From: Planctomycetota bacterium
GTDB taxonomy: Bacteria > Planctomycetota > Phycisphaerae > Phycisphaerales > SM1A02
DNA length: 64,000 nt
Assembly (NCBI GenBank): GCA_024230295.1
Contig: JAAERN010000166.1
Span: forward strand, 1-64,000
Direction: 5' to 3'
The position numbers and the translations under genes were made by a program. This document shows, one piece after another, positions 1 to 64,000 of this stretch (the stretch's first letter is position 1; every line of letters begins with the position of its first letter). The notes beneath the pieces were generated by a model, which saw only the letters and a list, made by a program, of their open reading frames with translations, was not told the origin of the DNA and did not search any database.

Positions 1-107
1 GCGACCATTGCACGACACAGTCGAAGCTGGCTGAACCACAGCGCTCGCCGACCACTACATCTCATCACCCACTCAAGCACTTGGCGGGCGGTCGAGGTGC
101 TAACCCT

Positions 108-148
108 TATGCAAAAATTGCATAGAGCGGCCGCCGTGCGTTTTTTGC
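108..148. repeat. AT-rich inverted repeat followed by T-tract
   Basis: A perfect 7-bp inverted repeat, TATGCAA and TTGCATA separated by AAA, lies at 108-124. GCAAAAA at 111-117 can alternatively pair with TTTTTGC at 142-148, enclosing the palindrome GCGGCCGC at 127-134. The stretch stands out as AT-rich in GC-rich surroundings. It could be a factor-independent terminator for a gene left of the window or an operator for the small gene that starts at 238. The sequence does not decide between these. Confidence 0.4.
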
Positions 149-237
149 TCTGCGAGCGAAGGGGTTCCGGAGCTTGGCAGGCTCCTCAGTCACATAATCC
201 GACTGCCCCCCACCAGGTGTGAGCACGGGAGTTCACC

Positions 238-607
238 ATGACAATCACCACCGCCGCCGTCCTAGCACTCGCAAGCACCAACCCAACCCTCCACAACTCC
301 ATCAAGGGCCTCGACAGTTGGAATGGAATTCAATCCATTTCCCTGCCTGGCTCCCAATCGAAGTCCATTCGATTGGCGAAACCTGTGGTACTCAACCTCA
401 GCGTTGGTGGCTTCAAGCGAACCGAGGCACTCGATGGAATGGATGGCGAGTTTCGGCTGCAACAGCACGACGGCCGCTTCCACGGCGCACTCAAGTCCCT
501 CCGACACGGCGACTGGATACGGCGAGATACCGAGCCTCCACGACGCCATGGTTGATCTCTCGGACCTGCTTCTGCTCATAAATGCATTCGGCAGCTGCAC
601 CACCTGA
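238..607 (+). pseudogene. Frameshifted remnant of a secreted dockerin-type protein
   Basis: An ATG at 238 has a good ribosome-binding site (GGGAG six bases upstream) and opens a hydrophobic start (MTITTAAVLALAS) that could be a short signal sequence. This frame stops at 555. The frame offset by one base, open from 323 to 607, ends in the residues VDLSDLLLLINAFGSCTT. That is the typical C-terminal dockerin-like F-hand tail of planctomycete secreted proteins (compare the tail of the gene at 53300-54688). The simplest reading is that a plausible start and a plausible tail sit in different frames of one short decayed or internally deleted gene. Only one F-hand loop is visible where dockerins usually have two. 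A sequencing error that splits a small intact gene is the alternative. Confidence 0.45.
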
Positions 608-643
608 GCCCCACGGCCACCATCACCACTTCAGCTTTCCGGT

Positions 644-3600
644 CTACACCACGGCATCTCGAAGAACAGCATTCCACTGTTCCCGAAGCACCCCCGACGT
701 CACAACGACGTCGGATTTGGTGCCATGCCGAGCAGCGCGGTATTCCTCCAGCAGACAGATCATCTGAGCGATACTCGGCGTGAGAGGAGACACCGCAGCG
801 AGTCCCTGATCAACCGCCTGATCCCATGAAGTCATTTCGGCATCAGCGAACACTCCGGACCCCGACAGTCGCCCTGCCAGAGCACGCAGCCACACTGGCA
901 CACGAACCAGCCAAGCGGGATTCGCAGTTGCTAAAAATGATCCACCGAGCAAGCGACCCATGGTCGCCTCTGCTTCGAGCCGGAGCGGATCGTCGTCAGT
1001 TCGTTGCCCGATCGCCCGATCTAACTCCAGTGCCTCCTCGCACACCCATTGCAACCGCTCAGCAGCATCCGTGGCCGCGCCGGCAATCTTCGCCCACACT
1101 CGGTTACATGCCTCATGAAATGCGGATGCGGTTCTCACATCAGCATCGCCGAGACCTGCAAGATCGATGGCGATGACATGTGCATCCCGCCGCAACCGCG
1201 TTTCCCCTCCCCATCTCGTCGCCAGAAGGCCCATTCGGGCGAGGTCGCTGCTGGCGTCGATCGCAGCATCGAGTTCCCCCTGAAGCGAAAACGCCACGAG
1301 CCGCCGCACACCAAGCCGATGCATCGCCGCCTCACCTCCGCGGTATGGACGCACCTCGACATCCACGGCAGTTCCGCGATCAACAAGCACCACCGCAGCC
1401 GGCACCGACTCTGTAGCGACCCGCATCGTTGTCCGGACGGGCAGATCTTCCATGTCCCACACAACATGCCCCTGTGAAGACAACGGGTGCGAGGAGGCGG
1501 CCGAGGACATGGCCTCGCGATACGCCCCTCGCAGTTGGTGTCGTATTGCACCAAAATCTCGACCGGTCGCGAGGACCTGCCCACTAGCTAAGACCTGCCA
1601 TCGTGGAATCAAAGCGTCCGGCAGATCCACGCGGCGGCACTCTGCCGCCGAAATCGCTACTCCAGCACTCCGCGAGGCCGCATCAGCGAGCCGCTGAAAA
1701 AAATCGCCCGTCGTATCGGCGAGTGCCTTGAGGCAGAATTGGACAGACTCATGAAGAGGCATAAATGCTCGCCGAACATCTTTGGGGAGACCCCGCAGAA
1801 CAGCCTCGATCCGCAAGCGTCGAATCCCCGGCACCGACCAGTCCACTCGTTCTGGATCGACATCTCCGATTCGGGCGAGGGGTACGTCGATCGTCAGCCC
1901 GTCGTCGGGTTCGCCCTCCGCAAAGCGATAGCACAACCGCAGTGGGCCGCACCCCAGATCAAGCGTGTCGGGATAGTCCGCCGGATCGTACAAGTCGTGA
2001 CGCGAATCCCGCACCAACTCACGCGGACGAAGTTGAAGCGCATTGACTTCTTCCCTGCTGGCGGCACGAATCCACGATTGCAGCGATTTCATCCCGATCA
2101 CATGGCTGGGGATGCGTTGCTGCCAGAGTTCCTCGCGGCGATACGATGGCAACAGCAGTGTTCGTGTTCGCAGTCGATCTTCAGCCGACTCAATGGCACG
2201 CCGGGCCGCGCGGCTTTCAGCAATCGCGTCCACGCCAAAATCATCGTTGCCACTGACAAAGACATGATCGATAAACACACTCCGCGCCAGTTCCGGATCG
2301 ATCGGCTCGAGATTGACTCGCCGCCCCTTCGAAACAACCAGCCCTCTCAATGAAACTTCTTCAATCGCCGTCGCAAAGCCGCGGCGAGTATCCCACCGCG
2401 GCTTGTTGTACTGACGCTTCACCAAGTGTGGCGCCACGCGAGCAATCCAGGATGGATGAACCGCCGCGCATGTTCGCGCCCAGAGCCGCGAGGTCTCGAC
2501 CAGTTCGCCTGCCATCACCCACAGAGGTTTCTCTCTGGCGATGATGCTGGAGGGATGAATATGGAAGCGGCGACCACCTGGTCCCTCGTAGTCGCCATCA
2601 TCGGTCCGCCGTCCAATCTGCGAAACGAGCCCGCTGAGTAACGCGCGATGCACGGGGCCGGGACGGACCGGCGGATCCTTGGCATGTAGCAACCCCGGTG
2701 TTCTGAGCGCCCGCCTCAACTGACCATGTATGTCTCTCCACTCCAGCATCCGAACCCACGAGAGGTGATTGGTCACACACCATCGCCGCGTGGCCGACGA
2801 TCCTTCATCCTGCCATCGCCGTACGAGATGCTGCCACAATCGGTAGAGACCGAGAAAATCGGAGTCTCCCCCGCCAACCAACTGCCGATGCGCCGCATCG
2901 GCCTGGGACTCCTCACCAGGTGGTCGAAGGCGAGGGTCAGGAATCGCAAGGCCCGCAGCGATGACCAGAACAGCGTCCAGACATCGCCCGTCTCGCCCAG
3001 CAAGCAGCATGCGCGCGACGCGAGGTTCAACCGGCAGGTTGGCCATTTCGCGACCGACAGCAGTGAGCCTTCCCGCCTCCGTTGCGCCAAGATCATCAAG
3101 CAGGCGCTGCGCCTCGTACACACTGGTCCTTCTCGGTCCATCCAGAAAGGGAAACGAGAACGGATCGCCCAAATCGAGTTGGGCCATTCGAAGCAGCACG
3201 CCCGCAAGATCCGTCCGGCGAATCTCCGGCTCGAGTTCCTCCGGCCGCTCAGCGAAGTCTTCATCGGAATACAACCGAATGCACACACCCGGTGCCACGC
3301 GACCTGCTCGACCGGCACGCTGCACTGCCGAAGCTCGAGAGATCGGTTCGACCGGAAGACGCTGCACATGTCGTTTCGCGGACCATCGCCCAACCCGCGC
3401 CAAACCGACGTCCACGACCGCGCGAATCGATGGCACTGTCAAAGACGTTTCCGCCACATTGGTCGAACAGATGATCCGCCGACCCGCCCCACACCGAAGC
3501 ACGCGTTCCTGCGCTGCCATCGAAAGCCGGGCATAGAGCGGCAATACTTGTCGATCGGGGAATATGCCTTCAAGCCGCCGAATGCAGGCCCTAATCTCGC

Positions 3601-4519
3601 GCTCGCCTGGAAGGAACACAAGCGTGTCGCCCTCCCCCCCGGTCAACGAATCGGCCTGTCGCACCGCGTCGGTCACGGCTCGGCTGATTGCATCAGGCCC
3701 TTCCAGATCAATCGCTGCCTGAGCATGAGCGAGTTCGACAGGGAACGCCCTTCCCGACACTTCGATCACGGGCGCGCCGCCGAAGTGTTTGGAAAATCGC
3801 TCCGCCTCGATCGTGGCCGATGTGATGATCAGTCGGAGGTCCGGACGTTTGGCAAGAAGTCGGTGAGCCACTCCGAGCAGAAAGTCGATGTTGACGCTTC
3901 GCTCATGGACCTCATCGAGAATGATCGTGTCGTATTGCTCCAGCTTTGGATCTCCGCCAAGATGCGCCAGCAACATGCCGTCGGTCATGATCGTGACGAG
4001 CGACCCTCGGCCGCCTGATCGATCAAACCTCACCTGATGCCCGATGATTTCTCCCAGAGGCGTCTTGAGTTCGGCGGCGATCCTGGCCGCGACCGAGCGA
4101 GCGGCGACCCGCCGAGGCTGCGTATGCGCAATTGTGCCGAAGACTCCCCGCCCCGCCTCAAGGCAATACCGAGGAAGTTGCGTCGTCTTGCCCGACCCGG
4201 TCTCTCCGCACACGATGACGCACTGCGAAGACGTCATCGCCTCGATGATTTCCTGCTTGTGCCGCGCGATTGGCAGATCGGGATCTGGCGGCATCACCGG
4301 AACCTGGTCCCGTCGTGCTGAAGCCCGAGCCGATGATTCGGCGATTTGCACTTCTACTCGAGCAAGTCCCTGACGAGCGACCGGTTCGTTCTTCCGACCT
4401 TTCAACCGCCTGATCCGTCGGGCAAGTCGCCTTCGATCGACATGCATGCACGTATCGATCGCAGACTGCAACCGCTTCGCAATTGCGCGAACGGACTGAA
4501 ATTGCTCGGATGCAGACAT
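644..4519 (-). CDS. hrpA: ATP-dependent RNA helicase HrpA
   Basis: A 1291-residue DEAH-family helicase whose length matches bacterial HrpA (about 1300). The motor core carries Walker A GETGSGKT near residue 105, DEVH near 202, SAT near 234 and the motif VI arginine finger sequence QRAGRAGR. The rest of the chain is the long HrpA C-terminal half (OB-fold and DUF3418-type region). HrpA proteins unwind RNA and, in E. coli, act on mRNA and stalled ribosomes; that role here is inferred from family membership. I chose the ATG at 4519 rather than an in-frame TTG at 4549, because the latter would reach into the divergent coxB leader. Only about 93 bp separate this start from coxB, so the two genes share a divergent promoter region. 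Confidence 0.93.
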   Translation of the reverse strand: MSASEQFQSVRAIAKRLQSAIDTCMHVDRRRLARRIRRLKGRKNEPVARQGLARVEVQIAESSARASARRDQVPVMPPDPDLPIARHKQEIIEAMTSSQCVIVCGETGSGKTTQLPRYCLEAGRGVFGTIAHTQPRRVAARSVAARIAAELKTPLGEIIGHQVRFDRSGGRGSLVTIMTDGMLLAHLGGDPKLEQYDTIILDEVHERSVNIDFLLGVAHRLLAKRPDLRLIITSATIEAERFSKHFGGAPVIEVSGRAFPVELAHAQAAIDLEGPDAISRAVTDAVRQADSLTGGEGDTLVFLPGEREIRACIRRLEGIFPDRQVLPLYARLSMAAQERVLRCGAGRRIICSTNVAETSLTVPSIRAVVDVGLARVGRWSAKRHVQRLPVEPISRASAVQRAGRAGRVAPGVCIRLYSDEDFAERPEELEPEIRRTDLAGVLLRMAQLDLGDPFSFPFLDGPRRTSVYEAQRLLDDLGATEAGRLTAVGREMANLPVEPRVARMLLAGRDGRCLDAVLVIAAGLAIPDPRLRPPGEESQADAAHRQLVGGGDSDFLGLYRLWQHLVRRWQDEGSSATRRWCVTNHLSWVRMLEWRDIHGQLRRALRTPGLLHAKDPPVRPGPVHRALLSGLVSQIGRRTDDGDYEGPGGRRFHIHPSSIIAREKPLWVMAGELVETSRLWARTCAAVHPSWIARVAPHLVKRQYNKPRWDTRRGFATAIEEVSLRGLVVSKGRRVNLEPIDPELARSVFIDHVFVSGNDDFGVDAIAESRAARRAIESAEDRLRTRTLLLPSYRREELWQQRIPSHVIGMKSLQSWIRAASREEVNALQLRPRELVRDSRHDLYDPADYPDTLDLGCGPLRLCYRFAEGEPDDGLTIDVPLARIGDVDPERVDWSVPGIRRLRIEAVLRGLPKDVRRAFMPLHESVQFCLKALADTTGDFFQRLADAASRSAGVAISAAECRRVDLPDALIPRWQVLASGQVLATGRDFGAIRHQLRGAYREAMSSAASSHPLSSQGHVVWDMEDLPVRTTMRVATESVPAAVVLVDRGTAVDVEVRPYRGGEAAMHRLGVRRLVAFSLQGELDAAIDASSDLARMGLLATRWGGETRLRRDAHVIAIDLAGLGDADVRTASAFHEACNRVWAKIAGAATDAAERLQWVCEEALELDRAIGQRTDDDPLRLEAEATMGRLLGGSFLATANPAWLVRVPVWLRALAGRLSGSGVFADAEMTSWDQAVDQGLAAVSPLTPSIAQMICLLEEYRAARHGTKSDVVVTSGVLREQWNAVLRDAVV

Positions 4520-4612
4520 GACTGAGACAAGGTACTCCCCTTGCAACAATGCGGACTGCCCTGTTATCGTCCGACTCGCCCCTTAGGGCTAGAGCAAGGG
4601 AGTCGGGTATTG

Positions 4613-5623
4613 ATGTTGCATTGTGGACTGGGCGCAGGACTGCTGATGGCCTTGGCTAGGCCACCCCAACTGGCACCCGCTCCTACGCCAACGATGTTCG
4701 ATCCGGTCGGTGTTCCCGCCGAGACCATCTTGGACATCACGTGGCTCCTCATTGGTGTATGTGGCGCCATCGGCGTCATCATGTTCTGCCTGATCGGATT
4801 TGCGATCGTTCGGTGCCGGCGACCAGAAGGCGATGATCGTGAGCCGCCGCAGGTCTACGGGTCTAACCCCATCGAGCTCGCCTGGACCGTCATTCCCCTC
4901 CTGATCGTATTCGTGCTCTTCATGGTGTCCGCTCGCGGCATCTTCGAACTGGAACGAACAAGCCCGCCCGAAGGGTCGACCGAGTTGACCGTCATCGGCC
5001 ATCGATGGTGGTGGGAGTTTGACTATGGCGACCTCGGGGTCGTGACAGCAGGCGAACTGCACGTCCCCATCGACGAAGGCGGCGTCGCAGACCTGTATCT
5101 GACGCTCAAGTCAGCCGATGTCGCCCACTCTTTCTGGGTTCCGCAACTTGGTCCGAAGATGGACGTGATCCCAGATCGCGTCAACCACCTCTGGCTGCAG
5201 GCCAACCGCCCTGGAACATTCGTCGGGCAATGCGCCGAGTACTGCGGTACTCAGCACGCCAACATGCTTATCACCGTCGTCGTGGAATCACGAGAGAACT
5301 TCAACGCATGGGTGCAGAACCAACAGAAAGAAGCCGCAGACGACAGTGCGGTCGCTGCAGGCAAACGCTTGTTCCTTCGAACGGCATGCATCAACTGCCA
5401 CACGGTACGAGGCACGGTCGCCAACGGAACATTCGCACCCGATCTCACGCACCTCATGAGCCGATCGATGATCGGATCAGGTGCCGTTCCAAATACGCCT
5501 GAGAACTTGCGTGAGTGGGTGTGGGACCCACAGAACATCAAGCCCGGATGCGAAATGCCTTCAATGAAACTGTCTCGCAGCGAGGTTGATCTCGTCTGCG
5601 CCTATCTGGAGACTCTCCGGTGA
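4613..5623 (+). CDS. coxB: Cytochrome c oxidase subunit II with C-terminal cytochrome c (caa3 type)
   Basis: This 336-residue subunit passes electrons through CuA to the oxidase core. Two membrane helices (about residues 43-65 and 89-107) precede the cupredoxin domain. The CuA ligands are visible as H172, C207, C211, H215 and M218 (motif CAEYCGTQHANM). A fused cytochrome c follows, with heme motif CINCH at 259-263 and a likely methionine ligand in EMPSM near 315. This fusion is characteristic of caa3-type oxidases. The ATG at 4613 is preferred over an in-frame TTG at 4541 because a GGGAG lies upstream of it and the N-terminus then begins as a hydrophobic export signal. The stop codon overlaps the GTG start of coxA. 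Confidence 0.95.
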   Translation: MLHCGLGAGLLMALARPPQLAPAPTPTMFDPVGVPAETILDITWLLIGVCGAIGVIMFCLIGFAIVRCRRPEGDDREPPQVYGSNPIELAWTVIPLLIVFVLFMVSARGIFELERTSPPEGSTELTVIGHRWWWEFDYGDLGVVTAGELHVPIDEGGVADLYLTLKSADVAHSFWVPQLGPKMDVIPDRVNHLWLQANRPGTFVGQCAEYCGTQHANMLITVVVESRENFNAWVQNQQKEAADDSAVAAGKRLFLRTACINCHTVRGTVANGTFAPDLTHLMSRSMIGSGAVPNTPENLREWVWDPQNIKPGCEMPSMKLSRSEVDLVCAYLETLR

Positions 5624-7293
5624 GCGTGCTGCAACCACCAGCCGGCCCAGACGCCGCCGGCCCCGTTCCCTTCCTCTCTCGTCTGCACGAGTGGGTCACG
5701 ACGGTCGATCACAAAAAGATCGGCACGATGTACATCGTGTGCGGCATCATCTATCTGATCATCGCCGGACTTGAGGCGACGTTGATGCGTTGGCAACTCA
5801 CCTGGCCGGGGATGGACGTGCTGACCCCAGAAGAATTCAACCGACTCTTCACGATGCACGGCACAACGATGGTCTTCTTCGTAGGCATGCCGATTCTTCT
5901 TGGGTCGGCGAACATCCTCATACCACTGATGATCGGGGCCCGCGATCTCGCTTTTCCTCGGCTCAACGCATTCAGTTTCTGGCTGTTCTTCTTCGGATCG
6001 CTGCTGCTGTACTTCTCGTACTTCGGCGGGCAGGGCCTCTACGGAATGGGCTCGGCACCAGACGTTGGATGGTTTGCCTACGCCCCGCTGACGGAACGGA
6101 CGTTCTCGCGAGGCCACAGTACGGACTATTGGATCCTCGGAATCTTCGTAGCGGGCATCGGAAGCACGGCCACGGCGGCCAACTTCATTGCCACAATCCT
6201 CGGTATGCGGTGCCGCGGCATGACGCTCATGAAGATGCCGCTGCTCGTGTGGATCATGCTGGTGGACTCCGTCATCATTCTGCTAGCACTTCCGCCGCTG
6301 GCCGCAGCGCAGATATTGCTGCTCTTCGACCGCTTGCTCGGTGCTCACTTCTTTGATGCGCAGGCGGGAGGTTCCGCCCTGCTCTGGCAGAACCTCTTCT
6401 GGTTCTTCGGGCATCCGGAGGTCTACATTCTGATCCTGCCGGGATTCGCCTTCGTCACGGAGATCATTCCGGTTTTCAGCCGCAAGGTGATCTTCGGCTA
6501 CCCACTCATGGTGGCCGCCACAGTAGCGATCGGATTCATCAGTCTCGGCGTGTGGGCCCACCACATGTTCGTCGTCGGACTAAGCCCGATGCTCAATACC
6601 ATCTTCATGGGGTCGACCATGCTCGTCGGCGTGCCGACCGGCATCAAGATGTTCAACTGGGTCGCCACGATGATCGGCGGACGCATACGGTTCGATACAC
6701 CCATGCTCTATGCCACCGGGTTTCTCTGCCAGTTCCTGCTCGGCGGCCTGACGGGAATCTTTCTTGCCACGGTTCCATTCGACTGGCAGGTCAGCGACTC
6801 CTACTTCGTCGTTGGACACTTCCACTTTGTGCTCTTCGGCGGCCTCGTCTTTGCAATCCTCGCAGCTGTGTTCTACTGGTTCCCCAAGGTCACCGGACGC
6901 ATGATGAACGAGACTCTGGGCAAGTGGCAGTTCTGGCTGCTCGTCATTGGGTTCAACATCACCTTCGGTGCAATGCATGTGTCCGGATTCCTCGGAATGC
7001 CCCGCCGCGTCTACACCTACCACACCGATCGGGGCTGGGACTTCTGGAACCTGCTCACCTCGCTGGGCGTGATCGTCCAGATTCTCGGGTTCGCCCTGTT
7101 CGCGCTGAACCTGGTTCACTCACTCTTCAAGGGCAAGAAGGCCGGGGACGATCCATGGGACGCATGGACGTTGGAGTGGTCTACGACGTCACCGCCGCCA
7201 CCGCACAACTTCGAGGAAGATCCGGTCGTGCACAGCCGCCGTCCTCTGTGGGACCTCAAGCATCCCGATGATCCAGATTGGAAGTACGAGTGA
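5620..7293 (+). CDS. coxA: Cytochrome c oxidase subunit I, A-type heme-copper oxidase
   Basis: The 557-residue catalytic subunit reduces O2 to water and pumps protons across the cytoplasmic membrane. The metal ligands are in place: H80 (low-spin heme), H265 in the FGHPEVY motif with Y269 for the His-Tyr cross-link, H314/H315 for CuB, H400 for heme a3 and H402 for the low-spin heme. The glutamate in GHPEV marks the A1 subfamily, in which it belongs to the D proton channel. About twelve hydrophobic helices are present. The start is GTG in a GTGA overlap with the coxB stop, so the two are probably translationally coupled. Confidence 0.97.
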   Translation: MSVLQPPAGPDAAGPVPFLSRLHEWVTTVDHKKIGTMYIVCGIIYLIIAGLEATLMRWQLTWPGMDVLTPEEFNRLFTMHGTTMVFFVGMPILLGSANILIPLMIGARDLAFPRLNAFSFWLFFFGSLLLYFSYFGGQGLYGMGSAPDVGWFAYAPLTERTFSRGHSTDYWILGIFVAGIGSTATAANFIATILGMRCRGMTLMKMPLLVWIMLVDSVIILLALPPLAAAQILLLFDRLLGAHFFDAQAGGSALLWQNLFWFFGHPEVYILILPGFAFVTEIIPVFSRKVIFGYPLMVAATVAIGFISLGVWAHHMFVVGLSPMLNTIFMGSTMLVGVPTGIKMFNWVATMIGGRIRFDTPMLYATGFLCQFLLGGLTGIFLATVPFDWQVSDSYFVVGHFHFVLFGGLVFAILAAVFYWFPKVTGRMMNETLGKWQFWLLVIGFNITFGAMHVSGFLGMPRRVYTYHTDRGWDFWNLLTSLGVIVQILGFALFALNLVHSLFKGKKAGDDPWDAWTLEWSTTSPPPPHNFEEDPVVHSRRPLWDLKHPDDPDWKYE

Positions 7294-7309
7294 TGCGGAG
7301 GAACCAATC

Positions 7310-7939
7310 ATGACAACCGCCCCAGCAGCACTCGCGCCGCCGGAAGCACTCCCGCAGAACGGCATTGTCAACGGAAAGATCGGCATCGCATGCATGATCA
7401 TTTCCGAGATCGCCTTCTTCGGAACGCTCATCTCCGCATACGTCTTCTATATCGGCCGCGACATCAACGGCCCCTACCCGCAAGAAGTACTCGACGTCTC
7501 CATCGCGCCACTGAAGGTGTTGTTCAACAGTATCTTCCTGCTCATCAGCAGCGTCTGGATCTGGCTGGCCATTCGATCCATGCGGAAGGGTCGCATGGGC
7601 GCCTTCATCTTCTGGTGGGCCCTCACCGTGCTCTGCGGCGCTGAATTCCTCGTCGGCACGGGCTTTGAGTGGTATGACATGATCGTCAACGACGGTGTGT
7701 GGATGGGAACGAATCTCTTTGGAAGCGGCTTCTACACACTCGTCGGATTCCACGCCTTCCACGTCACGATGGGACTGTTCGTCCTGACGCTGATACTCAT
7801 TCTGACCCTGCTTGGACATGTCACTCCCAAGAACGTCGAGAAAGTAGATCTCGTGTCCTGGTACTGGCACTTCGTCGATGGCATCTGGGTCGTCGTGTTC
7901 TTCGTCGTGTACGTCTTTGGAAACATGCCGATCTCATGA
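7310..7939 (+). CDS. coxC: Cytochrome c oxidase subunit III
   Basis: A 209-residue polytopic membrane protein carrying the subunit III pattern SEIAFFGTLISAYVFY near the N-terminus and the closing segment with WYWHFVDGIWVVVF. Subunit III stabilises the oxidase core and its proton uptake. The ATG at 7310 is supported by a strong ribosome-binding site, GCGGAGGAA, just upstream; an earlier in-frame start at 7268 would overlap coxA and is not needed. It lies 16 bp after coxA, and its stop overlaps the next start in an ATGA. Confidence 0.94.
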   Translation: MTTAPAALAPPEALPQNGIVNGKIGIACMIISEIAFFGTLISAYVFYIGRDINGPYPQEVLDVSIAPLKVLFNSIFLLISSVWIWLAIRSMRKGRMGAFIFWWALTVLCGAEFLVGTGFEWYDMIVNDGVWMGTNLFGSGFYTLVGFHAFHVTMGLFVLTLILILTLLGHVTPKNVEKVDLVSWYWHFVDGIWVVVFFVVYVFGNMPIS

Positions 7940-8766
7940 GCACCACCCCTCCCAACGAAAAGTCCCACGGCATCGAACTGCCGCAGCCGACCGCAGGTCC
8001 GATGATCTGTGCCTTCGGGTTAACGCTGATGGCCGCCGGAATCGTTACGAACTGGATCGTCGCCGTCGCGGGCTTCGCCACCTTCGTGGCAGGCGCCATC
8101 AACTGGTTTAGAAACGCCAATCCCGACTCGCTCGAGATGCTGGCAACGCCCGCCGAAGAGAAACCGACGCCGATCGTTCCACGACCCGGATCCGTCGATC
8201 ACCTCGTCGGCGACGCAACCCACCGGGCACGCTTACCGATGGAAATCCACCGATACCGCGATGGCATGATTGGCGGAGCAATCGGTGGAGTCGTTATGGC
8301 GATCTTTGCCGTAGTGTGGGGACTCATCTCTCACGGCTCCCTCTGGTACGCCGTCAACCTGCTTGCAGGAACGCTGCTCTCCGGAGTCACAGACATGTCG
8401 ATGGAAGAACTGCGAGCCTTCCATGCCGAGGGGCTCGTCGTTGGAATCATCATTCAACTGGTGATGTCCATCGCAGTCGGACTGCTCTACGGCGTCATCC
8501 TTCCGATCATTCCCCGAGGAACACTTCTCTTCGCTGCGGTCATCGTGCCGCTCATCTGGTCCGGCCTCACGTGGGCGACCATATCGGTCATCAATCCAGC
8601 GCTTGGCGCGCATATCGAATGGCTCGCATTTATCGCCTCACAAGTTGCGTTCGGGATTACGACCGGCTGGTGGATCATTCGCTGTGGGAAGATCAGCACC
8701 ATGCAGAACTGGCACTATCTCGATCGATTCGGTTTCGAAACACAGGGCAAGGGAGGCGGCTCATGA
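7936..8766 (+). CDS. Multi-pass membrane protein of unknown function in the oxidase cluster
   Basis: A 276-residue protein starting at the ATG of an ATGA overlap with coxC and ending in another ATGA overlap with the following cytochrome gene, so it is firmly part of the operon. Two hydrophobic helices sit near residues 20-55. A soluble linker follows, then at least four more helices: the glycine-rich IGGAIGGVVMAIFAVVWG segment, the LVVGIIIQLVMSIAVGLLYG segment, and two further segments. No heme, copper or iron-sulfur ligand motif is visible. The position suggests a small accessory subunit (subunit IV-like) or assembly factor. That is inference; I do not recognise the family. Confidence 0.75.
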   Translation: MSTTPPNEKSHGIELPQPTAGPMICAFGLTLMAAGIVTNWIVAVAGFATFVAGAINWFRNANPDSLEMLATPAEEKPTPIVPRPGSVDHLVGDATHRARLPMEIHRYRDGMIGGAIGGVVMAIFAVVWGLISHGSLWYAVNLLAGTLLSGVTDMSMEELRAFHAEGLVVGIIIQLVMSIAVGLLYGVILPIIPRGTLLFAAVIVPLIWSGLTWATISVINPALGAHIEWLAFIASQVAFGITTGWWIIRCGKISTMQNWHYLDRFGFETQGKGGGS

Positions 8767-9524
8767 ATCGTCTGCTCATGCTGACACTGGTCATCGCTGC
8801 CGGTTGCGACTGGATGCCCGGCCGGCCAACCGTTCCAGAAGTGACTCGTGGCAACCCCGCGACAGTGCACGGGTTTGCCCCGCTTTGGGCGACCAATTGC
8901 CAGGGATGCCACGGTGAAGAAGGTCTATGGGGACCGGCAAGACCACTCAATGATCCTCTGTATCAATCGCTCGTGACCGACGAGTGGCTCCGAACAACCA
9001 TCTCGGACGGCATCGATGGCACGCTCATGCCCCCCCACTCCGTTGACAATGGTGGCTGGATGACCCCTGAGCAGATCGATTCGGTCGTATCGGGAATGCG
9101 CACCCACTGGACGGACAACCCACCGGCGTACGCAGCACAGTCTCCCGCCATCATCAACTGGAAGAAATCACCCGGCAACACCGACCGGGGACTTGCGGTC
9201 TTCAACACCTATTGCAGCCCGTGCCACGGCGAGAACGGTGTGGGCGCCATGGCAGGCAGCCCGATCGACACGTCGTTCCTCGCACTTGCGAGTGATCAGA
9301 TGATTCGTGCCACCATCGTCTGTGGCCGCCCCGACGTGGGCATGCCGGACTGGCAGGGCAACTTCAACGGCAAGCCTGCGCCGGAGCGTGATGGATTGGC
9401 CCCGCTCACAGAGCGGCAGGTCGCCGATGTCCTAGCTTGGATCACATCGCACCGCGTGGAGTTCCCCGGACAACCGTATCCGGCGTCGGGCAACAACGGT
9501 CCCGGCTACCGAGGAGGCAACTGA
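8763..9524 (+). CDS. Diheme cytochrome c lipoprotein
   Basis: A 253-residue exported protein with a lipobox-like signal (VIAAGC), so it is probably tethered to the outer face of a membrane. Two heme c motifs, CQGCH and CSPCH, lie in two successive cytochrome c folds, each followed by candidate methionine ligands (LMPPH and GMPDW). It sits between the oxidase and Rieske/cytochrome b genes with 4-nt overlap upstream. It is therefore the natural electron carrier between the bc-type complex and CoxB, or the functional substitute for cytochrome c1. Its organisation recalls the cytochrome of planctomycete alternative or bc complexes, but assignment to one named family is uncertain. Confidence 0.88.
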   Translation: MNRLLMLTLVIAAGCDWMPGRPTVPEVTRGNPATVHGFAPLWATNCQGCHGEEGLWGPARPLNDPLYQSLVTDEWLRTTISDGIDGTLMPPHSVDNGGWMTPEQIDSVVSGMRTHWTDNPPAYAAQSPAIINWKKSPGNTDRGLAVFNTYCSPCHGENGVGAMAGSPIDTSFLALASDQMIRATIVCGRPDVGMPDWQGNFNGKPAPERDGLAPLTERQVADVLAWITSHRVEFPGQPYPASGNNGPGYRGGN

Positions 9525-9527
9525 GCC

Positions 9528-10082
9528 ATGTGTGAGAAGTGCGACTATCGAAGCGCCCCCGACCCAGAAATGATGGGCGATGCTTCAGGACCAGAGCCTT
9601 CGCGGCGTGGATTCCTGTTCTGGCTTGGCGGCGCCCTGACTGCCATCGCTTCGGTATTGATCGCCATCCCCATCCTCGGCTACCTCTTCAGCCCGTGGCG
9701 ATCGAGCGGCTGGCAGAAGTGGACCGATCTGGGCGACACGAAGAAGTACCCCCTTGGGCAAACGCGGCTGGCAACCTATGTGAACCCGTTCCGCACACCG
9801 TGGGATGGAAACGTCGCTGAAACGCCATGCTGGGTACGGCGGGAAGACTCCGGCGACTTCACCGTGTTCGCCATCAACTGCACGCACCTCGGTTGCCCCG
9901 TCAGATGGTTCCCCGAGAGCAAGCTCTTCATGTGCCCATGCCACGGCGGCGTCTACTACGCCGACGGGTCAAAAGCCGCAGGCCCTCCGCCACGCGGACT
10001 CTATACCTACAAAACACGCATCAAGAATGGATCGCTGCAGATCAAAGCCGGACGGCTTCCAACCCTACAGCAAACCGCCTGA
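9528..10082 (+). CDS. Rieske iron-sulfur protein of the quinol:cytochrome c reductase
   Basis: The 184-residue protein has a Tat-type signal (SRRGFLFWLGG) and one membrane anchor at about residues 28-53. The 2Fe-2S ligands are in CTHLGC (C118, H120, C123) and CPCHGG (C136, C138, H139), where C123 and C138 form the usual stabilising disulfide. The subunit takes the first electron from quinol and delivers it to a cytochrome c. It lies three bases after the diheme cytochrome gene and directly before cytochrome b. A CxxC pair at residues 2-5 (MCEKC), ahead of the Tat motif, is unusual. Confidence 0.95.
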   Translation: MCEKCDYRSAPDPEMMGDASGPEPSRRGFLFWLGGALTAIASVLIAIPILGYLFSPWRSSGWQKWTDLGDTKKYPLGQTRLATYVNPFRTPWDGNVAETPCWVRREDSGDFTVFAINCTHLGCPVRWFPESKLFMCPCHGGVYYADGSKAAGPPPRGLYTYKTRIKNGSLQIKAGRLPTLQQTA

Positions 10083-10086
10083 ATTC

Positions 10087-11568
10087 ATGAATATCCCTCT
10101 ACTCAAATGGCTGGAGTCTCGCACGCATCTCGCGGAGGTGATGGGGCCGAGCATCACACACCCAGTCCCGCGGAGCGCCAAGTGGTGGTACGTGTTTGGG
10201 TCGATGACGCTCATTCTGTTCGTCTGCCAGATCGTCACAGGGATCTCGCTCTCGCTGCTCTACGTCCCCTCAGCCGGGCAAGCTTTCGAGTCGCTTGAGT
10301 ACATCACCTTCCAAGCTGAAATGGGCTGGTTCCTGCGAGCGCTTCATGTGTGGGGCTCCCACCTAATGGTCGCGGCGATGACCATCCACATGATTCAGGT
10401 TTTCCTGTTCGGCGCGTTCAAGTACCCGAGAGAACTCACGTGGATTTGCGGCGTGCTCCTTTTCTTCTGCACCCTTGGAATGGCATTTACCGGGCAAGTT
10501 CTTCGCTGGGACCAGGACTCGTACTGGGGTCTGAGCGTCGGCATGTCGATGGCCGGCCGCGTCCCGTGGATCGGCCCAGGGCTCGTTCACTTCGTACTCG
10601 GCGGCCCCATCATCGGCGGCCAGACACTCAGCCGGTTCTTCGCCTTGCACGTCTTCATCATTCCCGGCGCGCTCATCGGGCTGATCGGACTGCACCTGCT
10701 GCTTGTTATCAAGTGCGGCATCAACGAGAAGCCGACACCGGGCGTTCTTGTCGAGAAGGCCACCTACAAAAAGAAGTACCACGAGTTGGTCGAGAAGCGA
10801 GGGATGCCCTTCTTCCCCAATGCCGCCGGCCGCGACATGGTTGCCTGCGGCCTGACCCTTGCATTTCTATTCTTCTGCGCGATGATGTTCGGTCCTTCGG
10901 GGCCTTCGGGTGAACCGAATCCGATCTTCGTGCAAACTTCGCCGCGCCCTGACTTCTATTTCCAGTCGCTCTTTGCGGTACTCGCCCTGCTGCCTCCGTA
11001 TATGGAGACTTTCCTGATTCTGGGCGCCCCAATTCTTGCGATCGCCACGCTCGTGCTGCTTCCGTTCCTCTCGGGCGGTGGCGAGAAGCACTGGAAACGG
11101 CGACCCATTTCAGTGATCGCGGTCATTGTGCTGCTGCTCTCACTCAGCACGCTCACGTATCTCGGATACAAGGCCCCATGGTCACCGGTCATGGACGCAT
11201 GGAGTGGAATTCCAACACCGCCGCAGTACGTCAAGGGTCGAACACCGCTCGAACTTCAAGGCGCCATCGTCGTGCAGAACAAGCAGTGCCGAAACTGCCA
11301 CGAACTCGATGGTCGCGGCGGCAAGCGGGGCCCCGCCCTTGATGGCGTCGCTTCGCGGCTTAACAGCGACCAGTTGATCCGGCAGGTACTTCAGGGCGGC
11401 GGCAACATGCCAGCCTATGGCAAGCATCTATCACCAGAAGAAACCACAGCGCTCACAGCGTTCCTGCTCACGCTGACTAACGCATGGGAGCATGAGCCTA
11501 CTGCGGGATACTCGATCAATCCGCGACCAACGCACGATCCCGTGCCGCCGATCCTCCCAGACTCTTGA
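10087..11568 (+). CDS. Cytochrome b with fused C-terminal cytochrome c
   Basis: A 493-residue membrane protein holding the two b hemes and the quinol sites. Heme ligand pairs are H87/H101 (14 apart) and H188/H203 (15 apart); the 15-residue second spacing is the cytochrome b6-type pattern. A PDFYF sequence occupies the place of the PEWY quinol-site motif, so the subunit IV-like part is on the same chain. A cytochrome c domain follows, with CRNCH at 401-405 and a methionine candidate in GGGNMPAYG. The ATG at 10087 was chosen because the N-terminus then matches cytochrome b; the longer open frame upstream overlaps the Rieske gene. The fused heme c probably replaces a separate cytochrome c1. Confidence 0.93.
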   Translation: MNIPLLKWLESRTHLAEVMGPSITHPVPRSAKWWYVFGSMTLILFVCQIVTGISLSLLYVPSAGQAFESLEYITFQAEMGWFLRALHVWGSHLMVAAMTIHMIQVFLFGAFKYPRELTWICGVLLFFCTLGMAFTGQVLRWDQDSYWGLSVGMSMAGRVPWIGPGLVHFVLGGPIIGGQTLSRFFALHVFIIPGALIGLIGLHLLLVIKCGINEKPTPGVLVEKATYKKKYHELVEKRGMPFFPNAAGRDMVACGLTLAFLFFCAMMFGPSGPSGEPNPIFVQTSPRPDFYFQSLFAVLALLPPYMETFLILGAPILAIATLVLLPFLSGGGEKHWKRRPISVIAVIVLLLSLSTLTYLGYKAPWSPVMDAWSGIPTPPQYVKGRTPLELQGAIVVQNKQCRNCHELDGRGGKRGPALDGVASRLNSDQLIRQVLQGGGNMPAYGKHLSPEETTALTAFLLTLTNAWEHEPTAGYSINPRPTHDPVPPILPDS

Positions 11569-11607
11569 ATACCCGGGCTCTACCTTACAGGTTGCTAGTC
11601 TGAAATC

Positions 11608-13935
11608 ATGCCAGACGTGGCCCGTGCCATCCTGACTTCATGGACGATTGAACCGTGGCCGCTCGCGCTTTCGCTGCTCGCCGTACTGATCTACTGGCGA
11701 GGATGGCGAGGCCTACACCGAACGATGCCGCATCGTTTTTCGCGGTGGCATCTGACTGCGTTCATTGCCGGGGTCGCCGTGTGCTGGCTGGCAATCGCTT
11801 CCCCCATCGATCCAATTGCATCGATGCTGCTTCAAGTCCACATGGTGCAGCACGTCATGCTCATGATGATCGGCCCGCCACTCATTTTGCTGTCGATGCC
11901 TGGCATTCCAATGCTCCGTGGTCTTCCAGCAACCATCAGAAACGACTGGCTCGGGCCGTTTCTCGCCTCACCGGGTTTTCGCAGGATGGTGCGAGGGATT
12001 ACGCATCCGATCATCACCCTGACGGTCTTCGTCATCGCGACCTGGATGTGGCACTACCCAGCCTTGTATGAATTTGCCCTTCGTAGCAGCGTCTGGCACG
12101 AAGTGGAACACTTTGTTTTCATCACAACCTCACTGCTCTTCTGGTGGCCGGTCGTGCAGCCATGGCCGAGCACGCCTGCCTGGCCACGATGGGCGATGCT
12201 CCCCTACCTGCTTGCCGCAGATCTGCAGAACACGCTCTTCTCGGCAATCTTCGTATTTCTCGAAACGCCGATTTACGGCGCCTACGCCGCCGCTCCAGAT
12301 CTTCTGGGCGTCACGACCATGCAGGACCAGGCCGCGGCCGGTGCGATCATGTGGGTTGTTGGTTCTGCTGCGTTTCTGCTTCCAATCGGATTGATCATCA
12401 AGAAGTTATTGCAGCCCCGTCTCGCAGCCGTACCCTCACTTGCAGGCAGTGGCATGCGTGGACGGAGCGTCGATCTCTCACTCCCAATTCACGGCGGCAG
12501 TATCGGACACAGCGGAGCGCCGCTGCGAACCCACAGGCGATCGGATCTGCTCAAACTTCCGGTTCTCGGCACAGCGTTACGATCGCTCCTGCTACGGCGA
12601 GTCGTGCAGTGGGTTCTGCTTGGAGTTGCAGCAGCAGTCGTTCTCGATGGCCTGCTCGGCCCGCAATTGAGCCCGCTGAATCTGGCCGGCGTCGTTCCAT
12701 GGACACACTGGCGAGGACTCGTCGTAATCGCTCTGCTCGTCGCAGGCAATGCCTTCTGCTGGGCATGCCCCTTCATGATTCCACGCGAACTTGGCAAACG
12801 GATCTTTCGCCCAGTTCGACGATGGCCCCGTCACCTCCAATCCAAGTGGATTGCCGCCGCCCTACTGCTGATCTACCTGTGGGCCTATGAGGCTTTTAGT
12901 CTCTGGGACTCGACGTGGTGGACAGCGTGGGTCGTCATCGGCTATTTCGCAGCAGCTCTGGTCGTCGACTCCTTCTTTCGCGGCGCAGCGTTCTGCCGCT
13001 GGATCTGCCCAATCGGCCAATTTCATTACATTGAATCGATGGCTTCGCCGCGAGACGTTGCGGTAATCGATAAAGCCGTGTGCGGTAGTTGCCGAACCCG
13101 AGATTGCATTCGGGGTGGCGCTCGTGGGCGAGGCTGCGAACTGAATCTCTATCTTCCCGCCAAGCGAGGCAACCTCGACTGCACTTGGTGCATGGACTGC
13201 GCCCGCGCATGCCCGCACGACAACGTCGGCGTTCTGCATCGCCCACTGCTCGAAGATGTCTCGACGAACTCATGGCGGAGCGGCATCGGCCGCCTCTCGC
13301 GGCGCCCGGACCTGGCGGTGCTGGCAATCCTCCTGACGTTCGGCGCCTTCGCCAATGCGATGGGCATGGTCGGCCCCGTCCTTGATTTCGAGGATCGATT
13401 CAGCGAAGCCATCGGCGCTTCGACACCGATCCTCGGTGCCACTCTGGTCCTGCTTGCAGTCACTCTCGTGCTGCCGCTGATTGTGCTCCCCATCATCGTC
13501 AACCTCACAGCCGCAGCGTGCCGCCTCAATGAACGTGTACTCCATACAACGTGCCGTCTTGCATTCGCCATGGTGCCAGTCGGATTCGCGATGTGGGTCG
13601 TTCACATGCTGTTCCACTTCTTTACAAGCTTTGGCACGATTGTCCCGGTTTCGCAGCGGCTTGCCGGAGATCTGGGCCTCAATCTCGGGGAGCCCGCCTG
13701 GGTTCTGGCGTGCTGCCTCAACGTCCCAAGCTGGTTGCTGCCATTGGAACTGCTGCTCCTCGACGCGGGCCTGGTCCTGACGGTCGTCGCGGTGCATCGA
13801 CTCGCCCGGACCGCAGTGCCGCGTCGTCATCTTCTCGCCACGATGCTGCTATCGCTCCCCGCAGGCATGCTCTTTGCGATCGGCGTCTGGATTACGCTCC
13901 AGCCGATGCAGATGAGAGGGACGATTCTTCCATGA
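11608..13935 (+). CDS. CtaG-type copper/oxidase assembly protein fused to a membrane polyferredoxin
   Basis: A 775-residue polytopic protein made of two recognisable parts. Residues 1 to about 275 match caa3_CtaG membrane proteins involved in cytochrome oxidase maturation, with conserved histidines in HMVQHVMLM, WMWHYP and HEVEH. After a basic linker comes a NapH/CcoG-like part with CWAC at 384-387, CRWICP at 463-467, a first cysteine set C492, C495, C500, C510 and a canonical 4Fe-4S motif C525, C528, C531, C535-P. More helices follow. This gene begins 39 bp after cytochrome b and overlaps the next start in an ATGA. CcoG-type proteins reduce copper during oxidase assembly, so a combined copper-reducing and copper-inserting factor is a reasonable inference. 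Confidence 0.85.
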   Translation: MPDVARAILTSWTIEPWPLALSLLAVLIYWRGWRGLHRTMPHRFSRWHLTAFIAGVAVCWLAIASPIDPIASMLLQVHMVQHVMLMMIGPPLILLSMPGIPMLRGLPATIRNDWLGPFLASPGFRRMVRGITHPIITLTVFVIATWMWHYPALYEFALRSSVWHEVEHFVFITTSLLFWWPVVQPWPSTPAWPRWAMLPYLLAADLQNTLFSAIFVFLETPIYGAYAAAPDLLGVTTMQDQAAAGAIMWVVGSAAFLLPIGLIIKKLLQPRLAAVPSLAGSGMRGRSVDLSLPIHGGSIGHSGAPLRTHRRSDLLKLPVLGTALRSLLLRRVVQWVLLGVAAAVVLDGLLGPQLSPLNLAGVVPWTHWRGLVVIALLVAGNAFCWACPFMIPRELGKRIFRPVRRWPRHLQSKWIAAALLLIYLWAYEAFSLWDSTWWTAWVVIGYFAAALVVDSFFRGAAFCRWICPIGQFHYIESMASPRDVAVIDKAVCGSCRTRDCIRGGARGRGCELNLYLPAKRGNLDCTWCMDCARACPHDNVGVLHRPLLEDVSTNSWRSGIGRLSRRPDLAVLAILLTFGAFANAMGMVGPVLDFEDRFSEAIGASTPILGATLVLLAVTLVLPLIVLPIIVNLTAAACRLNERVLHTTCRLAFAMVPVGFAMWVVHMLFHFFTSFGTIVPVSQRLAGDLGLNLGEPAWVLACCLNVPSWLLPLELLLLDAGLVLTVVAVHRLARTAVPRRHLLATMLLSLPAGMLFAIGVWITLQPMQMRGTILP

Positions 13936-14438
13936 AGCGACTGGCTGCAATCATCCTCCTCGCTGCGACAGCCAGCGTTCAAGCCGATAGCGGCCTTGTG
14001 CGTTCCAGCGGCGTTGAAGGGCCGTGGCGGATCACGATCATGACCGACCCGACGCCGCTTCGGCAGGGTCCGATCGACATTTCAGTCATGGTCCAGACTC
14101 TTGATGGCGGCGTGCCCGTGCTCGACGCTGTGGTCGAGTTCACGCTGCTGCATCAGGACAGTGGTACCACGCTCAACGCCTCGGCCACCAGATCACAGGC
14201 CGACAACCGCTTGCTGTATGCGGCGAAGTTCGTTCTCCCCGCACCGGCGTCGTGGAATGTCAGTACGAACATTTCAACCGACGCAGCGAGTGAAACCATG
14301 GCGTGGTCCTTCACCGCCGCAGATCCGGTGCCGCCCTTCTCCGCCGCGTGGCCATGGCTGCTTCCCGTGCCCGCCGCCCTGTTGCTGTACGGTGTCAACC
14401 GCCGGCTCCACAGTGGAAGGACTGCCGACGCACCATGA
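13932..14438 (+). CDS. FixH/YtkA-like exported protein
   Basis: The 168-residue protein has a cleavable signal sequence (AAIILLAATASVQA). A beta-rich extracytoplasmic domain of FixH/YtkA type follows, containing GPWRITIMTDPTPLRQGPID, and there is a single C-terminal membrane helix near residues 138-155 with a short cytoplasmic tail. It begins at the ATG of an ATGA overlap with the CtaG-polyferredoxin gene. FixH-family proteins accompany ccoG/fixG in many bacteria and are linked to oxidase maturation; the same role is inferred here from similarity of topology and position rather than from a diagnostic residue. Confidence 0.65.
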   Translation: MKRLAAIILLAATASVQADSGLVRSSGVEGPWRITIMTDPTPLRQGPIDISVMVQTLDGGVPVLDAVVEFTLLHQDSGTTLNASATRSQADNRLLYAAKFVLPAPASWNVSTNISTDAASETMAWSFTAADPVPPFSAAWPWLLPVPAALLLYGVNRRLHSGRTADAP

Positions 14439-14968
14439 CCGAGTCTCCTGAGAACCAACCCGAAAGCCCAGCCGTGGCAAAGCCACACATTCTTTCGCGT
14501 GGCAACCTCGGCTGCATGGCGCTCGCGGGCATTCTCATGACCGGCGCCATTCTGGTCGCCGTGTCGGCGTGGCGGCTCAACACATTTGTCACCGCTTACG
14601 AAGCTCGTTTTCTGGATCAGGGATGGGAGACACTGGACGGTTCCACGATCACAGAGGACACGGCAATTGAATCGCCGACGATCATCTTCGCCAGCGACAT
14701 CACCCTGCATGGCGCCACCTGCGACATCGCGCTCCTCGGAGGCGATGCCACGCTGATGGGCCGCTATAGCGGCAACGTTTCCTTCCTCGGGAAGACTCTT
14801 GACATCCACCCTGATTGTGTCATCGAGGGTAAGTTGCTGATTGCAGCCGCCCGGTACGTCTCGGTCAGAGGCACGGTCATTGACGGAATTGAAGGCTCCT
14901 GGGATCGTCTTTTCGGACCGACCGGGGGGAGCTCTGGTCAGGAATCGACCAGCGATGAAGGTCGATAA
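14435..14968 (+). CDS. Membrane-anchored bactofilin-like protein
   Basis: A 177-residue protein starting in an ATGA overlap with the FixH-like gene, hence the last member of the respiratory operon. One membrane helix (GCMALAGILMTGAILVAVSAW, about 27-47) is followed by short repeated beta-strand units with regularly placed glycine and hydrophobic residues (DITLHGATCDIALLGGDATL, GRYSGNVSFLGKTLDI, VIEGKLLIAAARYVSVRGTV). That pattern resembles the right-handed beta-helix of bactofilins and of polymer-forming DUF583 proteins. The call is based on repeat character only. A role as scaffold for the respiratory complex would be speculation. Confidence 0.5.
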   Translation: MTESPENQPESPAVAKPHILSRGNLGCMALAGILMTGAILVAVSAWRLNTFVTAYEARFLDQGWETLDGSTITEDTAIESPTIIFASDITLHGATCDIALLGGDATLMGRYSGNVSFLGKTLDIHPDCVIEGKLLIAAARYVSVRGTVIDGIEGSWDRLFGPTGGSSGQESTSDEGR

Positions 14969-15055
14969 GAGATCCACTCGCCTCGACCACGCGCGGGTGC
15001 TACCGTGTCAGGAAGTACGTGCTGAACCGTGCGCTGAACAAGGAGCCCTGTCCTA

Positions 15056-15328
15056 ATGGCTAAAGCGATCATCGATCCGGATGAAGTACGGCGTTTCGCG
15101 AGCGAACTCAAGCGATTCACCGACACAATGCACGAACAAATGAACTCGCTCATGTCTCGCCATCGATCTCTCGGCCAGAGTTGGCGAGATCAGGAGCACC
15201 AGAAGTTCTCCGAGGAGTTCGAACACACAATGAGAACACTCGGACGATTCCGAACCGACGTCTCAGAACATGTGCCGTTCCTCCTGAGAAAGGCGCAACG
15301 TGCAGACGACTACCTCAATCAACGATAA
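15056..15328 (+). CDS. WXG100-type secretion substrate (ESX/T7SS-like) with WxD motif
   Basis: A 90-residue all-helical protein of the length and pattern of WXG100 (EsxA/EsxB) proteins: a first helix, a turn with W43-R44-D45, then a second helix. The usual W-x-G is W-x-D here. Family members form helical-hairpin dimers exported by FtsK/SpoIIIE-type ATPases. The start is supported by AAGGAG 11 bases upstream. Three further genes follow closely on the same strand, and the fourth gene encodes an EccC/EssC-like ATPase, which strongly supports the call. No C-terminal YxxxD/E export signal is obvious; the end reads RADDYLNQR, with a tyrosine three residues past an aspartate pair. Confidence 0.8.
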   Translation: MAKAIIDPDEVRRFASELKRFTDTMHEQMNSLMSRHRSLGQSWRDQEHQKFSEEFEHTMRTLGRFRTDVSEHVPFLLRKAQRADDYLNQR

Positions 15329-15336
15329 TCTTCCGC

Positions 15337-15921
15337 ATGCGTGATCAGGTAAATGTCCAGAGCATCGACGCCATTTCGAATCTTCGAGGGCAGATTGTCG
15401 AAACAAGTGATCTTCTCTCCAGAACCATCGACGAGTGCATCAGCCGAACCACAAGATTGTTGGCTTGGATTCAAGGGCCGCAACTGCAGCATTGGCGAAT
15501 GCAGAAACGCAAGCGCGATCAGAGAGTTGCATCCGCGCGAAGTGATCTCGAACGGGCAAAGATTTCGCGGCCGGATGCAGACCCACGAAGTTTCATCGAC
15601 CAACAACGTGCCATTCGCAAGGCCAAAGCTGCCGCCGATGAAGCAGACGACAAACTCAAGCTGATCGCACATTGGTGTCGAGAACTCGATCGCCAAATCA
15701 CTCTGTTTCGAGGAGGGCTTCGGCCACTCGCATCCGCCGCAGAAGCCAACTTGCCCAGAGCGGGCCGATGGCTTGCTGAATTGGCGAGGCATCTCGAGGG
15801 GTATGTCGAAGTGGCACCCCCGATGCCGGAAGCGAGTGATGAATCGACCGACCCGGGAGCCCCCTCCCGAGGTCGGCGCGGAACGACCGAGCCTTCGAAG
15901 CCCGAGGAGCCTGACGAGTGA
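15337..15921 (+). CDS. Helical/coiled-coil protein of the T7SS-like module
   Basis: This 194-residue protein starts nine bases after the WXG100 gene and its stop overlaps the next start (GTGA). It is almost entirely predicted helix. Charged heptad-like segments around residues 50-120 (KRKRDQRVASARSDLERAKI and AIRKAKAAADEADDKLKLIA) form a long coiled coil, then comes a Pro/Ser/Glu-rich acidic tail from about 160 to the end. There is no signal sequence, membrane helix or catalytic motif. A larger substrate, a chaperone for the WXG proteins or a structural adaptor are all possible. I do not recognise the family. Confidence 0.65.
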   Translation: MRDQVNVQSIDAISNLRGQIVETSDLLSRTIDECISRTTRLLAWIQGPQLQHWRMQKRKRDQRVASARSDLERAKISRPDADPRSFIDQQRAIRKAKAAADEADDKLKLIAHWCRELDRQITLFRGGLRPLASAAEANLPRAGRWLAELARHLEGYVEVAPPMPEASDESTDPGAPSRGRRGTTEPSKPEEPDE

Positions 15922-16130
15922 ATCTGAATTCAGAGCGTGCCAGAATCCGTGAAGGATGCCGCGGCCTGATGCTGGCGTGGGAATCTGCAGGCCAGCAGTG
16001 GAACGATCCTCAGCATCGCCTTCTGGGGGAGCGGTTTCTCCTCCCGCTCCAGCAGTCCCAGCGGAGTGCCGACTCGGCTCTGGAAGTCATGAATGAAATC
16101 ATCTCGCGGGTAGAACGCGACTGTGGATAA
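15918..16130 (+). CDS. Short WXG-like protein paralogous to the WXG100 protein
   Basis: A 70-residue helical protein whose GTG start overlaps the upstream stop as GTGA. Its central segment WNDPQHRLLGERF (W28) aligns without gaps to WRDQEHQKFSEEF (W43) of the WXG100 protein at 15056, sharing W, D, H, E and F at the same spacing. This indicates a second member of the family in the same operon, as expected for an EsxA/EsxB-type pair. The shorter length leaves a short first helix and a full second helix. The identity is inferred from this motif, the size and the gene order. Confidence 0.65.
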   Translation: MNLNSERARIREGCRGLMLAWESAGQQWNDPQHRLLGERFLLPLQQSQRSADSALEVMNEIISRVERDCG

Positions 16131-16199
16131 ACTTCCGTCTCACGGTCCCATGTATGGCATAATCGCGTCAACTTCCTTTGGCAGAATATAGCTCGGCCC

Positions 16200-19100
16200 A
16201 TGTCGAATCGCAGTCTTATCGATCTCGTAGAAGAAACGCTTACGGCGTCAGTGGTTCTATTGGAACGCACAGCCTCGGAGTGTTCGACCTCGAACGCTGA
16301 ACTGGAGGCTGCTGACTCTTCTTGCCGCATGCGCGCGGCAACCGAGACAGCAGCAGTACGCCAGCAGCTCGCCGAAGCGAAGGAGACGGCCAAGAGCACG
16401 TTTGAATCGAGCGCTGCTGACCTTCGCCGGCGATGGGACGCGACAAAGCAGGAATTGGACGGGCAAGCCCAAGAACGCAAGACCGTGATACTTGACGAGG
16501 CCACATCAATACGCTCGACTGCAGCTTCAAAGGAAGCTGAAGCAAGTTGGTTGGCCGAGACGCTCTACGAGGCTGATATCGAAGGGACCTCCGGGAACCT
16601 TCGACACGCCCAACAAGTTGCCTCCGAATCCGAGTGGCGGCAGCGTGAGGTACTGGAGAAAGCTGCCAAACTGCGACCCCGCCTTCGACTGCCCTCGCGC
16701 AGTACCGAGGAGCCCAAAGTTCATGACGGCCCGGAGTTGGCAAGCGAAGCCGAGATTCAACAACGGCTAGACGCCGCCGACCAACTCCTCTCTCAAGTCC
16801 ATGGCACCGTGCGAGACCGCATACTTCGGCGGGTCGGGCAATATGTTGGCCTTCTCATCCCGATTGCAGCAGGCGCGGTTATTGGTGTACTCGCCAACGC
16901 GATCGCCGTGAGCCTGTCAGCTGGTGTCGCCCTCGGCTTTGCGATATTCATTGCTGTGCGATTGAGCCTTCGGTCGGCAGCGCGATCCAAGGTATTGAAG
17001 GCAGAGCAGATCGCGTGCCAAGGGTTCGAACTCGCGAGACGGCGATGTCAGATCGCTGAAATGAAATTTCAGCAGCAGGAGTGTGAATCGCGTCAAGAGA
17101 GGGACACCAGACGCAGTTCGGCTGTCGATGAACTGGGGCGACAACTTGACGCGGCTGGACCACGAACCAGACGACGACTGGAGAAACTGCAAACCCACAT
17201 CGATGAGGCCTTGAAAGCCGCCCGTGCGAAACGCGATTCAAATATGGCGAAGTACCAGGATGAACTAGACCACGCACTCAAACAGGCCCACACTGCCTGT
17301 GACGAAAAAATACAAGTGATTGCTTCTCAATTGGAAGCTACTCTTGCCGCCGCCCAAGCAACACGGGACGCCATTTGGTCTGATGTCGCAGCCAGATGGC
17401 AAGCATGCGAGACAACACTCACAAACAACCTCGCTGAGATTGATCGACTGCAGAGAGTACTTGCCCCCGAATGGCCGACATGGGACGGGGATTGGGATGA
17501 TTGGACACCACCCACCACCTTCAACGGCGATATCGGAATCGGCATCATTCGGTGCAATTTCGAGAAGAGCCTTCGCCTGATAGCCGATGACCCGCGTCTC
17601 GTCTGGCATGGCCCCAAAGAACTCTCACTTCCGATCGCGCTCAACTTTCATGGGCGTGGGTCGCTTGTTGTGGAGCACTCGGAGCCTCAACGCGGAGAAG
17701 CTGTTTACATCGCTCAGGCGCTCTTGGCCAGAACACTCACGACCGTGCCGGCCGGACGCATTCGGCTGACCCTCTACGACCCAGTAGGAATCGGACAGAC
17801 ATTTGCCGGGTTCATGCACCTTGCTGATCACGAAGAAGCGGGCGTACTAGAACGGGTGTGGACTGAACCTCGCCACCTCGAACAGAAGCTCGCCGATATC
17901 ACCGAGCACATGGAGAAGGTCATTCAGACGTACCTTCGCAACGAGTACGCCACGATTGATGAGTACAACCAGGCGGCTGGACAGATCGCTGAGCCCTATC
18001 ACATTCTGGTGCTGACCGATTTTCCTGAGGGCATCTCAGAAGCCGCGGCTCGGCGGCTGGCGAGCATCCTCGCCAGTGGCCCACGATGCGGCGTGTTCGC
18101 ATGCGTGCTCCATGATCCGGCGCGCGACCTCCCCCAAGTGCTGCAGGACATCGACTGGAAGCCCCACCGGATCCGTCTCTCTGGATCCAAAGATGGATGG
18201 TCGATCCTCAGTCCAGCTCTTGGCGACTTCTCGTTCGCCCCAGATACACCACCGGCCGATGAGTTGCTCACGGCCATCGTTACACGCTATGGAGAAGCAT
18301 GCGCTGGAGCCAATAGCGTCGAGGTCCCGTTTGATCTGGTGGCACCAGAGAAAGACGACATGTGGACCCGGTCGTCGGCCGTAGATCTTCGTGTGGCACT
18401 GGGGCAGAGTGGCGCCACACGATTCCAAGAATTGCGACTTGGCCGAGGAACGACTCAGCATGCCTTGATCGCAGGACGAACCGGCTCAGGCAAGTCCACA
18501 CTGCTCCACGTACTGATCACCAATCTCGCAATGTGGTATTCCCCAGAGGAAGTCGAGTTCTATCTTGTCGACTTCAAGAAGGGCGTTGAGTTCCAGACCT
18601 ATGCGATTCACAAACTCCCCCATGCTCAAGTGATTGCAATTGAAAGCGATCGGGAGTTTGGTCTCAGCGTGCTTCGGCGGCTGGATCGTGAACTTCGCCG
18701 GCGAGGCGACCTTTTTCGTGACGCCGCAGTCCAGGATCTACCTGGGTGGCGATCTCACTCCACCGATCCGATGCCTCGAGTCTTGCTGATCGTGGACGAG
18801 TTCCAAGAGTTCTTTGTGAATGATGATGCGCTTGCACAAGAGGCTTCGTTGCTCCTTGACCGACTCGTCAGACAAGGTCGGGCATTCGGCATGCATGTAC
18901 TGATGGGCTCCCAGACTCTCGACGGCGCTTTTTCTCTCGCCCGCAGTACGCTCGGGCAAATGGGCGTGCGGGTGGCCCTCCAGTGCTCCGAATCGGATTC
19001 ATATCTCATTCTCAGTGATGACAATCCCGCAGCCAGACTTCTTCGCCGACCCGGAGATGCCATCTACAACGATGCTGGAGGCAAAATCGAAGGCAACTCG

Positions 19101-20084
19101 CCGTTCCAAGTAGTCTGGTTGGACGATCGCGATCGTGATATGGCGCTCAATGAGATTGGAAAGATCGACGCCGAGAAGAATGCTGGCATCGAACGCTCAC
19201 AGTTTGTTTTTCGGGGCAATGTCCCCTCAGTGCTGTCAACAGATCGAGGCATTTCGGCCTTGGTTGCCGATGGAAAAGGCGACGCAACTACAGTGGATCT
19301 AGGCATCGTGCTCGGCGATCCCATCGCGATCAAGGGCCAGACCTCGTTCCAACTCCAGCCAAGAACCGGATGCAATGCAATGCTTGTCGGCCAGAATCCA
19401 GACGCCGCCAACGCAATTATGACTGCATCGCTCCTTCAGGCGGCAGCGACTCTGGAACCAACCGACTCTCCGGATTCGGAAGGTTTGATGGTATGGATCT
19501 TCGACGGATCGCCGCCCGATGCGATCTACGCGGGCCGGCTCACAGCGTTCGCGAACGATCTCCCACATCAAATCACCAGAGTGACCGCCAGAAACGCTGA
19601 TACCGAACTTCAGAGACTCGGAGAAATCCTCGCATCACGAAGCGATGGTGTTCGACAAGATCGTGCAACCATTCTGTTGCTTGGACTTGAGCCCAATCGA
19701 ATTTCATCAATACGTCCTGCAGAGGACGACTTCTCATTCTCCATGGATGAGAATGCCGCAGCCACACCAGATCGAGTCCTCGCAGATGTGCTTCGAGAAG
19801 GTCCCGTTGTTGGGATTCACTCGATGCTGTGGTTTGATGGCCTCAACAATGTCAACCGCGGTCTGAGCAGAGCGAGCCAGCGGGAGTTCGGCATCAAGAT
19901 TCTCTTCCAGATGAGTGCGAATGACTCGGGGCAGTTGATCGATTCAACCGCAGCGGCTGACTTGGGGCCGGGCCGAGCGATCCTCCACCGAGAGGAGACG
20001 GGCGTGATCGAGAAATTCCGCCCGTGGGCCATGCCCGATGACGAGTGGCTGGCAACGGTAGCGATGTCGATTCGCAGCCGATAA
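16200..20084 (+). CDS. FtsK/SpoIIIE-family (EccC/EssC-like) T7SS ATPase with three ATPase modules
   Basis: A 1294-residue protein likely to drive export of the WXG proteins. Residues 1-215 are largely coiled coil. Two adjacent membrane helices span about 218-237 and 238-257, and a second coiled coil covers about 265-425. Three similar modules follow. Module 1 has a degenerate P-loop (491-500), a YD at 526-527 and a Walker-B-like strand ending at D607. Module 2 has intact Walker A GRTGSGKS (759-766), VDF with D791, and Walker B LLIVDE (D866, E867). Module 3 has GQNPDAAN (1064-1071) in place of Walker A, FD at D1102 and a Walker-B-like strand ending at E1164 without the aspartate. EccC/EssC share this tandem layout. 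No FHA domain and no FtsK gamma DNA-binding domain is seen. A DNA translocase is the less likely alternative. Confidence 0.85.
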   Translation: MSNRSLIDLVEETLTASVVLLERTASECSTSNAELEAADSSCRMRAATETAAVRQQLAEAKETAKSTFESSAADLRRRWDATKQELDGQAQERKTVILDEATSIRSTAASKEAEASWLAETLYEADIEGTSGNLRHAQQVASESEWRQREVLEKAAKLRPRLRLPSRSTEEPKVHDGPELASEAEIQQRLDAADQLLSQVHGTVRDRILRRVGQYVGLLIPIAAGAVIGVLANAIAVSLSAGVALGFAIFIAVRLSLRSAARSKVLKAEQIACQGFELARRRCQIAEMKFQQQECESRQERDTRRSSAVDELGRQLDAAGPRTRRRLEKLQTHIDEALKAARAKRDSNMAKYQDELDHALKQAHTACDEKIQVIASQLEATLAAAQATRDAIWSDVAARWQACETTLTNNLAEIDRLQRVLAPEWPTWDGDWDDWTPPTTFNGDIGIGIIRCNFEKSLRLIADDPRLVWHGPKELSLPIALNFHGRGSLVVEHSEPQRGEAVYIAQALLARTLTTVPAGRIRLTLYDPVGIGQTFAGFMHLADHEEAGVLERVWTEPRHLEQKLADITEHMEKVIQTYLRNEYATIDEYNQAAGQIAEPYHILVLTDFPEGISEAAARRLASILASGPRCGVFACVLHDPARDLPQVLQDIDWKPHRIRLSGSKDGWSILSPALGDFSFAPDTPPADELLTAIVTRYGEACAGANSVEVPFDLVAPEKDDMWTRSSAVDLRVALGQSGATRFQELRLGRGTTQHALIAGRTGSGKSTLLHVLITNLAMWYSPEEVEFYLVDFKKGVEFQTYAIHKLPHAQVIAIESDREFGLSVLRRLDRELRRRGDLFRDAAVQDLPGWRSHSTDPMPRVLLIVDEFQEFFVNDDALAQEASLLLDRLVRQGRAFGMHVLMGSQTLDGAFSLARSTLGQMGVRVALQCSESDSYLILSDDNPAARLLRRPGDAIYNDAGGKIEGNSPFQVVWLDDRDRDMALNEIGKIDAEKNAGIERSQFVFRGNVPSVLSTDRGISALVADGKGDATTVDLGIVLGDPIAIKGQTSFQLQPRTGCNAMLVGQNPDAANAIMTASLLQAAATLEPTDSPDSEGLMVWIFDGSPPDAIYAGRLTAFANDLPHQITRVTARNADTELQRLGEILASRSDGVRQDRATILLLGLEPNRISSIRPAEDDFSFSMDENAAATPDRVLADVLREGPVVGIHSMLWFDGLNNVNRGLSRASQREFGIKILFQMSANDSGQLIDSTAAADLGPGRAILHREETGVIEKFRPWAMPDDEWLATVAMSIRSR

Positions 20085-20251
20085 CAGGCCTCATTGTGGG
20101 TCACACAGCCAGAAACCGAAAGAACAGTTACGGAATACCTGAAATGGCTCACATGCTGCGGTGGTATTCCCAATAGGTGTGGGGACGAAAGCCCACATTC
20201 AGGGCCCCCCGCAATCAGTTTGGTCCCTTTGAGACCAATGGAGACACACTC

Positions 20252-20437
20252 ATGTCCACCTACTCGCCCGAACCAACCGCCTCCCCAACCAAGACCATGC
20301 TGCTGCAGATTGGCTCCTCGTGGGCGGTTTGCACGCGAACGCCGGTCCCGGTCATTCTCGCACGATTCCCAAAGCGCCAGGAAGCTGCGCAATGGCAAAC
20401 GGATCATGAGAGTCGGATCAGCGTAAAGGCTGCCTGA
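20252..20437 (+). CDS. Small hypothetical protein downstream of the T7SS-like ATPase
   Basis: A possible 61-residue protein 167 bp after the ATPase gene. It starts at an ATG preceded by a weak purine stretch (GGAGAC, nine bases upstream). It has a Ser/Thr/Pro-rich N-terminus, one short hydrophobic stretch (MLLQIGSSWAV) and a basic C-terminal half, without recognised motifs. It may be an independent small gene or chance coding. The distance and the low-complexity start speak against strong confidence. Confidence 0.3.
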   Translation: MSTYSPEPTASPTKTMLLQIGSSWAVCTRTPVPVILARFPKRQEAAQWQTDHESRISVKAA

Positions 20438-20698
20438 GACCCTTCCCTGCTTGCCAAGGATGCCTTGCCTTGGTCTCACTCGCCTGCGGTACCCCCACAG
20501 TGGCCTGCGGGTCTTGGGGGCCTCGTTGACTCCCAGAAAGCACTGAGAACCAATCCAAGAACGGAAGCTCCTCCCGACTTGAAGATGTTGCATGGGATGC
20601 GCCGGACGCGGTTACACCGCCTCGGCAGGCGTCCCCTCAGTCTGTCTTGAGCAGCCTGCTAGACTCCCGAGTCCCCCGCTCCTCGGGGCGAACTCTCT
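20438..20698. other. Non-coding spacer with inverted repeats before the FlgI-like gene
   Basis: No gene is supported in this 261-bp stretch. It contains an inverted repeat CCAAGG (20454-20459) and CCTTGG (20468-20473), overlapped by CAAGG/CCTTG arms with a 3-nt loop at 20455-20467, which may end the preceding transcript. The promoter of the FlgI-like gene should lie in the distal half, but no convincing -35/-10 pair is visible. Confidence 0.4.
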
Positions 20699-22501
20699 AT
20701 GGCACGCTCGCACAGCCTCATCCTGACTCTACTTTCGCTCACAACGCTGGTCGTGGTGGGCTGCAGTTCCGTCGAACGTGCCAGACCGCGACCACAGGCC
20801 TCATCGACCATCCGGGATCTCGACGGCATGGAAACGACCAGCATCATGCGAGGGACCGTCGGAGCAGAGACGGTCATATTGGGCTGGGATGACAGCACCA
20901 GCCCAACCTACCGCCCCGTCCGCATTCGAGGCTACGGCCTCGTAGTCGGGCTGGAAGGTACGGGGTCTCGTGATGCACCCCCCAATGTCCGTGCTCACAT
21001 GCTCCAACTCATGGCTAGGCAGGGAATCGGAAGTGAACGCATCGGCTTCGGTGACATGTCACCCGAATCGATGCTTGATTCCCAGAACACAGCAATCGTC
21101 ATCGTGGAGGGCATCGTGCCGCCGGGCGCCGTTGGACGCCGCCGAACACCACCGAGCGCCTCTGGGCGAATGCCCGAAATGCTCCCAGGGACCACCTTTG
21201 ATGTCCATGTGCACGCCGACCCACGAACGGGAACTACGAGCCTCGAAGGTGGCCGGTTGTATACGACGGACATGAGCCCCGGACCATTGCTCACCGGTGA
21301 TAGACAGGCTCGTGTTCTCGGTCAATCAGCAGGTCCGATCTTCCTCAATCCGTTCCTCGAGCGCGAGGACGTCTCGGCGGGCGACATCAACACGCTTCAC
21401 GGCCGCATTCTCAACGGCGGGCAGGTACTCGAAGACATGCCGCTCAAGTTGAGGATGATCAACCCGAGCCACTCCCGAGTACGGGTCATCCAGGACGCCA
21501 TCAATCGCCGCTTCCCTCTTGAACGTGGGCAAGCCCGACCAACTGCTCACGCAGTCAATGACGCCGCCATTGAGCTTACAGTCCCGCCGTCGATGCGAGA
21601 GAAGCCAAATGACTTCGTGCACATCGCTCAGCACGTCACGCTACGACAGATTGACACGGATCGCGTAGCAAACACAATCCGACGGTCGTTACAACGAGAT
21701 CCCTCCCATGCTGCGTCCGCATACTGGCGATGGGTTGCGATGGGACCACAGGCACTTCCAATGGTACGGAAGATGTATGACTACCCGGAAGCCCTTCCTC
21801 GGCTGGCAGCCCTTCGAGCCGGTGCGGAACTTGGCGACGCGATTGCGGCTGAGTCACTCCGCGATATGCTTGCCAGCGGCACGCTCGCATCTCGGCTGGA
21901 AGCGACAACGCTCTTGGCAAAGTTGCCATCTGACCCTCGAACGGAGGACGTACTTCGATCGGCGCTTAATGATGAAAACGTCGAAGTCCGCCTCCGAGCC
22001 TACGAGGCGCTTGAGCAACTCCGGTCTACCGCCGTGCACCGCCATCTGGTTCCCGGTCGATTCGAACTTCACCAAGTCGCATCCGCCTTTCCCGCTATCT
22101 ACGTGACACAAGCCCGCGCTCCTCGCATCGTCGTACTCGGCGAAGACGTGCCGATTGAACGGCCAATGACGCTTGGTCTATGGGACAACCAGTTGCTCAT
22201 GCGACAGTCCTCCGACGGCGGCCGCATCGAAATCTTTCACCGCGTCCACGCCGACGGGCCGCCAGAGGTCAATCAGATCACGCCAACACTTCGAGAGATG
22301 ATCCTGCTCCTTGGGCACGCGCCGTCTGTCGAAGATCCGACTCCCGGCCTCGGCCTGACCTACAGCAAAGTGGTTGGCGTCCTTCATGCGCTCTGGAAAC
22401 GCCAGTATGTGGCCGCGGACTTCAAGGCTCAGCAGGATCGAATTCTCGCAGAACTCCGCCGCGCAGCCACCACCAGTGACTATCAGCCACGCCCCGAATA
22501 G
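20699..22501 (+). CDS. FlgI-like (P-ring fold) lipoprotein with HEAT-like repeats
   Basis: A 600-residue exported lipoprotein with lipobox LVVVGC. The N-terminal half carries FlgI hallmarks: GYGLVVGLEGTG, a TAIVIVEGIVPPGA segment, and DVHVHADPRTGTTSLEGGRL, which corresponds to the D-V-x-V-x-x-x-x-D-A-x-S-L-x-G-G pattern of flagellar P-ring proteins. Residues of about 340-450 are helical repeats of HEAT type (segments such as LASRLEATTLLAKLPSDPR followed by a similar one). No other flagellar gene is present in the window. The protein probably forms or decorates an envelope ring or assembly unrelated to the flagellum, which is inference; FlgI-domain lipoproteins of unknown role are known from planctomycetes. 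Confidence 0.7.
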   Translation: MARSHSLILTLLSLTTLVVVGCSSVERARPRPQASSTIRDLDGMETTSIMRGTVGAETVILGWDDSTSPTYRPVRIRGYGLVVGLEGTGSRDAPPNVRAHMLQLMARQGIGSERIGFGDMSPESMLDSQNTAIVIVEGIVPPGAVGRRRTPPSASGRMPEMLPGTTFDVHVHADPRTGTTSLEGGRLYTTDMSPGPLLTGDRQARVLGQSAGPIFLNPFLEREDVSAGDINTLHGRILNGGQVLEDMPLKLRMINPSHSRVRVIQDAINRRFPLERGQARPTAHAVNDAAIELTVPPSMREKPNDFVHIAQHVTLRQIDTDRVANTIRRSLQRDPSHAASAYWRWVAMGPQALPMVRKMYDYPEALPRLAALRAGAELGDAIAAESLRDMLASGTLASRLEATTLLAKLPSDPRTEDVLRSALNDENVEVRLRAYEALEQLRSTAVHRHLVPGRFELHQVASAFPAIYVTQARAPRIVVLGEDVPIERPMTLGLWDNQLLMRQSSDGGRIEIFHRVHADGPPEVNQITPTLREMILLLGHAPSVEDPTPGLGLTYSKVVGVLHALWKRQYVAADFKAQQDRILAELRRAATTSDYQPRPE

Positions 22502-22528
22502 TCCGCTGAGCCCCATGTAATCCCCCCT

Positions 22529-22592
22529 CCCAAGGACAATCGTGGGCACTCCCCGCCGACCTCCTTGGGGGTGCCTGCCACCCTCGCAGGCA
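22529..22592 (+). terminator. Hairpin pair downstream of the FlgI-like gene
   Basis: Two stem-loops lie directly behind the stop codon at 22501. CCCAAGGA (22529-22536) pairs with TCCTTGGG (22562-22569). TGCCTGC (22572-22578) pairs perfectly with GCAGGCA (22586-22592) around a 7-nt loop. There is no U-tract, so termination by structure alone is uncertain. The remaining bases up to the SMC start at 22787 hold no recognised gene. Confidence 0.4.
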
Positions 22593-22786
22593 GCGAGACC
22601 ATCTCTAATGCCGCTTACACCTTTGAAATCCGGGCTTGCACCACGAAAAACGCTGATTCTGGCGTATCAAACCGCCCTCGGACGACATATAGTGCGGGCA
22701 TCGGCGACGGGTGCTCGCCGGAGCCACTTTGATCGGGGACCCGTTCAGGACGGACGGGATCTGGACACGGAGGTCCAACACAGCCA

Positions 22787-25700
22787 ATGCGTCTGACCAA
22801 CGTCACAGTTTCAGGATTCAAGTCCTTCGCCGACACCGTCGACTTTCAATTCGACGAGCCCAAGGTGGGCATTGTTGGACCGAATGGCTGCGGCAAATCC
22901 AACGTCGTGGATGCCGTCAAGTGGGTCCTGGGTGAACGATCCGCCAAGAGCCTGCGTGGCGGTGCCATGCTGGATGTCATTTTTGCTGGTTCAGCGGGAC
23001 GCAAGCCCATTGGAATGGCATCGGTCACGCTCACCTTCGACAACCCCGTCGTTGATCCGACAGTGACAATTGCGGCTGGTCGCCGAGGCCTTTCAATCGA
23101 CACAGACCAGGTTGCCGTCGGAAGGCGTCTCTACCGAGACGGCCGGAGCGAATACATCATCAATGACCGCAAGGTGCGGCTGAAGGATGTTAAGGATCTC
23201 TTCCTCGACACCGGGATCGGCAATGCCGCCTATTGCATCATCGAGCAGGGGCGAGTCTCAGCAATGCTGCAGGCAAGTCCGATCGAACGACGCACTATTC
23301 TTGAGGAAGCTGCAGGCGTCGCCAAGTTCAAAGTGCGACGTGTTGAGTCCCAGCGAAAACTTGAGCGAACCGAGATCAACTTGGTTCGGGTACGAGAGCA
23401 GCTTGAGAACACAGAACGGCGGCTTCGGCTTGTTCGAGGCCAGGCCCGCAAAGCCAAGACCTTCCAAGAGCTCGACTCTCGATATCGCGAGCTTCGACAC
23501 GATCTCGTCTTTAATCAATTCGACGAGTTGCAAGACCGACTCATCGGACTGACAAGCCGCCTCGCGGACCTTTCGAACCAGCGTACCGAACTTCAAGAAA
23601 CGCTCGTGGCGCTTGAGGACGCGCAGCAAGACGCTGACATCCACCGACACGAGGCCATGGACACACGAGTGGCGCTCGAGCGTCTCGTCAGCGAGCAGGA
23701 AGCAGTTGCCACCCACGCACTCCAGCAGATGGAGTTCATTTCGCAGCAGCGGCAAGACGCATCCGACCAGATCAAGACCGATCGGGAGACATTGGTTGAG
23801 ATCGACCGCAGATCCGCTGATCTCGCCGATGAACTCCAGCGTGTATCCAATGAATCCACGTCGCTTGAAGCCCAATTGGCGGCCTCAGAGACGCGATTGG
23901 CACAATTAGCGGAAACAGTTTCAACGACCAGACGCGAGGTCGAAGCTGCCTCAATATCGCTTCGAGAAGCAAGACGGAGTCAGGCGGACATTGCCGAACG
24001 ACAGGCTGCCGCCCAGTCCGATCACTCCGCAACCGCCGAGCGGCTGCTCAGCATTGACGAACAACTCGGCCGAGTCGAACCGAGGATCGAAACTGTCACC
24101 GAAGAGTTGACCGCGATCGAGCAGCGGAAGATCTCCCACCACGAGTCTCTGGACCGGGTCAGATCAATGGTTGGGGAAGCCGAACAGAATCTCCGCCGCC
24201 ATGACGACGACGCCACCGACCTTGGTAAACGCCACGACACTATTGCCGATGCTCTGGCCGACGTGCGGCACGACCGAGCCAGTGACGGTTCCAGATTGCA
24301 CCTCCTTGTGGAAATGCAACATGCCCACGAGGGTCTTGGCGATGATGTGAAACGGGCACTCGATGATTCCGGACAAGACATCATCGGCGTTCTCGGAGAC
24401 TGCGTTCACACTTCGAGAGAGTGGGCGAACCTGATTGAAACCGTACTTGGCCGCGATGTCGAAGTCGTGATTGCACGCGATGAGACAGCCACGACAGGGC
24501 TCGTCGACTGGTGCCGTGAACAAAAGGTTTCCCTCGTCTGCGCTGTCGGCGGCGTGAATGATGCAGTTCCCAACAGAACACCGCTCCCACCCGGACTTGA
24601 CGACGTTCAACATGCACTCGATCTGGTCGAGGTTCGTCCCGAAGCTCGTGGTATTGCCACGCAATTGCTCGGACACACCGCAATTGTCCCTACATTTGAA
24701 CAGGCGCTCCATCTTTCCCGAGCATCAATGCGAGACTGGCGACTCGCTGCACGAAGCGGCGAAGTCATCGAGCCAGATGGGCGTATTCGCATCGGGCAAC
24801 CAGCGGCGGCCGGATGGATCTCCCGACGCATGGAGATGGAGGATCTGGAGGCCTCGGTCTGTGCCTTCGATGTTCGCATCGCAGGACTCGAGCGGGATCT
24901 TGACGGACTCAAGACGGCTTCGTCCGAAGCAGATCGCCGCCGCCGAGAAGCTGCCGATGCACTCCAGCAAGCAAGCAATCAATTCGTAGATCTGGAGTAC
25001 GGGCTTCAGGGCATCGGCAATGAACTCACTCGCCTCCAACACGAGCGGTCGGAAATCGAAGACGAGCGACGCGACCTCCAAGTACGGCGTGCAGATCTCT
25101 CTGCAAAGCGAGATATCCTTGAGGCAGAGGCCAATCGCTTGGGTCGAGCTCTTGCAGAAGCAGAAGTCGGAGTCTCGGATCTCGAACAGAGTTCGGAGCA
25201 ACACAGCAACACGCTGCACGAAGCCCAAGAGTCACTCGCCGCTGCCCGAGTAGACAGCGGCCGGCTTGCCGAACAGCATCAGTCAACTCAACGGTCACGT
25301 CGACATCTGGATGCCGCAATCGATGCCGAAGAAGACCGCCAACGCTCTACCCGTTCGCAGATAGCTCGGCGGTCCGCACAACTCGACCAATACGATGCTG
25401 GCATTGAGAAAGCCAACGGTCTGGTTGACTCAAGCCGGAGGGCTGCGGAAGAAGCTTCTCGACGCAAAGAAGCAACATCAGAAGCCGTCGAAAAGGCAGA
25501 GGCGGTGCTTGCCGAAGCCCGACAGTCCTTGGAAACAGCCCGCAAGAAGAGTTCCATCCTCGAACGAGATCACCATGCATTGGAACTGACTCGTCGCGAA
25601 ACCGAGGTGAATCGAGAGAACCTCGAAGACCGTACGCTCGATGAACTCGAAATTGATCTCTCGGCCGAGTACCCCGGGTGGAAGTCGAACTCGCCAGAAC

Positions 25701-26482
25701 TCAATGTCGATAGAGAAGCGGCCCATGCCGAAGTATTGGAACTCCGTGACCAAATCAAAGCCCTCGGCAATGTCAATATTGACTCGATCGAAGAAGAACA
25801 ACACCTTGAGGCACGCAACGAAGGCCTCATTGAGCAAGTCGCTGATATCGATCACGCCCGGGAACAACTCGAAGCACTGATCAAAGAACTCGAAGTAGCC
25901 AGCCGCACGCGGTTTGAAGACACGTTTGCCTCGGTCCGAGAGCACTTTGCGGGTTCCTCCGGCCTCTTCCGGCAGCTCTTCGGAGGCGGCAACGCGGACT
26001 TGTACCTCGTCCCTGACGAGGATGGCGCAGTCGACATGCTGGAGTCTGGCATCGAGATCAAGGCCAAGCCTCCAGGGAAAGAGCCACGCGTTATCAGCCA
26101 ACTCTCCGGCGGCGAGAAAACAATGACGGCCGTCGCGCTACTGCTCGCGATCTTCAAGTCGCGTCCTGCCCCGTTCTGCATCCTCGACGAGGTCGATGCG
26201 GCGCTTGATGATGCCAACGTCAGCCGATTCTGCAGCACACTGGATCAGTTCCTTGGACGCAGCCACTTCATTGTCATCACCCATAACAAACAGACGATGC
26301 TCGCCTGCGATCGACTCTATGGCGTCACGCAACCCGAACGTGGCGTATCCAAGCGAGTCACCGTCCGGGTTGATGAGGTCGGAGATGACGGTCGAATCAG
26401 CACTGCAGCAACGGCTCGTGCCAGCGAAGAGCCTGAGCCGCCGATTGTGAAGACGGTCGATCAGTCTGCCGCAGTAGTCTGA
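22787..26482 (+). CDS. smc: Chromosome segregation/condensation protein SMC
   Basis: A 1231-residue SMC ATPase of standard architecture. It has an N-terminal head with Walker A GPNGCGKS (31-38), a long coiled coil, a hinge around residues 520-680 and a returning coiled coil. The C-terminal head carries the signature LSGGE (from 1106) and Walker [12 protein letters not shown] (D1134, E1135). Together with ScpA/ScpB, SMC compacts and segregates the chromosome. The C-terminus extends about 60 residues beyond the last core motif and is rich in Ala and Glu. The gene stands alone between a hairpin-containing spacer and a convergent hydrolase gene. Confidence 0.96.
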
Positions 26483-26507
26483 CTCGTCCGCTGAGTTCGG
26501 GCCACCG

Positions 26508-27359
26508 TCACTGCACCCACTCGTCAAGCCACTCAGAGCTGGCCCTCAAGACCTCCGCAAGTTGCGGCGATGGTGCCGCGTCGATCGGAAACGGGTTGGG
26601 CGTATTGAAAACATGATCTCCGTCTGGAACCACGTGTACTCGGACCTTACTCGGATTCGCGTGCGCGATCGTAACAGCGTCACTTGCAGGAACCGTGGGG
26701 TCCTCGGATCCGTGAATCACCCCGACCGGACACGTGATCGCCCCAACCTGACGCAGCAGATCGTGGCCCGCAGGGTCATCGAGTTGCTCCTGTAACCACC
26801 CAGCCCCGACATGCAGCGTCTGGCCGGTTCTCGAAGAAGGTGTTTCCAACCGGCCGCCCTTGAGCATGGCGGTTTCCTCGGCCTCGCTCATACGGCAAAG
26901 AGAGGCGGGACTAGAGAGCGAGATGACTCCCGTCACGGGGCCGAATGCTTCCTCGCGTCCATGGCGACCCGCTGCGAGCAGACTCGTCGCGCCCCCACGA
27001 CTATGTCCAAACAGAACAGCTCCGCATCCTTGACCAGCGAGCTTCCCACGATCGATTGCCTTCAAGAGTTCCACGATGTCTTCGACCCCGCGGCTCCACG
27101 TATCCCGAACGAATACGTGGTCGTCGAAGTCACCATGACCATGATCCATTCCAGAGTGCGAGAGATTGACGCGGTGCACGACATGCCCGGCCTCCGCGAA
27201 CTTCGCAGCAAGCCAAGGAAACATCCCGTACTCCTTGTACCCCTTGAAGCCGTGGACCACCAGCAGAACAGCCCGAGGATCACCGACCGGAAGGTGTGTA
27301 CTGCCGTGAATCGGAAGGCCCTTGCTCCCCGGGATTTCCCAGTCCGTCACAGTGATCAT
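26508..27359 (-). CDS. Alpha/beta hydrolase (dienelactone hydrolase/esterase-like)
   Basis: A 283-residue alpha/beta hydrolase. The oxyanion-hole motif VVHGFKG, the nucleophile elbow GHSRGG, the acid in HGSEDPTVP and the late histidine in DGDHVF complete a Ser-Asp-His triad. The substrate cannot be told from the sequence; esterases and acyl-peptidases of the BAAT/abhydrolase group look like this. No signal peptide is present, so it is cytoplasmic. Its ATG overlaps the stop of the upstream dehydrogenase gene by four bases, so both come from one transcript. Confidence 0.85.
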   Translation of the reverse strand: MITVTDWEIPGSKGLPIHGSTHLPVGDPRAVLLVVHGFKGYKEYGMFPWLAAKFAEAGHVVHRVNLSHSGMDHGHGDFDDHVFVRDTWSRGVEDIVELLKAIDRGKLAGQGCGAVLFGHSRGGATSLLAAGRHGREEAFGPVTGVISLSSPASLCRMSEAEETAMLKGGRLETPSSRTGQTLHVGAGWLQEQLDDPAGHDLLRQVGAITCPVGVIHGSEDPTVPASDAVTIAHANPSKVRVHVVPDGDHVFNTPNPFPIDAAPSPQLAEVLRASSEWLDEWVQ

Positions 27360-28399
27360 GCCTGAACCGCCAGATGATCGACCACTGCCTGCGAGAACTC
27401 CTTCGTTCCGAGTGTGCCGCCCAGATCACGCGTCTTGTGCCCCGCCATAAGGCATGCGTTGTACGCATCACGAATTCGATCCGCGACGAGCGTGCACTGA
27501 TCGTCCCCGGTAGCACTCGCAAGATGCCGCAACATCATGACGCCACTCATGATTATCGCCAAGGGATTCGCAACACCCTGACCAGCGATGTCCGGAGCTG
27601 ATCCATGCACTGCTTCAAATACTGCAGCATGATCGCAACCATAGTTGGCCCCGGGTGTCACACCGAGGCCTCCCACCAATCCAGCACAAAGATCGCTCAT
27701 CACGTCGCCGTAGAGATTTTCGCACAGCAGAACATCGAAGTCCTCTGGGCGCTGCACAATACGCATGCTTCCCGCATCAATAATGAGTTCTTCATACTGA
27801 ATGCGATCCTCGTAGTTTCGAGCCTCTTCGCGGCAACAGTGCACGAACAGACCGTCACCGAGTTTCATAATGTTGGCCTTGTGCAGCACCGTCACTTTGC
27901 GTCGGCCCCGAGTGACGGCGTAATCAAGCGCAAAGCGGGCGATTCGACGGCTGGCCTCCTCTGTCACGACCTTGAGGCTCGTCACAACGCCCTTGGTGAT
28001 TTGGTTCTCAATGCCCGCGTAGAGCCCTTCTGTATTCTCTCGGACGATGACAATGTCGACACCAGGGTCACTGAAACGGGTCTGAACCCCTTCGAGACTC
28101 CGCACCGGCCGAACAGCACCGAATAGATTCAGTCGCTTTCGAAGTGCCACGTTGACCGAAGTAAAGCCCTTCCCGATCGGCGTCGTACACGGCCCCTTCA
28201 ACGCCACACGGTGTGCGAGCACGGCCTCGACCGTCGCATCGGGCAGGGTCTCCTTCGAGCCCTGCTCAACCGCTGCGAGCCCGGCGTGATGAATATGCCA
28301 GTCGATCTGCGCCCCCGCCTGTTCAAGTACAAACCGTGCAGCGATCGTAACTTCGGGGCCGATCCCGTCGCCGGGGATGAGAACTGCTGAGTGCCTCAT
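27356..28399 (-). CDS. NAD-dependent isocitrate dehydrogenase-family enzyme
   Basis: A 347-residue member of the isocitrate/isopropylmalate dehydrogenase family. The N-terminal IPGDGIGPEV, the RENTEGLYAGIEN segment with substrate-binding arginine, the DVLLCENLYGDVMSDLCAGL metal-binding segment, and HGSAPDIAGQGVANP are all present. The NTEGLYAGIE version and the short length fit the NAD-type isocitrate or homoisocitrate dehydrogenases better than LeuB. Oxidation of isocitrate to 2-oxoglutarate in the citric acid cycle is therefore the first guess. The product's exact substrate needs the full specificity loop comparison. The start at 28399 lies 111 bp from a divergent oxidoreductase gene. Confidence 0.85.
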   Translation of the reverse strand: MRHSAVLIPGDGIGPEVTIAARFVLEQAGAQIDWHIHHAGLAAVEQGSKETLPDATVEAVLAHRVALKGPCTTPIGKGFTSVNVALRKRLNLFGAVRPVRSLEGVQTRFSDPGVDIVIVRENTEGLYAGIENQITKGVVTSLKVVTEEASRRIARFALDYAVTRGRRKVTVLHKANIMKLGDGLFVHCCREEARNYEDRIQYEELIIDAGSMRIVQRPEDFDVLLCENLYGDVMSDLCAGLVGGLGVTPGANYGCDHAAVFEAVHGSAPDIAGQGVANPLAIIMSGVMMLRHLASATGDDQCTLVADRIRDAYNACLMAGHKTRDLGGTLGTKEFSQAVVDHLAVQA

Positions 28400-28510
28400 G
28401 CTGTGATGCTCCCTGTCTCTTCGTCCGAGGATGATGGAAAGCGGCGCACTGTACCATTGCCGCTACAGCATGCCTGACGCCACGCCACAGCAACCCGGAC
28501 CCCGCGAGCC

Positions 28511-29704
28511 GTGAACACACCGCCCGTTCAACTCGATGCACTTGTCGTCGGTGGCGGCATTGCGGGTCTGCTCGCCCTTGATGCACTCCACGCCAAAGGC
28601 TGTCGTGCTTGGCTCGTGGAGCATCAGGCCCTCGGATGCGGCCAGACGATCTGGAGCCAGGGCATCATCCACGGGGGGCTCAAGTACGCCCTCGGTGGTG
28701 TGGCAGGATCTGCGGCTCGATCTGTCAGTGAGATGCCACAGCGTTGGCGGCGGATGCTCGATGGGGACGGATCGCCCAATCTCTCTGCGGTGGCCATGCG
28801 CGCCGATGCGTGCGCTATCTGGACTCACCGATCCGCGTCTTCACTGGCAGGCCTGCTCGGAGCCAAACTCACGCTTCAAACGAGACCGACCAAGTGGAGC
28901 GCGGCGGACCGCCCCGAGGCGCTGAAAGGAATCACTGGACAGGTCTTGCGAGTGGCTGAACCTGTACTGGAGCCTGAGAGCCTGCTCGCGGTTCTGGGAA
29001 CGAGACACGCCCCACGACTGGTGCAGGGCTCTGTTTCGCGTATAGAAACACGGGCCAATCACGTGGATGTGCAAGTCTCTGTTGCTGGTGAGCATGTCGA
29101 TGTCGAAGCCCGCCGATTGATTCTCCTTGCAGGCGGAGGCAACGCCAACCTCCAAACTTTGGCGGGAGCATCTGGAAAGAGCACGCAGATTCGACCGCTT
29201 CGCATGGTGCTCGTAAGAGGTCCGCTCCCTGTCCTCAATGGACACTGCATTCGAGGCGCAAAGCCATGGCTCACGATTACCACCGTGGCCAGCGACGATT
29301 CGCAAAGGGTGTGGCAGGTTGGTGGTGAAGTCGCTGAGCGGGGCGCCACGGCCTCCGAGGCAGACACGATTTCCCTTGCTGCAGCACAACTCTCGGAGGC
29401 CCTCCCCGAAATCTCATTTGAGAGTACCGAGTGGGCGACCTATGACGCGCCGCGCTTTGAACACGCAACTGCCAGTGGCGGACGACCGGATCTGCCGACC
29501 GTTCTGGACGAAGGCAACCTTCTTACTGGATGGCCAACGAAGCTCGCCTTAGCGCCCCTGCTTTCGGATGACATTGCTGCTCGCATTTCACCCACATTCA
29601 CCCCCCTTCCCGCGCCAGCGCACTGGCCGCGACCGACTATCGCCACACCCCCTTGGATGGAGACCTGCAGGTGGAGCAACGCCCCCTCGGACGCACCGGC
29701 CTGA
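28511..29704 (+). CDS. FAD-dependent oxidoreductase (DAO / glycerol-3-phosphate dehydrogenase-like)
   Basis: This 397-residue flavoprotein has an N-terminal dinucleotide-binding motif VVGGGIAGLLAL and a conserved QGIIHGGLKYAL segment of the DAO/GlpA superfamily, where the histidine-glycine stretch contacts the flavin. The start is GTG at 28511. No membrane helix is seen. The physiological substrate is not evident; amino acids, glycerol-3-phosphate and 2-hydroxy acids are oxidised by relatives. Its 3' end overlaps the next gene, an aldo/keto reductase, by 34 bp, which suggests joint expression and perhaps a common pathway. Confidence 0.75.
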   Translation: MNTPPVQLDALVVGGGIAGLLALDALHAKGCRAWLVEHQALGCGQTIWSQGIIHGGLKYALGGVAGSAARSVSEMPQRWRRMLDGDGSPNLSAVAMRADACAIWTHRSASSLAGLLGAKLTLQTRPTKWSAADRPEALKGITGQVLRVAEPVLEPESLLAVLGTRHAPRLVQGSVSRIETRANHVDVQVSVAGEHVDVEARRLILLAGGGNANLQTLAGASGKSTQIRPLRMVLVRGPLPVLNGHCIRGAKPWLTITTVASDDSQRVWQVGGEVAERGATASEADTISLAAAQLSEALPEISFESTEWATYDAPRFEHATASGGRPDLPTVLDEGNLLTGWPTKLALAPLLSDDIAARISPTFTPLPAPAHWPRPTIATPPWMETCRWSNAPSDAPA

Positions 29705-30441
29705 GCGTCTCTCGCATTGGCTGGGGCACGGTCAAGATTGGCCGAAGTACCGGCGTGAAATACCCGGACGCCTTTGATGTGCCATCGGCCTCGGAAGCCG
29801 ATTGGATTGTGAATGCGATGTTGGATCTGGGCATCACGCTCATTGACACGGCGCCCGCGTACGGACTCGCCGAGGAGCGGCTCGGTGGAGCACTTGGATC
29901 AAGACGCCACGAGGTTGTCCTCTGCACTAAGGTCGGCGAACAGTTTGAGAACGGACGCAGCACTCATGACTTCTCGGCCGCATCGACTCGGCGCAGCCTG
30001 GAACTCAGCCTACGCAAACTTCGGACCGACGCCGTTGATCTGATTCTGGTGCATTCCGATGGCCGCGATATTGAGATTCAGACTGAGACCGACGTCGTCG
30101 AAACTCTGCAAGACATCAAGAAGGCCGGCATGACGCAGGCCATCGGTTTCTCGGGAAAGACACCCGATGGCGCGGCCCACGCGCTGGGCTGGGCAGACGT
30201 ACTCATGTGCGAGTACAGCATCGACGTGCAGACCCACGCCGCAGTGATTTTGCAGGCTGCCGAGCAAGGTGTCGGCGTACTTCTCAAGAAGGTACTAGGG
30301 AGCGGTCATCTTCCCGCAGCGGAAGCACTCGACCATGCCCTGCACTCGGCTCCAGTTGCCTCAACTGTCGCCAGCGTTGTCATCGGAAGCCTCAGCCCGG
30401 ATCGTATGGCAGCCAATATCCGGATGGCAGAAAGGCCATAA
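29671..30441 (+). CDS. Aldo/keto reductase
   Basis: A 256-residue TIM-barrel oxidoreductase of the aldo/keto reductase family. It begins with the usual RPLGRTGLSVSRIGWGT, has the catalytic Asp/Tyr of IDTAPAYG, the lysine of LCTKVGE and the histidine of LILVHSDG, the standard Asp-Tyr-Lys-His tetrad. The GTG at 29671 gives a normal family N-terminus; a TTG at 29653 is the alternative. The C-terminal part is shorter than in many family members and ends 9 bp from a convergent LysM gene. Confidence 0.85.
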   Translation: MEQRPLGRTGLSVSRIGWGTVKIGRSTGVKYPDAFDVPSASEADWIVNAMLDLGITLIDTAPAYGLAEERLGGALGSRRHEVVLCTKVGEQFENGRSTHDFSAASTRRSLELSLRKLRTDAVDLILVHSDGRDIEIQTETDVVETLQDIKKAGMTQAIGFSGKTPDGAAHALGWADVLMCEYSIDVQTHAAVILQAAEQGVGVLLKKVLGSGHLPAAEALDHALHSAPVASTVASVVIGSLSPDRMAANIRMAERP

Positions 30442-30450
30442 CCCGAGATT

Positions 30451-31302
30451 TTACTCAGGTATGACCAATACCACCGCGAGAGGAAGTCGATCAGGATTGT
30501 CTTTGAGAACGACTCGATTCGCCTCGAAGAGACGGTTCCAATGCCGAGCACTCCCGTAATGCAACTCCGCAATCGAGGAGAGCGTTTCGCCATCGGCGAT
30601 TCGGTGCGTGCGTCGCGGTGATGGCTGCTGGCTCATGCCAACCGCTACCGGAGTCGGCTTCGGGAGGGCAGTTGGAATGTTCAGCCGCTGCCCGATCCTG
30701 AGCGTGTCCGGGTCAATGCTGGGATTCGCCTCGGCAATACGCCGCCATGCCTGAGCATCGCCGAGCGTCCGGTCCGCGATGGAACTCAAAGTATCACCGC
30801 TCTCTACGACGACCACCCGAGGCTTCATAGAAGCGGACTTCTGTGGCAACTTGGCAGCCGGCTTGGTGGCCGGAGAGACCACCTTCGCGAACGATTTGCT
30901 TCTTGCTTTGGATGCAACACCGGCAACTGACCGACCTGCCCCCGCCGCAGTCGAGGACAGCGACGCAGCGCGGAGCGGACTTCCCATCTCAATGGCAGCC
31001 GGCGAAGTCGATGTTGGATGGCTCGACGCTGCAGCAACAGCCTTTCGCGAAGGCAGGCTCACCGAGGCAGTCCTTGATGCTGTTCCAGTCCCGCTCGCAA
31101 CTGCCCCACCCGAAGCATTCTTGGACGCTGGCTTGGTGGCTGGAGGTAACTTCGCCCGAATGCTCGTGGCCGTGACCGGCCGGCTGGCCTCTGCCGTCGG
31201 ATCGGCTGCCTTGACGGGGGCGGGCCCTCCGCCGTACACCAAGACCAACACCGCCACGATCGCCGCAGCCCCAAGAAGAACAATCTTTCCACCAGTCGAC
31301 AT
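30451..31302 (-). CDS. Membrane-anchored protein with two LysM domains
   Basis: A 283-residue protein with an N-terminal membrane helix or uncleaved signal (KIVLLGAAAIVAVLVLVYGG). An Ala/Ser/Thr/Lys-rich linker of about 140 residues follows. Two LysM modules come next, one at about 166-212 (VESGDTLSSIADRTLGDAQA..) and one at about 232-283 (IADGETLSSIAELHYGSARH..). LysM modules bind N-acetylglucosamine polymers such as peptidoglycan, so the protein should sit in the periplasm bound to the cell wall. No catalytic domain is attached. It is the last gene on this strand before the AKR gene. Confidence 0.85.
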   Translation of the reverse strand: MSTGGKIVLLGAAAIVAVLVLVYGGGPAPVKAADPTAEASRPVTATSIRAKLPPATKPASKNASGGAVASGTGTASRTASVSLPSRKAVAAASSHPTSTSPAAIEMGSPLRAASLSSTAAGAGRSVAGVASKARSKSFAKVVSPATKPAAKLPQKSASMKPRVVVVESGDTLSSIADRTLGDAQAWRRIAEANPSIDPDTLRIGQRLNIPTALPKPTPVAVGMSQQPSPRRTHRIADGETLSSIAELHYGSARHWNRLFEANRVVLKDNPDRLPLAVVLVIPE

Positions 31303-31363
31303 AGTACACCTCCACCAACGTCCATCGACCGGTCAAGGCACACAGCGTGAGAACCGCACGCAG

Positions 31364-34300
31364 TCAGGCCGGTGCGCCACCAGCAGCGATGGATTCATCC
31401 GGATCAGCCTCTACCACGTCGAGTTCACCACGACGCTTCTGATCGCTACGGCGGAAGACCAGTGGCGAAGCAATCGCGACCGATGAATACGTACCAACCA
31501 CGACGCCGACCACCAGGGCGAAGGCGAAGCCGCGAATACCGGTTCCACCAAAGACGTAGATGATGAGCACTGCGATCAGCGTCGTGACGGACGTCAGAAT
31601 CGTCCGACTGAAAGCCTGATTGATCGACCGGTTTACACACTCACGGCTTGGAATCGGCCGCTTACCGCGGTTCTCGCGAATACGGTCCAGAATGACGATC
31701 GTGTCATTGAGCGAATAGCCGATCACCGTGAGCAAAGCCGCCACGATGCCAGTATCAATCTGGAACTCTTCGATCAGAAGACTGCCAGAGGCGAATGAAT
31801 GCCCTGCAATAGCACCGGTCAAGGCAAGGAACCCGACGACGATGATTACGTCATGGCACAACGCAGCAATGGCGGCAATCGAATACCGAAGTGAGCCGAA
31901 CCGGACCCAGATGTAGAACAGAATGCCCGCCAATGAAAGCACCACGGCACCGATCGCATTGGCTGTCCGTGTTGCAGCAACTGCCGGGGCGAAACTGCTC
32001 ACCTGCTGGAAGCTGCTCTGGCGAGCCAGTGCCTCTGCTATGAGTTCCCACTCCCGCTCGGCCAGACGCTCATCCACCAGACCGGCTTCGTGCCGAAGGT
32101 AGTTCAGTTCTGGGTCAAGAACCGCCACGGCGATAGATGACCATGTGTCATCGCCTGCGGGCTCCACACCGGCAACCAGCACATCACGGCCAACCGTGTC
32201 GCTGAAATCCGGGTCCTGCCTAATGCGATCAATTCGCTGCTCGACCTCAGCAAGCGTGATCGGAGGATTGATCCGCTCCCCGAGAATAACAATGCCGCCG
32301 CGGTAGTCGGACACATCGGCCACAGTGGCTCCAATGCCGAGTACCTCACCGATGGTATCGGCATCGATTTGAGCAGTCCGCTCAGCCCATTTGCCGCCCT
32401 CATGGCCGGAGAAGGTCCGAGCCGGAGAAATATCCAATTGGTCACCGAACTCCTCAAGGAGCGCGGCCTCCACCGTGGATTGAATTCCCTCTTCGCTGGA
32501 GAGCCCTGACGGTGCCGCAACCTTGACCTGGAAGGAATCGCCCACTGTTCGACCCGTGGCGTCCGTCGCAGCATCGCCCACCGTAAGTACTGTGGCGCCG
32601 CGAAGTTCACGGAAGATGCGTGACTGCAGCGAGTCGTCGGTTCCAGCCCGATCGGCCAACGCCCGAACCCGCTCGGTCACTGAGCCCTCGCCGTCCTGCC
32701 ACAACTGGATTCGCGTACCGTCCTCGGCAAGCCCAGTCTGCATCGTCACTGCCACGCCACCGCGGAACTCGGTGTCGAACATGTCGGCACCACGTGAGTA
32801 GAACAGCCAGATCGAACCAAGAATCACAATACCGCTCAGCGTCCAGAACCCACCCCGAAGGCCGACCCAATCAACATTGGGATGCAGCAGCCGTCCAAGG
32901 CTGGGAATGACCGAGGGCAGCATCGGCAGCCGTTTGCCGCCGATCCAGAACAGATATGCATCAAAGAGGAATCGAGTCACGAAGAGCGCCGTAAAGATCG
33001 TGGCGATGATGCCGATACTCAGCGTCAACGCAAAGCCCTTGACCTCGGTTGTCGGCTCCATCAACAACAGCACTGCGCAGACAATGAGGTTCGTGATGTT
33101 GGCGTCGAGAATCGTGCCCGCCACCTTCTGATAGGCAGTCCGGACAGCCTCGCGAAGATCGCGGGCGCCAGCCTCGAGCTCCTCGCGGATTCGCTCGTAG
33201 ATGAGCACGTTGGCGTCGACCGCCATACCCATCGTCAAGACGACACCGGCAAGACCCGGCAACGTAAACGTGCCCTGCATCATTGCCATGACGCCGAAGA
33301 TGATGATGCCGTTGAATATCAGCGCGGCGTCAGCGACGAGGCCGGCACCGAGATACCAGATAAACATGAAGACGCCGACGACCAGAACGGCCCAGAGGAA
33401 GGCCTCAAGACCTCGTGTCAGGTTGTCCGCACCAATCGATGGACCGAGCACGCTCACGGCGATCGGCTCGGGCGAGAGCCGTGCCTCAAGTGAGCCCGCT
33501 GCGAGCACTCGCATCAGGTAACCGAGTTCTTCCGGCGAGAAGGAGCCACTGATGACACCACTGCCCGAGATCGTCTCGTTGAGATTCGGTGCCGAATACA
33601 CCTTGCCGTCGAGCACAATCGCCATCGGCTCACCGACATTCGGCTGGCTCAGACGGCTCATCAGCCCCCCGCCATTCGGGTCGAGGCGGAAACTGATGGC
33701 GGGACGACCGAGTTGGTCGATCGTTCGGCCCGTGCCTTCGACAGACCACGTGGAGTCGGCCCGGTGGGTCATCGCCTTTCCGGGCTGCGTGTAGAGCAGG
33801 ATGTAGTACTGGCCATCACGCTCGGCGGCGACCAGCCGGTAATTCGATGAGAAGTAGGTGACCGGATCGGCCTCAAGCGCTACCAGGCTGGCAGGAGAGT
33901 CGACCCACTGCTGCAGATCATGGATCGGGAACCACTTCGCAATAATGGAGTCGGTGTTGTCTGGGCCTACCTCAGTCAGTTGCGAACGGAGCCTCTCAAC
34001 ATCGACTCCCTCGACGGACCCAGGACGGGCACCGATATGAAAATCAAGAACACCGGCTCCCTGCAACAGCCGCATGAGATCCTTCGGGTCATCCAATCCG
34101 GTGCGGCGGGCCTGATAGCCAGCCCAGGCTTCGACAATATCGTCGAGGCCATCGGCAGCTGCGGGGAACTCAATCGCCAATTGCTCAAGTGCCACTTCGC
34201 GGGGCGATGGTCTGAGAACAGCTCGCCCGTCATCGCCAACCACAATGTCGCCGGTTTCATCACGAACAACTTCATGCGTATTGGGAAGTTCGAGCACGCG

Positions 34301-34918
34301 AACAACGCGGCTTCGATCAAGGCTCAGTGAAAGCAATTCTTCCTGAAGCGATTCCGATTCGACTTCAGCATCGGCGATCGCTTGCTTGGCAGTATTGATC
34401 GCTGTGGAATCACTCGAAGCCACGGCGGCCGCGAGTTCGGATTGCAGCGCTCGCGCCGTGTCGTAGGCGGCCTGCAAGTCGCTGACTAGTGCGCCGCGGT
34501 CTCCCCCACCACCGAAGCGATCCACGGCGGTTCCGTCGATAAGCGACCGTTCAAGCGCCGAACGTTTGATTTCGGTCGCCTCAATGAAGGAGTCAAGGCG
34601 GTCACGATATGCGTTGCCGAGCCGCTTGACTTCCTCATTGGGAAGCGGCATGACGACCTCGATACGGTCGCTGCCAAGCGGCGTCATCGAGATATCGAGA
34701 ACACCCTGTGGGTTGACTCGCTCGGAAAGCACGCGAATCGTCTGGTCAAGTAGTGCGGCCCGATCGGTTCCCTCGGGCATGCGCACCGAGTACACCAGGC
34801 TCACGCCACCGCTGAGGTCGCGACCAAGTCGGATACGGTCCTCTGGTGGATTGACTGCCCACAGGCAACCTCCAAGGATACCGAAGATGATGATCAGTTT
34901 CCAGAATGCGTTCTGCAT
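31364..34918 (-). CDS. secDF: Single-chain protein-export subunit SecDF
   Basis: A 1184-residue fusion of SecD and SecF, which use the proton gradient to help complete translocation through SecYEG. The SecD half has GRDLSGGVSL near the start, and its membrane block includes VLTMGMAVDANVLIYERI with the charge-relay aspartate. The SecF half has GYSLNDTIVILDRIREN. The first periplasmic domain contains an extra Glu/Ala-rich coiled-coil segment at roughly residues 100-290, and another extra periplasmic stretch precedes the SecF membrane block. The fusion is therefore longer than common SecDF proteins (about 750-1000). It follows yajC and tgt on the same strand. Confidence 0.94.
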   Translation of the reverse strand: MQNAFWKLIIIFGILGGCLWAVNPPEDRIRLGRDLSGGVSLVYSVRMPEGTDRAALLDQTIRVLSERVNPQGVLDISMTPLGSDRIEVVMPLPNEEVKRLGNAYRDRLDSFIEATEIKRSALERSLIDGTAVDRFGGGGDRGALVSDLQAAYDTARALQSELAAAVASSDSTAINTAKQAIADAEVESESLQEELLSLSLDRSRVVRVLELPNTHEVVRDETGDIVVGDDGRAVLRPSPREVALEQLAIEFPAAADGLDDIVEAWAGYQARRTGLDDPKDLMRLLQGAGVLDFHIGARPGSVEGVDVERLRSQLTEVGPDNTDSIIAKWFPIHDLQQWVDSPASLVALEADPVTYFSSNYRLVAAERDGQYYILLYTQPGKAMTHRADSTWSVEGTGRTIDQLGRPAISFRLDPNGGGLMSRLSQPNVGEPMAIVLDGKVYSAPNLNETISGSGVISGSFSPEELGYLMRVLAAGSLEARLSPEPIAVSVLGPSIGADNLTRGLEAFLWAVLVVGVFMFIWYLGAGLVADAALIFNGIIIFGVMAMMQGTFTLPGLAGVVLTMGMAVDANVLIYERIREELEAGARDLREAVRTAYQKVAGTILDANITNLIVCAVLLLMEPTTEVKGFALTLSIGIIATIFTALFVTRFLFDAYLFWIGGKRLPMLPSVIPSLGRLLHPNVDWVGLRGGFWTLSGIVILGSIWLFYSRGADMFDTEFRGGVAVTMQTGLAEDGTRIQLWQDGEGSVTERVRALADRAGTDDSLQSRIFRELRGATVLTVGDAATDATGRTVGDSFQVKVAAPSGLSSEEGIQSTVEAALLEEFGDQLDISPARTFSGHEGGKWAERTAQIDADTIGEVLGIGATVADVSDYRGGIVILGERINPPITLAEVEQRIDRIRQDPDFSDTVGRDVLVAGVEPAGDDTWSSIAVAVLDPELNYLRHEAGLVDERLAEREWELIAEALARQSSFQQVSSFAPAVAATRTANAIGAVVLSLAGILFYIWVRFGSLRYSIAAIAALCHDVIIVVGFLALTGAIAGHSFASGSLLIEEFQIDTGIVAALLTVIGYSLNDTIVILDRIRENRGKRPIPSRECVNRSINQAFSRTILTSVTTLIAVLIIYVFGGTGIRGFAFALVVGVVVGTYSSVAIASPLVFRRSDQKRRGELDVVEADPDESIAAGGAPA

Positions 34919-34948
34919 GGGTCGAGGGTTCTCACTGTTGCAAGGCGA

Positions 34949-35443
34949 TCAGCCTGCAACTTGCTCGGTATCGGTTGATTCAGTCGAGGGTTTCGACTCG
35001 AGGACCTGCTGAAGTGCCTGACGCGACACCGTGATCCGTGTGTTTGAGTTCGAATGGGTTTCAAGAACAGCCGTGTCCGGCTTGAGTTCGATCACGCGGC
35101 CGATGATGCCGCCGATAGTCTGCACTGTGTCGTTTTTGCCGATCGCCGAGAGCATCGAAGCGCGGCGCTTCTTTTCTTTGCGTTGGCTGAGCATCGAAAA
35201 ACCGACTACTGCAACCATCACAAAGATGAGGATCATGAAGAAGTTTTCGCCGAGCAGATTTGGGGGTGCTTCGGCCGCACCAGCAACGGGTTCGCCGTCG
35301 GCTCCGATGGTCGCAGTATGCGGCGCGTCGCCCGGCCCACTCGCCATCGGCGGCGGTGGCGCTGACGCGTCGGTCGTACCCTGCTGCCCTGTAGCGAGCC
35401 ACAACACACTGCCCCCGCCCATGATGATTCCGTCCGTGATCAT
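34949..35443 (-). CDS. yajC: Preprotein translocase accessory protein YajC
   Basis: A 164-residue protein with one membrane helix (NFFMILIFVMVAVVGFSML, about 68-86). A basic segment and the YajC cytoplasmic domain follow, with AIGKNDTVQTIGGIIGRVIE. The N-terminus before the helix is about 65 residues long and rich in Pro, Ala and Gly, which is longer than in E. coli YajC (110 residues in total). YajC associates with SecDF, whose gene starts 30 bp downstream. The ATG at 35443 is the first start in this frame. Confidence 0.92.
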   Translation of the reverse strand: MITDGIIMGGGSVLWLATGQQGTTDASAPPPPMASGPGDAPHTATIGADGEPVAGAAEAPPNLLGENFFMILIFVMVAVVGFSMLSQRKEKKRRASMLSAIGKNDTVQTIGGIIGRVIELKPDTAVLETHSNSNTRITVSRQALQQVLESKPSTESTDTEQVAG

Positions 35444-35470
35444 CGATCCATGCTCCGATCCGCTAGGGCC

Positions 35471-36697
35471 TCAGGCAGAGCCACCTGTGGAACCGGGCGC
35501 CGCCACAGCGGGGACATCCAGCACCGGCCAGGCCTGGGCCAGCGAAGACCACGCATCATCCCTGATAGCCCGCCTGATGTCCACCATGAGGCGTTCGAAG
35601 TGCCGGATGTTGTGCAAGCTCAGGAGGATCGGACCCAACATTTCTCCCGCAATGAAGAGATGCCTAAGGTAGGCCCGACTGAATCCGCCGCTGCATGCCT
35701 CGCAGTCACAGCCCTCCACGAGAGGCGACAAGTCCTCTCTAAAGCGGGCATTGCGGATCTGGAGCCGCCCATGGGGTGTGAAGATGCCCCCATTTCGGCC
35801 GTTTCGGGTCGGAAGCACGCAGTCAAACATATCGACGCCAGCCCGGACTGCGGAGACGAGATCCCGCTCGTAGCCGACCCCCATGAGATACCGAGGGCGA
35901 TCCTGAGGCAGTAGCGGCGCGGTCATGGCAACGGTTGTGGCAATGGCGTGCGGCGACTCACCCACCGCAACGCCCCCGATGGCATATCCCGGCAGGTCGA
36001 AGGCGGTGACCAATTCGGCGGACCGCCTTCGGAGGGCCTCATTCGGGCCACCCTGAACGATGCCGAAGAGTGCCTGCTCGTCTCGGCGGCCATGCGCGGC
36101 CACACACCGCTCAAGCCACTGGGCCGTCCGATCGACCGCAGAAGCCAGTCGGCGATGATGATCTTCGCCCACCTGGCGTTCATGGGCTTCGGCGAGTTCG
36201 GGACGCCGCTCGCGGAGCCGCTCAGATGAATCAACAGAGGGCGGGCAGTCATCGAATGCCATGATGATGTCCGCACCCAAGTTGTTCTGCACTTCGATTG
36301 CCCGCTCGGGCGTCAGGTGAATCCGCGACCCATCGATCATCGACTTGAAGGTGATGCCGTCGTCGTTCAACGTATTCGTGTCAGCGAGCGACCACGCCTG
36401 GAACCCGCCGGAGTCCGTGAGAATCGGCCCGTCCCATCGCATGAATTCATGGACTCCACCGAGTGATCCAATCAGGTCATCGCCGGGACGGAGCATCAGG
36501 TGGAATGCGTTGTTGAGGATGATCTCGGCGCCGGTGGCACGAACTTGCTCGGGCATCAGCCCTTTGACACTGGCACGAGTCCCAACCGGCATGAACGCTG
36601 GCGTGGCAAACGAACCGTGCGGCGTATGAACCCGACCAACCCGCGCCTGCGTCGATGCCGACACGGCATCAATTTCGAACCGAAGGGGACCACTCAC
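35471..36697 (-). CDS. tgt: tRNA-guanine transglycosylase (queuosine synthesis)
   Basis: A 408-residue enzyme that exchanges guanine-34 of certain tRNAs for the queuosine precursor preQ1. It shows TDSGGFQ with the catalytic-site aspartate, FDDCPPS, GIVQGG, GGVAVGE, DMFDCVLPTRNGRNG with the nucleophilic Asp region, and the zinc site CDCEAC with a further cysteine/histidine in the following helix. A stretch rich in Arg, Glu and His (about residues 155-180) lengthens the chain slightly. Its start overlaps the rhomboid stop by four bases, and yajC begins 27 bp downstream. The tgt-yajC-secDF order is common in bacteria. Confidence 0.96.
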   Translation of the reverse strand: MSGPLRFEIDAVSASTQARVGRVHTPHGSFATPAFMPVGTRASVKGLMPEQVRATGAEIILNNAFHLMLRPGDDLIGSLGGVHEFMRWDGPILTDSGGFQAWSLADTNTLNDDGITFKSMIDGSRIHLTPERAIEVQNNLGADIIMAFDDCPPSVDSSERLRERRPELAEAHERQVGEDHHRRLASAVDRTAQWLERCVAAHGRRDEQALFGIVQGGPNEALRRRSAELVTAFDLPGYAIGGVAVGESPHAIATTVAMTAPLLPQDRPRYLMGVGYERDLVSAVRAGVDMFDCVLPTRNGRNGGIFTPHGRLQIRNARFREDLSPLVEGCDCEACSGGFSRAYLRHLFIAGEMLGPILLSLHNIRHFERLMVDIRRAIRDDAWSSLAQAWPVLDVPAVAAPGSTGGSA

Positions 36698-37851
36698 TTT
36701 TGGTCGTCCCGCTGCGAAGCTTTCTGGAGCAGACGCTTCTCCCGCGTCGAGAGGCTTTGCAGTCCATCACGCGAAATCTTGGTAAGGATGCGGTCAATCT
36801 CATCCTGTCGTGGACGGGGAGTCGTTCGTTGCACCCCTGAGCGGAAGTGCCGCGATGTCGGATCAAACCTTCCAAGCCAGTCGAAAAATCGATGTAGGCG
36901 CTCGGGGTATCGAATGAACCCGAACCCTGCAATGGCACCACCCAGATGCGCCGCTTCGCCACCAGCGTTGTCTGCCCCGAAGAAGATCGACACGACCGAG
37001 ATCACGATCAGCACCCACGCCACCGTCGCAAGTCGCATTGGAAGAATGAAAAACAGAAGCACCATGACGTTTGGAGCAAGGAAGGCACCACCAACGAGCA
37101 CCCCGAATACACCTGCCGAGGCACCGATGAGCGGCGTGCCGGTTGCGTTGAATAAGAGTCCGGGTATTGCCGGTAGTCCAAGGCTGCCGACCCATACATA
37201 ACCCGCCAGATTGAGTAGGAGATAGAGGAGCCCGCCGGCAATACCACAGAGCAAATAGAACGCGAGATATCGCTTCCCACCAAGGACTCGCTCGATCAGC
37301 GGTCCGAAGAAGTAGAGCGCGATCATGTTGAACATGAGGTGAAAAAGATCCGCGTGCAGGAACTGGAATCCGATCAGCCTCCAGAGTTCAGCGCCGCCCA
37401 CCACTTTCTTGGTTGAGAAATGGAAGAGCCTCTGCAGCGGCGCCGCATAGTGCCCCTCCGCAATTGCCAGTAATGTTCCGTCTTGGTCGTACACCGGGAG
37501 ACCGGAGATGACTTCCCGACGCTCGGTCCCCTTCGAGTCCTTGAGCGTCACCTTCAACTTCGTCCGCTGCTTGCCGAGGAAGGTGTCCTCAGGTCGATCT
37601 TGCGTTCCAAAGAACGGCGTCCCGTCCACTTCAACCCACGTTTGGTTGGGCTGCTCCACCCAGTACCGGCCGGTTTCGATCGGGCCGGCGAAACGGGTCA
37701 GAAATCCATCAATGACGAAGACGGCAACGCAAAGGATGATCAGCCACGCGTTGACGGTGCGAAGCCAAGATCGCTCCCCGCCCCCACCGCCCGAAGGCAT
37801 GCGGGGCGTTCTCGGTGGCTGCCTCAAGTAGTCTCGATCTGCAAGACCCAT
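36694..37851 (-). CDS. Rhomboid-family intramembrane serine protease
   Basis: A 385-residue polytopic membrane protein. The rhomboid catalytic serine lies in GASAGVFG and its partner histidine in AAHLGGAIAG; the FLHADLFHLMFNM segment supplies the family's second-helix histidines. Before the core, the first helix (about residues 33-50) is followed by an extracytoplasmic insertion of about 100 residues with beta character, and the C-terminus is a charged helical cytoplasmic tail. It cleaves membrane-protein substrates that cannot be predicted here. It overlaps tgt by four bases and the Nudix stop codon by about one base. Confidence 0.88.
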   Translation of the reverse strand: MGLADRDYLRQPPRTPRMPSGGGGGERSWLRTVNAWLIILCVAVFVIDGFLTRFAGPIETGRYWVEQPNQTWVEVDGTPFFGTQDRPEDTFLGKQRTKLKVTLKDSKGTERREVISGLPVYDQDGTLLAIAEGHYAAPLQRLFHFSTKKVVGGAELWRLIGFQFLHADLFHLMFNMIALYFFGPLIERVLGGKRYLAFYLLCGIAGGLLYLLLNLAGYVWVGSLGLPAIPGLLFNATGTPLIGASAGVFGVLVGGAFLAPNVMVLLFFILPMRLATVAWVLIVISVVSIFFGADNAGGEAAHLGGAIAGFGFIRYPERLHRFFDWLGRFDPTSRHFRSGVQRTTPRPRQDEIDRILTKISRDGLQSLSTREKRLLQKASQRDDQK

Positions 37852-38414
37852 CAGGATTGATCCTCCGTCCGCCGCCAGAGAAAGAGGGCAGCAAGTGACT
37901 TCCCGTCAATGAACATCCCTTCAGCAATCATTATGTCAATTTGCTCCATCGTGAAGGCTTCGGCCAGAACCTCTTCACCCGGCTCTGGACATGGGACTCC
38001 GGCGGTCAATTCAGTGGCCACGTAGGCGTGCATAAACTCGTCGGCAAACCCTGGCGACGTGTAATAGGTGCCGATCGGCGTGAGCGTTTCGGCTGAGTAG
38101 CCGGTCTCCTCGACCAATTCTCGGGCAGCCGTCTCGGGTGGCGGCTCACCAGGCTCACGCTTGCCCGCAGGAAACTCCCACAGAGGCCCACCCACGGCAA
38201 TCCGCCAGTTCCGAACGAGTACCAACCGACCGTCATCCAGCACAGGAACAATCGTGACGGCACCTGGGTGCCGAACGACTTCCCGAACTCGCTCACAGCC
38301 ATCAGAATCCAGCCACGAACATCGCTCAACCGCGAAGATACGGCCTTCCAAAAGGGGCTCCCTAGCGATGGTTCGGGTCGTCACGGTGACAGGGATGATA
38401 CGGTGCGGCTGCAT
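37851..38414 (-). CDS. Nudix hydrolase, ADP-ribose pyrophosphatase-like
   Basis: A 187-residue Nudix enzyme. The box G-x5-E-x7-REL-x-EE-x-G is present as GKREPGEPP followed by RELVEETGYS, with preceding WEFPAGK. The ADP-sugar pyrophosphatase subgroup has the same layout, with an N-terminal strand domain and a Tyr/Pro-containing loop after the box (here TYYTSPGFADE). The start was set at the ATG read from CAT at 38412-38414, because longer versions would run into the divergent ABC-transporter gene. This start shares two bases with the start of that gene. Confidence 0.87.
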   Translation of the reverse strand: MQPHRIIPVTVTTRTIAREPLLEGRIFAVERCSWLDSDGCERVREVVRHPGAVTIVPVLDDGRLVLVRNWRIAVGGPLWEFPAGKREPGEPPPETAARELVEETGYSAETLTPIGTYYTSPGFADEFMHAYVATELTAGVPCPEPGEEVLAEAFTMEQIDIMIAEGMFIDGKSLAALFLWRRTEDQS

Positions 38415-39216
38415 GCTGCGGCGAACGAGCCAACCCGAACCGGACTCTCTGATCTCTTTCCGAAGTGTCCACAAGCGATTCGACGGGCCCCCGGTCCTCG
38501 ATGGAATGGATCTTGAGATCCCAACTGGACGCACGACCGTCATTCTGGGGCCCAGTGGTGCAGGCAAGAGCGTGATGCTCAAACTCATGATTGGCCTGCT
38601 CAAACCAGAGGCAGGCGAAATTTGGTTCGGTGGCACTCGAATCGATGGCCTTCCCGAGCGTCACCTCGGCGACATCAGACGGCGTACCGGATTTCTGTTT
38701 CAGCAAGGCGCCCTGTTCGACTCGATGACTGTGCTTGACAACGTGTCGTTTCCGCTTCAGGAGCATACGGATCTCGATACAGCCGCCCGACGAAGTCGCG
38801 TCCAGGAGACGCTGCAACTCCTCGGCGTCGCCGAACTGATGGACAGATTGCCTTCCGAACTTTCGGGCGGGCAACGCAAGCGAATTGCTCTGGCCCGCGC
38901 TGTCGTCCTTCGTCCTGAATGCATGCTCTACGACGAGCCGACGACGGGGCTCGACCCCATCCGCAGCGACGTCGTCGCCAAACTCATCCAAATGCTTCGC
39001 CGCGAACTTCATCCGACCAGTGTCGTCGTAACGCATGACATTCCCCTCGCATTCAAGGTTGCGGATCAGATGGTGCTGCTGCGCCATGGACGGATTTACA
39101 TGGACGGCCCACCGGAGGCCTTCTCATCGAGTAAAGACCCGATTATTCGTTCCTTCCTCGATGGATATGCGACCGAAGAAGATCTCGAACCCACCGACAC
39201 GGAGGCTGCGGCATGA
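38413..39216 (+). CDS. ABC transporter ATPase of the Mla/MCE lipid transport type
   Basis: A 267-residue nucleotide-binding protein with Walker A GPSGAGKS, Q-loop FLFQQGALFDSMTVLDNV, signature LSGGQRKRIALARA, Walker B MLYDEPTTGLDP and switch histidine VTHD. The QQGALFDSMTV version of the Q-loop segment is typical of MlaF-type ATPases. With the following MCE protein and the MlaE permease encoded at 57076, it would energise phospholipid movement between inner and outer membrane. The ATG at 38413 is the closest to the domain start; an ATG at 38395 is the alternative. The stop overlaps the MCE gene start in an ATGA. Confidence 0.9.
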   Translation: MLRRTSQPEPDSLISFRSVHKRFDGPPVLDGMDLEIPTGRTTVILGPSGAGKSVMLKLMIGLLKPEAGEIWFGGTRIDGLPERHLGDIRRRTGFLFQQGALFDSMTVLDNVSFPLQEHTDLDTAARRSRVQETLQLLGVAELMDRLPSELSGGQRKRIALARAVVLRPECMLYDEPTTGLDPIRSDVVAKLIQMLRRELHPTSVVVTHDIPLAFKVADQMVLLRHGRIYMDGPPEAFSSSKDPIIRSFLDGYATEEDLEPTDTEAAA

Positions 39217-40190
39217 GCCAGCGTTCTCGTGACACGCTCATTGGTATCGCTGCAGTGGCAGCTGTTGTTTCAATGATCCTGCTGCTCCAGTTGTTCGGAG
39301 AAATCGACACGGCCGAGACGTGGCGACTCACGCTGCAGGCCCCGTCCACCTCCGGAATCTCTGATAGCAGCAGAGTCACCCTCGACGGCGTACCCATCGG
39401 CTCTATCGAGCGGGTAGAAGTCGTCCCAACCGGCCCGTGGGCTGTTCGCATCATTGCAGCCATTGATGAAGGCATCGAGATCCCCATTGGCGTGCAGACA
39501 CTGACTTCGGTCTCGCTCCTGACTGGTTCGGCCAACCTGTTTCTGGAATCTCCCAAGGAGCGGACCGGGCAAACGATGCCGACGGATGGTTCTGCCGAAC
39601 TGAATGGTCCGATTTCCTCTGCCGCAGTTCGAGACATCGTGGATGCGCTCGATGAGCGCGTCGGCCCCGCACTCGGGGCCATCAACGATCTGGGTCGAGC
39701 CTGGGCGCCTGTCGGTGATGGCCTGGCATCCCTACTCGGCAGCGGCGAAGGCGGTGCCAATGAGGGCATTCCGGGAGTCATCAAGCGGGCAGATGCAGTA
39801 CTGACCTCGGCGCAGTCATGGCTCGATGATCCGGAACTCCGGCGCGAGGCCAGCGAAATCATGCATCTCGCATTGGCAAGCGTCGATCGTGCAGTGACCG
39901 CGTTGGAGTCGCTCGACCAACTCATCGCACATATCGATGTTCGCTCCGACACCGTGACGACGGAAATCGCTGGCGCAGGACGGTCACTGGCCGAGGCACT
40001 CCACCAGGCCAGCGGGATCATGACGGCGATGCGGGAAGGCGAGGGAACCGTCGGACAACTCTTAATCAACCCGGATTTGTACAACCGTTTTGCTGAAACC
40101 GCCAAGCAACTCGATCGGCTCTCGCAATCGATGCGGTTGCTCGTCGAGCAGGTCCGTGAAGAGGGTGTCGGGCCATTGCTGGTGCCTTAG
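39213..40190 (+). CDS. MCE-domain (MlaD-like) lipid-binding protein
   Basis: A 325-residue protein anchored by one N-terminal helix (DTLIGIAAVAAVVSMILLLQLF). The MCE domain follows, with SSRVTLDGVPIGSIERVEV and LTGSANLFLE near residues 50-115. The C-terminal two thirds are helical with repeated leucines and end in GEGTVGQLLINPDLY, a phrase common in MCE proteins. MCE proteins form hexameric rings that hold lipid in the periplasm. It is translationally coupled to the ATPase gene upstream. Confidence 0.9.
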   Translation: MSQRSRDTLIGIAAVAAVVSMILLLQLFGEIDTAETWRLTLQAPSTSGISDSSRVTLDGVPIGSIERVEVVPTGPWAVRIIAAIDEGIEIPIGVQTLTSVSLLTGSANLFLESPKERTGQTMPTDGSAELNGPISSAAVRDIVDALDERVGPALGAINDLGRAWAPVGDGLASLLGSGEGGANEGIPGVIKRADAVLTSAQSWLDDPELRREASEIMHLALASVDRAVTALESLDQLIAHIDVRSDTVTTEIAGAGRSLAEALHQASGIMTAMREGEGTVGQLLINPDLYNRFAETAKQLDRLSQSMRLLVEQVREEGVGPLLVP

Positions 40191-40196
40191 CAGGCT

Positions 40197-40212
40197 GAGT
40201 CAGAACTGACTC
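40197..40212. terminator. Hairpin between convergent MCE and kup genes
   Basis: GAGTCA and TGACTC form a perfect 6-bp stem around the GNRA-like tetraloop GAAC, seven bases after the MCE stop codon and 78 bp before the kup stop codon. It can serve both converging transcripts. There is no T-tract on either side. Confidence 0.4.
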
Positions 40213-40289
40213 CGTCCACAGAACCAAAGGGATCGCGAAGCGCACCTCTGTTGGCAGCCCCCTGCTCGCCCCAGCCCCCGAACACACAC

Positions 40290-42194
40290 TCACAACGGCG
40301 CTCGCATGCCTACTTCGACGGTGCGGCGAGGCGGCAGGTCAAGCATGTCCGGAAGCACCGTGGCATTTCTCAGTAAGTAAGCGAAGACGGCGACCCGCCA
40401 TCTGGCCATACCGTGATGCTCAGCCACGACCGCTATTTGATCGCGCCGCACCCAGTAGGTAAGCAAATTGGGGTCTGCCGGCAGCCCACGCTCGACGGCA
40501 TCGCGAAGCATGGACGGCACATCGGGCCGCTGCAGATATCCGAAGCGAATAGATGCCATCCAGGCCCCTTGTCCAAGTTCTTCGAGTCTCAGCCTTTGCT
40601 GGTAGGGCACTCTCGGAACACCGAGCGGATGCAGATGAACTATCACGATCGTCTCGGGAAGGCCTGGTAAGTGCCGCTGCAACTTCCTGATCGTCACAGG
40701 CGTGATCTGTCGGCTCCTCGCAAAGAAGACTCCGGTGCCCGGCCAACGCTCAGTTGCATCGCCCTGAAGCGACTCAACGAATCGTTCGATCGGCAAGCCA
40801 TCTTCGAGACGCCCCCGATTGACCAGCCGCATGCCCTTTCGCCAGGTGGCCACAAGAATCAGGATGACCACAGCCACCAGCAGTGGCATCCACCCACCGT
40901 CGAGAACCTTGGATGCATTGGACGCTAGGAACAGCAGATCGACAGACAGCACACTCGCAAGAAGAGGTCCGAGCAACCACCATGACCAGCGCCACCGACG
41001 TCTGGCGACCACGGCGAACAAGATCGTGGAAACGGCCATGACTCCGGTGACCGCAAGACCATATGCCCCTGCGAGCGCCGCGGCAGAACCAAAGAGCAGC
41101 ACGACCAGCACGCAGGCGATCGCCATGATGATGTTGACAGCGGGAATGTAGATTTGTCCCTCGACGTCGGAGGTGTGTACGACATTCAGCGGCGGAATCA
41201 AGCCATGCTGTGACAGTTGCCGAGTCGTCGAAAAGACACCGCTGATGATGGCCTGTGACGCGATGATCGCGGCGAGGGTCGCGATCACCACCATGCTGAT
41301 CCGCATTTCATCCGGCACGAGCGCGAAGAATGGATTCGCCGCTGCAGCCGGATCGGCCAGCACCGCTGCTCCCTGCCCGAGATAGGACGCGACCAAACTG
41401 GGACACACGACAACCCACCAGGCAAGTGTGATCGCTCGGCGGCCAAAGTGCCCCATGTCTGCGTAGAGCGCCTCGCCGCCGGTGAGGCAAAGAACGACTC
41501 CACCGAGCATGAGAAAGGCCACGCCTGGAGCTTCCCCAATCAGCGCGATGCCCCATGTCGGCGAGAACGATTGGAGGATTTCTGGCGAGTTCATGATGCC
41601 CCGCACGCCGAGCACACCAATCAACACAAACCACGCCAGCATCAGCGGTCCAACAAGCCATCCGATTCGACCACTTCCGAATCGCTGCGTCAGAAAAACT
41701 CCGATCACAATGAACGCCGATGCCACGACGACCCAGTGCGAATTCCTCAGTTCGTGTGTCGACTCAAGACCCCCCATGGCACTGAGCACACTGACCGCCG
41801 GAGTGATGATGCCGTCGCCGTACAACAACGCTGCGCCTGCAAGTGCAAGCCACAGCAGCCAGCGTCCTGAGGGCGCACCCGCCTCGTCGTCTCTGGACCG
41901 CGTCAGGCTGAGCAGCGCCAGCAGCCCGCCCTCGCCCCCGTTGTCAGCCCGCATCAGGAGCGATACGTACTTGAAACCAATGACGAAGAACAAGGCCCAC
42001 AACATGAGCGAAATCGCACCCATGACGTGGGGAGGTGACGCCGCATCAGCGCCGCCGAGAACCAGCGTCGCGCGGAGTGCATACAGGGGGCTCGTGCCAA
42101 TGTCGCCAAAGACCACACCGATTGCGGCAAGCGCCAGAAGCGGCAGTCCCTTCCTGTGATGGCGCGTCGGCTTCTGTGGTGCTGGCCCACCCAT
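40290..42194 (-). CDS. kup: Kup-type potassium uptake protein
   Basis: A 634-residue member of the KUP/HAK/KT family of proton-coupled K+ importers. The N-terminus has the family motif IGVVFGDIGTSPLYALR, followed by RADNGGEGGLLAL and a total of about twelve membrane helices. A cytoplasmic C-terminal domain of about 170 residues follows, containing GTGVFFAR. Length and motif order match E. coli Kup (622 residues). The gene has 64 bp to the upstream OmpA lipoprotein gene. Confidence 0.94.
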   Translation of the reverse strand: MGGPAPQKPTRHHRKGLPLLALAAIGVVFGDIGTSPLYALRATLVLGGADAASPPHVMGAISLMLWALFFVIGFKYVSLLMRADNGGEGGLLALLSLTRSRDDEAGAPSGRWLLWLALAGAALLYGDGIITPAVSVLSAMGGLESTHELRNSHWVVVASAFIVIGVFLTQRFGSGRIGWLVGPLMLAWFVLIGVLGVRGIMNSPEILQSFSPTWGIALIGEAPGVAFLMLGGVVLCLTGGEALYADMGHFGRRAITLAWWVVVCPSLVASYLGQGAAVLADPAAAANPFFALVPDEMRISMVVIATLAAIIASQAIISGVFSTTRQLSQHGLIPPLNVVHTSDVEGQIYIPAVNIIMAIACVLVVLLFGSAAALAGAYGLAVTGVMAVSTILFAVVARRRWRWSWWLLGPLLASVLSVDLLFLASNASKVLDGGWMPLLVAVVILILVATWRKGMRLVNRGRLEDGLPIERFVESLQGDATERWPGTGVFFARSRQITPVTIRKLQRHLPGLPETIVIVHLHPLGVPRVPYQQRLRLEELGQGAWMASIRFGYLQRPDVPSMLRDAVERGLPADPNLLTYWVRRDQIAVVAEHHGMARWRVAVFAYLLRNATVLPDMLDLPPRRTVEVGMRAPL

Positions 42195-42258
42195 GCGCGC
42201 AACCTACCACAGGCCCCTGCACCAGCGATGATTCTTTGTCTTCTCGACCGCAGAAGTC

Positions 42259-42912
42259 CTATTGAGCGACAACGATCTCGACGCGGCGGCTTTGCTTCGC
42301 CGAGCCCATTGGACGATCCGGGCCATAACTCATCACGGCAATCTCACCTGAGCTGATGCCTTGATTCGACAAGAAATTACGAACGGCCCAACCTCGCTCG
42401 AAACCGAGGTGGTAGTTCGTTTTGTGGCCGCTCTTCTTGATGGGATCGGTATCAGTGTGCCCAGCGACAATGATTTCCTTGCCGGGGTACTGGCTTTGCA
42501 GAACGTCGGCGACACGTTGGAGCGCCTTCTTGGCTGCGGGCTTGAGCGTTGTGCGACCAGAATCGAATAACACGTCGCCTTCCACGGCCACGGTAACATC
42601 GTTCGGACCATAGGTTGCCGTCACACCTTGGATGCCGTCAAAGCCATGCGCACTTGACGAATCGATTTTGGTCTGCCAGTCCGCAGCCTGCTGTTCAAAA
42701 TCGTCTCGCTGTGTTCGAAGCGTTGTGTTGGCCTGTCGAAGCTCGCCGTTGGCTGCTTCGAGCGCCTTGTCGCGCTCATCAAGCTGGGTTCGCAGCTCGG
42801 TGTTCTCCTGCTCCAACAGGGCCATGTGGTCCTTGTCTTCCTGCGAGGAGCAACCAGTCGAAGTGAGGGTGGCGGCCGCAAGGGCCAGAAGCATCGGCAG
42901 AGTCAAACGCAT
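42259..42912 (-). CDS. OmpA-family lipoprotein with coiled-coil spacer
   Basis: A 217-residue lipoprotein with lipobox TSTGC, a coiled coil of about 60 residues (LLEQENTELRTQLDERDKAL and onward), then an OmpA/MotB peptidoglycan-binding domain at about 105-217. Its motifs are LFDSGRTTLKPAAKKALQRV, the VAGHTDTDP core, FERGWAVRNFL and QSRRVEIVV. It should link the outer membrane to peptidoglycan. The ATG at 42912 gives a normal lipoprotein signal and overlaps the 3' end of the prepilin peptidase gene by ten bases; an earlier in-frame start would read through that gene. Confidence 0.88.
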   Translation of the reverse strand: MRLTLPMLLALAAATLTSTGCSSQEDKDHMALLEQENTELRTQLDERDKALEAANGELRQANTTLRTQRDDFEQQAADWQTKIDSSSAHGFDGIQGVTATYGPNDVTVAVEGDVLFDSGRTTLKPAAKKALQRVADVLQSQYPGKEIIVAGHTDTDPIKKSGHKTNYHLGFERGWAVRNFLSNQGISSGEIAVMSYGPDRPMGSAKQSRRVEIVVAQ

Positions 42913-44258
42913 GGTTGGGTTTCCTTTCCGCAACGGTCTGTCGTTCCATCGGTTGTCGGCACGGCCTCCGCGCCGATCTGCATTGAAACCGCTTTGCGGC
43001 TTCTTGTCCAATCACGAGAGTTGTCCACCGGCACGACGAGGCCCGCCCTTGGCATCTCGACCGTCGGCATCAGGATGCGCCAGCCTCGCTTGACAAGTGG
43101 GCCGCTGCAGAACAGCAGTACGGTCGCCACGGCAAGATGGGGGCCATAGGGAAGTTCCCGCCTTACTTTGCCACCAAATCGGCTCATCACCACGACCAGA
43201 AGCGTCCATGCCAGCCCGATGAAAGGTGCCAGAAAGAAGATCAGAATTGGAAGGAACCACCCGAGGACTGCCCCAACAGCAGCCAGTAGATGCACATCGC
43301 CCAAACCCATCGCTTCGCGGCCAAAGGCCAGAGTCCCCAGTATCCGGACAGCCCAAACCAGTCCGCCACCAACGAGCCATCCGAGCAGCGAGCCGCCTAA
43401 GGCCTGGAGCCACCTCGGAGGCACGCCCTCCAGACCAGCGAGTGCGACACCTCCCAGCAGGATTCCGAGAAGGATGGGCGTAAGAAACCACAGTTCAACC
43501 GCCATCTCGCGTCTGGCATGTGGATATTCGGCCAGTGTGTCGCCCTCGGGTACGTAGTCGTCGTAGTCGGCGAAACTTGGGCGGAGGCGTCCTGTCATGA
43601 GCAGTGCCATCGACACCCCAACACCGAGCATGCCCCCCACAGCCGAGCCTGTTGCCGTCCACCCGGTTCCGGGAATCGGCCAGTGCGGCGATCGCGCTGC
43701 CATTCCACTTGCCAGCACGGACTCGATGAGCCACAACACGATGGCAGCGCACGTCACGAATACCGGAATCGCAAGCGGGATGAGATAGGTTTTCGCGTCG
43801 ATCACCGTCATGGAGAAGAGCCCGGCAAGCATGAAGGCAACAGCCACGTACGCCGGCCATGCGTGGGTGAACTGCTGCTCCAGCCACCACGAGCCGCCTC
43901 CCTCCCACCAGAGTGTGTCAGCGGGATCGACCATGAAGAGACATACGTACAGTCCAGTGAAAACCAACGCCATGAACAACTCGACAATTGGATACACCGG
44001 CGATATCGGCGCCTTGCAGAATCGGCACCGGCCACGCAACAGAATCCAGCCGAGTATCGGGAGATTCTCTCGGACAAAGCGAAGTCGCCCTCCGCAGATC
44101 GGGCACCGACTCGGGGGGTGCGAGAGTGACATGCCTCGGGGGAGCCGCCAATTCACGACGTTCAGAAAGCTACCGACGCAGGCTCCAAAGACAAACACGA
44201 ACACCAGCCACGGACCGTGGCGCAAGACACTCTCGGTAAATAAGACGTATCCAAGCAT
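42903..44258 (-). CDS. Prepilin leader peptidase/N-methyltransferase (A24 family)
   Basis: A 451-residue membrane enzyme that cleaves and methylates type IV pilin or type II secretion pseudopilin precursors. The N-terminal methyltransferase domain starts with GACVGSFLNVVNWRLPRG and has two CxxC pairs (CPICG and CRFCK). The two catalytic aspartates are in MTVIDAKTYLIP and in GLGDVHLL. It is longer than the usual 250-290 residues because of a soluble insertion (about 190-265) and extra helices between the two aspartate motifs plus a C-terminal tail. No pilin gene lies nearby. Confidence 0.9.
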   Translation of the reverse strand: MLGYVLFTESVLRHGPWLVFVFVFGACVGSFLNVVNWRLPRGMSLSHPPSRCPICGGRLRFVRENLPILGWILLRGRCRFCKAPISPVYPIVELFMALVFTGLYVCLFMVDPADTLWWEGGGSWWLEQQFTHAWPAYVAVAFMLAGLFSMTVIDAKTYLIPLAIPVFVTCAAIVLWLIESVLASGMAARSPHWPIPGTGWTATGSAVGGMLGVGVSMALLMTGRLRPSFADYDDYVPEGDTLAEYPHARREMAVELWFLTPILLGILLGGVALAGLEGVPPRWLQALGGSLLGWLVGGGLVWAVRILGTLAFGREAMGLGDVHLLAAVGAVLGWFLPILIFFLAPFIGLAWTLLVVVMSRFGGKVRRELPYGPHLAVATVLLFCSGPLVKRGWRILMPTVEMPRAGLVVPVDNSRDWTRSRKAVSMQIGAEAVPTTDGTTDRCGKETQPCV

Positions 44259-44264
44259 GCGCGG

Positions 44265-44489
44265 TCAGGAGGGATCCGCCGGAGTCTCGTCTGAGACTGA
44301 CTTGAGTTCCTCTGCGACCGCGTCAAGCACCTGCCGGCACCTTGCAACGAGTGCCTTACCGCGGCGATGGGACGCCATGGCCTCCTCCAGCCCAATCTCG
44401 CCAGCGTCAATCTGTTCGATGATGGACTCCAGTTCTCCGATAGCGTCTTCGAATCGGAGGTCCGCAGGGTCAACAGCAGGTTCGCTCAT
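44265..44489 (-). CDS. xseB: Exodeoxyribonuclease VII small subunit
   Basis: A 74-residue helical protein with the XseB pattern FEDAIGELESIIEQIDAGEI, then LEEAMASHRRGKALVARC. It binds XseA to form exonuclease VII, which degrades single-stranded DNA. The ATG at 44489 gives the usual family length (about 75-80); an open extension upstream would overlap xseA. It lies 25 bp after xseA on the same strand. Confidence 0.92.
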   Translation of the reverse strand: MSEPAVDPADLRFEDAIGELESIIEQIDAGEIGLEEAMASHRRGKALVARCRQVLDAVAEELKSVSDETPADPS

Positions 44490-44514
44490 ACGCAGAGGGT
44501 AGATCGCCTCGCGC

Positions 44515-45882
44515 TCACTCGCCAGCCACGGTCGAGGTGATGGTCCCCGACGCCACGCGAGTCTCGATCTCGTCGCCGGCCTGCACATCAGACGAACTTC
44601 GGACAACCTCACCTGACGCCGTCGTAGTCAGGCTGAAACCGCGGGCGAGCACCGACTCGGGGCCAACCGCTTCAAGAACCCGCTGCCGCTGCCGCAATCT
44701 GGCCTCAGCCCGATCCATCTGCTGACGAATCGCTCGATCGAGAGGCAAAGTAGACAATGCATTGCTCGCCATGGTCATCCGCCTCATCAGACTCTGGTCG
44801 AGGCGGCCTGCCTGCTCGATAACGCGGTTCCTGCGCGTTGCAAGGAGGGCATGAGGACGCCTGGCGAGCATGGCCCCCGCTGCCCCGGCAAGTCGCTGCC
44901 CGGCTGCAGCGAGCCGAAGCCGCATGGATGACATCAAAGTCTGGCTTCCCCGCTCGCCACGCTCTACTGCGGCCGAAACCAATCCTCTCACCCGCCGGGC
45001 GAGCGCGTCCTGAAGGAGATCCAGCCGCTGCGTTTCTTCTTCGCGATCTGGCAGAAGCACCATGATCGCCTGCGTCGGCGTCGACGCCCGACAATCTGCA
45101 ACAAGTTCGGCGATCGTCGTATCTGATTCATGCCCGATTGCGGCGACAATCGGAGTACGCGCCTTGTGAATGGCCTCAGCCACGACTCGTTCATTGAAAG
45201 CCTGCAGGTCCTCGGCAGATCCACCCCCTCGGGTAAGGACAATTGCATCCACGCCGAGTTCGCCAGCGCGGGCGTCCAGATCCGTCAGCACCGCAGCGAT
45301 TCTGGCTGCTGCCGAATCCCCTTGCACCGGAACATCGACAAGTTCAATGCGGCAGGCTGGCCATCGCCGAGCCGCAGTCGCTCGCACATCATGGAGGGCT
45401 GCACCTGCTCCACTGGTCAGCACCGCCACGTGCCGAGGCACTACGGGAAGCGGCCGCTTCGCCTCGTCTCCGAACCAGCCCAGATCACGAAGTTCGGCGC
45501 AGAGCCGCCGAAACGCTGCCTGCCGACCCCCAGCACCCACCGGCGCCACGGATCGAACCCGCAACTGAGTTCGCCCCTGAGCCGCCCAGTGCACGAGCGT
45601 GCCATCGACCTGCACGGCGTCGCCGATCGCAATCGTCGCCGAACCACGGCGGACGTCTGAAGCCCACATCACACACTGGATACTGGCCTCGTCATCTCGG
45701 AGCGCGAAGTACCAGTGCCCACGCCGCTCACTGAATGCTGCAACCTCGCCTTCGACGCGAATCGGGTCGGCAAGACCCCGCTCCAGTGCGGCTGAGATCT
45801 GCCTCGTCAGGTCAGTCACACTGATCGCCGGTCGGTCATCCCGCCCCGCTGTCGGCTTCCAATCGAAGGGCAGTTGGCTCAT
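44515..45882 (-). CDS. xseA: Exodeoxyribonuclease VII large subunit
   Basis: A 455-residue protein of normal XseA length. The N-terminal OB-fold covers about residues 20-115 (RVEGEVAAFSERRGHWYFAL). The catalytic domain contains LTRGGGSAEDLQAFNE and IGHESDTTIAELVADCRAST, both XseA hallmarks, followed by a long helical arm and the end with ARGFSLTTTASGEVV. It cuts single-stranded DNA into oligonucleotides in both directions in complex with XseB. Its start lies 64 bp from the divergent recG start. Confidence 0.95.
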   Translation of the reverse strand: MSQLPFDWKPTAGRDDRPAISVTDLTRQISAALERGLADPIRVEGEVAAFSERRGHWYFALRDDEASIQCVMWASDVRRGSATIAIGDAVQVDGTLVHWAAQGRTQLRVRSVAPVGAGGRQAAFRRLCAELRDLGWFGDEAKRPLPVVPRHVAVLTSGAGAALHDVRATAARRWPACRIELVDVPVQGDSAAARIAAVLTDLDARAGELGVDAIVLTRGGGSAEDLQAFNERVVAEAIHKARTPIVAAIGHESDTTIAELVADCRASTPTQAIMVLLPDREEETQRLDLLQDALARRVRGLVSAAVERGERGSQTLMSSMRLRLAAAGQRLAGAAGAMLARRPHALLATRRNRVIEQAGRLDQSLMRRMTMASNALSTLPLDRAIRQQMDRAEARLRQRQRVLEAVGPESVLARGFSLTTTASGEVVRSSSDVQAGDEIETRVASGTITSTVAGE

Positions 45883-45946
45883 AGGGGCATGTGTACCACG
45901 AATCGCAGACTCATCGAGCCCAGATCGGTGATACTTCTACTCAGCA

Positions 45947-48067
45947 ATGACCGCAGCCGCCCTCACTCTGACGACGCCCATCCACGACCTGCCCGATGCC
46001 GGCGAGCCTCTGGCTGCCGCCATGCATCGGATGGGCCTCCGCTGCGTCGCCGACCTGCTTCTGCACGCTCCAAATCGCTACCGGCGCACACGGCCATGGC
46101 AATCACTCTCACAGGTTGCGATGGTCGCCTCCGCCGGCACGAAGGATGACATGGAGGTCCATGGTGAAGTTGCTTCGGTCCAACGAGGGTTTGGCCGCGC
46201 AGCCAAAATCGAGGTTGTGCTGGAAGACGACAGTGGCGACATTGACCTCGTCTTCTTTAACCAGCCATGGATTCAGCGCAAACTGCATCCCGGTATGCGA
46301 ATCGTCGCCACGGGTCGGCCGCGCGAATACCGAGGCCGCGTGCAGATCGCAAATCCGGAATGGCGGCGAACCGAAGACGATGCCTCGCTCACTGCGCCTT
46401 CAGGCGACCAAGATCATGTGGCCATCTGCCCGGTATATCCCGCATCCGAGGACGTTCCATCAGATCGAATCGCCGCAGTAATCGAAGGCATTCTCGACAC
46501 GGCCGTGGCACTGCTCGAGGACCATCTTCCAGAGTCATTCCGCAAGAGCCACGGACTGCCTGACCTTGCAACGGCCTACCGACATCTCCATCGGCCCGAG
46601 TTGGATGAACAGGTTTCTTCGGCTCGGCGTCGACTGGCATTTGATGAACTCCTGCTGCTGCAACTAGGCGTCATGATGAAGCGATTCCACCGGCGAACGC
46701 ACCTCCGCGCCGCAGCACTACCATGCTCCGACGAAGTGCAATCTCGCATCTCCGCCCGCATACCGTTTACACCGACTGATGCGCAAGCACGGGTCATCGA
46801 CGAAATTGGCGCCGACCTTGCCAAGGACATCCCGATGAATCGCCTTCTGCAAGGCGATGTTGGCAGTGGCAAAACGGTCGTGGCGCTCGCTGCGATGCTG
46901 CAAGCCGTCGCCCACGGGAAACAGGCGGCGCTAATCGCCCCAACAGAACTGCTGGCCGAACAGCATGCACGAACGCTGCGTTCGCTACTCACCGACGCAA
47001 CGGTTCGGCTGGAACTCCTGACCGGATCAATCACCGGAACTGCCCGCCGCGATCTGCTTGAATCCATTGCCAGCGGTGAAGTCGATCTCGTCGTCGGCAC
47101 TCACGCCGTGCTCACTCAGGACGTCGCTTTCCAGGAACTCGCTGTCGCGGTAACCGACGAACAACATCGCTTTGGTGTCCACCAGCGAGCTTCGCTTCGT
47201 AACAAAGCCGCAGATGATTCCCGGTGCCCGCATCAACTTGTCATGACTGCGACTCCCATCCCCAGGACGCTCTCATTGACCATCTTTGGCGACCTCGATA
47301 TCTCGATCATTGACGAAATGCCTCCCGGACGCGCTCCGATCACAACAACATCGACCGACCGTGCCGGCGCCGCCGACGCCTATGAGGGCATTGCCACGGC
47401 AGTACGCCGTGGTGAGCGCGGCTATGTCGTCGTGCCGGTTATCGAAGAGTCCTCGGCTGGGCTCACGGATCTCGAAACCCATCTCGAATCTCTCTCCATG
47501 GGTCCGCTGAAACACTGCCGACTCGCCGCCATGAATGGCCGACTGGACGTCGCGACACGCGACGCCATCATGGAGCAATTCCGAAACGGCAAGATCGATG
47601 TCCTCGTTGCGACAACGGTCATTGAAGTCGGCGTGGACGTACCGGAGGCGACGACCATCATCATCGAGGACGCCGATCGCTTCGGACTTGCCCAACTCCA
47701 TCAATTGCGAGGCCGCGTGGGGCGAGGCAGTCGACCCGGCCGCTGCGTCTTGATTTCGGAACCAACGACCGATGAAGGGGCCAAGCGGATCGCCGCGATG
47801 GTTGAGACCACCGACGGTTTCAAGATCGCCGAGCGAGATCTGGAGATTCGCGGCCCCGGTGAACTCTTTGGGTCCAAGCAGTCAGGCTTGCCGCCGTTCC
47901 GGATCGCCTCACTTCCAGCCGATCTGGAACTCCTTGCCCTGGCGCGGCGGGATGCTATCGCGTGGATTGAGCAAGATCCGCTCCTCACACTTCCAGAGCA
48001 CGCCCTGCTCAGGCGGCGGCTTCTCAAAGCGCACGGCCGTTGGCTCGGTCTAGGGGACGTCGGATGA
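45947..48067 (+). CDS. recG: ATP-dependent DNA helicase RecG
   Basis: A 706-residue helicase that remodels stalled replication forks. A wedge/OB domain occupies about residues 55-170. Walker A lies in QGDVGSGKTVVAL, motif Ia in APTELLAEQH, the DEQH box in TDEQHRFGVHQR, motif III in MTATPIPRTL and motif VI in QLRGRVGRG. The C-terminal RecG signature FGSKQSGLPPFRIA follows. The stop overlaps the polX start in an ATGA, coupling two DNA repair genes. Confidence 0.96.
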   Translation: MTAAALTLTTPIHDLPDAGEPLAAAMHRMGLRCVADLLLHAPNRYRRTRPWQSLSQVAMVASAGTKDDMEVHGEVASVQRGFGRAAKIEVVLEDDSGDIDLVFFNQPWIQRKLHPGMRIVATGRPREYRGRVQIANPEWRRTEDDASLTAPSGDQDHVAICPVYPASEDVPSDRIAAVIEGILDTAVALLEDHLPESFRKSHGLPDLATAYRHLHRPELDEQVSSARRRLAFDELLLLQLGVMMKRFHRRTHLRAAALPCSDEVQSRISARIPFTPTDAQARVIDEIGADLAKDIPMNRLLQGDVGSGKTVVALAAMLQAVAHGKQAALIAPTELLAEQHARTLRSLLTDATVRLELLTGSITGTARRDLLESIASGEVDLVVGTHAVLTQDVAFQELAVAVTDEQHRFGVHQRASLRNKAADDSRCPHQLVMTATPIPRTLSLTIFGDLDISIIDEMPPGRAPITTTSTDRAGAADAYEGIATAVRRGERGYVVVPVIEESSAGLTDLETHLESLSMGPLKHCRLAAMNGRLDVATRDAIMEQFRNGKIDVLVATTVIEVGVDVPEATTIIIEDADRFGLAQLHQLRGRVGRGSRPGRCVLISEPTTDEGAKRIAAMVETTDGFKIAERDLEIRGPGELFGSKQSGLPPFRIASLPADLELLALARRDAIAWIEQDPLLTLPEHALLRRRLLKAHGRWLGLGDVG

Positions 48068-49800
48068 GTGATCAGCGAAAACTCGCAGCACAATTCGATC
48101 AACTCGCAGCGCTCATGGAAATTACCGGTGCCAACGCGTTCCGAGTGAATGCGGCGAAACGCGTCTCTCGCGTTCTTCAGGAGTTCGAGGGAAATCTTCG
48201 CGAACTTGCCGAAAGTCCGGGGGGGCTCGAGGCAATGGACGGCATTGGAAAGGGAAGCGCCGAGCGCATTCGCGAGTGGTGCAAGACGGGGCGTCTGGCA
48301 GAACGGGACCGTATTGCTGCCGACGTCCCCGACGGTCTCATCGGCCTACTCGATATTTCGGGTCTTGGACCAAAGACAGTCGGCCGCCTGTGGCGTGAAG
48401 CGGATGTCACTGACAGGGCCACCCTGCGTGGCGCGATCAACGACGGACGGCTCGCCTCACTTCCCCGCATGGGTGCCAAGACGATTGCGAACATCTCGGA
48501 CTCGCTCGACTTCGCGGAAAAAGCAGCCGAGCGAACACCTCTCGGTGCCGCGCTGCCGCTGGCGGAGCGGCTGTGCACCGAACTGGCCGACGTACCGGGA
48601 ACCGACCGAATTGTGTGGGCAGGATCACTTCGACGCGGCTGCGAAACGATCGGAGACATCGATCTGTTGGCGATCTCCACAGACCCCGCCAGCCTCGTCC
48701 GGGCATTCACTGAGCAACCGGGCGTAACCAAGGTGCTTGCGGCGGGCGATACAAAAGCATCCGTACGGCTGGACGATCGAATTCAAATCGACCTACGAAT
48801 CGTCCCCGACCATGGGTTCGGGGCCGCCTGGTTGTACTTCACCGGGTCCAAGGAACACAACGTCGAACTCCGACACCGCGCGCAGCAACGAACGCTGCGG
48901 CTCAATGAGTACGGGCTCTTCGAGGATGACGGCGAGCAGACCCCCCCGCAGGATCGCGGCGTGCCGCCACTCGCTGCCGAGTGCGAAACCGATATTTACA
49001 CAGCGCTTGAGTTGCCTTGGCGACCGCCAGAATTACGGGAGTCCCGAGACGACATCTGTGATCAGCCTCCCGAACTCATCACAATTGACTGCATTCGCCG
49101 CGATCTGCACACCCATACGACCGCAAGCGACGGGCATCTGTCCATCCGCAAAATGGCCGATGAAGCGATTCGGCGCGGGTATGACGCGCTCGCCATCACG
49201 GACCATTCTAGATCGAGTGTTCAAGCCAATGGGCTCGATGTCGAACGATTGATCGCCCATATCGAAGCGATACGCGAGATCGACGCGGCGCTGCCGAACC
49301 TGACGTTGCTCGCCGGATCAGAGGTTGACATTCACGCAGATGGAAGCCTTGACTATGACGACGAGATACTCGCATTGCTGGACATTGTCGTTGCATCTCC
49401 GCACGTTGCCCTCAAACAGTCGCCCGATGCGGCAACAGCGCGGCTCGTACGAGCCGCGTCCCACCCACTGGTCCACATCATCGGGCATCCGACGGGTCGA
49501 ATGATCGGTCGCCGGCCGGGGCTCGAACCGGACATGCACGCCGTCTGCGAGGCTGCTGCCGAGCACAGCACTGCGTTGGAGATCAACGCCAACCCGAAGC
49601 GGCTAGACCTGCGGGACCGTCATGTCCGACTTGCACTTGAATCTGATGCCCTGATCTCAATAAATACTGATGCCCACCAAGCGGCGCACTTTGACTTCCT
49701 CCAATACGGCGTGCTCACGGGGCGGCGAGGCGGCTTGACCGCCGAGACGTGTATCAACGCGTGGTCGCTGGAACGCCTGCAAGCGTGGCTCGCCCGATAG
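48064..49800 (+). CDS. polX: Family X DNA polymerase/3'-5' exonuclease PolX
   Basis: A 578-residue protein of standard bacterial PolX length (about 570). Helix-hairpin-helix motifs lie near residues 55-145 (MDGIGKGSAERIREW and ISGLGPKTVGRLW). The nucleotidyltransferase site is in GSLRRGCETIGDIDLLA with the two metal-binding aspartates. The PHP exonuclease domain begins at about 350 with DLHTHTTASDGH and continues with ITDHS, GSEVDIH and NTDAH metal ligands. It fills short gaps in base excision repair. Start chosen at the ATGA overlap with recG. Confidence 0.95.
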   Translation: MSDQRKLAAQFDQLAALMEITGANAFRVNAAKRVSRVLQEFEGNLRELAESPGGLEAMDGIGKGSAERIREWCKTGRLAERDRIAADVPDGLIGLLDISGLGPKTVGRLWREADVTDRATLRGAINDGRLASLPRMGAKTIANISDSLDFAEKAAERTPLGAALPLAERLCTELADVPGTDRIVWAGSLRRGCETIGDIDLLAISTDPASLVRAFTEQPGVTKVLAAGDTKASVRLDDRIQIDLRIVPDHGFGAAWLYFTGSKEHNVELRHRAQQRTLRLNEYGLFEDDGEQTPPQDRGVPPLAAECETDIYTALELPWRPPELRESRDDICDQPPELITIDCIRRDLHTHTTASDGHLSIRKMADEAIRRGYDALAITDHSRSSVQANGLDVERLIAHIEAIREIDAALPNLTLLAGSEVDIHADGSLDYDDEILALLDIVVASPHVALKQSPDAATARLVRAASHPLVHIIGHPTGRMIGRRPGLEPDMHAVCEAAAEHSTALEINANPKRLDLRDRHVRLALESDALISINTDAHQAAHFDFLQYGVLTGRRGGLTAETCINAWSLERLQAWLAR

Positions 49801-49846
49801 AAGTCGGCTCGACCCGAAGCCGCCATTGAGATACCCTTCACGGCTC

Positions 49847-51307
49847 ATGTTCGATACGCTCACCGATCGCCTGACCGGTGCCGTCCGCCGCCTCTCGGGG
49901 CAGGGACGCATCACTGAATCCAATATCCGCGAGACCATGGACGAAGTCCGGACCGCGCTTCTGGATGCAGACGTCAATCTGGAAGTCGTCGACACATTCT
50001 GTGATGAAGTACGCCAAGAAGCACTTGGCGAAGAGGTCCTCCGCAGCCTTCGCCCGGGCGAACAGATGGTGGAGATCGTTCATCGCCGACTTGTCGAATT
50101 GATGGGCCCGGTCGACGAACATCTGGTTGCTGCTGATCCCGGCCCCACTGTCATCATGGTCTGCGGGCTTCAGGGCACGGGCAAGACCACGACCTGCGCC
50201 AAACTGGCTGCTTGGCTTCGCCGCAATGGCCGAAGCGTTCTGGTGTGCGCCGCAGATTTGCAGCGGCCCGCTGCAGTCGAACAGTTGCGCATCGGTGTAG
50301 AGAAGGTGGCGGAATCCGGCAAAGGGCAAGCCCGTGTCGGGTTCTACGGCGAGCCTGATAAGTGCGCCGCTTATGGCGAAGCCGTCGGTGTGGCCGTCGA
50401 GGTCTGCCAGCGGGCCGTCAAGCATGCTCGATCTGAACGATATGACGTGCTCCTCGTAGATACCGCGGGGCGACTCCATATCGACGAGCCGCTCATGAAG
50501 GAACTGCGGGGCGTGCAATTCGCGACGCAGCCGCATCACATACTGCTCGTTGTCGACGCGATGGCGGGACAGGATGCCGTTCGTTCCGCGGCAGCATTCA
50601 ACGAACAACTCCAAATTGATGGCGTCATCCTTACGAAACTGGACAGTGATACCCGTGGCGGCGGAGCGTTGTCGGTCAAACATGTCACAGGAGTACCGAT
50701 CCGATTCATCGGTACTGGAGAACGCTTCGAAGATCTCGAACCATTCCACCCGGAACGAATGGCGGGGCGAATCCTTGGGATGGGCGACGTCGTATCGCTT
50801 GCCGAGCGAGCCCGGGAAGAAGTGGATGAAGACGAGGCCGAAGCGCTTGCGGAGAAAATGGCTAAGGGCCAGTTCACGATGGACGACTTCCTCAAGCAAC
50901 TTCGCTCGCTCAGACGCATGGGCAACATGAAGCAACTGCTCGGAATGCTCCCGGGAGTCGGCCGCATGCTCAAGAATGTAGATCTTGACGACGGACAGTT
51001 CGATCGTATTGAGGCGATGGCTGGATCCATGACTTCCGATGAGCGAACCGACGTGTCGATCATGAATAAGTCGCGGATACGACGAGTCTCACGCGGCTCA
51101 GGAACCAGCGGACCTGAAGTGAACAAACTCCTCAAGCAGTTCGACATGGTCCGCAAGATGTCACAGCAGATGGCAGGCATGGGTGGGCGCATGCAGGCCG
51201 CCAAGGCAATGTCGAGCGGTGCCATGCCAGACCTGGCTGCTATGGGGCGTGGGTCGACGAAGACCAAGTCAGCAAAGACGGGCTTCAAACGCCGAAAACG
51301 CAAGTAA
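49847..51307 (+). CDS. ffh: Signal recognition particle GTPase Ffh
   Basis: A 486-residue SRP54 protein that targets membrane proteins to the Sec translocon. The NG domain has G1 GLQGTGKTTTC, the DLQRPAAVEQL segment, G3 DTAGR and the TKLDSDTRGGGAL guanine-binding segment. The methionine-rich M domain follows from about residue 325 with KQLRSLRRMGNMKQLLGMLPG and the RNA-binding SKSRIRR-like stretch (here NKSRIRRVSRGSGTS). It ends with a basic tail. The ATG at 49847 gives the canonical N-terminus MFDTLTDRL. One base separates its stop from the convergent next gene. Confidence 0.96.
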   Translation: MFDTLTDRLTGAVRRLSGQGRITESNIRETMDEVRTALLDADVNLEVVDTFCDEVRQEALGEEVLRSLRPGEQMVEIVHRRLVELMGPVDEHLVAADPGPTVIMVCGLQGTGKTTTCAKLAAWLRRNGRSVLVCAADLQRPAAVEQLRIGVEKVAESGKGQARVGFYGEPDKCAAYGEAVGVAVEVCQRAVKHARSERYDVLLVDTAGRLHIDEPLMKELRGVQFATQPHHILLVVDAMAGQDAVRSAAAFNEQLQIDGVILTKLDSDTRGGGALSVKHVTGVPIRFIGTGERFEDLEPFHPERMAGRILGMGDVVSLAERAREEVDEDEAEALAEKMAKGQFTMDDFLKQLRSLRRMGNMKQLLGMLPGVGRMLKNVDLDDGQFDRIEAMAGSMTSDERTDVSIMNKSRIRRVSRGSGTSGPEVNKLLKQFDMVRKMSQQMAGMGGRMQAAKAMSSGAMPDLAAMGRGSTKTKSAKTGFKRRKRK

Positions 51308-51308
51308 C

Positions 51309-52592
51309 TCACTCGGAGGTATCGGCCCTCGGCCTCAGGGCGAGTTCCCGCAGTTTGGGGATGATCAAATCCGAGAGCAGGATCTTGCCGCATGCAGCGA
51401 TCGGAATCGCCAGCAGCATGCCATAGGCGCCCATGACCGAACCGCCAGCGAGCACAGCCACAAAGATCGTCACCGGATCAAGATTGGTCGCCTTGCCAGC
51501 AACCAACGGGGTGAGCACCCAACCGTCGAGCGCGTTCACGATGGCGAACACGACCGTCGGCCAGAGAAGCACCCCCCACCAAACCATCCGCTGCGCTTCT
51601 GGAAGATCGAGTTCAGCAATCGCGAGAAGCAAAATGGCGACAGGGATACCGACAAGCCCGAGGAATGGCACCAAACTGAACGCTCCCACGATGATCGAGA
51701 GCAGGATGGCATAAGGGACACCGATGACTGCCCAGCCAACTGCATACAGCACCGCCATGATCAAGGCGATCACGATGCGGCCGCGAACAAAGCCAGCCAC
51801 AGCTCCGTCCATCCGCTCAAGGAGCGGAACGATTGTTGGTCGATGGGTTTCGGGCAGCAGGCTATTGCAGAATTTGACTATTCCCGGCCAATGCAAACTG
51901 AAGAAGAAGAAGTAGAACGGAATGAGGAAGGCGAGCATGCCGATCGCAATCGCCTTACCGACAACTGCCCAAGCCACGCGGCCGGTTGTTCCGGCGATCC
52001 CGAGAAGGTCAACGGACGAATTCTTGGCGGCGTCGACAAGAACAGATGAGGCCACATGCGAATCCTTTGTCTCGCTGCTGTGAGCCGCCTTGGCGTCAGC
52101 ATCTATTTCTTGCGGCGTCCCGGCAGAAGCCTGAGCCGACTCTGTGGAATCATCTGACTCCGGCAGAAACAGGATGACTTCCATCACACTCTGTTGATAC
52201 TCCGGCGGAACATACTCTCCCACCAGACGCGTCAACCGCGTTCGTATCAATCCGCTTTGTACGTCATTAACGACCCCGGCGGCCTGAGAAACAACCCGAG
52301 GAACAAGCAGGCCGAGACCAATGACGAGTATCACGGTGATAATCGTCAGGAGCCAAGACACAGCTCCAAGACGCCCGAAGGGAATCCACCTTGCCTTGGC
52401 CGTCCATGCGATGAGCGGCTCAAACAGGTAAGCCAGCAGAAGCGCGACGAGAAGCGGCACCGTCACATCCCGCATGGCGTAGCCCAGCCAGAACAAGGAT
52501 GCGACAACAAACGCCGCAAGTACATCACGGATACCCCGAATCTCCCAAAGGTGCAGATCTCTTGTTGGTCGCGGCGGCCTTCCTTGGCTCAT
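51309..52592 (-). CDS. AI-2E/PerM family membrane transporter
   Basis: A 427-residue polytopic protein of the AI-2E exporter-like (PerM/YdiK/TqsA) superfamily. The N-terminal helices precede LLALLLAYLFEPLIAW, and the C-terminal half carries IGVPYAILLSIIVGAFSLVPFLG and LAGGSVMGAYGMLLAIPIAA, the usual family patterns. An acidic Ser/Ala-rich soluble insertion (about residues 150-200) interrupts the first part. Substrates of this family vary (signalling molecules or ions), and none can be inferred here. A 28-bp gap separates it from the upstream Minf_1886 gene. Confidence 0.85.
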   Translation of the reverse strand: MSQGRPPRPTRDLHLWEIRGIRDVLAAFVVASLFWLGYAMRDVTVPLLVALLLAYLFEPLIAWTAKARWIPFGRLGAVSWLLTIITVILVIGLGLLVPRVVSQAAGVVNDVQSGLIRTRLTRLVGEYVPPEYQQSVMEVILFLPESDDSTESAQASAGTPQEIDADAKAAHSSETKDSHVASSVLVDAAKNSSVDLLGIAGTTGRVAWAVVGKAIAIGMLAFLIPFYFFFFSLHWPGIVKFCNSLLPETHRPTIVPLLERMDGAVAGFVRGRIVIALIMAVLYAVGWAVIGVPYAILLSIIVGAFSLVPFLGLVGIPVAILLLAIAELDLPEAQRMVWWGVLLWPTVVFAIVNALDGWVLTPLVAGKATNLDPVTIFVAVLAGGSVMGAYGMLLAIPIAACGKILLSDLIIPKLRELALRPRADTSE

Positions 52593-52620
52593 GCGACATC
52601 TCCTCTGTCACAAGGGCGAA

Positions 52621-53034
52621 TCACCCGGGCTGGGGCGTTCCAATACGTGACTCGATATCTCTTGGATCGAAAGCCTCGCGAAAGTCAAACACATTGGTAA
52701 AGTCATCGATCGTGTCGTCAGGCTGTTCCGAAAAGCAGCCCGCTTGAATCATCGTATAGACGATCCGGCCAAAGTCCTCAGTGCGATAGATCCGCCAGCA
52801 CTCGAGCACAGTGCGGGCCATCAAACCGTAGCGCTGAATGGCGAAGTCGCGAAGCCCCATGCATAGTTCCTGACCAGACACATGCCGATCTAAGGCATAC
52901 GGATCGCCACCTTCAACATGGACCTGATTCGAGGTGTAGGTCAGGCCCTCCCGTACAAACTCAAACGCCTCAACCGGATACGGCCCGGCATTGAGAAAGC
53001 AGCGAACGTGCTCGTGTGTAAATGTATCGCTCAT
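52621..53034 (-). CDS. Minf_1886 family protein
   Basis: A 137-residue cytoplasmic protein that fits the conserved Minf_1886 family found mainly in Planctomycetes and Verrucomicrobia. Typical phrases are YPVEAFEFVREGLTYT, the HVSGQELCMGLRDFAIQRYG centre, and WRIYRTEDFGRIVYTMI followed by DDFTNVFDFREAF. No enzymatic motif is visible and the function of the family is unknown. It is upstream of the AI-2E-type gene in the same direction and helps to place the organism taxonomically. Confidence 0.85.
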   Translation of the reverse strand: MSDTFTHEHVRCFLNAGPYPVEAFEFVREGLTYTSNQVHVEGGDPYALDRHVSGQELCMGLRDFAIQRYGLMARTVLECWRIYRTEDFGRIVYTMIQAGCFSEQPDDTIDDFTNVFDFREAFDPRDIESRIGTPQPG

Positions 53035-53299
53035 GGGAAGTCAGGTTCCTACCAGCCAACACACCCCGCATCAGGGATGTTCCCGACTGAGGCCACGATG
53101 ATATCGGGCGTTCCCGAGAATAGCCGTGACAAGTTTCCCATTTTGAACGCCTGAGCCGCATTCAGAGGATCTGAGCCCCAATCAAGGGCTGACAAGCCTG
53201 CTCCAAGAAACCGACAGTAGAACCCAAAGATGGTGGCTGGAGGCCGCAACAGTGCAACAGTAAGGGGTATCCCGCCAATTCTGGTATCAACTCAGCGCC

Positions 53300-54688
53300 T
53301 CACGGGGACGCCATGCCGCTCAAGACCTGCAGCAGGTCATAGACATCGACCTGGCCATCGTCAGTCACATCTGGAAGAGCCCAGTGGCTCTGGCTCCCCC
53401 AGTTGCTCAGCACCAAGAGAAGGTCTGCAGCGTCACTCGCTCCATCGAAGTTGATATCCGCAATGTCGGCCGCACACCCAGTTTCCACAGTGGACTCGCA
53501 GCCCGATTCACACATGATCCAACTCTCCGGGGCACTTGGTTGTGGGCAGAGATGCGTGCTGTACATCATGACCTCGAGCGTGCCTTCAAGCATGATGTGC
53601 GCCTGTGTGGGACCGCTGTTGTCTACAAACCGACAATCGTTAATCTGGGACCCCGGCGTAAAGCCGTCTGGTGGAGGCGCGGTAGCTTCACGCACATACA
53701 CAGCACCGCCTCCCCCCGCGAAGGCTGAGTTGTTTCGGAGACTGCAGTTAATCAGATCAAACCTACTGCCCTCCACAAGAATGGCACCCCCGTGGTAGGC
53801 CGCTGTATTGGCAGACAGCCGAGATTCGTAGATTAGGATCTCGCAATCGACGGCCTGAATCACACCGCCATTTGCTGACGAAACACCGTTTGTGAACTCA
53901 CAATGAGAAATATCAACCAGACTGCTGGACGCAGAAATCGAACCAGCATTCGTTGCGTGGCATCCGTCAAATCTGCAATTCGTGATGTCAAACTCTACGC
54001 CTTGCACTCGAATGGCACCACCATCACGGGGCTCCCCAGAAGAGGCGTTGCCAGCACGACAGTTGATGAACTCACACTCTAAAATCGAGATATCGAAACC
54101 AGGTGACTTGGTGCTATCAGCCCAAGCCACAATGGCTGCCCCGTCTGTGGGCCAGACCAGTGAACCAAGTGGATCCGTTGGATTTGGTTCGGCTGTAGAA
54201 AATTGAATCCCCCTGATATCGACCGTCAAACAGCCACCATCGAGATCAGCAGACGATAAGGCGAGAATCGGACCAGGACCAAACACAGTGGCCTGTCGCC
54301 ACACAGGAGAACACCCGGGGGCTGACTGAATTGAGAGTCCATTGGCGTAACTTCCGTCCGTCATCACCACGACATTCTCGCGATACACCCCATCACCCAA
54401 CTCGACATGCGATGGCCAAATAGCGAGGCTGGCATCGACCGCAGCCTGAATCGTTGAATAGGTCCCCAGCACAACCCGAGCAGAGGACCAGCCTTCTTCA
54501 AACGAACCGGAGTACTCATATATCACTACTTCAGCGTCCAGACCCGATGAAGGAATTCCCTCGAGAGGCGGACTGGCCCCATGATTGCCTCCAGGGGCGG
54601 CAATGGCTGAATCTGTAATGGACCCAGCAGTCAACATGAGTGCCATCGTCGAGCCAGTTGCCAGCAGCCTGTGGGTGGTCTTCATCAT
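53300..54688 (-). CDS. Secreted right-handed beta-helix protein with dockerin-like tail
   Basis: A 462-residue exported protein. The signal sequence runs to about residue 30 (cleavage near ALMLTAGSITDSAIA). The middle is a Ser/Gly/Asn-rich repeat array of parallel beta-helix type, with coils such as FDISILECEFINC, FDITNCRFDGCHA, VDISHCEFTNGV and FDLINCSLRNNSA. At the C-terminus two F-hand loops, DINFDGASDAADLLLVLSNW and DVTDDGQVDVYDLLQVLSGM, form a dockerin type I-like domain. The start at 54688 has GGAGAAGGG shortly upstream and two adjacent ATGs. Likely a surface polysaccharide-binding or anchoring protein; enzyme activity is not apparent. Confidence 0.8.
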   Translation of the reverse strand: MMKTTHRLLATGSTMALMLTAGSITDSAIAAPGGNHGASPPLEGIPSSGLDAEVVIYEYSGSFEEGWSSARVVLGTYSTIQAAVDASLAIWPSHVELGDGVYRENVVVMTDGSYANGLSIQSAPGCSPVWRQATVFGPGPILALSSADLDGGCLTVDIRGIQFSTAEPNPTDPLGSLVWPTDGAAIVAWADSTKSPGFDISILECEFINCRAGNASSGEPRDGGAIRVQGVEFDITNCRFDGCHATNAGSISASSSLVDISHCEFTNGVSSANGGVIQAVDCEILIYESRLSANTAAYHGGAILVEGSRFDLINCSLRNNSAFAGGGGAVYVREATAPPPDGFTPGSQINDCRFVDNSGPTQAHIMLEGTLEVMMYSTHLCPQPSAPESWIMCESGCESTVETGCAADIADINFDGASDAADLLLVLSNWGSQSHWALPDVTDDGQVDVYDLLQVLSGMASP

Positions 54689-54772
54689 TGCCCTTCTCCG
54701 CATTCGTGTCATTAGATGCAGTTTCGAGACCTCAGAACTGAAATGAGGCCTCACCGAAGGTGGATATGCGGC

Positions 54773-56092
54773 TCAATACGCTGTGTGTGTTGCTGAAAGG
54801 ATTATTGGCGATATCACCCACGACGGGGGTTCGTTGTGAGTGAGCGCATCGGCCAGCATCCGCTCAGGCGTCGTCCCGCTGGCCCTCACGGCCATGAGGC
54901 CTGCAACTGAAGGGCCCAGTGAAACAGCACAACGAGGGATCGCCAAAGCATCTGCCCCAGCAATCGTTGCCATATCAAGCAGAATCATCGGATCCAAACC
55001 ATCACGGCGATACAGCAACCGCATTTCATCAAGCACGCTGATTCGATTTGGGGTGTCAAGACACAGCAACGAGTCAGTTCCCAGGCACACTGTGGCGCCT
55101 GCATCACGAAGTGCACGCCACGGGTGCACTTCAATTTCTGGCGGCGCGTGACCAAAAGATGCGCTCGCCCGGGGGCAGTACACCAGTCGAATATTCGCCA
55201 TGAGTTCCGGATCCATGTCGGCGGGATTCATGTAATTCATGTGCGCACACAACACCGCAGCACCATGCATTGAGTTCAGCACTGCCGTCAATGGCGATTG
55301 AGACTCTCTCACACGTTGGTCGCTTGAATCATCACCCCACGGAATCTGAATTTCATCATTCCACACACCGATGTCATGTTCGAGCATGTCTCGAAGCGGT
55401 CCAACGCCCCGCTTCAAAAATTCCGCCTCAAGTCGAGTCTCTGCAAGATGCGTGGACAGCTGGCGACCGGTCGCGGCCGCGGCGGCATAGACATCAGGAC
55501 CACAAGAATATGGAGCGTGCGGTGACACACCAACACGAATACCGCTCGCATCAACTGGCCATGCTGCCAATTGGGAATACATCGCTTCAACGGCTCGCCG
55601 CTGCCCGCTGCCTATTCCGAAGTACTCGACAAAGGCTGTCCCCCGCAGCGGGCTCAACCGAAGTTCCTCTATCGAGGCCGCGGGAGGCTGCCCCGCGATA
55701 TCACCGATGCATGTGGTTCCCCCTGCAAGTGACAATTGGATGCCACGCCGAACAGCATGACGGGTGTCCTCCTCCGAAGCAGCCGCCCGCAACGTCCGAA
55801 CCCGACCGACCCACGCTCGATAATCGTCTCCCGCTGGCGGCCACGGTCCTGGACCGCTGAGATCAAGGTGGCAGTGGGCATTGACCAGACCGGGCATCAG
55901 GAGGTCTGAGGTGTGGTCGATGATCTTCGCGTCCGCGACCTCGCCCACAGATTCCGGCGAACCTGCAGTAATCACGCGACCGAACTCAACCAGCACAACC
56001 CCCGGCGAAGCAACTGTTCCCGCGGCGTCGAGAAGACCGCCTGCGCGGATCAATTGGAGCTTGTGGACAGGTTCTCCACAGGTTGCCGTCAT
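54773..56092 (-). CDS. Amidohydrolase, TRZ/ATZ deaminase type
   Basis: A 439-residue TIM-barrel metal hydrolase. The metal-binding H-x-H is in NAHCHLDLSG (H73, H75), the third histidine is in THLAET, and the catalytic aspartate is in LGTDSLLC. A small beta domain flanks the barrel at both ends, as in MTA/SAH and atrazine-type deaminases. A deaminase acting on adenosine derivatives such as S-adenosylhomocysteine or aminofutalosine is the best guess, but the substrate is not certain. The start lies 132 bp from the divergent OmpA lipoprotein gene. Confidence 0.8.
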   Translation of the reverse strand: MTATCGEPVHKLQLIRAGGLLDAAGTVASPGVVLVEFGRVITAGSPESVGEVADAKIIDHTSDLLMPGLVNAHCHLDLSGPGPWPPAGDDYRAWVGRVRTLRAAASEEDTRHAVRRGIQLSLAGGTTCIGDIAGQPPAASIEELRLSPLRGTAFVEYFGIGSGQRRAVEAMYSQLAAWPVDASGIRVGVSPHAPYSCGPDVYAAAAATGRQLSTHLAETRLEAEFLKRGVGPLRDMLEHDIGVWNDEIQIPWGDDSSDQRVRESQSPLTAVLNSMHGAAVLCAHMNYMNPADMDPELMANIRLVYCPRASASFGHAPPEIEVHPWRALRDAGATVCLGTDSLLCLDTPNRISVLDEMRLLYRRDGLDPMILLDMATIAGADALAIPRCAVSLGPSVAGLMAVRASGTTPERMLADALTHNEPPSWVISPIILSATHTAY

Positions 56093-56224
56093 GTCGATCG
56101 GTTACTCCAACCTGCTGCCCAAACGGTCGATACACTGACTCCCGCTCCCACTCGGGAAGTCACTCAGGCGATCGCCCAAGTGCCCGAGAGAGCCTATCAC
56201 GATCACGCCTTTGGAGGGTTGTCC

Positions 56225-57049
56225 ATGTTCCATCGCCTGACGCTCGGCCTACTCACTGCCACCATGCTCACATCCGTCGGATGCGGCGAGCAAAGCAGCC
56301 GCAAGTACGAAGCCATGCAGAATGTCAATCGTTCGCTTGTCCAACAACTCAGCGATGCCGAACGAGGACGTGCTGAAATCGAGCAGACGCTTGTTCGACG
56401 AAATCAGGAACTGGACCAGTCCCGGCAGGAAATCGACCGCCTTCAGGGCGAGTATGACGATCTGAACAGCCGCTGGGACATGCTGGCCGAACGCAACGAC
56501 ACGCTGGCCCGCCACCTGACGGCGCTTGAGATCGGTCAACTTCCCGAAGACATGGAGACCGCTTTGGCAGCCATTGCCTCGAGCAATCCGGACCACATCT
56601 CGTTTGACCCGGATAGCGGCATGCTCCGTTTTTCCAGCGACCTGACCTTCGCAAGTGGATCTGATCAGCTTCGACCAGGGAGCGATGCACCTCTAGACGC
56701 CATCGCGCAAATCATCGCTTCTCCTACATCCGTCCCACTTGAAGTACTCGTTGTTGGTCACACCGATGACATCCCCGTGACTCATTCGCGGCAGGCCCAT
56801 CCGACGAACCTCCATCTGTCAGTCCACCGCGCCATTGCAGTTCGAAACGCACTGGTGAAGTCAGGCGTAGATGCGACGCAGGTTCGAGTGGCTGGCGACG
56901 GCGAGTTCCACCCGCTGGTCACCAATGCAACCGGTGGCACGGCAGAGAACCGACGCGTCGAGATCTATCTGGTCCCTGCAACGCAGACAGAAACCGTTGT
57001 CGAAGTCGACACCGCTGGAAGCGATGCCTACGACGAGCCCATGAAGTGA
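56225..57049 (+). CDS. OmpA-family lipoprotein with coiled-coil spacer
   Basis: A 274-residue lipoprotein with lipobox TSVGC. A Glu/Gln/Arg-rich coiled coil of about 80 residues follows (LSDAERGRAEIEQTLVRRNQ and onward), then an OmpA/MotB domain at about 135-255 with DLTFASGSDQLRPGSDAPLD, VVGHTDDIPV, LHLSVHRAIAVRNALV and TAENRRVEIYLVP. Its plan mirrors the lipoprotein at 42259. It should tether the outer membrane to peptidoglycan. Start chosen at the ATG that opens a normal lipoprotein signal; the open frame upstream is antisense to the amidohydrolase. It is 26 bp from the MlaE gene. Confidence 0.88.
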   Translation: MFHRLTLGLLTATMLTSVGCGEQSSRKYEAMQNVNRSLVQQLSDAERGRAEIEQTLVRRNQELDQSRQEIDRLQGEYDDLNSRWDMLAERNDTLARHLTALEIGQLPEDMETALAAIASSNPDHISFDPDSGMLRFSSDLTFASGSDQLRPGSDAPLDAIAQIIASPTSVPLEVLVVGHTDDIPVTHSRQAHPTNLHLSVHRAIAVRNALVKSGVDATQVRVAGDGEFHPLVTNATGGTAENRRVEIYLVPATQTETVVEVDTAGSDAYDEPMK

Positions 57050-57075
57050 AGCACTCGGACGTTCTCGCCTGAGCG

Positions 57076-57906
57076 ATGACTTCTTTCGGCATCCCGATAG
57101 CAGCTCGCCGCCTTCAGCAACCATTCGAAGCGGCTGGAAAGTTGACGCAGTTCTCCGGCCACATGGCTTGGGCCATGTTTGCGCAACCGAGCCGCTGGCT
57201 GCAGTGGCGAGTGCTCGCTCCTCTCATTGTCGAGATCGGGGTCATGAGCATTCCAGTGGTTGCCATCACCGGTGGCTTCATTGGGATGATTCTCGCGCTT
57301 GAGAGCTTCGTTCAGTTCCAAGCCTACGGCCTCGAGAACAGGCTCGGCATGATCATCAACGTCTCTGTAGTCAAGCAAATCGGGCCGGTCCTCGCTGCTG
57401 TCATGGTCGCGGGACGGGTCGGAGGAGCGATGACCGCCGAACTGGGCACAATGCGAGTCACCGAACAACTCGATGCTGTCAGATCGATGGGCGCCGATCC
57501 GATCGCTGTACTGGTCGTCCCCCGAGTCCTCGCCTGCATGGTCATGACGCCGATCCTTACGGTCTTCTCCGATCTGCTCGGCGTTGGCGGAGGCTGGCTC
57601 TTCACGGTCGTGTGGCACGGCGTCTCTGCGAGGGAGTACTGGGACAACACGGCTTGGTTCCTGACATGGTGGGAACCGGCGACGGGATTGATCAAAGCAG
57701 TCTTCTTCGGCCTGTGCATCGGGCTCATCGCGTGCTACAAGGGCTTCACATGCAAGCCCGGCGCAGCTGGCGTCGGCCGCGCCACGACCGAGTCCTTCGT
57801 ATCCTCATTCTTGGCCATCATCGTCATCAACCTCGCTCTGGCCGAATTCCTTCGCTCGTTCGGACGAATCGTGCTCGACATCGGCTTCAAGAGTCCCCTC
57901 TCATGA
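57076..57906 (+). CDS. MlaE-type ABC transporter permease
   Basis: A 276-residue permease of the MlaE/YrbE family with about five or six helices. The family core is plainly visible: GGFIGMILALESFVQFQAYG, then VAGRVGGAMTAELGTMRVTEQLDAVRSMG (shown in part) and GFTCKPGAAGVGRATTESFV near the C-terminus. It should form the membrane unit of a lipid transporter with the ATPase and MCE protein encoded at 38413-40190. It follows the OmpA lipoprotein gene and overlaps the next gene in an ATGA. Confidence 0.93.
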   Translation: MTSFGIPIAARRLQQPFEAAGKLTQFSGHMAWAMFAQPSRWLQWRVLAPLIVEIGVMSIPVVAITGGFIGMILALESFVQFQAYGLENRLGMIINVSVVKQIGPVLAAVMVAGRVGGAMTAELGTMRVTEQLDAVRSMGADPIAVLVVPRVLACMVMTPILTVFSDLLGVGGGWLFTVVWHGVSAREYWDNTAWFLTWWEPATGLIKAVFFGLCIGLIACYKGFTCKPGAAGVGRATTESFVSSFLAIIVINLALAEFLRSFGRIVLDIGFKSPLS

Positions 57907-59078
57907 TCACCCCCACCATCTTCGCACTCCTGATTTCAGCTCAGATGCCACCCATGCCTCCTTCGGCGACAGGCGATGCGGGAGCCGTCATTCAACCTCA
58001 GGGCCCACTGAAGCGGGTAGAACCGCTCAGGCACAGGTTCACTTTCGCTACGACGATCAACTATGAGCCTGCAAAGGGCCGGTCCAACCCGTGGAAACTC
58101 CCCCTGATTCTCAGCGGCCCCTGGAGCATGGCAGATGCCAGCAGATTTGGCGTTTCGCTCACGGCGGGACGTGACACCCAGCAGGTGACAACAGCACAAG
58201 CCGTCGGATCCACAACCCCACTCGGGGAGGCCGATGTCACCGTCCCGGTTCCGCCGGTCAACACGTGGCCACTTACGGTATCTGTCACATGCGTCACGAC
58301 AACCTGGTCCAGCACGCTCGACGATGAGGCCGCCATGCAACTCGATTGGCCGAGTACTTGGCCCGCGACACTGGCTTCCATGAGGCGGCCCAGCGTACTC
58401 ATCGAATCGGATGCGCCGATTATTCGAGACGCCGTAGAAAACTTAACGAACGGCCAAGTAGCCAGCGTTCCTCCAATTCAAGCCGCCAAACTGATCATTC
58501 AGTACGCATGCGCAAACTTCAAAGTCGGGCAAACCCGCGTCTCACGGGGGCAGCAGGGACAGCTTCGCGGAATCGACGTCAGCGGAGCGAAGCAGGCTGC
58601 CACAACTGGGGAAGGATCCCCCGCCGACCTCGTCTGCCTGTGTGTTGCAATGCTCCGCGCCGCAAACTTGCCAGCCCGCCCGGTCATTGGCATCGGCAAC
58701 CTTGCATGGGGCGGCGCCGACGAGTTCGGAGTCTGGGGCGAGGTCTTCCTGCCAGGCTGCGGCTGGACACCCTTCGATCCGAAGATGCTCTCGGAGCAAT
58801 CCATCGCTACGCTCGATGCGCGGCGGCGATGGGAGTACTTCGGCACGATGCCTCGACTGAATCGAGCGGTACCAATTGCTTGGTCCTTTGCGCCTGGCAA
58901 TGGACAGGATGCTTTCGACAGTTGGGCAGTTTGGGGATGGACGCGGTTTCTTCCCACTGCCGCATTCCCGGCACCTATCGAACAAGGGTCCATTCCAACA
59001 TCGACAGGCAGTTTCTCACTGAACCCGCTGCGACCGGTCCCCTCATTCGTCACGTTGACTCGAACTTCTGCCCCCTGA
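57903..59078 (+). CDS. Transglutaminase-like fold protein lacking the catalytic Cys and His
   Basis: A 391-residue exported protein (signal at about 1-15, followed by a Pro-rich stretch). The C-terminal half resembles transglutaminase-like domains, with LVCLCVAMLRAANLPARPVIG and VWGEVFLPGCGWTPFDP. Where the family has the catalytic Cys (G-x-C before the helix), this protein reads GSPADL; where it has His (HAWVEV), it reads VWGEV; the Asp of FDP remains. It is therefore probably a non-catalytic binding or structural protein. It starts in an ATGA overlap with the MlaE gene. A different assignment of the active-site register would be the main alternative. Confidence 0.65.
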   Translation: MITPTIFALLISAQMPPMPPSATGDAGAVIQPQGPLKRVEPLRHRFTFATTINYEPAKGRSNPWKLPLILSGPWSMADASRFGVSLTAGRDTQQVTTAQAVGSTTPLGEADVTVPVPPVNTWPLTVSVTCVTTTWSSTLDDEAAMQLDWPSTWPATLASMRRPSVLIESDAPIIRDAVENLTNGQVASVPPIQAAKLIIQYACANFKVGQTRVSRGQQGQLRGIDVSGAKQAATTGEGSPADLVCLCVAMLRAANLPARPVIGIGNLAWGGADEFGVWGEVFLPGCGWTPFDPKMLSEQSIATLDARRRWEYFGTMPRLNRAVPIAWSFAPGNGQDAFDSWAVWGWTRFLPTAAFPAPIEQGSIPTSTGSFSLNPLRPVPSFVTLTRTSAP

Positions 59079-59089
59079 TCGCTTAGGCC

Positions 59090-59335
59090 ATGTTGGACGA
59101 ACAACCAAGTTCAGAGGATCTCGACCGCTTCGGCGATGAAGGCAACCAATTGGGCTGGTGCCCCGATTGCGGCGCCGAAGTCTGGGATGAGGCGGAATTC
59201 TGCCCAAACTGCGGCGCGCAGATTGGTGGTCGCGTACTACGACGTCCTCCCGCCGCGACTGAGTTCCACAAGCGAATGATGCTTCTCATCACGATCGTGA
59301 TACTGGTGGTGTTCTTCGTCGTATTTGTCCTTTAG
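59090..59335 (+). CDS. Small zinc-ribbon membrane protein
   Basis: An 81-residue protein with a double CxxC zinc ribbon, CPDCGAE and CPNCGAQ, at residues about 24-42, and a C-terminal membrane helix (MMLLITIVILVVFFVVFVL). The N-terminus is acidic. It begins 12 bases after the transglutaminase-like gene and probably is the last member of the transcript from 56225. Function is unknown; such small ribbon-anchor proteins may be adaptors. Confidence 0.7.
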   Translation: MLDEQPSSEDLDRFGDEGNQLGWCPDCGAEVWDEAEFCPNCGAQIGGRVLRRPPAATEFHKRMMLLITIVILVVFFVVFVL

Positions 59336-59378
59336 CAGGTCGTCTACTACCGCCACGAGTGCGTGTGTCCAACTCCAA

Positions 59379-59397
59379 GCAGCGAGTCTCTCGCTGC
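59379..59397. terminator. Hairpin between convergent genes
   Basis: GCAGCGAG (59379-59386) and CTCGCTGC (59390-59397) form a perfect 8-bp stem with a 3-nt loop, 44 bp after the zinc-ribbon gene and ahead of the convergent S41 gene end at 59533. It is usable on both strands. No T-tract follows. The rest of 59336-59532 holds no recognised gene. Confidence 0.5.
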
Positions 59398-59532
59398 AGG
59401 ATCAGCCTCTGCGACAACTTCCGCTTTGAGATGAACTATCTGATGCAGGGGCGTCCGTTCGGGCAAACTGTTCCACAGAGACACCTTCTTTCACACGCTC
59501 CGACGGAAACAGCGGCCCAAGGCCAGATCCGA

Positions 59533-60936
59533 CTACTCCGTCTTTCGCCTTTCGAGCACCCCCCAAGCGGTCTCAAGTTGGCGGTCGTGGGCTTCGAGCA
59601 GGGCATCACAGACCGACCCACCTCGCATCGGTCCCGCGTCCGCGATAACGCGAACATCAGGCGAAAGACCCACACGTTGAAACGACTCGACACCATCAGG
59701 CAGAACAAAAGGGGCCCCCCCAAACGCCAGCGTCGATCCATCCGGCCCGGCGACTCTGACCACGCAGTACTCGCACCCAGCAGTTGGCGCCCCGACAATC
59801 GTAGCGCCAATCATGCCTCGCAAGATCGCTGCAGTCCACTCGCTGTAACTCGCCGTGTATTCATTGACGAGAACGACGACAGGGCCAGCAATGATCGCGG
59901 GCGACGCATCGATGTTGAGCACACCGATGCTTTCAACAAGCCCAAAGAACACTGATTCTGGCGGCGTCTCGAGACGCACGGCGCAGGACAGGAGCCGATC
60001 AATCAGCAGTTGAAAACCAGGACCATGCCCGCCCGGTGCAAATCGCAGGTCAACAAGCGTTGACGTCGCACCTTGCAACACTTTCGCAGCACCATCGAAT
60101 TCTTGTTCGAGGGCCAAAACCGCATCGCCCTTGCCGGGCAGATGGCAATTTGCTTTCCAGACAAGCACACCGACGCCATCCAAATTCCAGGCCGAGATGA
60201 ATTCGCCTTCCAATGACTTGGGGGATTTGCACTGCGACATGCGGGCATGCATCGCCGCGGTGGTGGCCTCTCTGGCCGCTTGCATGAGTCTGCTGCCCCC
60301 GCCACGCACCTTGACCTCATTGGGGGCAACCACCGTCACACCCATACCCCGCCGCCGCTGCAATGTCACGACATCGCCAGATTCGGGATCCTGCAGATCC
60401 ACGGTCATCAGCGACATCTTGGGTCCGATGTTGAGTGGGTAGTTCATCGATGTCTGGTCCTCGACCTCGCACTCGTTGAACCGCTCCACCGGCCAGCCAA
60501 CGAACTTTGGCACTATGCCGCTCCAGGCCAACGCATGAGTATCCACCACGCACTGCAGAACCACCTGCCCATCCACGATCGAAAGCATGAGATCGGTTGC
60601 ACCAAGAGGGCCGTCCTCCGATTCCCACAACTCGTAATTTGGTTTGAAGTTGAGGTGTGGATCACGCACCGAAGCCATCATGCGCATCAACGCGTGATAG
60701 AACTCGGTCGCCGTTTCCGCCTCGACAATCTCGCCTTCCCACCGCGCGCGAAGCATATGGACATCGAGGCCAACGGCCTCCAGATCCGGCGCCTGCTCAG
60801 AAATCGCCTGGTGGTAGGTTTCAAACGTGGCTGCTCGGAGCCGATGATCAAAAACCGAAGCGTCGTAGGAACGACATCCTGAGACAAGGAAGCCAACGCT
60901 GAGGAGTGCGAGGTTGGTTCGTTTCACTCGGTTCAT
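59533..60936 (-). CDS. S41-family peptidase-like lipoprotein
   Basis: A 467-residue protein with lipobox LVSGC. An N-terminal helical region is followed by a region that occupies the place of a PDZ domain, and a C-terminal S41 (tail-specific protease) core contains STLVDLRFAPGGHGPG and the nucleophile segment VLVNEYTASYSEWTAAILRG. S363 is the likely nucleophile, in the place of the Ser of S-A-S-A-S-E motifs, with E366 next to it. A general-base lysine is not obvious, so activity is uncertain. It should face the periplasm. No close gene on the same strand. Confidence 0.75.
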   Translation of the reverse strand: MNRVKRTNLALLSVGFLVSGCRSYDASVFDHRLRAATFETYHQAISEQAPDLEAVGLDVHMLRARWEGEIVEAETATEFYHALMRMMASVRDPHLNFKPNYELWESEDGPLGATDLMLSIVDGQVVLQCVVDTHALAWSGIVPKFVGWPVERFNECEVEDQTSMNYPLNIGPKMSLMTVDLQDPESGDVVTLQRRRGMGVTVVAPNEVKVRGGGSRLMQAAREATTAAMHARMSQCKSPKSLEGEFISAWNLDGVGVLVWKANCHLPGKGDAVLALEQEFDGAAKVLQGATSTLVDLRFAPGGHGPGFQLLIDRLLSCAVRLETPPESVFFGLVESIGVLNIDASPAIIAGPVVVLVNEYTASYSEWTAAILRGMIGATIVGAPTAGCEYCVVRVAGPDGSTLAFGGAPFVLPDGVESFQRVGLSPDVRVIADAGPMRGGSVCDALLEAHDRQLETAWGVLERRKTE

Positions 60937-61046
60937 CGGAAACGATAGTACAAGTGCCGCGCGAGGCGAATTACAGGCAATCGTTGACCTTCATACTCAG
61001 AACCTCAAGATCTCTCAAATCACCAATCCGCAAAAACCACCGAAAG

Positions 61047-61065
61047 TTCGATATAAAATAGAGCT
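61047..61065 (+). promoter_or_regulatory. Possible promoter element ahead of the sigma factor
   Basis: The 252-bp spacer between the S41 gene and the sigma factor is AT-richer than its surroundings. TATAAA at 61052-61057 in the stretch GATATAAAATAG is a fair -10 candidate. No clear -35 stands 16-18 bases upstream; a TTGACC lies farther away at 60984. The assignment is tentative. Confidence 0.25.
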
Positions 61066-61188
61066 TGAGACTCCGCCAGAGCCACTTTAGGGACTTCGGC
61101 ATCCAAGTTACGCCCCTGAGAGAGTATGGTACGGGGGGCACTGCCGACCGCGCAACTTGGCTGGTTTGAAGAGACTGCGAGGCTGAAA

Positions 61189-61797
61189 ATGGTGACGGGT
61201 ACAACGGGGATATTGGGTGAAGTGAAATCCGAGGGGCTGACGCAGATACTCAATGCCGCGGCCGCTGGCGACCAAGCCGCTATCGAAGATGCGTGGTCGT
61301 TTATCTATGACGACGTGCACCGCATGGCTTACCACGCCCTCTCGCATGAGGGGCCAGCAACACAACTGCAACCCACACTTCTGGTGCACGAGGTCTTCCT
61401 CCGGCTCGACCGAAACCACCCAGACCAGTGGGATAACCGAAGACACTTCTTTGGTGCCGTCGCTCGCTCCATGCAGCAGTATCTTGTCGACCACGCGCGA
61501 CGCCGATCAGCGAAACGCCGCGGCGGCGATCGCGGAAAGCTTTCGCTCACCGTCATCGCCGGCGAACTGGCCTCGTGGGATTCGGCCACGTCAGAAGATC
61601 TCCCAGGCCTCATTGTTGCACTGAACGAATTGGAAACCGAATCGCCCCGCGCCACAGAGGTTGCGAGACTCCGGTACATCCTCGGACTCAGCATTCGCCA
61701 AGTTTCAGACATCACCGGCATGTCAGAGCGCACAACAAAGAAGGACTGGGCGTTTGCCCGATCGGTTCTTCGCCGTTCACTGGATCGACTTGGGTAG
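61189..61797 (+). CDS. ECF-type RNA polymerase sigma factor
   Basis: A 202-residue sigma factor of the planctomycete ECF group (TIGR02999-like). Region 2 shows LLVHEVFLRLDR and RRHFFGAVARSMQQYLVDHA, followed by a basic RRRSAKRRGGDRG linker. Region 4 has VARLRYILGLSIRQVSDITG with the helix-turn-helix MSERTTKKDWAFARSVLRR. It redirects RNA polymerase to unknown promoters. The ATG at 61189 gives the normal length, with 61126 as an alternative. It is followed after three bases by a Ser/Thr kinase, a typical pair in planctomycetes where kinase and sigma factor probably act together. Confidence 0.9.
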   Translation: MVTGTTGILGEVKSEGLTQILNAAAAGDQAAIEDAWSFIYDDVHRMAYHALSHEGPATQLQPTLLVHEVFLRLDRNHPDQWDNRRHFFGAVARSMQQYLVDHARRRSAKRRGGDRGKLSLTVIAGELASWDSATSEDLPGLIVALNELETESPRATEVARLRYILGLSIRQVSDITGMSERTTKKDWAFARSVLRRSLDRLG

Positions 61798-61800
61798 CAC

Positions 61801-64000
61801 ATGACTGGCCAAGACGCACATTCCACGAATAACTTTCGCAAGAGCCGTCGCCACGCCATCTTCAGCGCTGCCGTTGAGTTGCCAGCGGATCAACGTGATG
61901 CCTATCTCGTAAATGAGTTCGCCAATGAGCCAGACATGCTCGAAGAACTTCGCTCGCTGCTGAAATATCACGACACAATGAGCGCCCCATCCGATCTGCC
62001 GCCGACGCCACTGGACGATCCACTTATTGGCACCACCATCGGTGGCTGCCAGATCGAGCGGCGCATCGGGGCCGGCGGAATGGGCATCGTGTATCAAGCC
62101 ACGCAATCACATCCGCGCCGACAGGTGGCCGTGAAGGTTCTTCGCCCCGGCACCATGAACCAAGATATGCTCGCCCGGCTCGACCGCGAAGCTGAACTTC
62201 TGGGACGCCTGTGCCACCCAGGAATCGCTCGCATCTACGGCTCGAGCACCTTCGATACAGGGCAGGGCGCTACCCCATACTTCATCATGGAGTTCATCGA
62301 TCGAGCGCTTCCACTGACAGACTACGCCGATCAACATCATCTCGACCAACGAGCACGGGTACTTCTGATCGCAAAAATCTGCGATGCGCTCGACCACGCA
62401 CACCAACGTGGAGTCGTTCATCGGGATCTCAAGCCAGGCAACATCCTCGTCGATGAGGCCGGCAATCCACGGATCATCGACTTCGGAGTGGCCACAACCT
62501 GCGGGAACGAGACTCTGCACACCACTCGACTAACCCGCCGCGGCCAACTCATCGGCACGCTCAGATACATGAGCCCGGAACAGGTCGACTCACGCAAGAA
62601 TAGCCCCGACGCGCGTACCGACGTGTACGGAATCGGAGCCGTGCTATACGAACTTCTCTCAGGGCAGCCCCCCTTTGATCTCAATGATCTCCCTCTGCCC
62701 GAAGCGGCCAGATTGATTCGAGAGATGCCTCCACGGCTGCTTTCGTCAACTGATCGCACACTTCGAGGAGATCTTGAGACCGTGTGCACAACCGCCATGG
62801 CCAAGGAACCGAACCGCAGATATGCGTCTGCAGCGGCCATGGCGTCCGATCTTCGGCGGTGGCTGCACTTCGAACCGATCACTGCGCGACCCCCGAGCAT
62901 GCTCTACCTCACCGGACGATTCGTGCGGCGGCATCGAACGCCCGTTACCTTCGCTTCGATCCTGATTGCAGTGCTGACCGCTGCGCTCATTTTCGTAAGC
63001 GGATCGCTCGCTCGAGAGTCCGAACATCGCTCGCAAATCGAGAAGGAACATCAGGGGCTTCAGCAGATTCTCGCAGCGGTCGGCTCAAGCCTCGACGCGA
63101 TCAATCACCCAGAAACGGGCGAAGCGCCGCTCACGTCGCTTCTTCGAGAAATGACGCGGCAGGCGGATCGTGGCATCATCACGGAACCGCTCGCTGAGGC
63201 CGCTATTCGCCGCATGGTTGCAAAGTCCTTCCACCAGTCAAGACGTCCTGGCAAGGCGGCCGAGCAACTGACTGCAGCTAAAGCGCTCTACCGATCGGCA
63301 TGCAGCCCAGAGAATCCTGATTACCAGGCCTGCCTGATTGATCTGGCCAAACTCTATAGCGATCTTGATGACGGCATCTATGACCTGCATCGCGCCTCAG
63401 CCTACGCGAGAAAAGTACTCCATACAAGAGAGACCCTCTACGGCCCGGACGATGACCGCACTATGGAAGCGGTCGAGACGCTTGGCTTTGCGGCACGCGA
63501 TCTCGGCGATGGCAAGGAGTCCGGCGAACTCTATGAAAGGCTCATTACTTGGCTTGAGTCGCAGCCATCGTTCAATTCACAGCGACTCGTCGCCGCAATG
63601 ATCACCAGAGGATTCACGCTCCATCGGAAAGGAACATACGATCAAGCCGATGTGTGGTACCGAAAGGCCGCCGACGTTGCCAGCATTCACATGGAGCCTA
63701 CAGACCCCGTTCGAATAGAGGCGACGACGCTTCGGGCACTGACCCTGCGGGATCGCAATCGATTCGATGAGGCAGCGGACATTTTCGACGAGCTACTGAC
63801 CGACTTGATCCCCCTCATACCGGCAAACCGTGTAAGCCTGCTTCGTGAATGCATACATCATGGAATGGTGCTTGCCCGTGGTGGTAGAACCGCTGAAGGC
63901 ATGCGCATTGCGGACAAGGCCATTCAACGCATTGAGCCACATCTTCCCCCGAATCATCCAATGCTACTGCTGGCGAGGTCCAACAGGCTGAAGATGCTCG
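61801..64000 (+). CDS. Serine/threonine protein kinase, incomplete at window end
   Basis: An open frame from the ATG at 61801 continues past the right edge, giving 733 residues here. After an N-terminal helical region (1-70) comes a Hanks-type kinase: glycine loop IGAGGMGIVYQA (89-100), K112, E130, HRDLKPGN (207-214), DFG (227-229) and a FGV..T activation loop, then an APE-like YMSPEQ. One membrane helix lies near 380-400 (TFASILIAVLTAALIFVSG). The outer part is helical and of TPR character (units such as AAEQLTAAKALYRSA and YDQADVWYRKAADVASI). It should sense an external or periplasmic state and pair with the sigma factor just upstream. Confidence 0.9.
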   Translation, partial: MTGQDAHSTNNFRKSRRHAIFSAAVELPADQRDAYLVNEFANEPDMLEELRSLLKYHDTMSAPSDLPPTPLDDPLIGTTIGGCQIERRIGAGGMGIVYQATQSHPRRQVAVKVLRPGTMNQDMLARLDREAELLGRLCHPGIARIYGSSTFDTGQGATPYFIMEFIDRALPLTDYADQHHLDQRARVLLIAKICDALDHAHQRGVVHRDLKPGNILVDEAGNPRIIDFGVATTCGNETLHTTRLTRRGQLIGTLRYMSPEQVDSRKNSPDARTDVYGIGAVLYELLSGQPPFDLNDLPLPEAARLIREMPPRLLSSTDRTLRGDLETVCTTAMAKEPNRRYASAAAMASDLRRWLHFEPITARPPSMLYLTGRFVRRHRTPVTFASILIAVLTAALIFVSGSLARESEHRSQIEKEHQGLQQILAAVGSSLDAINHPETGEAPLTSLLREMTRQADRGIITEPLAEAAIRRMVAKSFHQSRRPGKAAEQLTAAKALYRSACSPENPDYQACLIDLAKLYSDLDDGIYDLHRASAYARKVLHTRETLYGPDDDRTMEAVETLGFAARDLGDGKESGELYERLITWLESQPSFNSQRLVAAMITRGFTLHRKGTYDQADVWYRKAADVASIHMEPTDPVRIEATTLRALTLRDRNRFDEAADIFDELLTDLIPLIPANRVSLLRECIHHGMVLARGGRTAEGMRIADKAIQRIEPHLPPNHPMLLLARSNRLKML

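What the first reader, a model, noticed from the sequence alone, without database searches (positions are those of the whole stretch)
15056..20084. Compact type VII secretion-like module in a planctomycete
Sequence shows four close genes: a 90-aa WXG100-type protein, a 194-aa helical protein, a 70-aa protein with the same W-x-D core, and a 1294-aa FtsK/SpoIIIE-family ATPase with membrane helices. Known ESX/T7SS systems pair Esx substrates with an EccC/EssC ATPase, but none of the other known core parts (EccB, EccD, EccE, MycP, EsaA, EssA, EssB) is recognisable in the window. A minimal secretion system in a two-membrane bacterium would be new in mechanism, since known T7SS span a single membrane or a mycomembrane. 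Transport function is inference.
Basis: partly seen in the sequence, partly recalled or inferred. Interest (0 to 1): 0.9.

Follow-up and report, generated by a model that had tools for sequence, protein, structure and literature searches.

The report
Membrane-anchored WXG100–ATPase operon in planctomycetes
Planctomycetes and their relatives carry a conserved four-gene operon built around the two hallmark parts of mycobacterial and staphylococcal type VII secretion, a small WXG100 protein and an EccC-type ATPase, but without the rest of that machine; it is a membrane-anchored, stand-alone version of a little-studied operon known from Helicobacter and from stress/defence islands, and what it moves is unknown.

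Summary
Four genes (15056-20084) encode E1 (90-aa WXG100), H2 (194-aa helical hairpin), S3 (70-aa W-x-D protein) and a 1294-aa FtsK/EccC-type ATPase. The order E1-H2-S3-ATPase recurs across Planctomycetota and Verrucomicrobiota and in Electronema, amid changing flanks. Where the operon has split, the parts are still kept, once per genome. The ATPase model has three tandem domains whose best matches are EccC/EssC, but only the middle domain keeps Walker A and B motifs. A hydrophobic stretch sits inside the long helical N-terminus. YukD and EssB are absent from the genome.

It is not unprecedented. The same core was noted in passing as a 'minimal T7SS' in Helicobacter pylori (HP0062/HP0066) and in TerY-P/CoCoNuT islands, where the H2 equivalent carries a nuclease. 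The version here differs: membrane-anchored, no nuclease, no Ter partners. Most likely it is an inner-membrane, EccC-like engine that binds an E1-(S3)-H2 complex and exports H2, or uses it as an adaptor. Export is inferred, not shown.

The parts
15056..15328 (+). E1: 90-aa WXG100 protein (W43-R-D45 turn); the only WXG100 gene found in the genome
   Evidence: PF06013 30.9 bits vs cut-off 27.3; profile hits HP0062, EsxB, EsxA structures; mean column identity 65% over 36 relatives from several phyla, invariant W43 and D45; single genome hit
15337..15921 (+). H2: 194-aa protein; long two-helix hairpin (residues 10-77 and 83-159) plus disordered tail
   Evidence: AlphaFold2 mean pLDDT 89.7; no significant fold match, only generic coiled coils; alignment A3
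15918..16130 (+). S3: 70-aa W-x-D protein, GTG start overlapping the H2 stop; near-invariant C-terminal Cys69
   Evidence: sequence; alignment A4, invariant W28 and D30, nearly invariant W21 and C69; profile-profile match to E1
16200..20084 (+). 1294-aa FtsK/SpoIIIE ATPase of EccC/EssC architecture
   Evidence: PF01580 1.3e-28; best NCBIfam EccCa/EssC/EccCb; fold search top hits EccC 4nh0 and EssC 4lya
16836..16973 (+). hydrophobic stretch (residues 213-258), long enough for a two-helix membrane hairpin, between the two long N-terminal helical regions
   Evidence: hydropathy scan of the window protein; at least one such segment in 124 of 128 near-full-length family members
17529..18251 (+). 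D1: degenerate ATPase domain without Walker A (residues about 444-684)
   Evidence: AlphaFold2 model; motif inspection on A5
18387..19271 (+). D2: intact ATPase domain (residues about 730-1024)
18474..18500 (+). Walker A GRTGSGKST (residues 759-767)
18783..18803 (+). Walker B LLIVDEF (residues 862-868)
19299..20027 (+). D3: degenerate ATPase-like domain without Walker A (residues about 1034-1276)

Best explanation
The four genes are one functional unit: a stand-alone, membrane-anchored WXG100/EccC-type module of the PVC bacteria. The ATPase probably forms a ring at the inner membrane, held by its hydrophobic stretch. Its cytoplasmic part has three FtsK-like domains, of which only D2 can hydrolyse ATP. 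E1, probably a dimer as reported for HP0062, with or without S3, probably binds the ATPase and carries the long hairpin H2, so that H2 (with E1) is exported across the inner membrane or serves as the adaptor for a further cargo. Shown: parts, order, family, domain architecture, motif loss, hydrophobic anchor, single copy and co-occurrence. Inferred: ring formation, complex formation, transport and its direction. Any step across the outer membrane is unknown. The confidence given is for the export/adaptor mechanism; that the four genes form one real module is about 0.97.
For: Order conserved with different flanks in Phycisphaerae and in Planctomycetota, Verrucomicrobiota and Electronema. Among 41 relatives, H2 is present in 25 of 26 genomes with a full ATPase hit and 0 of 15 without (Fisher p 2.5e-10; related genomes, so not independent). 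A split operon (E1-H2 in one place, S3-ATPase in another) is kept in Rhodopirellula and K23_9, and H2 lies far from the ATPase yet is retained in complete genomes G307, G384, G428 and G568. ATPase model pLDDT 88, three tandem domains, top eight Foldseek hits all EccC/EssC, 4nh0 aligned over the whole core. In relatives the H2 position is a toxin-like carrier: the Helicobacter plasmid gene has a C-terminal WHH/colicin-DNase nuclease followed by a SUKH immunity gene, and the Caballeronia and G640 copies have long C-terminal extensions with a D-ExK-like motif read by eye. An Imm33-like domain ends H2 in a Phycisphaerales relative.
Against: No transport data. Only one WXG100 gene and one H2 gene per genome, with rare exceptions, unlike T7SS with many substrates. 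No YxxxD/E tail in 94 E1 proteins. D1, the key motor of EccC by my own knowledge, has lost its Walker A here. Most PVC H2 proteins carry no cargo domain. No outer-membrane component is linked to the operon. D2 alone is as close to the FtsK DNA motor as to EccC. The nearest relatives sit in DNA/RNA defence islands and lack transmembrane helices.
Confidence: 0.5

Rival explanations
1. A nucleic-acid-handling or phage-defence device: the FtsK-type ring pumps DNA (or RNA), and the WXG100 and hairpin proteins are adaptors that load or regulate it. The PVC form would be a membrane-tethered cousin of the TerY-P/CoCoNuT modules.
For: Relatives lie between VWA genes next to CARF, PP2C, kinase, AAA and DUF2357 genes and carry coiled-coil nucleases. 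D2 fits the FtsK DNA motor as well as EccC. PADLOC hits SspH and mad8.
Against: Three-domain EccC/EssC arrangement, WXG100 partners, a hydrophobic membrane stretch, no nuclease in the window's H2, no FtsK gamma domain hit, no Ter/CoCoNuT neighbours at the immediate flanks, and a constant position within the genus unlike a mobile defence island.
Confidence: 0.25
2. A static or regulatory inner-membrane assembly: E1, S3 and H2 are permanent subunits of the ATPase complex and nothing is exported; the module works in envelope organisation or stress response.
For: Single-copy E1 and H2 co-retained with the ATPase; E1 is more conserved than the ATPase (65% vs 51% mean column identity, on different sequence sets), which suits a structural subunit; no substrate repertoire found.
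Against: The H2 equivalent with nuclease and immunity gene in Helicobacter points to a delivered cargo; motor with intact Walker motifs in D2.
Confidence: 0.2
3. An ordinary FtsK/SpoIIIE chromosome translocase next to unrelated small genes.
For: Automatic annotation of relatives as 'FtsK/SpoIIIE domain-containing protein' or 'DNA translocase FtsK'.
Against: The genomes also have a separate FtsK-like gene (in G000 at C141:30371); no gamma domain hit; conserved WXG100 neighbour and EccC-type three-domain core.
Confidence: 0.02

Closest known systems
WXG100/FtsK (EssC-like) operon of TerY-P and Type III-A CoCoNuT islands (Bell et al. 2024, PMC11090510; Anantharaman et al. 2012 as cited there)
   Same: Three ATPase domains with only D2 active, long helical N-terminus, two WXG100-type proteins, a coiled-coil protein; same order E1 - coiled coil - small protein - ATPase in Caballeronia (L181) and in G640 (L197)
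   Different: PVC form has a hydrophobic membrane stretch, H2 lacks the nuclease, there is no extra gene between H2 and S3, no VWA/CARF/PP2C/kinase/McrBC neighbours, and it occurs alone
Helicobacter HP0062-HP0066 ('minimal type VII set', PMC4978471; HP0062 structure 3fx7, PMC3397514)
   Same: WXG100 hairpin with a W-R-D turn (profile E 5e-13) linked to an FtsK-like ATPase; the Helicobacter plasmid copy (L182) is collinear
   Different: In the plasmid copy the ATPase is shorter, the H2 equivalent carries a WHH/HNH nuclease and is followed by a SUKH immunity gene; HP0063-HP0065 themselves were not seen here
T7SSb (Ess/Yuk) and T7SSa (ESX)
   Same: WXG100 protein plus membrane-bound EccC/EssC ATPase with tandem domains, the two parts shared by all T7SS (PMC11217815)
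   Different: No YukD, no EssB in the genome, no FHA domain hit, D1 without Walker A, one WXG100 gene only, no YxxxD/E tail

Membership tests
Type VII secretion system (T7SSa/T7SSb) | WXG100 helical-hairpin protein | tested here: met
   PF06013 above cut-off; EsxB/EsxA/HP0062 hits; motif is W-x-D, not W-x-G
Type VII secretion system (T7SSa/T7SSb) | Membrane-anchored ATPase with three tandem EccC/EssC domains | tested here: met
   Model and fold search; hydrophobic stretch 213-258
Type VII secretion system (T7SSa/T7SSb) | Reaches the curated EccC or EssC equivalog score | tested here: not met
   107 bits vs 509 (EccCa), 87 vs 778 (EssC), 82 vs 347 (EccCb)
Type VII secretion system (T7SSa/T7SSb) | Active D1 motor domain | tested here: not met
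   No Walker A in D1; intact motifs only in D2
Type VII secretion system (T7SSa/T7SSb) | Ubiquitin-like YukD/EsaB and YukC/EssB (T7SSb) | tested here: not met
   0 hits in the genome (97.6% complete), control rings in B. subtilis
Type VII secretion system (T7SSa/T7SSb) | EccB (T7SSa) | tested here: inconclusive
   0 hits, but the control rang nowhere
Type VII secretion system (T7SSa/T7SSb) | EccD, EccE, MycP, EsaA, EssA | not tested
   Not searched genome-wide; only the YukD domain was
Type VII secretion system (T7SSa/T7SSb) | Secretion signal YxxxD/E on the WXG100 partner (T7SSa) | tested here: not met
   0 of 94 E1 proteins in the last 30 residues
Type VII secretion system (T7SSa/T7SSb) | Export of the WXG100 protein or its partners | not testable with these tools
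   Needs fractionation or proteomics
TerY-P/CoCoNuT WXG100-FtsK operon | Three ATPase domains with only D2 active | tested here: met
   description
TerY-P/CoCoNuT WXG100-FtsK operon | Two WXG100-type proteins | tested here: inconclusive
   E1 by Pfam; S3 by profile-profile match only, no structure predicted for it
TerY-P/CoCoNuT WXG100-FtsK operon | N-terminal coiled coil on the ATPase | tested here: inconclusive
   Charged, helix-like N-terminal region matching apolipoprotein helices; no coiled-coil predictor run
TerY-P/CoCoNuT WXG100-FtsK operon | No transmembrane helices in the ATPase | tested here: not met
   Hydrophobic stretch in the window protein and in 124 of 128 PVC-type members; no comparable hairpin in the plasmid relatives
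TerY-P/CoCoNuT WXG100-FtsK operon | Coiled-coil protein fused to a D-ExK nuclease | tested here: not met
   H2 of the window is hairpin plus disordered tail; nuclease-like extension only in relatives such as L181 and L197
TerY-P/CoCoNuT WXG100-FtsK operon | VWA/TerY, PP2C, kinase, CARF or McrBC neighbours | tested here: not met
   Immediate flanks are a cytochrome bc/oxidase gene set, a FlgI-like gene and SMC; flanks differ elsewhere
FtsK/SpoIIIE chromosome translocase | DNA-reading gamma domain at the C-terminus | tested here: not met
   No such Pfam hit in the 1294-aa protein; separate FtsK-like gene in the genome

The most novel reading that the evidence does not exclude
A distinct, PVC-wide type VII-like export system for two-membrane bacteria made of only four proteins, driven by a D2-only EccC-type motor, in which the hairpin H2 is the exported carrier and E1/S3 are its WXG-type escorts; possibly the ancestral or stripped-down form of the nuclease-delivering modules of Helicobacter and the CoCoNuT islands.
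Probability: 0.3. Interest if true: 0.8.

Novelty: new variant of a known kind. Interest (0 to 1): 0.56.

Why it matters
Type VII secretion is described mainly from Gram-positive bacteria and mycobacteria. A single-copy, four-gene WXG100/EccC module conserved across a two-membrane superphylum, in places retained even when its genes are scattered, gives a minimal natural system for asking what WXG100 proteins and an EccC-type ATPase can do without the other parts. It also links three literatures that rarely meet: ESX secretion, the unexplained HP0062/HP0066 genes of Helicobacter, and the TerY-P/CoCoNuT defence islands.

Tried and rejected
H2 fold search: only generic coiled coils, no match at E 0.001 or better, so no family from structure. 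S3 against solved structures: best E 0.059 to EsxA, not significant. EccB search: control rang nowhere, so absence is not shown. Literature for WXG100 plus Planctomycetes: three papers; the two opened say nothing of this operon. Considered and rejected: chance small ORFs next to FtsK (order conserved); housekeeping FtsK (separate gene); a recent mobile element in the window (same flanks throughout the genus; no tRNA gene in the window). H2 as a WXG100 protein: rejected, profile match to E1 weak (probability 11.5%) and helices far longer.
Full report
OBSERVATION. E1 (15056-15328) ends 8 bases before H2 (15337-15921); S3 starts with GTG at 15918 and overlaps the H2 stop; the ATPase starts at 16200. 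E1 passes Pfam's WXG100 cut-off. The ATPase hits FtsK_SpoIIIE (1.3e-28) and its best NCBIfam models are EccCa, EssC and EccCb, but far below their equivalog cut-offs. The window protein has a hydrophobic stretch at residues 213-258. H2 and S3 have no family.

CONSERVATION. A search of 61 genomes round the window's own found long ATPase relatives (about 39-68% identity) in nearly all of the same family and patchily in the order. A simple gene caller written here shows E1-H2-S3-ATPase in that order in at least 23 of 36 loci, with E1 almost always exactly 90 aa and with flanks that change between genera. Within the class 78 of 248 genomes have the ATPase; within the phylum sample 62 of 392; in a Verrucomicrobiota sample 14 of 241. 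A scan of GTDB species genomes found Planctomycetota, Verrucomicrobiota, Candidatus Electronema and one record titled Bacteroidetes, whose sequence sits inside the Verrucomicrobiota clade and may be mislabelled. About 35 of those 60 loci show the complete order; many others are cut by contig ends.

CO-OCCURRENCE. E1 is single-copy in nearly all genomes searched, and in G000 it is the only WXG100 hit in the genome. Among the same 41 genomes, H2 is found in 25 of 26 with a full ATPase hit and in none of 15 without; the genomes are related, so the p-value is a guide only. In Rhodopirellula and K23_9 the operon is split: E1 and H2 lie in one place, S3-ATPase in another (in the R. baltica draft E1 and H2 are on different contigs). 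In complete genomes G307, G384, G428 and G568 the single H2 lies hundreds of kilobases or more from the ATPase. Retention after separation argues for a shared function.

PROTEINS. E1 is the most conserved part (65% mean column identity over 36 sequences, invariant W43 and D45). Its profile matches the solved structures of HP0062 of Helicobacter pylori, EsxB and EsxA. S3 is a shorter W-x-D protein, matching the E1 profile with 79% probability, with a near-invariant C-terminal cysteine. H2 is predicted with high confidence as a long two-helix hairpin with a disordered tail; its fold search gave only generic coiled coils. In part of the Phycisphaerae H2 has a C-terminal extension; the one tested is an Imm33-like domain (PF24719, 1.4e-14).

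ATPASE. The core model (870 residues, pLDDT 88) shows three tandem alpha/beta domains. The top eight Foldseek hits are EccC and EssC, with 4nh0 aligned over the whole core; VIA-align gives Z 30 over 525 residues to EccC and Z 31 over 278 to the FtsK motor. Walker A and B are intact only in D2; D1 and D3 lack Walker A in every sequence inspected. At least one hydrophobic segment lies in the N-terminal 500 residues of 124 of 128 near-full-length members.

KNOWN RELATIVES. Bell et al. 2024 (PMC11090510) describe EssC-like ATPases with three domains and an active D2 only, an N-terminal coiled coil but no transmembrane helices, two WXG100 proteins and a coiled-coil nuclease in Type III-A CoCoNuT islands, and cite Anantharaman et al. 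2012 for stand-alone copies. PMC4978471 calls HP0062/HP0066 a minimal type VII set. Plasmid relatives confirm this here: Caballeronia has VWA, WXG100, a 436-aa coiled-coil protein, a 113-aa protein, a 76-aa protein, FtsK, then CARF, VWA, PP2C and kinase genes; a Helicobacter plasmid has an E1 homologue, a coiled-coil WHH/colicin-DNase protein, a SUKH immunity protein, a 77-aa protein and FtsK; a Rhodococcus ATPase is fused to TerD. One Chthoniobacteraceae genome (G640) carries both the stand-alone PVC form and a VWA/PP2C/kinase-linked paralogue with a nuclease-like coiled-coil protein. Similarity of these coiled-coil proteins to H2 is partly positional: profile matches are clear in some (2e-9, 2e-8) and weak in others.

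MECHANISM. The architecture fits an inner-membrane EccC-like engine with WXG100-type escorts and H2 as cargo or adaptor; the nuclease-immunity pair at the H2 position in Helicobacter supports H2 as the carried part. Against a classical T7SS stand the single WXG100 gene, the degenerate D1, the missing YxxxD/E tail and the absence of YukD and EssB. Rivals are a nucleic-acid or defence device, as in the CoCoNuT islands, and a static membrane assembly. Export, ring formation and complexes are inference.

VERDICT. A real, conserved, single-copy operon; a membrane-anchored stand-alone variant of a known but little-studied WXG100/EssC-like module. In the literature reachable here its spread in the PVC group is not described; most subscription papers, including Anantharaman et al. 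2012 and Sutcliffe's survey of WXG100 systems, were not read, so prior notice there is possible.

Noticed in passing
L197 (G640:C40:1-15000): A Chthoniobacteraceae genome carries, besides the stand-alone operon, a second VWA/PP2C/kinase-linked copy with WXG100, a 445-aa coiled-coil protein with a nuclease-like C-terminus, a 120-aa and a 75-aa protein and FtsK: two lineages of the module in one genome.
   Followed up: partly
S3 family, window 15918-16130 (residue 69): A cysteine near the C-terminus of S3 is almost invariant in the PVC form, unusual for a small helical protein; its role is unknown.
   Followed up: no
L194, L195, L196: In Rhodopirellula-type genomes the operon is split into E1-H2 and S3-ATPase, still single-copy; in K23_9 and Rhodopirellula sp. 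UBA8648 a similar gene (looks TPR-like by eye) lies next to E1.
   Followed up: partly
H2 of L121, L067, L070, L041, L062 and others: C-terminal extension after a disordered linker, Imm33-like (PF24719) in the one tested (L121): an immunity-type domain fused to the presumed carrier. Only some Phycisphaerae have it.
   Followed up: partly
L168:3756-4922 (Electronema): H2 with a C-terminal extension that looks by eye like a PD-(D/E)XK nuclease (no Pfam hit), although its ATPase has hydrophobic membrane segments: a possible intermediate between the two forms.
   Followed up: no
window 20699-22501: FlgI-like (flagellar P-ring) protein with HEAT repeats and no other flagellar gene noticed nearby; conserved downstream of the operon in the same genus.
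   Followed up: no
window 11608-13935: 775-aa fusion of a CtaG-like cytochrome oxidase assembly factor with a 4Fe-4S (Fer4_5) region, beside cytochrome bc and oxidase genes.
   Followed up: no
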